From positions 1 to 24,898 of IMG/VR virus record IMGVR_UViG_3300022929_000188: a DNA stretch of 24,898 nt, one strand, 5' to 3'. The notes beneath the pieces are model-generated. The model saw only the letters and a list, made by a program, of their open reading frames with translations. It had not been told where the DNA came from and ran no database searches. Position 1 is the stretch's first letter. Every line of letters begins with the position of its first letter. The translations under genes were made by a program, and so were the position numbers. This document shows, one piece after another, positions 1-24,898 of this stretch. Source of the DNA: a virus.

Positions 1-103
1 CTCTTCCAAAGTCCACTAAACACTCGATGTTGTTACAGGTCTTTTGAAAGGTGCTGAATTCGGGGACAAAAGGTTGGAGGCAAATCTTACACTTCTTAGC
101 CAT
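1..103 (-). CDS. ninG: NinG-like recombination protein, N-terminal part (cut by window edge)
   Basis: The first 34 residues read MAKKCKICLQPFVPEFSTFQ followed by KTCNNIECLVDFGR. This is the N-terminal pattern of lambda NinG (Rap): a basic start, a C-x2-C pair, a phenylalanine/serine stretch and a second cysteine pair before an acidic loop. NinG acts in phage recombination as a Holliday-junction or branched-DNA endonuclease; the catalytic part lies beyond the window. A GAGAG ribosome binding site sits upstream of the ATG at 101-103. It is the last visible gene of the minus-strand early operon, 37 bases after the NinB-like gene, the same nin-gene neighbourhood as in lambdoid phages. Only about a sixth of the usual length is present, so intactness cannot be judged. 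Confidence 0.8.
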   Translation of the reverse strand, partial: MAKKCKICLQPFVPEFSTFQKTCNNIECLVDFGR

Positions 104-140
104 ACCGATAACTCTCAATATCTCGGTGACTAAGGATAGA

Positions 141-698
141 TTATTTCTTGGGAATGTCCCAGATCTGCGGATCTGTTAGCTGGAACCCTAACCCGTTAAA
201 ATGCCGTTTCACCTCATCCAGAAAAGCTCCATGCTGGGCAATGTTCATTGCTGACGTAACGGGAAAGTCGAACGGTTCAACCATCAATTCTAGCTTTTGC
301 TCGTAAGCCATTGGCCTGATAATTCGGTCGTACTTGGCTCGATACTCGGGGCTATCCCTGCGGAGAATGGGAACCCCAAAATGCAGCTTGCAATAAGCTC
401 GATACTCCCATGCCTTTTGGTCGCCCTGCGCCTCTGCGTCCCTGAACCATTGCCACTGAGTTCTGTTTTGGGCCAGTGATCTAGCCTTTGACGCCTTCTT
501 GATAACTACGTCTATGGGATACTGTAGCTCGACCTGTTGCAGCATCTTCAGCAAGTTATTTTTGTCCTCTCCATCATGCAAAACCATATGAATTTCGGAG
601 GCTGACAACATACCCCCTAAGTTGCCATTACCTAGCGTTTTAATTTCCGCTAGACGTTGTTTTTGGCGATCTACTACCTTCTGTGACGCTTTCCTCAT
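141..698 (-). CDS. NinB-like recombination protein
   Basis: A protein of 185 residues. The clearest family mark is KKASKARSLAQNRTQWQWF around residues 67-85, matching the RS-x-x-QN block of the NinB / YbcN-type phage recombination family, followed by YCKLHFGVPILRR (about 102-114) and a FPVTSAMN segment near 147. NinB-type proteins bind single-stranded DNA and modulate phage recombination. The first 30 residues are lysine- and arginine-rich with no recognised domain. The start ATG overlaps the stop of the preceding gene as ATGA, so translation is probably coupled. Position directly before ninG supports the call. The match is by motif memory only; a general phage recombination mediator is the alternative. 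Confidence 0.6.
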   Translation of the reverse strand: MRKASQKVVDRQKQRLAEIKTLGNGNLGGMLSASEIHMVLHDGEDKNNLLKMLQQVELQYPIDVVIKKASKARSLAQNRTQWQWFRDAEAQGDQKAWEYRAYCKLHFGVPILRRDSPEYRAKYDRIIRPMAYEQKLELMVEPFDFPVTSAMNIAQHGAFLDEVKRHFNGLGFQLTDPQIWDIPKK

Positions 699-1186
699 CT
701 GAGCCTCGCAAACATTCGCTTAGTTTCGGCAATCTGATCGTCGGTCACTTCGTAAAGCGACTTTTCGCCGGTTATGCAGACATCATGATGATACTGGGTA
801 AACGTAAAAGATCGACAGACTCGGCAAACCGTGGTGTCTCGGCTTGGTCTATGGGCTGGCTCTAACTTGATCTCCTCCAACATTTCCTTGAACTCACCCA
901 AGGTCGGGGCGAACTTCTTAAACTTCTCGACGACCTGAATTGTTGCTCTGTGGATTAATGCCTGATCGTAGTGCTTCAAGTATGACCACCACATCTTTTT
1001 GGTCGAAGCGATATCCTCGTCTGAGGTGTCATTCAAGAATGATGGGTAGTTCAACCGCATAACCCCAAACAACTGATTGATATAGCTCTTATCTAATTCC
1101 TCACCAATCTGTGCTGGTTGCGATCTTCGTTGCTGAGTGACGGCGTTGCTGACGATTTTTCTGTTCATAAATTGATTTCCATCCAT
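695..1186 (-). CDS. Lambda P-like replicative helicase loader candidate
   Basis: A protein of 163 residues placed immediately after the O-like initiator, where lambda carries P, the loader that brings host DnaB helicase to the origin. The middle part (LFGVMRLNYPSF near residue 40 to FAPTLGEFKEMLEE near 105) has the helical W-x4-L and APTLGEF pattern common in phage P / helicase-loader proteins. A C-x2-C pair (VCRVCRSF) near residue 120 and a later histidine pair and cysteine suggest a small metal site. The start at 1186 is backed by a strong GAGGAGG ribosome binding site 9 bases upstream, although this makes an 86-base overlap with the preceding gene. Function is inferred from position and weak pattern. 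Confidence 0.5.
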   Translation of the reverse strand: MDGNQFMNRKIVSNAVTQQRRSQPAQIGEELDKSYINQLFGVMRLNYPSFLNDTSDEDIASTKKMWWSYLKHYDQALIHRATIQVVEKFKKFAPTLGEFKEMLEEIKLEPAHRPSRDTTVCRVCRSFTFTQYHHDVCITGEKSLYEVTDDQIAETKRMFARLR

Positions 1187-1811
1187 TGCTATGAGCCTCC
1201 TCGACTAATTCCTTAATATCCTCTCCCTGCTTCGCTAACCTCTCCGCTTTGTTGGCAAGAGTCGCCAAAGCGCGAGCCGTGTTTGTGGCCTTCAATCTGC
1301 TCCGAGTTTTTATGTATTCCTTAAATAACGGAGTATCTACACCCAGCGCATTCATGCGCTTGAAAACGATTTTTATTTTATCTTTCTCTGTATCTGCTTC
1401 TGTATCTGTATCTGTATCTGTATCTTGGGGCGTTACCTTAGCGTTTTGGTGACGTTTTGGTGACGTTTTGGTTTTACTAAGTTTTTGTTTTTCCCGATAT
1501 TTTCGCTGGCGTTCTTTACTAGAATCTGACTTGTACTGACGCTCTTCCCACTTCAATACGTTCCAGTTTTTATCAATCAATTTAACATCTGTAAGACGCT
1601 TTCTAAGCTCATCTAAGGCGGGAAGTTGCAACCCTAGCTTAACGGCTAAAGATCTGTTTATAAACTCTGGGTCTGCGCTATCGAAAAGGCCAGACTGCTT
1701 GCAAGCTAGCAAGGCTATAAAGTGCCATCGATCTTCAAATGCAAGTAGCCGCATCTTGTGGTTATCGACGATATTGGTGTATACTCTGAACCAAGGTAAA
1801 CCATCTGACAT
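1101..1811 (-). CDS. O-like / replisome organizer replication initiation protein
   Basis: A protein of 236 residues starting MSDGLPWFRVYTNIVDNHKM. This opening, with the LLACKQSGLFD and INRSLAVKLGL segments, is the winged-helix N-terminal domain of phage replisome-organizer proteins (lambda O / DnaD / DnaT-like), which bind the phage origin. A lysine-rich linker (about 95-125) and an acidic run of DT dipeptides (about 130-137) precede a helical C-terminal domain ending NGWKSIYEQKNRQ, resembling DnaT/DnaD tails. GGAG lies 7 bases before the ATG. The linker DNA holds three 11-bp repeats and a hexamer run, annotated separately as a possible origin, as in lambda where ori lies inside O. The gene is the second of the Cro-like operon. 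Confidence 0.7.
   Translation of the reverse strand: MSDGLPWFRVYTNIVDNHKMRLLAFEDRWHFIALLACKQSGLFDSADPEFINRSLAVKLGLQLPALDELRKRLTDVKLIDKNWNVLKWEERQYKSDSSKERQRKYREKQKLSKTKTSPKRHQNAKVTPQDTDTDTDTEADTEKDKIKIVFKRMNALGVDTPLFKEYIKTRSRLKATNTARALATLANKAERLAKQGEDIKELVEEAHSNGWKSIYEQKNRQQRRHSATKIATSTDW
1391..1426. repeat. Hexamer tandem repeat (GATACA type)
   Basis: Six units in a row: TATCTG, CTTCTG, TATCTG three times, TATCTT. On the coding strand these give a run of Asp-Thr dipeptides with one Glu-Ala interruption. Unlike the neighbouring 11-bp repeats, this run keeps the reading frame whenever a unit is gained or lost, so it can vary in length without breaking the gene. Confidence 0.85.
1440..1472. 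repeat. Three 11-bp direct repeats (iterons)
   Basis: On the plus strand: AGCGTTTTGGT, GACGTTTTGGT, GACGTTTTGGT, with no spacer. They lie in the linker-coding part of the O-like gene and are out of phase with codons, which suggests they are kept as DNA sites, probably bound by the O-like protein itself. Confidence 0.8.
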
Positions 1812-1865
1812 AACTGCTCCGTTTTGTTGCTTGTTGCCTTGCTTCCTTCTCCGAAGAAGCCCCTT

Positions 1866-1891
1866 AGCCCCCTTAATTGGGGGCTTTTTTT
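1866..1891 (+). terminator. Intrinsic terminator, plus-strand orientation
   Basis: Perfect 7-bp stem AGCCCCC (1866-1872) / GGGGGCT (1879-1885), loop TTAATT, then an unbroken T run to 1891. The T run follows the stem only on the plus strand; on the minus strand the hairpin is followed by AAGGGG, so it should not stop the Cro-to-O transcript efficiently. It sits in the gap between the O-like and Cro-like genes, beside the stop codon of the latter. No plus-strand gene lies upstream. Confidence 0.65.
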
Positions 1892-2084
1892 ACCTCTCCC
1901 AAATAGTTTTGGTATTTACCGACTCTATGCGATCAATCTCAAAGTCATCGTTACAATGCACCCAAGTCTCTCGACAGTTTGCCCAGTACCAAACCTTTTG
2001 CCTAGAGCAGCCCATAAGCCTAGCAATGTCGCTAAACGATTTGCCAGACTCCTCGCAAAAAAATGTTAATTGCATCTTGTTCAT
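1890..2084 (-). CDS. Cro-like helix-turn-helix regulator
   Basis: A protein of 64 residues starting MNKMQLTFFCEESGKSFSDI. The segment SFSDIARLMGCSRQKVWYWA (about residues 17-36) has the shape of a helix-turn-helix: helix, glycine turn (MGCS), recognition helix with Q-K-V-W. The size is that of Cro, not of a full CI repressor. The open frame extends upstream to 2240, but the ATG at 2084 has a GGAGGG ribosome binding site and follows the likely promoter, while the longer form would run across the control region. It is the first gene of the minus-strand early operon and probably binds the divergent region next to it. The DNA target and the partner repressor are not visible. Confidence 0.65.
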   Translation of the reverse strand: MNKMQLTFFCEESGKSFSDIARLMGCSRQKVWYWANCRETWVHCNDDFEIDRIESVNTKTIWER

Positions 2085-2105
2085 AAATCCCTCCGTTCGT
2101 TCGAC

Positions 2106-2142
2106 CAAATTATAAGCACAGATTGATTGTCTCGTAAAGTCT
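2106..2142 (-). promoter_or_regulatory. Early promoter for the Cro-like/replication operon
   Basis: On the minus strand a perfect TATAAT -10 box (2107-2112) lies 17 bases after a weak -35 box (TTACGA), about 22 bases before the start codon at 2084. The poor -35 suggests a weaker or activator-assisted promoter. It is the counterpart of lambda pR by position. Confidence 0.6.
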
Positions 2143-2148
2143 TGACAA
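2127..2148. promoter_or_regulatory. Operator candidate (imperfect palindrome)
   Basis: TTGTC at 2127-2131 is mirrored by GACAA at 2144-2148, a 22-bp site with a 12-base centre. It covers the -35 boxes of both divergent promoters, so a protein bound here could block both. The Cro-like protein is the obvious candidate binder. Only five base pairs match on each side, so the call is tentative. Confidence 0.35.
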
Positions 2149-2170
2149 GAGTTTTTGTAAAATATATATT
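2142..2170 (+). promoter_or_regulatory. Strong sigma70-type early promoter, plus strand
   Basis: TTGACA (2142-2147, perfect consensus), a 17-base spacer, and TATATT (2165-2170). The expected transcript start is near 2177, some 23 bases before the ATG at 2200. It drives the recombination operon and is the counterpart of lambda pL by position. Confidence 0.8.
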
Positions 2171-2199
2171 GAACAGGCATTAACAAAACGGAGAAGGAA

Positions 2200-2436
2200 A
2201 TGCAGTGCGAAATAGAAAAAGATGTAGCTATCCCAGACAAAATGTCTTACGGGCGCAAGAGAAATAATTGGTTGAAAACCATAGAGGTAGGCAGCTCAAT
2301 AATTGTAGATTTGCCTGAACCACTCATGAGAGCAAAGGAAGTTTCAAGAATTAGGAATTTGATGAGGATTAGAAAAATGGGATCTGTTCAACGCAAAGTA
2401 TCAAAGACCGCCGTTAGGATTTGGAGGACAGCATGA
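2200..2436 (+). CDS. Small conserved-type phage protein, function unknown
   Basis: A protein of 78 residues, basic and without membrane segments. It begins with an EIEKDVAIP motif, then a basic GRKRNNWLKTIEVG stretch, a SIIVD strand and a C-terminal VRIWR. I recall small phage proteins with the same layout (EIEK start, basic patch, ME/IEVGDSF-like centre, VRVWR end), often near replication genes, but no function is known to me. It is the first gene after the strong plus-strand promoter, with ribosome binding site CGGAGAAGGAA. Its stop overlaps the next start as ATGA, so it is probably made together with the annealing protein. The arginine-rich end could suit nucleic-acid binding; that is a guess. 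Confidence 0.7.
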   Translation: MQCEIEKDVAIPDKMSYGRKRNNWLKTIEVGSSIIVDLPEPLMRAKEVSRIRNLMRIRKMGSVQRKVSKTAVRIWRTA

Positions 2437-3188
2437 GCGTCTGGAAAACACTTAGCGCAATTGATGTAAATCAACATACTGAACGAAAAGGGCAATTTAC
2501 TTATTTAAGTTGGACGTGGGGGTGGGCAACCTTGATGGAGCACTATCCAGAATCGACCTATGAGTTCCTACCCAACGAAATCCACAACGATGAGTCTGTG
2601 ACTGTTCACTGTAAAGTGACGGTTGAAGGAATAAGCCATACGATGTGGTTAGCTGTCATGGACAACAAGAACAGAGCGATTAAAAACCCATCTGCAACTG
2701 ATATCGCTAACAACAAGATGCGTTGTTTGGTAAAGGCTTTGGCTATGTTTGGTCTAGGGCATTATATCTATGCTGGCGAAAGTTTGCCCGCTGTCAATTT
2801 GTATGAGGAATTGCATTTAGTGGTTGAACAGGGGACGCCACAAGATCTTATAGAGCACTTAGAAAGCATGTCTGAAGATCAGCAATCAGAGGCTTTTAAC
2901 GGCGCACCAAAGGGCCAAATAACTAAGTTTAAGGAGCAAGTAAGGCAAAAACAAAAACAAGCTCACGATGAGTTAAGCGGAATAGCTAACGCTATGCGTG
3001 TATCAATGTCTGAGGAAGATAGGTATGGCATTGATGAAGTTTGGCAAGAATGCACGAAATTGCAAAAGAAGCTAGTTTGGGCAAGGTTCACAGATCAGGA
3101 AAAGCATTTGTTTAAAGCAATCATGCAACCGGACACCGCTGGATCTCCAATTGACATAGCAGATTATTCACAAAAGAAAGGAAGGTAA
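2433..3188 (+). CDS. Single-strand annealing protein, Sak3 / DUF1071 type
   Basis: A protein of 251 residues. The N-terminal half carries the DUF1071 (Sak3) pattern: IDVNQHTERKGQFTYLSWTW near residues 10-29, where the YLSW-W-A core is typical, then a hydrophilic strand region and SATDIANNKMRCLVKALAMF near 85-105, with GLGHYIYAGE after it. Such proteins pair complementary single strands during phage recombination, working with an SSB, which follows here. The C-terminal half is charged and helical. The ATG at 2433 is preferred over the TTG at 2421 because GGAGG sits 5 bases before it and the ATG overlaps the upstream stop. No partner exonuclease gene is seen in the window. Confidence 0.8.
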   Translation: MSVWKTLSAIDVNQHTERKGQFTYLSWTWGWATLMEHYPESTYEFLPNEIHNDESVTVHCKVTVEGISHTMWLAVMDNKNRAIKNPSATDIANNKMRCLVKALAMFGLGHYIYAGESLPAVNLYEELHLVVEQGTPQDLIEHLESMSEDQQSEAFNGAPKGQITKFKEQVRQKQKQAHDELSGIANAMRVSMSEEDRYGIDEVWQECTKLQKKLVWARFTDQEKHLFKAIMQPDTAGSPIDIADYSQKKGR

Positions 3189-3189
3189 A

Positions 3190-3507
3190 ATGGCAACAAT
3201 AGGCTTAAATTTTAGTATCGATGTTACGAAGCTCGACAAAGAAAGATTTTATAAAGGTAAAAAAGGAACCTATGCGAAACTGACCGTATTCGTTGACAGC
3301 GAACAAAGTCAGTATGGTGATAATGGAGTTATCACTCAGCAATTAACGAAAGAAGAACGAGAGCAAAAGTTAAAACTGCCGATCCTTGGCAATGCAACAA
3401 TCTTCTATACTAACGATGCTGATAACTTTGCCCAAGAAAAACCGCAGCAAGCGCCCGCGCATCATCAGCCACCAACGGATGACTTTGAAGATGACATCCC
3501 CTTTTAA
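3190..3507 (+). CDS. ssb: Phage single-stranded DNA-binding protein
   Basis: A protein of 105 residues. The end, DDFEDDIPF, is the acidic, phenylalanine-terminated tail by which SSB proteins recruit partner enzymes. A short proline/glutamine linker (about 85-95) precedes it. The first 75 residues are strand-rich with basic and aromatic residues (ERFYKGKKGTYAKLTVFVD), as expected for a minimal OB-fold; the protein is much shorter than the usual 140-180-residue bacterial SSB but within the phage range. An AAGGAAGG ribosome binding site precedes the ATG, which follows the stop of the annealing protein by a single base. Together these form a recombination pair. Confidence 0.75.
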   Translation: MATIGLNFSIDVTKLDKERFYKGKKGTYAKLTVFVDSEQSQYGDNGVITQQLTKEEREQKLKLPILGNATIFYTNDADNFAQEKPQQAPAHHQPPTDDFEDDIPF

Positions 3508-3670
3508 GTCTAGCTGTGCGTTCTGCGGCGTTCCGGTAAGGAGAGACTTTAAGATCTGCTCTAAATGCAGACAAAGAAGAAATCGAAGCCCCCAAGATGC
3601 TCCATTGTCGTTAAATGCGAACAAGTGGCTGCAAAAGCCGTGGGGTGATTATTCTAGGAATCGAACCTAG
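3491..3670 (+). CDS. Small zinc-ribbon protein
   Basis: Starting at the ATG at 3491, inside the last codons of ssb in another frame, this frame encodes 59 residues beginning MTSPFKSSCAFCGVPV. Two C-x2-C pairs (CAFC near residue 9, CSKC near residue 23) are separated by 10 residues rich in R and K, a treble-clef or zinc-ribbon layout, followed by RQRRNR. Small zinc-ribbon proteins in phage early operons often bind nucleic acid or RNA polymerase; no exact role is claimed. The ribosome binding site is weak (GAAG), so it probably depends on translation of ssb. The last residues are encoded inside the tRNA-like structure. The upstream ATG at 3386 would be a shadow of ssb. Confidence 0.5.
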   Translation: MTSPFKSSCAFCGVPVRRDFKICSKCRQRRNRSPQDAPLSLNANKWLQKPWGDYSRNRT

Positions 3671-3717
3671 ATACGACCGTGAGGGAAGGAGAGGGAGTCG
3701 TAGGCCCAGCCATAATC
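3647..3717 (-). ncRNA. tRNA-like structure without D and anticodon arms
   Basis: On the minus strand GATTATG (3711-3717) pairs with AATAATC (3647-3653), six of seven positions, like an acceptor stem. A perfect 5-bp T-arm follows: CTAGG, loop TTCGATT, CCTAG (3654-3670), matching the TTCRANY rule. Between them, instead of D and anticodon arms, TACGAC pairs perfectly with GTCGTA around a 19-base pyrimidine-rich loop. The 71-base length is that of a tRNA. The base after the acceptor is A, then CCCC, so no CCA is encoded. It lies 26 bases past the end of the late operon and overlaps the 3' end of the zinc-ribbon gene. It could be a decayed tRNA, a tRNA mimic at an mRNA end, or part of an attachment site. 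Confidence 0.45.
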
Positions 3718-3725
3718 AATTTGGT

Positions 3726-3749
3726 AGGGCTTGCGAAACCCTTTTATTT
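3726..3749 (+). terminator. Weak plus-strand terminator at the convergent junction
   Basis: AGGGCTT (3726-3732) pairs with AAACCCT (3736-3742) with one C-A mismatch around a GCG loop, followed by TTTTATTTA. It would end the recombination operon just inside the 3' end of the opposing late operon. Confidence 0.4.
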
Positions 3750-4142
3750 ATTCCTGTGTACTGAGTTTTTCTTTTCAAAGCTTCTCATTGCTCCTAGCCC
3801 AAGCATTCCCATCAAAACGGGCATCATGGTCTCGAGAGGGACAAGAGGTATAACTATGTCTATACCGAATAGAGCCAAAACAAAGTTTGAGAATGGGATG
3901 GTAATAAAGTTACCAAACATCCCAAGGCCACATGTCCAGCCAATAAAAGGTCGCCATCCACTAACAAATAACGACCTATGAGCCGCTTCTACCTTGTTGA
4001 CCTCTAACTGACCCTTAGCAAGCTCCTGAGCGTGATTCTCGGCCATTGTAGCGACTTCATGCGCCAGCCTAGCCTTCTGATCCTTGTCCTCAATGAACTT
4101 GTCTAACAGGCCCGATACTGGGCCTATCAAAGCCTGTATCAC
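3744..4142 (-). CDS. Holin-like membrane protein of the 3TM (gene-transfer-agent holin) type
   Basis: A protein of 132 residues. The N-terminal half (about 1-55) is helical and charged (EDKDQKARLAHEVATMAENH), followed by SGWRPFIGWTCGLGMF, two or three hydrophobic segments (about 60-85 and 90-118) and GMLGLGAMRSFEK near the end. The WRP-x-IGW motif and the MLGLGA-R-EK ending are the marks of the 3TM holin family known from gene transfer agents and many phages. Such proteins permeabilise the inner membrane at lysis. It is the last gene of the late operon; its ATG overlaps the stop of the 50-residue gene as ATGA. Confidence 0.75.
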   Translation of the reverse strand: MIQALIGPVSGLLDKFIEDKDQKARLAHEVATMAENHAQELAKGQLEVNKVEAAHRSLFVSGWRPFIGWTCGLGMFGNFITIPFSNFVLALFGIDIVIPLVPLETMMPVLMGMLGLGAMRSFEKKNSVHRNK

Positions 4143-4291
4143 TCTTTTGCCTTTCCGACGTTAAGCGCGAGCATCTCTAGCACTTTGTAGATCTTAGCAA
4201 TGACCTTGTCGTCTTTAGGTGTAGGGGTTACTGCACATATCGCACTACAAAGGGCGACTAGGGTTGTCGCTATTTCCAGATACTCCAGCAT
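4139..4291 (-). CDS. Small membrane-anchored phage protein (50 residues)
   Basis: A 50-residue frame starting MLEYLEIATTLVALCSAICA, with one hydrophobic segment (about 6-21), then TPTPKDDKVIAKIYKVLEML and a basic end. Small phage proteins with a single hydrophobic helix, a TPTPKDD turn and an ALNVGKAK ending recur in lysis regions I remember; their job is not known to me, though they are often called holin-like. A good AGGAG site lies 6 bases before the ATG. The stop overlaps the next start (ATGA), and the 5' end overlaps the preceding 62-residue gene by 47 bases. The good ribosome binding site and the recognisable sequence speak for a real gene. Confidence 0.65.
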   Translation of the reverse strand: MLEYLEIATTLVALCSAICAVTPTPKDDKVIAKIYKVLEMLALNVGKAKE

Positions 4292-4433
4292 ATTTTTCTC
4301 CTATTTCGCAAGCCGTTACTATCTTGCCGTAGTTTAGTTTTTCTGCTGCCGCTTCACATTCCTTTAGGGTGTCAAACTCTATGGTGTCGGGGCTTATCCA
4401 GCTCCCGATCATGATGATTAGAATATATTTCAT
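4245..4433 (-). CDS. Small protein with signal-like N-terminus, unknown function
   Basis: A protein of 62 residues: a short hydrophobic start (MKYILIIMIGSWIS), then EFDTLKECEAAAEKLN and a second cysteine (TACE). This resembles small exported phage proteins in which a FDT/S-x-EC-x-AAE helix with two cysteines follows a signal segment; the cysteines could form a disulfide outside the cytoplasm. The ATG follows immediately after the stop of the preceding gene, whose lysine codons supply a weak AAGAAG site, so coupling is likely. It overlaps the next gene by 47 bases. No function is known to me. Confidence 0.5.
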   Translation of the reverse strand: MKYILIIMIGSWISPDTIEFDTLKECEAAAEKLNYGKIVTACEIGEKYAGVSGNSDNPSRPL

Positions 4434-4826
4434 TTACTTCTTTTTTATTTCCTCTATTTCTTTCTCTAAATATTGCAGCCTAATCTCTTGTGCGTGGTTA
4501 GTACGAATTGACTCTTGCACTTCTTCGGGCGGTGCCCAGTTGTTTCTAAATTCAGTATTCAGTTCAACGACCTTTTCTAGCGCAGCAATCTGACTGTTCT
4601 GAAGTAAATCGTCTGGTAGCGCACCAAGCTCGCCTCTCGGCCATTTGGTGCGAAACTCGCTGTTCATCTCTATGTCTACTTCAAGAATTGTTAGTTGCCT
4701 CTCTAAAACCGAGATGCGATTAGTCACTTCTGTATAAGCCAACACCGCTACAACAACGCCAGCAATGATAGCCACCAAGTTGCGAATAGGGATCTCAATG
4801 GTCGTATTGTCATTGATCTCTGCCAT
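4434..4826 (-). CDS. Single-span membrane protein with coiled coil (possible inner-membrane spanin-like protein)
   Basis: A protein of 130 residues. One membrane span at about 14-31 (LVAIIAGVVVAVLAY) follows a short acidic N-terminus; the rest is outside, with heptad-like stretches at about 36-52 and 110-130 ending KKK. Two similar segments occur: NSEFRTKWPRGELGALP and NTEFRNNWAPPEEVQE (about 55-71 and 89-105), an internal duplication of an N-x-EFR-x-x-W motif. The topology (short inside, one span, long coiled outside) fits an i-spanin-like role, but no outer-membrane lipoprotein partner is seen, so this is only a possibility. The start overlaps the upstream stop as TAATG. Confidence 0.6.
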   Translation of the reverse strand: MAEINDNTTIEIPIRNLVAIIAGVVVAVLAYTEVTNRISVLERQLTILEVDIEMNSEFRTKWPRGELGALPDDLLQNSQIAALEKVVELNTEFRNNWAPPEEVQESIRTNHAQEIRLQYLEKEIEEIKKK

Positions 4827-4978
4827 TATTTGTTCCTGTTGTTGAACAGTTCAAACAATGTCCGAATCTTTTCCTTGATCTGCTCAATATCGCTGTGCAT
4901 CTTAGCTAGCACTATAACGAGAGTCACAAATCCAAAAGCGATGGGCCAGATAGCACCTAGAGCGTCAAGAGTCTCCAT
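4826..4978 (-). CDS. Small membrane protein (50 residues), holin-like candidate
   Basis: A 50-residue frame starting METLDALGAIWPIAFGFVTL, with one hydrophobic segment (about 8-25), then an amphipathic basic helix ending FNNRNK. Size and layout are those of small single-span phage lysis or membrane proteins. The ATG at 4978 is preferred to the one at 4984 because AAGGA lies 8 bases before it. It overlaps the upstream gene by 14 bases and its TAA overlaps the next ATG. No specific family is recognised. Confidence 0.55.
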   Translation of the reverse strand: METLDALGAIWPIAFGFVTLVIVLAKMHSDIEQIKEKIRTLFELFNNRNK

Positions 4979-5150
4979 CGCCATCGTCCTTGCGTCCGAA
5001 AATACCTCTTACGGTATCGCTTTCCCAGATGCGGATAGATAGCCAGATAATGGTGACTGCTGCCGCTGCTTCAGGAAGCCAGCCCGCAAGGGACGCAACG
5101 CCGCCTGTTACAGCGACCGCATCAACTATTGATTTGACTTCCTCTTGCAT
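4965..5150 (-). CDS. Holin-like small membrane protein
   Basis: A protein of 61 residues: MQEEVKSIVDAVAVTGGVAS, then WLPEAAAAVTIIWLSIRIWE (about 24-43), then a charged end (GRKDDGDGDS). I recall many short phage holins with a VD-x-VA start, a WLP turn and a W-x-x-IRI-W/Y-E ending of the membrane segment. Two hydrophobic segments (about 8-24 and 27-42) with a WLP turn between them would fit a hairpin in the inner membrane. AGGTGA lies before the ATG. The acidic tail overlaps the next gene. Confidence 0.65.
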   Translation of the reverse strand: MQEEVKSIVDAVAVTGGVASLAGWLPEAAAAVTIIWLSIRIWESDTVRGIFGRKDDGDGDS

Positions 5151-5157
5151 AGATCAC

Positions 5158-5376
5158 CTAATGTGCTTCGTCCACTTCCTCAAACACAGGCTCTTCGCCC
5201 GGAATCGGCTGTTCTGACTGTTGTTGTGCTTGCTGCTGTTGCGCTTGATAGAGGCTAATTTGGGCCTCTAAATCGGCTATTCTAAGGGCTTGACCAGCGT
5301 TTTGTTTAGCTAATGAGTCGATTTTAGCCATCTGAACATACTCGTCTGCACTCATTTCCCGCTTTTGCTCACTCAT
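5158..5376 (-). CDS. Small glutamine-rich coiled-coil protein, unknown function
   Basis: A protein of 72 residues starting MSEQKREMSADEYVQMAKID. The centre (about 24-50) is a predicted coiled coil (ALRIADLEAQISLYQAQ), running into QQQQAQQQ and an acidic proline-rich tail. The ATG at 5376 has a near-perfect AAGGAGAGG ribosome binding site; the open frame reaches 5403 but without such a site. It lies between the structural protein and the membrane-protein cluster. Coiled-coil accessory proteins here may be virion or lysis-control proteins; nothing specific can be said. Confidence 0.55.
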   Translation of the reverse strand: MSEQKREMSADEYVQMAKIDSLAKQNAGQALRIADLEAQISLYQAQQQQAQQQSEQPIPGEEPVFEEVDEAH

Positions 5377-5431
5377 TTTCCTCTCCTTAGTTAAAAATGG
5401 CATTCTACCTGATTTTTTAATTTAATTAAAT

Positions 5432-6766
5432 TTAGTTATGCTCCGTTCTAGCTCTCAGGCTAATCATAAAATTCATAGTTGTATCTTTTTCTATAAAAGT
5501 GCGATCTTCTGGGCTGTATCCAAGAAGTCGTAAAGCCCATCTAAATCTTATGTCCGCTGTTGAAACCTTGTCGCCATAATTAAAGCGGCCCATAGTTGTT
5601 GATATTTGAAAACTTCTTCCATAAGCAGTATTTGCCGCAGTATTGACGAATGACGTAATGCTATTAGTGCCCATTACCGTTTCTCCGAATCCTCCTCCTG
5701 TCATGGGAAATATAGACTGGCCTATTGCGGCAGTAGTGGCGGGGTTCTGTTGACCAGTTGCCAATGACACGTTGTGCTCAGAAGTCAGTAGAGCGGCTTG
5801 AATGACCTGAACACCCTCAAAGGTAACAGCATCGTTCGTCACTGCGCTATAAGTTTGAGGATTACTGGTTCCGCTAGCTTCTGAGTTCCAATATTGATTA
5901 GTCAAAGTAATTGTAGCCCCGCTGCCTGTATAGTTGGCAGTAGAGAGCAAGTGAAACCTCAGCCTTGTATCTGTTCCATCAAATTCAACTGTCATTCCGC
6001 ACTTGGCGATTGTTGCGGCTGCGTTAATGCTTGCGTTGTCTATATCCGCATCTGCGCTTGCCAGCTTATAGTTAAGGTCATTGCTGGTAGTGCTAAACAA
6101 CCTTCTTCGCGTGTAGCCTTGATTCTCGCCTACGTTGCAGGGATGTAGATAGTGTCGCATTGTATTAGTGCCGCCGCTTGCAATTGCGCTTCCTGCGACC
6201 GTGTTGTACCAATTTAAAGCGCGAACATCCGAGTCATTTAATGAAACTTGAGTCCCAGAACTGCCGCCAGCCTCTCTGTGTATATCATTTAGGGTTATTG
6301 GCCCCGTAGCTGGAACGAATCCATTATGCTTTACATACATCGTCGCAGTAGCGCCTGACGAAGACGATGCAAAAGGAAATGATGAAATTCCGCTCCAAAC
6401 CCATTGGGTATACGGGCCTCCTTCTTCCCCTCCCGTTGGCGGTGGATCTGGGTAATTAAAACTAGAATTATCGTTGACTATAGCCCCGCCATAAGTTGCC
6501 GACGTTCTGCTGTAGTCTGTCCCATTTATTGTTAAAACATCCCACCCATCGTTTTCATGAATGCCATAGACTTGAAATGCTATAGTGTCATTAGAGGCTT
6601 GCCATAATAAAGCTCGTACACCGTTGCCACCAAAAGCAACTAGATATTTTTCGCTTTGATTTACAGACGACGTTCCAATATAATCAGAAAAGCCCGCAAC
6701 TGCTGGTGGATCAAACCCAAAAATATCAGTAGTAGATATTGTAAATTGGCTTATTGTGACTGCCAT
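5432..6766 (-). CDS. Phage structural protein, probable tail fibre or receptor-binding component
   Basis: A protein of 444 residues, rich in S, T, G, N and aromatic residues, with no membrane segments. The segment ITLNDIHREAGGSSGTQVSL (about 157-176) followed by NDSDVRALNW is a block I know from phage tail and minor structural proteins. The C-terminal third holds short strands with TNQYWNSEASGTSNPQTYSA and IRFRWALRLLGY. It lies downstream of the S74 fibre and two small genes, overlapping the preceding gene by 16 bases, in the position of receptor-binding accessories. No enzymatic motif is visible; the exact role is not known. Confidence 0.6.
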   Translation of the reverse strand: MAVTISQFTISTTDIFGFDPPAVAGFSDYIGTSSVNQSEKYLVAFGGNGVRALLWQASNDTIAFQVYGIHENDGWDVLTINGTDYSRTSATYGGAIVNDNSSFNYPDPPPTGGEEGGPYTQWVWSGISSFPFASSSSGATATMYVKHNGFVPATGPITLNDIHREAGGSSGTQVSLNDSDVRALNWYNTVAGSAIASGGTNTMRHYLHPCNVGENQGYTRRRLFSTTSNDLNYKLASADADIDNASINAAATIAKCGMTVEFDGTDTRLRFHLLSTANYTGSGATITLTNQYWNSEASGTSNPQTYSAVTNDAVTFEGVQVIQAALLTSEHNVSLATGQQNPATTAAIGQSIFPMTGGGFGETVMGTNSITSFVNTAANTAYGRSFQISTTMGRFNYGDKVSTADIRFRWALRLLGYSPEDRTFIEKDTTMNFMISLRARTEHN

Positions 6767-6930
6767 TCTGCTACTTGCCTTATAAGCTCTTGTTGCTGAT
6801 CTACAAACAAAGCTATCTGTTCTTCTGGAGTTAAATTGGGATCAGGCTCAAGATGGAAAAATAACGTTTGACCGTTATCAAATTCATGAGCGAATTTTAG
6901 CAATCCATCCTCAATCGTGTAATCAGTCAT
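6751..6930 (-). CDS. Small acidic protein, possible fibre assembly factor
   Basis: A 59-residue frame beginning MTDYTIEDGLLKFAHEFDNG, fully soluble and acidic, with a helical end (TPEEQIALFVDQQQELIRQV). It fills a 156-base space between two larger genes, overlaps the upstream gene by 8 bases (its ATG lies inside the end of that gene) and the downstream gene by 16. The compact overlaps suggest a real gene. Short acidic proteins after a fibre gene can be fibre assembly chaperones; no sequence match supports that here. Confidence 0.55.
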   Translation of the reverse strand: MTDYTIEDGLLKFAHEFDNGQTLFFHLEPDPNLTPEEQIALFVDQQQELIRQVAEWQSQ

Positions 6931-7192
6931 CAGTCCAAACCGCCGCGCAGATGTCTTGAACTATTTGAACGTATCCCGATACATCCGTGGGATTGCCGTC
7001 AGCGTCATACCTGTTCAGGTAGGTGACATGATTAGAAACTGCTGGCAATTCTGCATCATCTGCATCGTCAAAGGTAATTTCCATCACAACCATCAATCTT
7101 GGATTGCCTTCGTTAGTCGTAGCCTCTGCGCTTGGATCTGATGCAGGGTAAGTTTCGCACCGTTGTAAAACTTCAGTCTTGGTTATGGTCAT
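6923..7192 (-). CDS. Small phage protein of a fibre-adjacent type, unknown function
   Basis: A protein of 89 residues: MTITKTEVLQRCETYPASDP, then an acidic strand region (VVMEITFDDADDAELPAVSN), a NRYDADGNPTD turn resembling a calcium-binding-like loop, and a VQDICAAVW end. Proteins with this opening (EV-x-QRCE-x-YP) and ending commonly follow phage fibre genes in my memory. The AAGGAG site lies 9 bases before the ATG, and the gene overlaps the fibre gene's end by 20 bases. Function is unknown; it may be a structural accessory. Confidence 0.6.
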   Translation of the reverse strand: MTITKTEVLQRCETYPASDPSAEATTNEGNPRLMVVMEITFDDADDAELPAVSNHVTYLNRYDADGNPTDVSGYVQIVQDICAAVWTDD

Positions 7193-10100
7193 CTTTTAGC
7201 TCCTTGATTTGGGTTTTTAACGCATCTATCTCTTTTGATAAATCCTTGATTGCTTCAATTGCCAAGCCCATCATTTGTCCGTACCGAACTGCCAAGAACG
7301 AATCCCCGTCTTCGCTCCTGCCAACCTCTGATGCTTCGTAAATAACCTCTGGCAATACCTTTTGTACTTCTTGCGCAATCACGCCAGTTGACCTAGATCC
7401 GTCTTTTTTATAGTTAAAAGTAACTCCCGTCAGAGACTTAATTTTATTAAGAGCATCAGGGATTGTTTCTATGTTGTCTTTAAGGCGTATGTCAGAAGCA
7501 GACCCATAGGCAGTTATATTTCCTTCTGCCGTGATATTTCCGTTAGCTAAAAGCTCAATGCTGTAATTGCTGGCTACGCCGTTGTCTGTAGTTGAATCGC
7601 TATTCCCTACATAAAAAGGGTTATATCCTGAACTGGTTAGTGATTGCCCAACGTAAAGCCTAGTTGCCTGACCGGAAGATCTAACGTCGAAAATAGAACC
7701 GTTGCCGCTAGGGTTGGACGCTGTGCGTAAAGTTATTCCAGCGCCAGAATCATTTGAACCATTGGAGTTGCTTTCAAAGTAGACGTCACCCCTGCCGACG
7801 TTGAAAATTGTTGTGCCGCCTGTTTCACTGTTACCTTGAATGCTTTGTATATTGACAAGGTTCCTACTAGCGTCTATGACCGTAGACCCGCTTATCTTAA
7901 ATGCGCTTGAGGAGATCGTGCTGTTAAAGGTGGCTGCATAATTAACGGTCAAAAGCCCGTCTGCGGTTATCAACATTGCTGCATCAGAAGTGTTTTTTCT
8001 TACCTCAAAAGCCTTCTGGCTGGCAGAATTTGAAGCCGTTATTACTAAAACCCCATATCCTGACGCATGAGAGTTTTCAATTCTGCCAGCCCAATCATCA
8101 GATACAGCATCATCAACATCTAATAAAGCTGTTCCTCCAGCTCCTCCGTTAAGCAGTATCCTCCCAGCGACATCTATATTTGCAGAAAGAAAAAGGTTTT
8201 TAAAAGGCAAGCTGGCAGTGCCGAAGCTCACGTTATTGTTATAAGTTACGCCATCCTCTGTGACAGGTACTATCCGATTATTGTCCTTGTCAAGCTGTAG
8301 TCCCAAGCCATCAGTCGTAGCAATGTAAATCCTATCAGTAGCAACACTTCCGATTTTTCCGTAGTCACCGATATTTAAAGTTTTGCCATTCTCTAATCTT
8401 GCGGCAGATTCTATTAAAGTAAAAACATTGGTAGTCTGAACCGCGACCCCTGAAGATACGTTGCTCAAAAGCTCAAAATACATTGCTGCGCCGCTAGACG
8501 AATCTGTATTAACCTCTATCCGAGCAGCGTTTCCATCTTGTTCAGGAGTGCCATTCTCATGATTCCATGTGACGTTCGCATTCCCGTAGCCATCATTTAT
8601 TGTTAAAGCAACTCCGCCAGATCCATCTCCTGATTGAATGTTTTCGGTTGTTTTTATAATGCCAGTGCTAGTAATCGCGACAATGTTAGTCAGGTTGCGT
8701 GAGGCATCCATAAACTGTGTTGTGCCGTTTCTCAAAATGACTCCAGCATTACTCAACCCCCTGAAATATATGTCCGCGTCTTCGGATAATATGAAGAGGG
8801 AGCTTGTGGTGTGAATTTCATTTGGATCAAAAGCGAGAGTGTTAATTCCATCGGTTATGATGGAGTATCCGTTTGCTACTGTTGCACCGCCAATGGTGCC
8901 TGAAGATGTAATTGTATGCCTACCAGAAGAGATAGTACCGGCAACTATATTACGACTAGCGTCGATGACAACCGTGGTTCCCATTTCTAGTGAGCCAGTC
9001 GCAATGCGTACATTGGTTTTTGGCTCAAGGATAATGTCAGCCTTAGCGTCAGCAATACCAGCAGCGTCAAGACCTAGATAACCGCCATAAGTACCGCCAG
9101 CGTTCGTGCTAATTATCAGATCACTGTCAGCGGTTGTATCATTTGTGTAGCCTATGCCAATGGCGTTCCCATCATTGTTGCTGAATAAAATTTTTCCTTC
9201 AGCACCGCCACCACCGCCATTACCCGTGTCAGATAACGTAAGAAGAGGCGAGTCATCAAATAGCGTTACGTCTGTAAACGTACCCGCTCCAGTAGCACCA
9301 ATTCTGGTAGCGCCGCCCATTCTTAGCTGACCACTAACGATGTTCATGCCACCAACACTATTGAATTCAGCTACAGCCGCATTGTTGTAGTGGATCTCTA
9401 CACCGGCAGTCCCGTCGTAAATAACGATGCCGTTATCTTGCTGGGCGTTTTTAATTGACCAATCACCGCCAGTCTCGGTAAAGGTCAGATTGTCTGATCC
9501 ACCTTTTAGCGTAAGCTCAAAAAATTTACCCATCCCAGAGGAATCTATTTCGAAAACATCGTTCGTCGCTCCAGCGCGGAAAGTAAACCCATCCGTCGAG
9601 TGGTCGTACCTAATCCGCCCAACAGCATTATCTGTGGTATCTCCAAACCAAACGTAACTGCTACCTCCATCGTTGGTTTGAATCGCAATACCCGCAACGC
9701 CTGAATCTGCCGCCACAAGCTGAGCACTTGGGTTCGGTGTACCTGAGATCGAATTACCAGTGAAGACCGATTGTTCAGATGCAGTGATAGCGCCAGTAAA
9801 AGTTGCGCCAGAAGAGCCGATGCTCAATTGATTCCCGTAAAGACCAACGCCCAATGATAGAAAGTTGCCAGAGGTATTAACTATTCCTCGAACTGATGCT
9901 ACGTTTGTTCCGTCTGATTCTCTGAACTGAATGGCGGGAGTTGCCATTTCATTGGTGTTGTCAAAACTTGTTTTTGAATCTACCAAAACACCTATTGAAC
10001 TTTCTGCGCCTACTGCCCACAAATATGGATCGCCTTTAACGCCACCATTGCCAGTAACTTGCCCAGAGCTAGTAATAGCGCCCGAAGAGATGGTGCCAAT

Positions 10101-11057
10101 ATTGGTTAGGTTGCGGCTAGAGTCAATGACGGTTGTGCCATTGATGTTATAGCCGCTTGTAACCTCTATGACACCTTCGTCACCGTCCAGCCAAATCTTG
10201 CCTGTCCCGTTGGTAATGACACCAAAGCCCCAGCCATCATTAGCTGTCCAACTGAATGCAGATGGGCCAACAGAACCACTGCGGCTCATTGTTATACCGT
10301 ACATTCCGCTGGCATCAGTGTCAGACGTGGGAAGGTAGTTGTTTCCAATCACATAGATCGGATTAATCTTATCTCTGTTGTTTTCGATGCTGTCATGGCC
10401 GCCGATCTGGAAGCCGCTTAAGTGACTGCCGATGCGCTCAAAATTGCCATCAGACGTAACCCGCACGTCCTCGTTAAGGTACAAAAGTCCAGAACCTCCA
10501 TCGCCTGAATTGATGTAACTATTAGTGTCATCAGTCCATAGCCTCATTGACCTACCACCAGTAGAGTCAAGAATCCCTATGCCACTTTCGTCGTTATTTG
10601 CCTCTTGGTTGACTTGCAATAGACCATATGAGTTTTGCTGAACTGTGTCGCCAATTTGTACTTGATCGGCAAACACCGCAGCCCCGGTCAGCGTCCCACC
10701 AGCCAGAGGCAAATATGTGCTACTGGCTGATGCAGTCGTTAGCATCTGCGTCCACGCATAAAACGTACCGCCATCTGCGCGACGAATGTATAACTTCCCG
10801 CTGCTGCTAGACCCCCAAGCAATCTGAATTTTCTGGTTTGGGTCGGTCATTTGATACATGACCATGTAACTCGTTGGTGCGTTTGTCGGTTGACTAGATG
10901 CCCACTTATAAAACCCATCATTCAAAGAATCAAGATCGTCAGAGCTTGTTAAAGTTTCGCCATCAATCTCTACTTGCGGAGATCTTATTTTGTGGCTGAA
11001 TAAAAAAGAATCGCTCGCGGTCTTCCAGAGAATAGAAGCATCGGTGGTTGTGTCCAC
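7173..11057 (-). CDS. Giant tail fibre with C-terminal S74 self-cleaving chaperone domain (5' end in doubt)
   Basis: A frame of 1294 residues, glycine/serine/threonine-rich. Repeated fibre blocks of the type VID(A/S)SRNL recur (coding near 10120, 8960, 8700 and 7870), typical of trimeric beta-structured fibres. The last 107 residues are an intramolecular chaperone (Peptidase_S74): SDIRLKDNIETI at 1188-1199 gives the serine-lysine pair (Ser1188, Lys1193) used for self-cleavage after trimerisation, then GVIAQEVQKVLPEVI and a final coiled coil. It should form the long receptor-binding fibre. The first usable start is a GTG at 11057, but it has no proper ribosome binding site and coding clearly continues upstream in this frame to about 11189; see the frameshift entry. 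Confidence 0.85.
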   Translation of the reverse strand: MDTTTDASILWKTASDSFLFSHKIRSPQVEIDGETLTSSDDLDSLNDGFYKWASSQPTNAPTSYMVMYQMTDPNQKIQIAWGSSSSGKLYIRRADGGTFYAWTQMLTTASASSTYLPLAGGTLTGAAVFADQVQIGDTVQQNSYGLLQVNQEANNDESGIGILDSTGGRSMRLWTDDTNSYINSGDGGSGLLYLNEDVRVTSDGNFERIGSHLSGFQIGGHDSIENNRDKINPIYVIGNNYLPTSDTDASGMYGITMSRSGSVGPSAFSWTANDGWGFGVITNGTGKIWLDGDEGVIEVTSGYNINGTTVIDSSRNLTNIGTISSGAITSSGQVTGNGGVKGDPYLWAVGAESSIGVLVDSKTSFDNTNEMATPAIQFRESDGTNVASVRGIVNTSGNFLSLGVGLYGNQLSIGSSGATFTGAITASEQSVFTGNSISGTPNPSAQLVAADSGVAGIAIQTNDGGSSYVWFGDTTDNAVGRIRYDHSTDGFTFRAGATNDVFEIDSSGMGKFFELTLKGGSDNLTFTETGGDWSIKNAQQDNGIVIYDGTAGVEIHYNNAAVAEFNSVGGMNIVSGQLRMGGATRIGATGAGTFTDVTLFDDSPLLTLSDTGNGGGGGAEGKILFSNNDGNAIGIGYTNDTTADSDLIISTNAGGTYGGYLGLDAAGIADAKADIILEPKTNVRIATGSLEMGTTVVIDASRNIVAGTISSGRHTITSSGTIGGATVANGYSIITDGINTLAFDPNEIHTTSSLFILSEDADIYFRGLSNAGVILRNGTTQFMDASRNLTNIVAITSTGIIKTTENIQSGDGSGGVALTINDGYGNANVTWNHENGTPEQDGNAARIEVNTDSSSGAAMYFELLSNVSSGVAVQTTNVFTLIESAARLENGKTLNIGDYGKIGSVATDRIYIATTDGLGLQLDKDNNRIVPVTEDGVTYNNNVSFGTASLPFKNLFLSANIDVAGRILLNGGAGGTALLDVDDAVSDDWAGRIENSHASGYGVLVITASNSASQKAFEVRKNTSDAAMLITADGLLTVNYAATFNSTISSSAFKISGSTVIDASRNLVNIQSIQGNSETGGTTIFNVGRGDVYFESNSNGSNDSGAGITLRTASNPSGNGSIFDVRSSGQATRLYVGQSLTSSGYNPFYVGNSDSTTDNGVASNYSIELLANGNITAEGNITAYGSASDIRLKDNIETIPDALNKIKSLTGVTFNYKKDGSRSTGVIAQEVQKVLPEVIYEASEVGRSEDGDSFLAVRYGQMMGLAIEAIKDLSKEIDALKTQIKELKDDHNQD

Positions 11058-11161
11058 CGCATCTTGGATGGTTATACCCGCGTTATTGGCAGTTGATGTG
11101 CTGTCACCCGTGGAATAGTTTAGGGTGATGTTGTTGTCTTTAACCGTCAGGTTGTCAGTGT

Positions 11162-14100
11162 CTACGGTGGTAGTTGTGCCTTGAACCGTAGGTCTCCAGT
11201 TACAACTAGATTCCCAGAAACAGTGCCGCCGCCAGTGGGTACAGAGGGCGTACCATTTGCAAAAACATTTGCCGCGCTTTCCACAAAGTTAATTTCTGAT
11301 GATCTTAATTCGTATAAGCGATTTGATGTTGACTGCCCAGCAGCAGACGGTGATCCCGATCCTGTAATAGTCGATGACAATTTAACTTTGTGAACGCCAG
11401 CCGGTAGGTTTGTAAAAGTGTGGCTAGTTACAACGTAGGCGGTCGCGCCGTAGGTGTTAGTATTTGCGATGTACTCTAATGCGCCGCCAGCATCCATTAA
11501 AATTGATCGATATTCCTGAATACCGCCAGCTATATATACCGCAGTGACGTATATTTCTGTACTGCTCGGAGTTGAATCAGTGCTGGTGAAAGTGATCGGC
11601 TTGGTTGCTGCGGTGCTATATGATCCGCCATCGGTTTGTAAGCTGTAAATTATATTGAGGGTCGAGTTTGTAATATCTGACTTTGCCGCAGCTTCAGTTG
11701 CTCCAGACCCGTAAAAATAAAGAGTGCCTACCGAGTTGTCGTAAATAGCAAATTTGGTCTCAAGCGTTACCGTTGCAGTTTGATCTAGCGTCAGCGTCAT
11801 CTCGCCGCCATCACCTGACAAAACGCCGCTTACTTTATCGACTGCCGTTCCTGAAGTGAGCGATATTCCCGCCAGCGCAGCAGCGCCTAGTCCGTCTTGA
11901 TTGAGCAGGATGTTTCCAGAAGCATCAAAAACTGTAATATTTTTAGCGAAAACAGAACCATCAGGCTTAACTTGGAACGGCGCATTTTCACTTTCTGACT
12001 CTGCGGCTCCGCTAAAGATTCTATAAGTTGCGTCGGTTGCTCCGTCAACAACAGTCGTCGCATCACCAGATCCAGCAATAAACTTTGAATCAGTGCTAAC
12101 GTCTCCAGTAAATGCACCAGCAGAGGCGTTTACAGTTCCGGTGAATGTTCCGCTTGTTGCGGTAATGTTTCCGGTAACGGCCAAATTTGTACCGTCAAAC
12201 GTGAGTGACTCGGTGCTTGAATTGCCTATGCTGAATTTATAGGCAGTTGAGTCGTATCCAAGGAAGAAGCCTGTGCCGGTGTTGTAGCCACTTTGACCGC
12301 CCTTGATAGAGCCGCCACCTGCCATCGTGATACCGCCATCCTGAATCGTTACGCCTAACGCTAGGTCACTGATTGATCCGAATTGAAAATCCTCAATGGT
12401 GTGCGTTCCATTATTAGCGTCATCATCAATCGCAATATGCGTGTAAAGTCCATCGGTAATGGGCGAAGAGGAAAGATCGACGGTTCTTTCGACCACTCCG
12501 TTGATGATGTATTTAATTTTTTCATCGTCATAAACAACCGCACAAACATCTCCGACATTCAAGGTTGATTTTAAAGTTGCGACATTCGATCCAGATTCAT
12601 AAGCGAGAATATCTGGCGTTGAGGCAGATCCTCGAATGTAAATCGCGTAGTCAATATCAGTGTAGCTCGTGCCAGTATTGGCATCAGCCAAGCCAATCAT
12701 ATAGCGGATGTTAGTATCGCCTGCGCTCTTTACTCTGAATGAAACGAAGGCTCCATTCTTAAATGCTTTGTCGCTGACCAGCTTGTGATTCCAGCTATAA
12801 GTTCCGTTTACTTGCGTCCATGTGACGAGAGATCCGTTTACCGCTGGAGAAAATGCGGTTTGACCTATGCTTGTAAAAGATACAAACGGAGTTCGCGTAA
12901 ACGCAGATGAAGCTTCGATCGTAGCGCCTTCTGCTATTTCTAAAGATGTTGCGGTGATTGCCCCTGTAATTGTGGCATTAGTTGCCGTCAATGCCCCTGC
13001 CCGTGTAACTCTAAAAGGCGCGTCTGCAAAAGTGTTATCGCCCAGACTGATTCCATCAGATGTGGAAAGAGATACTCTAGTAGCCTCATCCCCGGCTGTC
13101 AGGCTCGTAGATCCAACAGTGAAACCGCCTATTGTTCCAGTGCTTGCAGTAATTGATCCTGTAATTGTGGCATCAGTTGCTGTTAATTCCCCTGCCGGTG
13201 TAACACGAAATGGGGCGTCTGCAAAAGTGTTATCGCCTAAGCTAATTCCGTCAGAGGTGGATAATGAAACTCTGGTTGCTTCATCTCCTGCTATAAGGTC
13301 TGTGCTTCCAACAGTAAAGCCGCCTATAGTCCCTGTCGTTGCGGTAACGTTCCCTCTAACGACTGCGTTCTGAAAAGTAGCAGATCCACTTCTATTTATT
13401 TGCCATCCGGTTTCCTCTTGGACGCTCCAGTTGTCAGATTGAATGGTAGTTGCTATCTGCTCTGAGCCAACAGCGCTGTCAATAATCTGCGCTGTATTAA
13501 TAGAGTCCTCACCCATAACTCCAAAGCCAATCTTGGTCGCGCCGATCTTGGCTGGATTACTAGCGATCATTACCGATTTTGAAGCATTAGAACCGCTGGC
13601 CGGTGTAGACCCCTGCGGATACCTTACTGCTTGTATCCAGTAGTAATATTCAATTGCGTTGCCTTGTGAGTCTGCTGCGGCACGTTGATCTGTGTAGCTT
13701 GTTCCTCGGAACTTAACGATTGGGGTGTCGCTATCTGTTGGCGTTGTTCCAGTGGTATTTCTGAAAACCCAGATTTGCTCCCAAGCTAAAGCGTTTGACG
13801 GGTTGTCCCACGCCAACTCAATTGCATTTATAGCTGCGGTTATGCCAAAGTTTGTAGGTGCCGGAACGTCTGGAAGGTTTCTAGCAATAACGCCTTGAGC
13901 TGTGATCGTAGAATAATCGGCTGGAAGAGGATCAGCATAACGAATTGCTACGCCGTTTGAAAACTCTCCTTCTTCAAGAAGGGTTAGGTTGATGCCACCG
14001 CTTCCATTTTCAGCAAACGACCAGTTTATACATTTAAATATCTTTGGGTTCCACTCGCCTGCATCTACGCTTTCTAAGTCCGACAAGTAAACATTCACCC

Positions 14101-15520
14101 TGTCGCCAACTGCAATACGCATCCCCTTCAGATTAACGGGGACGGTTATCATCGTCTGCAAGAAAGACTGATTGACTTGCTTAAATGCTATTCGTTGAGC
14201 TGCGTATCGGTTATCGGTAAACGGTAACTTAATTTCTTCTTCTAACGTCTCGCCGTTATCCCTAGCAATCGCGCCTGATACTGTAACAGGGCCAAACTCC
14301 ATCATCTTGTATTGCTCTGTGGGATCAATGAACAATCCCTTGATCTGATTTAAACGATCAGATCTTGGTATGGCGGTTCTGATATCAACTTCGCCAATAA
14401 TATCGTCTTCAGTAATGGATTCAGTTGGCGCGAAATAAACTCCAGCTCTAACTATGTACTTACCTTGGCTATAAACCAAAGACCCATTCATGCCGCTTAA
14501 TATCTTCTCAATAGACTTGGCGTATGGATCAGCGCCGAAGATGACGCCGCTACCGAAGAATCGTTTCTGTGTGGCAGAGTTAGGGATGTCAACTAAAGTA
14601 TCGCAATCGTCAGCAGCCGCTATAATCGCCGCCCAGTCTATTTTGCTCGATGGGATACCTAAGCCAAACTCGCTGTCCATAAGGTAATCAGCAATCATTA
14701 ACGCAGGATTTCTACCTTGCTCACCTCGATCGATTGCGCCAGTGCTTAGGCTGTTGTCATCATATACAACATAGCTAGCATTAGTTGGGCTTGCGCCAGC
14801 AGTACCGCCAGCGTCAACCTCTAAGCGAGGATCGTAGATCTTCTTGCCTTTAACCAAGGCTTTGATGTTTTGAACACTACCAACCTCGTCCCATACTTCC
14901 CGAGAGCCTTCGTTAATAGTCCAACGGGTATATAGGCTGGCTACGTTATCACCACGATGAGTCGCTAGATATTCTGTAGAAGTTGTCGAGTCTGCTCGCA
15001 ATCCTGAATAAGCAGTTTGTGACGATGTGCCTAGACGAGTATCTATGTATACAACAGTCTCGCTAACTCCGCTCTCATTGTTTTTAGGGCCAAAGAATCC
15101 GCTAATAACAGATTTGCTTCCAGAGTTATAGACGCTGGCGTTAGTTAGATCTATTGACTTGTCATCTAAAAACACTTTGCTGATTTGCGTTAGCTCATGA
15201 CCAGCCAAAGCAACAACTTGATGTAAGTATTTATTATTCGCGCCAGATACCTGAGCGTAAGTCAACGGCCCGCTAACCATTGTCTCGCCGTATATTAACT
15301 TTCTAGGTTCTGTGGTAGATCGTACTGTGGTCTGTCTGCTGCGGTCGTTATCATCAACCGAGAAATTAATTTTAGGCTTTAATAGCTTGGATGCTGCGAA
15401 TACACCACCAACGATTGCCGCCGCACCAATGACTGCTGCTGTCGTTCCAGTGGCAGTGGCAAATGTAACAAAAGATCCGACCGCTTTTAAAAATGCAACT
15501 ACTGGTGGCATAACTTCCAT
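11162..15520 (-). CDS. J-like tail tip protein (host specificity), probably fused to the fibre before a frameshift
   Basis: A protein of 1452 residues. A hydrophobic helix (about 10-45) is followed by the tail-hub part with SREVWDEVGSVQNIKALVKG and a PALMIADYLMDSEFGLGIP block (about 272-290) typical of lambda J and its relatives. A fibronectin-III-like domain lies at about 550-650 (DVPAPTNFGITAA to YYYWIQAV), then two 65-residue repeats (730-859), a lectin-like beta domain with LVTWTQVNGTYSWNHKL and YIINGVVERTV (about 875-1055), and fibre-type sequence to the end. J proteins close the tail tip and bind the host. The C-terminus runs into SGNLVVTGDL and then abruptly changes to an unrelated LRFKAQLPP ending. 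Confidence 0.85.
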   Translation of the reverse strand: MEVMPPVVAFLKAVGSFVTFATATGTTAAVIGAAAIVGGVFAASKLLKPKINFSVDDNDRSRQTTVRSTTEPRKLIYGETMVSGPLTYAQVSGANNKYLHQVVALAGHELTQISKVFLDDKSIDLTNASVYNSGSKSVISGFFGPKNNESGVSETVVYIDTRLGTSSQTAYSGLRADSTTSTEYLATHRGDNVASLYTRWTINEGSREVWDEVGSVQNIKALVKGKKIYDPRLEVDAGGTAGASPTNASYVVYDDNSLSTGAIDRGEQGRNPALMIADYLMDSEFGLGIPSSKIDWAAIIAAADDCDTLVDIPNSATQKRFFGSGVIFGADPYAKSIEKILSGMNGSLVYSQGKYIVRAGVYFAPTESITEDDIIGEVDIRTAIPRSDRLNQIKGLFIDPTEQYKMMEFGPVTVSGAIARDNGETLEEEIKLPFTDNRYAAQRIAFKQVNQSFLQTMITVPVNLKGMRIAVGDRVNVYLSDLESVDAGEWNPKIFKCINWSFAENGSGGINLTLLEEGEFSNGVAIRYADPLPADYSTITAQGVIARNLPDVPAPTNFGITAAINAIELAWDNPSNALAWEQIWVFRNTTGTTPTDSDTPIVKFRGTSYTDQRAAADSQGNAIEYYYWIQAVRYPQGSTPASGSNASKSVMIASNPAKIGATKIGFGVMGEDSINTAQIIDSAVGSEQIATTIQSDNWSVQEETGWQINRSGSATFQNAVVRGNVTATTGTIGGFTVGSTDLIAGDEATRVSLSTSDGISLGDNTFADAPFRVTPAGELTATDATITGSITASTGTIGGFTVGSTSLTAGDEATRVSLSTSDGISLGDNTFADAPFRVTRAGALTATNATITGAITATSLEIAEGATIEASSAFTRTPFVSFTSIGQTAFSPAVNGSLVTWTQVNGTYSWNHKLVSDKAFKNGAFVSFRVKSAGDTNIRYMIGLADANTGTSYTDIDYAIYIRGSASTPDILAYESGSNVATLKSTLNVGDVCAVVYDDEKIKYIINGVVERTVDLSSSPITDGLYTHIAIDDDANNGTHTIEDFQFGSISDLALGVTIQDGGITMAGGGSIKGGQSGYNTGTGFFLGYDSTAYKFSIGNSSTESLTFDGTNLAVTGNITATSGTFTGTVNASAGAFTGDVSTDSKFIAGSGDATTVVDGATDATYRIFSGAAESESENAPFQVKPDGSVFAKNITVFDASGNILLNQDGLGAAALAGISLTSGTAVDKVSGVLSGDGGEMTLTLDQTATVTLETKFAIYDNSVGTLYFYGSGATEAAAKSDITNSTLNIIYSLQTDGGSYSTAATKPITFTSTDSTPSSTEIYVTAVYIAGGIQEYRSILMDAGGALEYIANTNTYGATAYVVTSHTFTNLPAGVHKVKLSSTITGSGSPSAAGQSTSNRLYELRSSEINFVESAANVFANGTPSVPTGGGTVSGNLVVTGDLRFKAQLPP
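11180..11200 (-). other. Frameshift point between J-like and fibre frames
   Basis: At about 11190 the J-like frame reads VVTGDL and then RFKAQLPP and stop, whereas the -1 frame continues with TVQGTTTTVDTDNLTVKDNN, natural fibre sequence that has no start codon before 11057. Adding one base after GAC-CT would give VVTGDLTVQG and a single frame of about 2750 codons. No slippery heptamer is present here, so a deletion or a sequence error is likelier than programmed slippage. Confidence 0.7.
12963..13352 (-). repeat. Tandem 195-bp coding repeat in the J-like gene
   Basis: Two adjacent units (12963-13157 and 13158-13352) each encode 65 residues with the pattern GTIGGFTVGST, AGDEATRVSLSTSDGISLGD, NTFADAPFRVT. 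The proteins are nearly identical but the DNA differs at many third codon positions, so the duplication is old and kept at protein level. Such units probably form repeating beta modules in the stalk. Confidence 0.85.
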
Positions 15521-15888
15521 CCCAATGATATGTATTCGCTTGGCAGACGAGCCAAACCTTTGTGCGTCAAGCAGATAGCGTAATCGCCTAACTTGATCCC
15601 CAGCAAATGATTGTCAGGTATTGTCACCATTACGGGGCTGCCATCTTCTAGCCCTTTTATGTCGCTAGTTGACTCACCTAGAACAGTTGAAACTGTATCC
15701 TCTAAATCACCATTTGACCTAATAATGTCGTAGGCTTCTTCTTCAGAGTTATAATTAAAATCAACTAGGTAATCTTTCCCTGTCAGCTCTTTGACTATAA
15801 ACCCAGCGAACTGGCAACAATCGGCATTGCCGTAAGTGAACTCACGACGCTCCCATTTATTTAATGCTTGTAAGACTTGAAGTTGCAT
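15499..15888 (-). CDS. Tail assembly protein with NlpC/P60-like cysteine motif (DUF6950 type)
   Basis: A protein of 129 residues. W-x-x-REFTYGNADCCQFAGFIV (about 12-31) carries the YG-x-x-DC block where the catalytic cysteine of NlpC/P60 peptidases sits; a histidine occurs near residue 109 (CLTHKGL) in the place expected for the second catalytic residue. It is shorter than lambda K, and proteins of this size before J are usually filed as DUF6950, which I believe fits here. The likely role is at the tail tip during assembly or cell-wall passage. The ATG overlaps the preceding stop as TAATG, and the end overlaps the J-like start by 22 bases. Confidence 0.6.
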   Translation of the reverse strand: MQLQVLQALNKWERREFTYGNADCCQFAGFIVKELTGKDYLVDFNYNSEEEAYDIIRSNGDLEDTVSTVLGESTSDIKGLEDGSPVMVTIPDNHLLGIKLGDYAICLTHKGLARLPSEYISLGWKLCHQ

Positions 15889-16538
15889 TAATCCATTGTT
15901 TCGTTTTTAGGCTCGTCTCTAGGAATGATTGGAGCACCGCTGCCAGATCCAGCTTTTCTAACGCCCCAATCCAAAGTAATGTCTTGCATTTCTTGCAAGT
16001 GAGTAAAAAAAGTATCCCCTGATGAGCTGGCTTGCTGTGACGCATTCGTGTAAAGCAAATTTGCTGATCGCTCAAACATTGCTAATTCGCTTTCAGCACT
16101 TAAAGCTAGGGTATCTCCGCTATCACCACCTAGCCTCACGTCCATCGTGTCTATAAAACCGTTCCAAATAATGTCAGGCGTCGCTACAAGCTCGTCATCG
16201 TCGTTTAGTGCGCCAACGTATAAAGTAACAGGGCGCTGATAATAAACCTCCTTAACAGCCTCTGCGACAAGCCCAGCGTCCAATCCCGACAAGGTAAGCT
16301 CAATGTTGTACGGGCTAATCTGGTCGCCTTCTTGTATTGTGCTTATTTGCCCTAAATCGCCAGTCCCAAGCCAATTTACATTTCCCGAGCCATCATCCCA
16401 AGTATAAGTGCCTAATCCGTTATGGAGCCTAATCGTACCAGCAGAGCTTGGATCAAACTCTAACTTGACGAATACAATAGGATTAACATGGCTGGCCGCA
16501 TAACTTATCGCAGTGTTTGATGCTAGATCTCTACTCAC
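15888..16538 (-). CDS. Distal tail / baseplate hub protein, DUF2163-like or lambda L-like
   Basis: A protein of 216 residues. It opens with AASHVNPIVFVKLEFD, then GTYTWDDGSGNVNWLGTGDL and QISPYNIELTLSGLDAGLVA (about 45-115), the strand pattern of the hub proteins lying between the distal tail protein and the NlpC-like protein in many siphoviruses. NGFIDTMDVRLGGDSGDTLA (about 130-149) follows. The start is GTG, overlapping the preceding TGA as GTGA, with AGAGGA 9 bases upstream. The C-terminal SGSGSGAPIIPRDEP tail is flexible. Family assignment is by layout and gene order. Confidence 0.55.
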   Translation of the reverse strand: MSRDLASNTAISYAASHVNPIVFVKLEFDPSSAGTIRLHNGLGTYTWDDGSGNVNWLGTGDLGQISTIQEGDQISPYNIELTLSGLDAGLVAEAVKEVYYQRPVTLYVGALNDDDELVATPDIIWNGFIDTMDVRLGGDSGDTLALSAESELAMFERSANLLYTNASQQASSSGDTFFTHLQEMQDITLDWGVRKAGSGSGAPIIPRDEPKNETMD

Positions 16539-17131
16539 GCTAGTACGTCCTCTATGGCCTCAATATTAAATGATGAATATATTCCGGGTTGTGTATCCCA
16601 TCCAGTTGATCCTGTCATAATAAACACTCCGACAGGGTTAATAAGCTCTACATCTTCTCCTGCTGATGACACTCTTACTTCTGGCGATACCTTTATGGGA
16701 ATAGTTGTGGTTGTGCTTGTCACATCCTCGGTACACATAAACATTTGGTTATTGGCGCTTAGGTAGTCGCCGCTTTTTACTGTTAAAGATGTACTAACCG
16801 TTCTCGTGCAATTTAGTGTCCCGCCCGTACTAGATGCGGTAACTAAACCTGTTTGCGGCCCAGTCCCTCTTCTAGTAAACGAATGATCTTTTATGCTAAA
16901 CCTATGTCTTTGCCCCTCCAGCATGACTATGAACGCTTGCATTTTAGCCCTGTCTTCTCCAAAAAGATTCTCAAAGGACAGAGATATTTTCCAGTGCGAA
17001 CCCTTTCTAGCAGCCGTCTGAACCGCCCTAGTAAGAGGGCTTTCAAATATTCTGCTGTTGGTCACTAGCTCCCAACTAGAAGTGCTAGGAAGTACGTTGG
17101 GTACTTTATCGGCAAATACAAAAGTGGTCAT
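16535..17131 (-). CDS. Distal tail protein (lambda M-like by position)
   Basis: A protein of 198 residues, mostly strand. The N-terminal part (SWELVTNSRIFESPLTRAVQ) and FGEDRAKMQAFIVMLEGQRH (about 57-76) followed by FSIKDHSF are characteristic of siphovirus proteins placed directly after the tape measure, which form the ring linking tube and tip. The C-terminal half is a beta domain (TSTTTTIPIKVSPEVRV) ending SFNIEAIEDVLA, a common end for this group. It overlaps both neighbours by 4 bases. Role is inferred from gene order and general pattern. Confidence 0.6.
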   Translation of the reverse strand: MTTFVFADKVPNVLPSTSSWELVTNSRIFESPLTRAVQTAARKGSHWKISLSFENLFGEDRAKMQAFIVMLEGQRHRFSIKDHSFTRRGTGPQTGLVTASSTGGTLNCTRTVSTSLTVKSGDYLSANNQMFMCTEDVTSTTTTIPIKVSPEVRVSSAGEDVELINPVGVFIMTGSTGWDTQPGIYSSFNIEAIEDVLA

Positions 17132-19380
17132 ACAAACCTACGCCTTTTCATCAAGTTCTGGATGTTTCTTGTAGTAGATTCTGAGGTTTGCTTCATAGCT
17201 AAACGGATCTTTTGATCTACGCTTGCATCAGCGCCTCTTGCATCCACATTGTTTATTATAGTGATACCGCCACCGCCGCCAACTGCTTGTTTTAGTTGAT
17301 CGTTGCTCGATATACGGCCAGAACCGCCCATAGTTAAAAGTTCTGGGCCTCTTTCACCAACTAGGTATGACTGACCACCTCTAACCTGACCACCTGTTGC
17401 TCTGGCTGCTGCTGCCGCCCCACTGAGAGCCGAAATCGCACCCGCAATCGGGGCAGTAACGCCAATCGCCGTCGCCATTGCTGCGGGCGCTGCTGCTGGG
17501 CCAACTACGGGGATCGCTGCTGTACTAGCAAATGCGTTTAGTCCGGCCATCATGCTTTGAGCTTGCGCCGTTAGCCCTAGATAGGTCGCTGATGCTACGG
17601 CTGTTGTTTTCCCTATTAATTTCTCGACAGCAGCTAAGGCTAGTCGTTTTGCTATCATTTGTGAGATCATGGCTAAGAATGAACTCAGCATATCCTTGGT
17701 GAATTGAACAAACGCCTCTTTAACTGTCATTGTCCCGGTTAGTATACCCTCGAATGCGCTAGCTAAACTTCTCTCGAAATTAACAGCCATCAGCATTTGC
17801 AGAGCGTCTATGTTTTGGATTGCCTGTTGTGTGCTTAACATCCACTTTTCTACAAGAGACATTCTATCGTAGGCTAATTGAGCTTCCCGCTCTAACGCTC
17901 TGGCTTGTCTTTCTGCATCTTTCCTTTCTTTCTCTTGTTCTTGAGCATCGACGAAGGCAACAAAATCCTGATGAAGTTTTTCCTTAGCATCAATAAAGCC
18001 TTCTTCACTAAGCAATCCTGCTGCGTTAGACTGCTCTAAGATTTTTAGAATAGCTTGTTGCTGTCTAGCAAAAGATAAAACCGCTGGGCTAGTTTCGCTA
18101 TATAACTTAGACAAGGTTTGTTGGGTTCGCTCTGCGAGAGCCGCTTTCTCCTTTTCAACCCTTTCGGTCTCTTTTAACTCAGCATTAAGCACATCAAACA
18201 TTTGACTCTGGTTTAGCCTAGCCAATTCTTCCCTTTGATCTATTTCGGCTTGAACGGCTAAACTTAGCTCTCTGGCTCTTCTTGCTGCGTCAGAGGGATC
18301 AACTAAGCCCCTTAACCCAGCAATACCTTGCTCTCTAAGGTCTCTTTGCGCCCTTCTTAGCAGATGAGACTGTTCAGTTAAAGATCTAAGTTGCGTTTCT
18401 TGGGCTACAATATCTCGACGAAGATTGGCAAAAGCTGGTCTTAGCTCAGATTGTGAGTTCTGAATATCGTCTATGACAGCTCTAAAATTAGAGTATGTTT
18501 TTACTTTATTGTCGTCTAGGCCAGCAGCAGCATCGACAAAGGCCAATGCTTGCTTTTTAGATATGCCATACTTCAAACCTAGTTCGTCTAAGGCAGCATT
18601 AACTACACCCAATTCGTCAGAATATGTGCCTGTGGCTTCTATTAGTTTTCCATCCACAAATGGATCGTTCTGGCGAAGGTTTGCCAACTCTTGGGATACG
18701 TCTCGTATATCTTGAGTGATGGAGTCAGAAATAAGAGCTTTAAAGCCTTTCTGAGTCTGCACCAAAGCTATTCGAGTGTCTTTTAGCCCAGAGATTAATT
18801 CTGCTTGAGCAGCAGCTTCGGATACTTTTGCAAATTCTAAAATTCTTTTGGATAGCTGAAACGTGGCGCTGTCGGTCTCATCTACCTGAGATTTTAGCCT
18901 ATCCAATGCAGCAGCTAACGCATCTGAACCTTCTTCACTGTCTTTGAAGGCAGAAACCAAAACGCTGCCAATAAGTGCTCCAAATGCAACTAATGCACCG
19001 ACAACCGCGCCGCTAGGGCCAAAGACAGATAAGATTTGGGGGCCTTGCTGAGCTAGGATTGTTAAACCAGCGGTGCCGGATTGTGCTTGGACTGCCACAT
19101 CTTGAAGTTGAAAGGATAGTTGCTGAGTAGCGCCTCGCATTGCGCGAAACCCGCCTCTAGCTTCTTTGTGAATCTTAGCTGCTTGACTAACCGCCGAGGT
19201 CGTCTTTTTCTGCTGGGTTTCATACTGCTTTTGAGTTGCAGTATTTTTTCTAGTTTCTTCTTTGTATTGCTTGACCGCTTCCTCGGCCTTATCAGCGCTA
19301 ACGCCCAGCTTTTGAAGTGCTAGATGTGCCTCTTTGATGCCCTTAGAGGTGACTCTTATGTCTAAATTTGCGTCAGCCAT
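17128..19380 (-). CDS. Tail tape measure protein
   Basis: A protein of 750 residues. A helical, charged N-terminus (ADKAEEAVKQYKEETRKN) is followed by a hydrophobic stretch (about 95-145, SVFGPSGAVVGALVAFGALI), long coiled-coil segments, a lambda-H-like segment FVQFTKDMLSSFLAMISQMI (about 560-580), an alanine-rich hydrophobic region and the C-terminal block GQSYLVGERGPELLTMGGSG, the usual tape-measure ending. It sets tail length and helps DNA pass the membrane. The size would suit a tail of roughly 110 nm by the usual residues-to-length rule. It follows the frameshifted chaperone pair and overlaps its end by 8 bases. Confidence 0.9.
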   Translation of the reverse strand: MADANLDIRVTSKGIKEAHLALQKLGVSADKAEEAVKQYKEETRKNTATQKQYETQQKKTTSAVSQAAKIHKEARGGFRAMRGATQQLSFQLQDVAVQAQSGTAGLTILAQQGPQILSVFGPSGAVVGALVAFGALIGSVLVSAFKDSEEGSDALAAALDRLKSQVDETDSATFQLSKRILEFAKVSEAAAQAELISGLKDTRIALVQTQKGFKALISDSITQDIRDVSQELANLRQNDPFVDGKLIEATGTYSDELGVVNAALDELGLKYGISKKQALAFVDAAAGLDDNKVKTYSNFRAVIDDIQNSQSELRPAFANLRRDIVAQETQLRSLTEQSHLLRRAQRDLREQGIAGLRGLVDPSDAARRARELSLAVQAEIDQREELARLNQSQMFDVLNAELKETERVEKEKAALAERTQQTLSKLYSETSPAVLSFARQQQAILKILEQSNAAGLLSEEGFIDAKEKLHQDFVAFVDAQEQEKERKDAERQARALEREAQLAYDRMSLVEKWMLSTQQAIQNIDALQMLMAVNFERSLASAFEGILTGTMTVKEAFVQFTKDMLSSFLAMISQMIAKRLALAAVEKLIGKTTAVASATYLGLTAQAQSMMAGLNAFASTAAIPVVGPAAAPAAMATAIGVTAPIAGAISALSGAAAAARATGGQVRGGQSYLVGERGPELLTMGGSGRISSNDQLKQAVGGGGGITIINNVDARGADASVDQKIRLAMKQTSESTTRNIQNLMKRRRFV

Positions 19381-19714
19381 TCTTATTTGCCTCTAGCCTT
19401 TGAGCTTGATCTAGTTCAACGATTGTGTCTATCTCAAAAAGTGTTAGCTCTCCAAACATCTCCATATAGTCTTTTATATGCGTGTAGCTAATCATCTCTC
19501 CAGATGCGTTTTTCAACCGAACAAACATCAACCAAAGATAAACAAGCTCGTCCCGTAAAACAGGAGCGGCTTGTAGCTCTTTAGGCTTGCGTCCTAGCGT
19601 CTTCTCGACTTGCCTCAAGTTTTCAAGGCGACTAACTTTTGAGTCTTTATCGTAACCAGCAGCCCAGAAGTGCCACTGTGCATACTCTAAGATTTCATCA
19701 GTTAGCCCTTGATA
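19373..19714 (-). CDS. Tail assembly chaperone, frameshift extension (lambda T-like part)
   Basis: This frame has no good start of its own: the first start-like codon is a TTG at 19618 without a clear ribosome binding site. Reading upstream, it stays open through YQGLTDEILEYAQWHFWAAG until it overlaps the end of the chaperone gene, so it is made as a C-terminal extension by -1 slippage at 19714-19720. It adds 113 residues, giving a fusion of about 232. The helical extension (ELVYLWLMFVRLKNASGEMI) matches the role of lambda T in binding the tape measure, whose gene follows directly. As in lambda, the short form should be the main product. Confidence 0.75.
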   Translation of the reverse strand, partial: YQGLTDEILEYAQWHFWAAGYDKDSKVSRLENLRQVEKTLGRKPKELQAAPVLRDELVYLWLMFVRLKNASGEMISYTHIKDYMEMFGELTLFEIDTIVELDQAQRLEANKNG

Positions 19715-20070
19715 AAATTTTGGCGCTGGCTAACAAACGTCATAACCTGAGTTGCTACATCAGGCGATTGGTCATAGATCTTTCTAGCTGCCTCGGGTGA
19801 GAAAGGAACATCTTTAGCATCTTTTCCCTTTCCTTGTTTTAACCCTTTCCAGCCTATCGTTACGGCGACCAAAAGTTCAGTCATGCTATCCGTATCATCA
19901 GCCTCAAGATTCGCTCGATTAGACTTTAGAATCGCTTTCCTAAACGTCTTTGAGTCTGGCCCCCTAACTATAAAAACCACATCTGACGGTTCGCCAGTGC
20001 TAGGGTTGTTTATAGCTACCTCTCGGCCTTTCTCATGCTCATCCGCTGTATAAAAATCATTAATATCCAT
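19702..20070 (-). CDS. Tail assembly chaperone (lambda G-like)
   Basis: A protein of 122 residues. It lies between the tail tube gene and the tape measure gene, the fixed place of tail assembly chaperones. It has an acidic N-terminus (MDINDFYTADEHEKGREVAI), strands with VVFIVRGPDSKTFRKA (about 31-46) and a helical C-terminus (FSPEAARKIYDQSPDVATQV). These proteins coat the tape measure while the tube polymerises and are absent from the virion. The codons near its end, CAA AAT TTT ATC, contain the slippery AAATTTT leading to the longer fusion. Ribosome binding site GAGG, 5 bases before the ATG. Confidence 0.75.
   Translation of the reverse strand: MDINDFYTADEHEKGREVAINNPSTGEPSDVVFIVRGPDSKTFRKAILKSNRANLEADDTDSMTELLVAVTIGWKGLKQGKGKDAKDVPFSPEAARKIYDQSPDVATQVMTFVSQRQNFIKG
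19714..19720 (-). promoter_or_regulatory. Programmed -1 frameshift site AAATTTT
   Basis: On the coding strand the heptamer A-AAT-TTT is in the phase required for simultaneous slippage of both tRNAs (X-XXY-YYZ). The zero frame stops 10 bases later at 19702-19704, whereas the -1 frame is open for 113 codons. Position and outcome equal those of the lambda G / GT site. Confidence 0.75.
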
Positions 20071-20090
20071 CCTTCCCTCACTCTCCCTAT

Positions 20091-21014
20091 TTAAGCATCG
20101 TCTTTAGTAATCTGTAGTTGACTGCTGATTCCTGAGTTGAATAACGCGATGAAATCTAGCGTTACTGTAACAGCACCGGGGCCACCGACCTCTGGATTAC
20201 CCGAGTTATACTTGACGTTAGGCATATTGAAAATGTAATCATTCCCAGCAGCATCGGTCAAAGTAAACGTTATCGCTGATGAAGTTTCGTTGATAAACTT
20301 GTCAATCAGGGCGGTATCCTCAAAATACGCTGTAATCGACCCCGTAACCGTAGATTTAGCTAACGGCGGCTGTAAAGTAGTTGAGTCTCCAACCACGTAT
20401 TGAGCCTCCATGCCGTTTTCAATATTTAACTCAAGAGCCGTAACAACCGCTATAGATGAACCGCCTTCAGTAATGGCTCCAGTAAAGCTATCAAAGGGGT
20501 CGGTAGTTGTTGCCGCTGGATAAGTGGCGCCAGCAATCGCTGATGCTGCTGTGGTCAAATCTTTACCGATAACTGAGAATGAACCCGTAACCATTGAATT
20601 AGGAGCGATTGACAAGCTCATACTATTAAATGAGCAACCAGTTGATCGAATATACTTGTCTATATCTTCATGATGACGTTCGATAGTGAATGATCGAGAA
20701 GTAGTTCCTGTTACGATAGTTTCAGGATCTCCATCGGAAGTCCAAGTTCCGCACATTACTGCCTCGATCAAGTCGTCGAATGATCCATAGGAAAGCTCAA
20801 AGTTAATGTCGCCACTAACAGATTTGTTGCCGTGTCGGTAGTGAGCAATCTGTCGATCTTCTCGCAATTCTTCAGATTCAATCGCGTCTTTAGACAATCC
20901 CAAAGTCGTTCCGGTGTGGCGAATGGCTTTAAAGGCCGGTGTGCTAGGAGTTGTACCAAAAGTCGACTCTAATATGTAGCCCATATCATGCCGAGCGCCT
21001 GTTGCAATAGTCAT
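20091..21014 (-). CDS. Major tail tube protein
   Basis: A protein of 307 residues, strand-rich. MTIATGARHDMGYILESTFG, then a tube-protein segment with HYRHGNKSVSGDINFELSYG (about 58-77) and SFDDLIEAVMCGTW. The middle holds ELNIENGMEAQYVVG (about 197-211) and GSITAYFEDTALIDKFIN (about 228-245), and the end PNVKYNSGNPEVGGPGAVTV (about 267-286): the pattern of the tube proteins of siphoviruses with a P22-like coat. Polymerises as rings around the tape measure. Placed between the tail terminator and the chaperones. GAGGT site before the ATG. Confidence 0.8.
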   Translation of the reverse strand: MTIATGARHDMGYILESTFGTTPSTPAFKAIRHTGTTLGLSKDAIESEELREDRQIAHYRHGNKSVSGDINFELSYGSFDDLIEAVMCGTWTSDGDPETIVTGTTSRSFTIERHHEDIDKYIRSTGCSFNSMSLSIAPNSMVTGSFSVIGKDLTTAASAIAGATYPAATTTDPFDSFTGAITEGGSSIAVVTALELNIENGMEAQYVVGDSTTLQPPLAKSTVTGSITAYFEDTALIDKFINETSSAITFTLTDAAGNDYIFNMPNVKYNSGNPEVGGPGAVTVTLDFIALFNSGISSQLQITKDDA

Positions 21015-21018
21015 AGTT

Positions 21019-21435
21019 TTACCTCGGGGCTACGTGAGCCGAATAGTTTATTGAGACTGAGATGACAAATCTGTCATCAACTGTTAATCCCTGATTACGG
21101 GACGTATCGCCTAAACGAACCGTTACGCCATTATAAGAGAGATCGGTGCCTCTCTTAAAGTGGTCTGCAACAGAATCCGCTTTTGTTTCTGCTTCATTCC
21201 TTCCTTTCCCTGCCTGCGCGTAAACGTCAACTTGGTATACACCAGTGTGCTCGTCTAGGCCAGCAGCCCCTAGCCCGACTTGGGCAGATGAGACCGGCAG
21301 CAGAGACGGCCTCAAATATAAAGTTCCTTTAGTTGGCTTAAAGATAGTGTTAGGCCAAGCAACTGGAGAGCTGCCGCTCAAAGTGTTTAGCCTAGCATCT
21401 AAGGCCGCGCTAACGTCTGAGAATGTAGTGCTCAT
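21019..21435 (-). CDS. Tail terminator protein (DUF4128-like)
   Basis: A protein of 138 residues. N-terminal helix SDVSAALDARLNTL, then a strand pair with AWPNTIFKP and LYLRPSLLPV (about 26-47), EHTGVYQVDVYAQAGKGRNE (about 62-81) and the end DRFVISVSINYSAHV. The VYQVDVYA and K-G-x-x-EA segments match the tail terminator / DUF4128 group, which caps the growing tube and joins it to the head. The ATG overlaps the preceding stop as ATGA, and the tube gene follows after four bases. Confidence 0.7.
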   Translation of the reverse strand: MSTTFSDVSAALDARLNTLSGSSPVAWPNTIFKPTKGTLYLRPSLLPVSSAQVGLGAAGLDEHTGVYQVDVYAQAGKGRNEAETKADSVADHFKRGTDLSYNGVTVRLGDTSRNQGLTVDDRFVISVSINYSAHVAPR

Positions 21436-21893
21436 AAATTCTTACCAATTAAAGCAAATGTTTCTCTATCCCTTCTCATTGCCACTGCCATTCTTTCTAC
21501 GCTTATCCTGCTCATGCCTTTGGGCGCTTGTGTGGAGAACCCGTTAATAGTCTTTCCTGTTGGGTTCTTTGGAGGATTGGGATATAAACCAAACTCCACT
21601 ACCGGCGCATAAGGCAAATTGTTAGAAAACACTATAGTCTCATCACCTTTAACCGGCTTTATCTTCTTTCTTGCTTCGGCCATCGCTCTCTCGCCGCTTG
21701 GATCGGCACCGAGTAGGCTTCTGCCGTTCCTAGAGTTTATCCCTGTTCGCCAGTTATTTCTCAAAGTACCAATATCTACTGGGGTTTGGGCGAGAACATT
21801 CTTTATTAACTCAAGCGCAACGCCTCTCTTGGCCGCAACCACATCCTTTCCGGTATCTTCTGCCCACTTCTTAACGTCTAATTTGAAGCTCAT
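21432..21893 (-). CDS. HK97 gp10-like head-tail joining / neck protein
   Basis: A protein of 153 residues beginning MSFKLDVKKWAEDTGKDVVA. The block LAQTPVDIGTLRNNWRTGIN (about 35-54) is the TPVDTG-x-LR-x-NW motif of HK97 gp10 / lambda Z-like proteins, and NNLPYAPVVEFG (about 90-101) is their second mark (N-x-x-YA-x-x-VEFG). They act at the tail's head-proximal end. The open frame reaches a TTG at 21920 inside the preceding gene; the ATG at 21893 gives the family's usual start, although the ribosome binding site is weak and another ATG lies at 21902. Confidence 0.75.
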   Translation of the reverse strand: MSFKLDVKKWAEDTGKDVVAAKRGVALELIKNVLAQTPVDIGTLRNNWRTGINSRNGRSLLGADPSGERAMAEARKKIKPVKGDETIVFSNNLPYAPVVEFGLYPNPPKNPTGKTINGFSTQAPKGMSRISVERMAVAMRRDRETFALIGKNL

Positions 21894-22230
21894 AGAGCAC
21901 ATCCGTATCAGAGGGGGCAATAGTTACAACATCCATAACCCTATAATTTTCTGAGTCGAACAGAATGTTATCGTCTATTTCAGGTGCTCCGTTGCCAGCC
22001 TGAAAATACATCCTAGCGTCGTCTCTCTGTACCATTTCGCCATCTATCTCAGACTTGCTGTAGTTCAGACGTACAGCCTTGCCCACAATAGTGGTTGTAC
22101 TGCCTCCAGCATAAGATCCAGTTGTAGGATCAAAACTAGCGTCAGTCGTTCTGGTTGCAGTGGCATCTTCGCCAAACTTTGTCAAGATGCTAGTCGCAGT
22201 CGATTGTGTGGCTGCGTAGTTAAAACTCAT
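21871..22230 (-). CDS. Head closure / stopper protein candidate
   Basis: A protein of 119 residues, mainly strand, with GKAVRLNYSKSEIDGEMVQR (about 50-69), then DDARMYFQAGNGAPEIDDNI and LFDSENYRVMDVVTIAPSDT. The pattern ID-x-x-V-QR-DDAR-x-YF with a later Y-RV-DV-x-I-x-P is common in neck proteins that plug the portal-adaptor ring before tail attachment. Position between the adaptor and gp10-like genes fits. The ATG overlaps the preceding stop as ATGA; the 3' end overlaps the gp10-like gene by 23 bases. Confidence 0.6.
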   Translation of the reverse strand: MSFNYAATQSTATSILTKFGEDATATRTTDASFDPTTGSYAGGSTTTIVGKAVRLNYSKSEIDGEMVQRDDARMYFQAGNGAPEIDDNILFDSENYRVMDVVTIAPSDTDVLYELQIRR

Positions 22231-22703
22231 GATCTCGACACCGCATTGACTGACTTGGTAATCTTCCGTAGCGCCGACGTAACGGCTGGGGTTTCCTTCC
22301 GCATACTGGCGTTATTCTTGTAAGTGACCGTTATATCACCTATTTTTTCTTGGGTTGTCTGTCTTTCTCGCGCAGATAACGCGAAATTGCCATCAGCAAC
22401 CGTCCGAGTAATTTCATAAAGCGCGTTTTTAACTTGCTTTGGTATCTCATCAGAATCAACCGAATAGCTGTCTATATATACTTCTGTTCTTGGCCACTGT
22501 AGTTCCTGCTCGTCAGTAGCTTTTCGGCCTATGAAGCTCAAAGCCTCAAAGTAATCCATAGCAGTAAGGATAAATTCTTCAATGTGGCTGTCGCTGTGAG
22601 TGTGAGAAATTCCACGAGCTGTCGCCCACGTATCCCAATCGTCAGCAGTGATATAGCTATTAGCGTTTGCTACACCCGATCCATCTTCGATTATCAGAGC
22701 CAT
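22227..22703 (-). CDS. Head-tail adaptor, DnaT-like ssDNA-binding-protein family name
   Basis: A protein of 158 residues. MALIIEDGSGVANANSYITA with DDWDTWATARG, then EEFILTAMDYFEAL, FIGRKATDEQELQWPRTEVY (about 57-76) and IPKQVKNALYEI. This is the pattern of the phage family labelled putative DnaT-like in databases, which in practice lies just after the coat protein and acts as head-tail adaptor. The Q-x-x-QWPR motif is typical. Ribosome binding site AAGGA; first gene after the UUCG hairpin. Confidence 0.7.
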   Translation of the reverse strand: MALIIEDGSGVANANSYITADDWDTWATARGISHTHSDSHIEEFILTAMDYFEALSFIGRKATDEQELQWPRTEVYIDSYSVDSDEIPKQVKNALYEITRTVADGNFALSARERQTTQEKIGDITVTYKNNASMRKETPAVTSALRKITKSVNAVSRS

Positions 22704-22726
22704 TACTTATCCTTGAGTAAGAATCT

Positions 22727-22744
22727 TGGGGGCCGAAGCCCCCA
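22727..22744 (-). terminator. UUCG hairpin after the coat gene (partial terminator or mRNA stabiliser)
   Basis: On the coding strand TGGGGGC, tetraloop TTCG, GCCCCCA: a perfect 7-bp stem closed by the very stable C(UUCG)G loop. No T run follows (AGATTCTT), so full termination is unlikely. Its place 23 bases after the coat protein stop suggests reduced read-through or protection of the abundant coat mRNA from 3' decay. Confidence 0.6.
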
Positions 22745-22767
22745 GTCATCTATAGCTTTGACTATGA

Positions 22768-23919
22768 TTAGCCGAGCAGAGTTGCAATGAAGTCAGGCTT
22801 CCAAGCCTTAACACCCCATGCTACGCCTACTTCAATCATAGACTTACGATATCCACGGTAAACGCGAACCTCGAATACCAAGCCACTGTGCTGGTCTTGA
22901 ACGATCAAAGAATCGTCGGCAGCATCGCCGCCTTCAGGTACAGCCGGTGCTCGGATAGCGAGTTCCATCGCTCTACGGTGCATAGCAATGTTGGCAGTAT
23001 AGTTATTGCCAATAGTCATTTCTACGCCAGTGGCTAACGCAGCCTGTAAACCGGGAGAACCGATTACAGCGTTGCCAGTAGCAGCAGTAAAGCCAGTGTT
23101 TACGACATACAGATTGCTGTCTCCTGCGAACGTGACAACATCACCAGAAAGCAAGCTACCGCCGTCTCCACCGTCGAGGGCAATAGTCGTTTCGCCAGCA
23201 GCTTCGCCACCGTTTGCGTCTAATCCGGTAGCCGTACCTTTGGTGTGGCTCTGGATTTGAGCAGACTCTCGAATACCCATGCCGAACAGGTCAAGCAAGA
23301 TGCCCTGACGTAAAAGGGTGTCATTGCCAGACTTGTTGACTTCCTGCAACGCAGCGAGCTTTCGCAAAGCTGCACCGGCAGATGAGTCCATAATCAAAGA
23401 GACTTGATCTTGCTCCGCTGGCATTCCGTTATCAACCAAGATCTTTCTCACCTCAGCGATAGCGTGGTTGTTGTTAGCAAATGGCGTGGTTCCAGCCGTT
23501 CCGTGAGCGCGTGATGCGTTAGTGTATGCTTCAACAGCAAGATCCGCTTCTACTTCGTTGCACAGAGTTCGCATTGCTTGAGCAATTTGATCGCCGTATA
23601 CAGTCTCGAAGCCAATACCGTTGTTCAAGTGGCGTACATCTTCCCCAGTGTAAGGGATTTGGACAGCTCTTGATTTGGTGATCGAAAGGGTCTTGTTGTC
23701 AACAGTCTGATCCGTCCCTTGAGGGATGGTCATAGACTCAGTTACATCAACTGCTGTCGCAGCTCGCGTGAAGGATGCTCGAACAGTATCGCCCTTGGCG
23801 ACTCGCTCCGATCCGTTTGCGTTGATGGTTGAAGCAGGGATAAAGCCGACAAGCTCCCGCCCTACTACGTCAGCCGCTTTGAAAATATCTGCGGCAAGGT
23901 TAGTCAATACGTTAGCCAT
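22768..23919 (-). CDS. Major capsid protein, P22 coat (gp5) type
   Basis: A protein of 383 residues. MANVLTNLAADIFKAADVVG, REL-x-GFIPASTIN and VAKGDTVRASFTRAATAVDV followed by TESMTIPQGTDQTVDNKTLS are the N-terminal hallmarks of P22-type coat proteins. IPYTGEDVRHLNNGIGFETV and ALRKLAALQEVNKS follow, then a GDVVTFAGDSN inserted beta segment (about 259-269) and the C-terminal EVRVYRGYRKSMIEVGVAWG. Slightly shorter than the 430 residues of P22 gp5. HK97 fold expected. A perfect AAGGAGG site precedes the ATG. It directly follows the scaffold gene. Confidence 0.85.
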   Translation of the reverse strand: MANVLTNLAADIFKAADVVGRELVGFIPASTINANGSERVAKGDTVRASFTRAATAVDVTESMTIPQGTDQTVDNKTLSITKSRAVQIPYTGEDVRHLNNGIGFETVYGDQIAQAMRTLCNEVEADLAVEAYTNASRAHGTAGTTPFANNNHAIAEVRKILVDNGMPAEQDQVSLIMDSSAGAALRKLAALQEVNKSGNDTLLRQGILLDLFGMGIRESAQIQSHTKGTATGLDANGGEAAGETTIALDGGDGGSLLSGDVVTFAGDSNLYVVNTGFTAATGNAVIGSPGLQAALATGVEMTIGNNYTANIAMHRRAMELAIRAPAVPEGGDAADDSLIVQDQHSGLVFEVRVYRGYRKSMIEVGVAWGVKAWKPDFIATLLG

Positions 23920-23930
23920 TGTTGGCCTCC

Positions 23931-24593
23931 TTATTCATCGTATAGTTTGCCGCCCGAACGCATAAACTCCGACTGTTCTGTCGGACGTAATGCCTCAAAA
24001 TCGGCTCGTAACATCTCTTTGGATCGCGCTTCGGCTCCACCTTGCGCTCGAACGGCCCCGCCGCCATTTGCTTGACTGCCATCAACCAAAAACGGAAAGT
24101 TTTGCTTGATAGAGTTAGTCAGATCTTCGAGGGAGGAAACGGTTAATTGGCCCGTCTCATCAGCGACTCGAATCTCATTGTCAACAAGTGTTAGCCTCTG
24201 GCTAATCTGTTGTTGTAATAGTTTTGCCCGACTTGTGTCTTTTGTCAATACTGACGCTAACTTAGAAGCCTCTGTATCAATTTTTGACCGTGATATGTCG
24301 GCGTTCATTTTCTCGATCGTTCTACGCAAAGAATCGGATTCCTGCTTTTGCGACTCGAAAAGCTGCTTGTAGTCGTTCTCTGCTCTCGCTTTCTCCTCGG
24401 CCTCGCTCTTAGCTCTGGCCTTGGCCGCTTCCCTTTCTTCTTGAGCCTTTCGTTTTTCAGCGATTAGCTCGTCGTTTTTGGCCTTTAACCCCGATACCTC
24501 TTGATCTAGCCTTGCTTGCAGTTCTTGCTCGATCTGCTCCGCAATCTTCCCTTTAACCTCATCATCTAGTTCAATGTCTTTTAACGCTTCCAT
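23931..24593 (-). CDS. Capsid scaffolding protein
   Basis: A protein of 220 residues, highly charged and almost wholly helical. The region from about 20 to 105 is a long coiled coil (KAQEEREAAKARAKSEAEEK), then ISRSKIDTEASKLASVLTKD, a flexible glycine/alanine linker (about 172-187) and the C-terminus MLRADFEALRPTEQSEFMRS with GGKLYDE. The layout (coiled coil, linker, short helix-turn-helix tail for coat binding) and place just before the coat gene are those of phage scaffolding proteins. AGAGGTG lies before the ATG. Expected inside the procapsid and removed during maturation. Confidence 0.75.
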   Translation of the reverse strand: MEALKDIELDDEVKGKIAEQIEQELQARLDQEVSGLKAKNDELIAEKRKAQEEREAAKARAKSEAEEKARAENDYKQLFESQKQESDSLRRTIEKMNADISRSKIDTEASKLASVLTKDTSRAKLLQQQISQRLTLVDNEIRVADETGQLTVSSLEDLTNSIKQNFPFLVDGSQANGGGAVRAQGGAEARSKEMLRADFEALRPTEQSEFMRSGGKLYDE

Positions 24594-24632
24594 TTTTGCT
24601 CACCTCTAGTTTGCAATTTACGGCTCTGCCGT

Positions 24633-24898
24633 TTAAATGCCTAAGTCCTCAAAGACTATAGGCTCCAGCTTCCTAAGTTGGTCGAGTGTCAACGTTGCCC
24701 CTTGTGCATCCACAAAGCGCCCTATTGATATTCGCCCCTCTCGGAACAGTTTAGCTCTCGTTACCCCTAGCACTTCCGTTTGAAACGCCCTAGATTGCCT
24801 TCTGAGCCACGTTTCGTATGGGGTGCTGCTACTTACCTGTTTAACCCCAGCATCGCTTACGGCTGGCCTACGTGCGTCTATGTCGAGGCCTAAATCGA
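24633..24898 (-). CDS. Phage minor head protein, MuF-like, C-terminal part (cut by window edge)
   Basis: The frame is open from the right window edge to a TAA at 24633 and encodes 87 residues. STPYETWLRRQSRAFQTEVL (about 24-43) with GVTRAKLFREGRISIGRFVD (about 44-63), then LTLDQLRKLEPIVFEDLGI, match the C-terminal block of phage head morphogenesis / MuF-like minor capsid proteins (W-LRRQ-x-x-FQ-x-x-VLG-x-R-x-LFR-G-x-S-x-x-FVD). Such proteins enter the head with the portal and assist assembly or ejection. The start, and the portal and terminase genes expected upstream, lie outside the window. 39 bases separate it from the scaffold gene. Confidence 0.65.
   Translation of the reverse strand, partial: DLGLDIDARRPAVSDAGVKQVSSSTPYETWLRRQSRAFQTEVLGVTRAKLFREGRISIGRFVDAQGATLTLDQLRKLEPIVFEDLGI

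Follow-up and report, generated by a model that had tools for sequence, protein, structure and literature searches.

The interdomain linker of the O-like replication initiator in the viral DNA analysed here, a stretch of 24,898 nucleotides hereafter called the window, is very probably encoded by a phage replication origin, in which a GTNACG array would serve for binding and a GATACA tract for melting. We observed the repeats, a constraint on them at the DNA level, a conserved order of the elements, an association between one initiator residue and one base of the repeats, crossover at the tract and low stability, while binding, melting, helicase loading and origin activity are inferred. The likeliest interpretation is an origin within the gene that functions in the manner of lambda ori or the RepA_N rep genes, membership of neither having been demonstrated. 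An origin inside the O-like gene had been proposed in an earlier, sequence-only reading and is supported, being consistent with all comparative tests that were run and having no rival cluster in the window, with origin activity remaining unproven. The window being only a 24.9-kb fragment, the genome could still have an origin outside it.

The initiator gene and its surroundings are arranged as follows:

1101-1811, minus strand: O-like replication initiator gene, the proposed origin carrier, an open reading frame of 236 amino acids (PHROG profiles, about 100 relatives).
695-1186, minus strand: P-like (P/G39P-like) helicase loader gene, directly downstream of the initiator (PF11417, E 6.4e-7; PHROG 109, E 4e-5).
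141-698, minus strand: NinB-like gene, downstream of the loader.
2433-3188: Sak annealing protein gene, divergent from and neighbouring the initiator gene.
2109-2138, minus strand: inferred promoter-like site ahead of the initiator operon (TTTACG-18-TATAAT, 10/12 matches).

Profile searches matched residues 3-141 of the initiator to PHROG 3926 (replication initiation protein, E 1.3e-12) and residues 98-226 to PHROG 678 (O-like, E 1.7e-8), the O-like match being confined to this second part. The AF2 model of the protein consists of a helical N-domain, a basic helix (residues 98-114), a low-confidence linker (residues 115-136) and a helical C-domain; the repeats at 1368-1472 fall in and beside the linker, which is disordered in the model, between the N- and C-domains. 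When the fold of the N-domain was searched, four of the five best matches were plasmid initiators (5kbj, 4pql, 4pt7 and 4pta, Z 6.8-7.5), although matches at this level may reflect only a common arrangement. Foldseek by itself returned no match at E<0.001, the PDB sequence search gave chance matches only, and Pfam did not detect the RepA_N domain PF06970 in the initiator at E up to 0.1. No matches were obtained in the Rfam and tRNA searches.

Sites of the TTTACG-18-TATAAT type are no more frequent in the window than in shuffled sequences. The leader AACAAAACGGAG occurs at 1814-1828 and at 2182-2196, ahead of each of two divergent early operons, and its copy before the initiator start codon is identical in the closest relatives of the window, the remaining leader being variable. 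A terminator-like hairpin followed by a T run is located on the plus strand at 1866-1885, just upstream of the initiator gene and pointing away from it. Elsewhere in the window, a tandem duplication of 195 bp, with 1.9 copies that are 80% alike, was found at 12949-13327 within a large gene (11162-15520), and the C-terminal end of the 1294-aa protein at 7173-11057 (SDIRLKDNIE...TGVIAQEVQKVLPEVI) looks like the intramolecular chaperones characteristic of tail fibres.

The repeated elements within the initiator gene are the following:

1442-1472, minus strand: 11-bp direct repeat array ACCAAAACGTC, 2.8 copies (TRF, period 11, 100% match).
1460-1465, plus strand: GTGACG half-site (CGTCAC in the coding direction), of a type enriched family-wide.
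1449-1454, plus strand: second GTGACG half-site, again CGTCAC in the coding direction, at a distance of 11 bp from the one at 1460-1465.
1431-1436, minus strand: GTAACG half-site, forward, the final one before the tract.
1389-1424, minus strand: GATACA-type hexamer tract (GATACA x4, GAAGCA, GATACA), the proposed melting element and recombination joint.
1368-1388, minus strand: A-rich continuation of the tract, GAGAAAGATAAAATAAAAATC.

The repeats at 1368-1472 were confirmed to be real and are unique in the window. On the coding strand they run from iterons to hexamers to A-rich sequence, the order given in the sequence-only reading, and the A/T-rich stretch which that reading placed at 1368-1386 is present. 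Where it described three contiguous 11-bp copies at 1440-1472, TRF delimited 2.8 copies at 1442-1472 and, taken as three 11-mers, the array comprises two exact copies and one (ACCAAAACGCT) with two mismatches. The hexamer run also exists, shifted by two positions from the claimed 1391-1426 to 1389-1424 (1379-1425 as delimited by TRF). The 11-mers are out of phase with the codons, as that reading said of the iterons, unlike the six hexamer units, which are in phase and encode Asp-Thr and related residues. The 11-mer array encodes TKTSPKRHQNA, without any amino-acid repeat, and no other exact direct repeat of period 7-39 in the window runs as long as its 20 matches with exact 11-bp periodicity (1442-1472). 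When the gene was recoded synonymously 2000 times, a 20-match run at a period not a multiple of 3 never arose. The proposal that the repeat is maintained at the level of DNA rather than protein is supported.

The densest GTNACG cluster of the window is the initiator linker, and no competing repeat cluster was found within the window. The GC skew across the window, a fragment, is monotone with gene direction and was set aside as a guide to the origin. In Silvergun, a 46.9-kb relative, the skew minimum (2,845) and the tract (5,735) are 2.9 kb apart, and the minimum coincides with a switch of transcription direction and is therefore uninformative on the origin.

Relatives were collected by searches seeded with conserved peptides, which yielded 13 close ones, followed by some 90 more distant ones taken from IMG/VR and bacterial genomes. 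Only the window phage and two near-identical contigs have the exact 11-mer, which was ruled out as the family iteron. The unit conserved in about 100 relatives is the half-site GTNACG/CGTNAC, often kept as inverted pairs, and the window's 11-mer contains it as CGTCAC. Related phages lacking the repeats while keeping the protein linker had been named beforehand as a refutation of the origin; taken literally, the 11-mer fulfils this condition, whereas the half-sites do not. The linkers of 43 non-redundant relatives contain 165 GTNACG sites against 67 +/- 7 (maximum 85 of 300 recodings, 2.5-fold) after synonymous recoding with the codon usage of each gene itself, and 109 occurrences of AGATACAG against 6.

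GTNACG sites occur in both orientations and in all codon frames. Sites in the same orientation are most often 11 bp apart (27 of about 50), opposite-orientation pairs are mostly 5-7 or 16-17 bp apart, and the last site is forward in 73/87 relatives, its commonest distance to the tract being 2-6 bp. As to helical phasing, these preferred spacings are clear and the circular test cannot tell 10.5-11 from 12 bp. The linker of L018 reads GTGACG-N9-CGTCAC...GTGACG and that of L010/L024 reads GTAACG-N9-CGTTAC...GTAACG, every site having changed in concert. Against the proposed origin count the relatives L041-L056, which have few exact half-sites, namely one GTAACG together with GAAACG sites. In two initiator genes (L088:2933-3958 and L106:2245-3258) the linker contains HNH-like endonuclease sequence at the expected iteron place, and L080, a sister of L088, is without this insert.

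Inverted half-sites might also form a DNA or RNA hairpin that is itself the functional element, an explanation that can hardly be maintained. A 7-bp stem is possible in L018 (z -3.2) and in L010, but the window has no significant fold (z -0.64) and the orientation and spacing of the sites differ among relatives; a hairpin or attenuator was rejected as not conserved. It is also very improbable that the array serves another protein as an operator or regulatory site, for autoregulation or for a promoter within the gene, and is no origin. The position of the array is by itself no proof of replication, and a similar leader with AAAACG stands before both early operons; however, no promoter-like site is found at the array, which always adjoins the A-rich tract within the initiator linker and varies with the initiator's own basic helix, and other families carry other arrays at this place.

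The codons of the helix in question lie as follows:

1492-1518, minus strand: basic-helix codons (about residues 98-106), including Q102, whose identity is associated with the GTNACG middle base.

The association was evaluated on 100 N-domains with less than 90% identity, 75 of which had a clear middle base. By far the most informative column on this base was the residue following the conserved Arg of the basic helix, in the motif R101-X102-..-Y105-R106, where X is Gln (Q102) in the window. Among these 75 N-domains, Val occurs in 36/40 with A as middle base, Thr (13), Gln (4) or Ser (1) in the 18 with G, and Lys in 17/17 with C. On a tree built excluding the basic helix the class of the middle base changes about 18 times. 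Well-supported branches provided only 5 independent pairs, of which about 4.8 agree and none oppose, with p 0.06 because 5 pairs cannot get to 0.05. Two reservations apply, since the column was chosen as the best of about 100 and a short module of basic helix and linker, inherited as a unit, could account for part of the association, the helix and the sites being less than about 100 bp apart. That residue 102 touches the middle base of the iteron is our inference, made without binding data. In L286:734-1423 (and N-domain row L366_92) Ser occupies the specificity position and the sites are GCAACG/CGTTGC instead of GTNACG, hinting that the code might reach the second base as well.

The hexamer tract is also constrained as DNA. 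Asp codons in the Asp-Thr block are GAT and GAC in a ratio of 145:2, compared with 251:296 elsewhere in the same genes, and Thr codons are ACA in 144/150 cases compared with 75/326 elsewhere, a bias that persists in genes of more than 58% GC. In 73% of 85 genes the 50-bp segment with the lowest GC content within 400 bp is at the tract, a result partly built into the test, and no fold was predicted for the window's tract on either strand. Since the Asp-Thr frame is near-universal, a protein-level preference also acts on the tract, and one may suppose that the tract is a protein feature altogether, a disordered Asp-Thr linker of acidic character that grew by slippage, its codon purity being a by-product and the origin, if any, consisting of the iterons only. 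This would agree with the Asp-Thr frame of 77/80 tracts among the matches listed and with the fact that slippage keeps repeats pure. It is nevertheless improbable, as Asp-Thr tracts of other phage proteins use all codons whereas initiators use nearly only GATACA, and as the bias is not lost in GC-rich genes; moreover, L080 encodes a similar DNA tract in a different frame (QIRVDKIREE), and (AGAAG)n tracts, with their 5-bp period, cannot be an amino-acid repeat. A reading of the hexamer as a DnaA-trio was ruled out on inspection, no 3'-GAT-5' runs being present.

When IMG/VR was scanned for (GATACA)4 at the DNA level alone, at least 70 usable genes were obtained. Among the matches listed, 63/70 belong to replication-initiator families with the tract in the linker, and these 63 are divided into 37 with the window N-domain type or distant kin, 13 YdaU/primosomal proteins and 13 further types. 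When (Asp-Thr)4 was scanned in any codons, the non-GATACA tracts among the matches listed were mostly in structural or unassigned proteins; ten (Asp-Thr)4 proteins with other codons were scanned singly and none matched a replication family (Fisher p 1e-8, limited to singly scanned proteins). A group scan did include replication families among the matches listed, 24 weaker families falling outside that list, and those included are explained by L394, a GATACA-coded member.

Upstream of the tract, family-specific repeats of the GAACGC, TCAACG, TGTCCG and AACGAATC types were found, and upstream 6-mer repeats exceed recodings at p<0.05 in 36/66 genes (1266 in total against 380, 3.3-fold). The same layout is present with GATACA units in Rac-SA53 ydaU, D14H and Silvergun and with (AGAAG)n in place of GATACA in PfDIW6 and SPN1S, and lambda has GACACAAAAGACAC and A-rich sequence at the corresponding place. 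The initiator linker of L277:4019-4834 contains TTATCCACA (DnaA-box-like), then TGTCCG/CGGACA repeats and then the GATACA tract. Because unrelated initiators share it, the tract resembles an unwinding element and crossover joint more than an initiator-specific binding site. The earlier suggestion of a length-variable part of an initiator binding or unwinding region is retained for the variable length, and unwinding is preferred in it to specific binding.

Within the window clade the N- and C-halves of the initiator differ in history, with the switch at the tract. L018 and L022 are 90-100% identical up to the tract and about 60% right after it, L026 and L016 about 60% before and 80-97% after, and L293 and L306, whose N-domains are unrelated, share 27% identity in the 120 bp before the tract and 97% in the 120 bp after. 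C-part families occur across several N-part families, and in the lambda record recombination points are marked directly after the iterons. The tract might accordingly be kept mainly as a joint for annealing-recombinase exchange of the two halves, melting being secondary or absent and the iterons still binding the initiator. The sharp changes of identity at the tract, the C-parts common to several N-part families, the occurrence of the tract in unrelated initiators and the Sak gene adjoining the initiator region (2433-3188) all favour this possibility. On the other hand, a recombination joint has no need for low stability or for a position next to the iterons, the (AGAAG)n, GAGACA and GGATAG types at the same spot in other initiators suggest a physical role rather than one in homology, and crossover at the tract is also expected if selection keeps the N-domain with its own sites. 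We consider a role mainly as a joint rather unlikely but a live rival, compatible with the origin reading, since both can hold.

The intragenic origin we favour has several known counterparts. Lambda ori in gene O likewise has iterons followed by an A-rich tract on the C-side within the initiator linker, with a P-type loader gene next, a NinB-like gene further down and a C-part matching the O-like profile. The likeness to lambda put forward in the sequence-only reading thus holds for this layout and, as was also stated there, the unit is different: lambda has four 18-bp iterons that are imperfect inverted repeats, whereas the window has 6-bp GTNACG half-sites with direct 11-bp spacing, a tract made of a GATACA repeat and an N-domain without a detected match to lambda O. 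In lambda the minimal unwinding unit consists of two iterons and the A-rich region, and O binds single-stranded DNA (PMC7466680).

RepA_N plasmid initiators such as pSK41 Rep have a winged-helix N-domain, mid-gene binding boxes, an ori-coded linker and exchangeable domains (PMC5703833), a plan that the window initiator may share, the likeness of its N-domain resting on fold matches of only Z 6.8-7.5, and in pSK41 Rep this linker can be dispensable as protein (PMC5703833). The window repeats also sit in the centre of the gene, their role as binding boxes being inferred, but in a phage context with a P-like loader. The rep genes of the Lactococcus phages Tuc2009 and TP901-1 have short A/purine-rich linker repeats (GGATAG-type in the former, A-rich 15-mers in the latter), and that of Tuc2009 is annotated with an in-gene origin; the N-domains of both differ from the window's. 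YdaU of the Rac prophage and related primosomal proteins carry the GATACA tract in the linker (Rac-SA53 and many relatives), but with an unrelated N-domain, other repeats (TCAACG/CGTTGA type in several relatives) and, in some relatives, a DnaC-like loader downstream, unlike the P-like loader of the window.

In the mechanism we propose, the N-terminal winged-helix domain and the basic helix would bind GTNACG half-sites about 5-7, 11 or 16-17 bp apart, represented in the window by one GTAACG and by a pair of CGTCAC sites at 11-bp distance. The occupied sites would stop a few bp from the GATACA/A-rich tract, which as the weakest-pairing, unstructured stretch would melt, and the C-terminal domain together with the downstream P-like loader would put the host helicase on the melted tract. 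Initiator genes would recombine at the tract, the phage keeping its matched DNA-binding domain and iterons and swapping the helicase-recruiting half. With only a slight preference over the contrary, we further suggest that family-specific iterons and a common GATACA tract, acting in melting and as the joint for exchange of the C-half, form an interchangeable cassette shared by many tailed phages with unrelated DNA-binding domains, a single residue reading the middle base in the GTNACG family. The shared tract and the one-residue code look new; for the tract this is provisional, as nothing relevant on GATACA or hexanucleotide repeats in phage origins was found in the open-licence literature.

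Intragenic origins have so far been known singly, as in lambda, Tuc2009 and pSK41. An iteron array followed by a GATACA tract in the initiator linker provides a signature, readable from DNA alone, that locates likely origins in uncultured phages and extends over several initiator families. The correspondence of one residue with one base predicts initiator specificity and is testable by a single amino-acid change. Finally, the arrangement suggests a way in which phage replication modules recombine without parting the initiator from its own binding sites.
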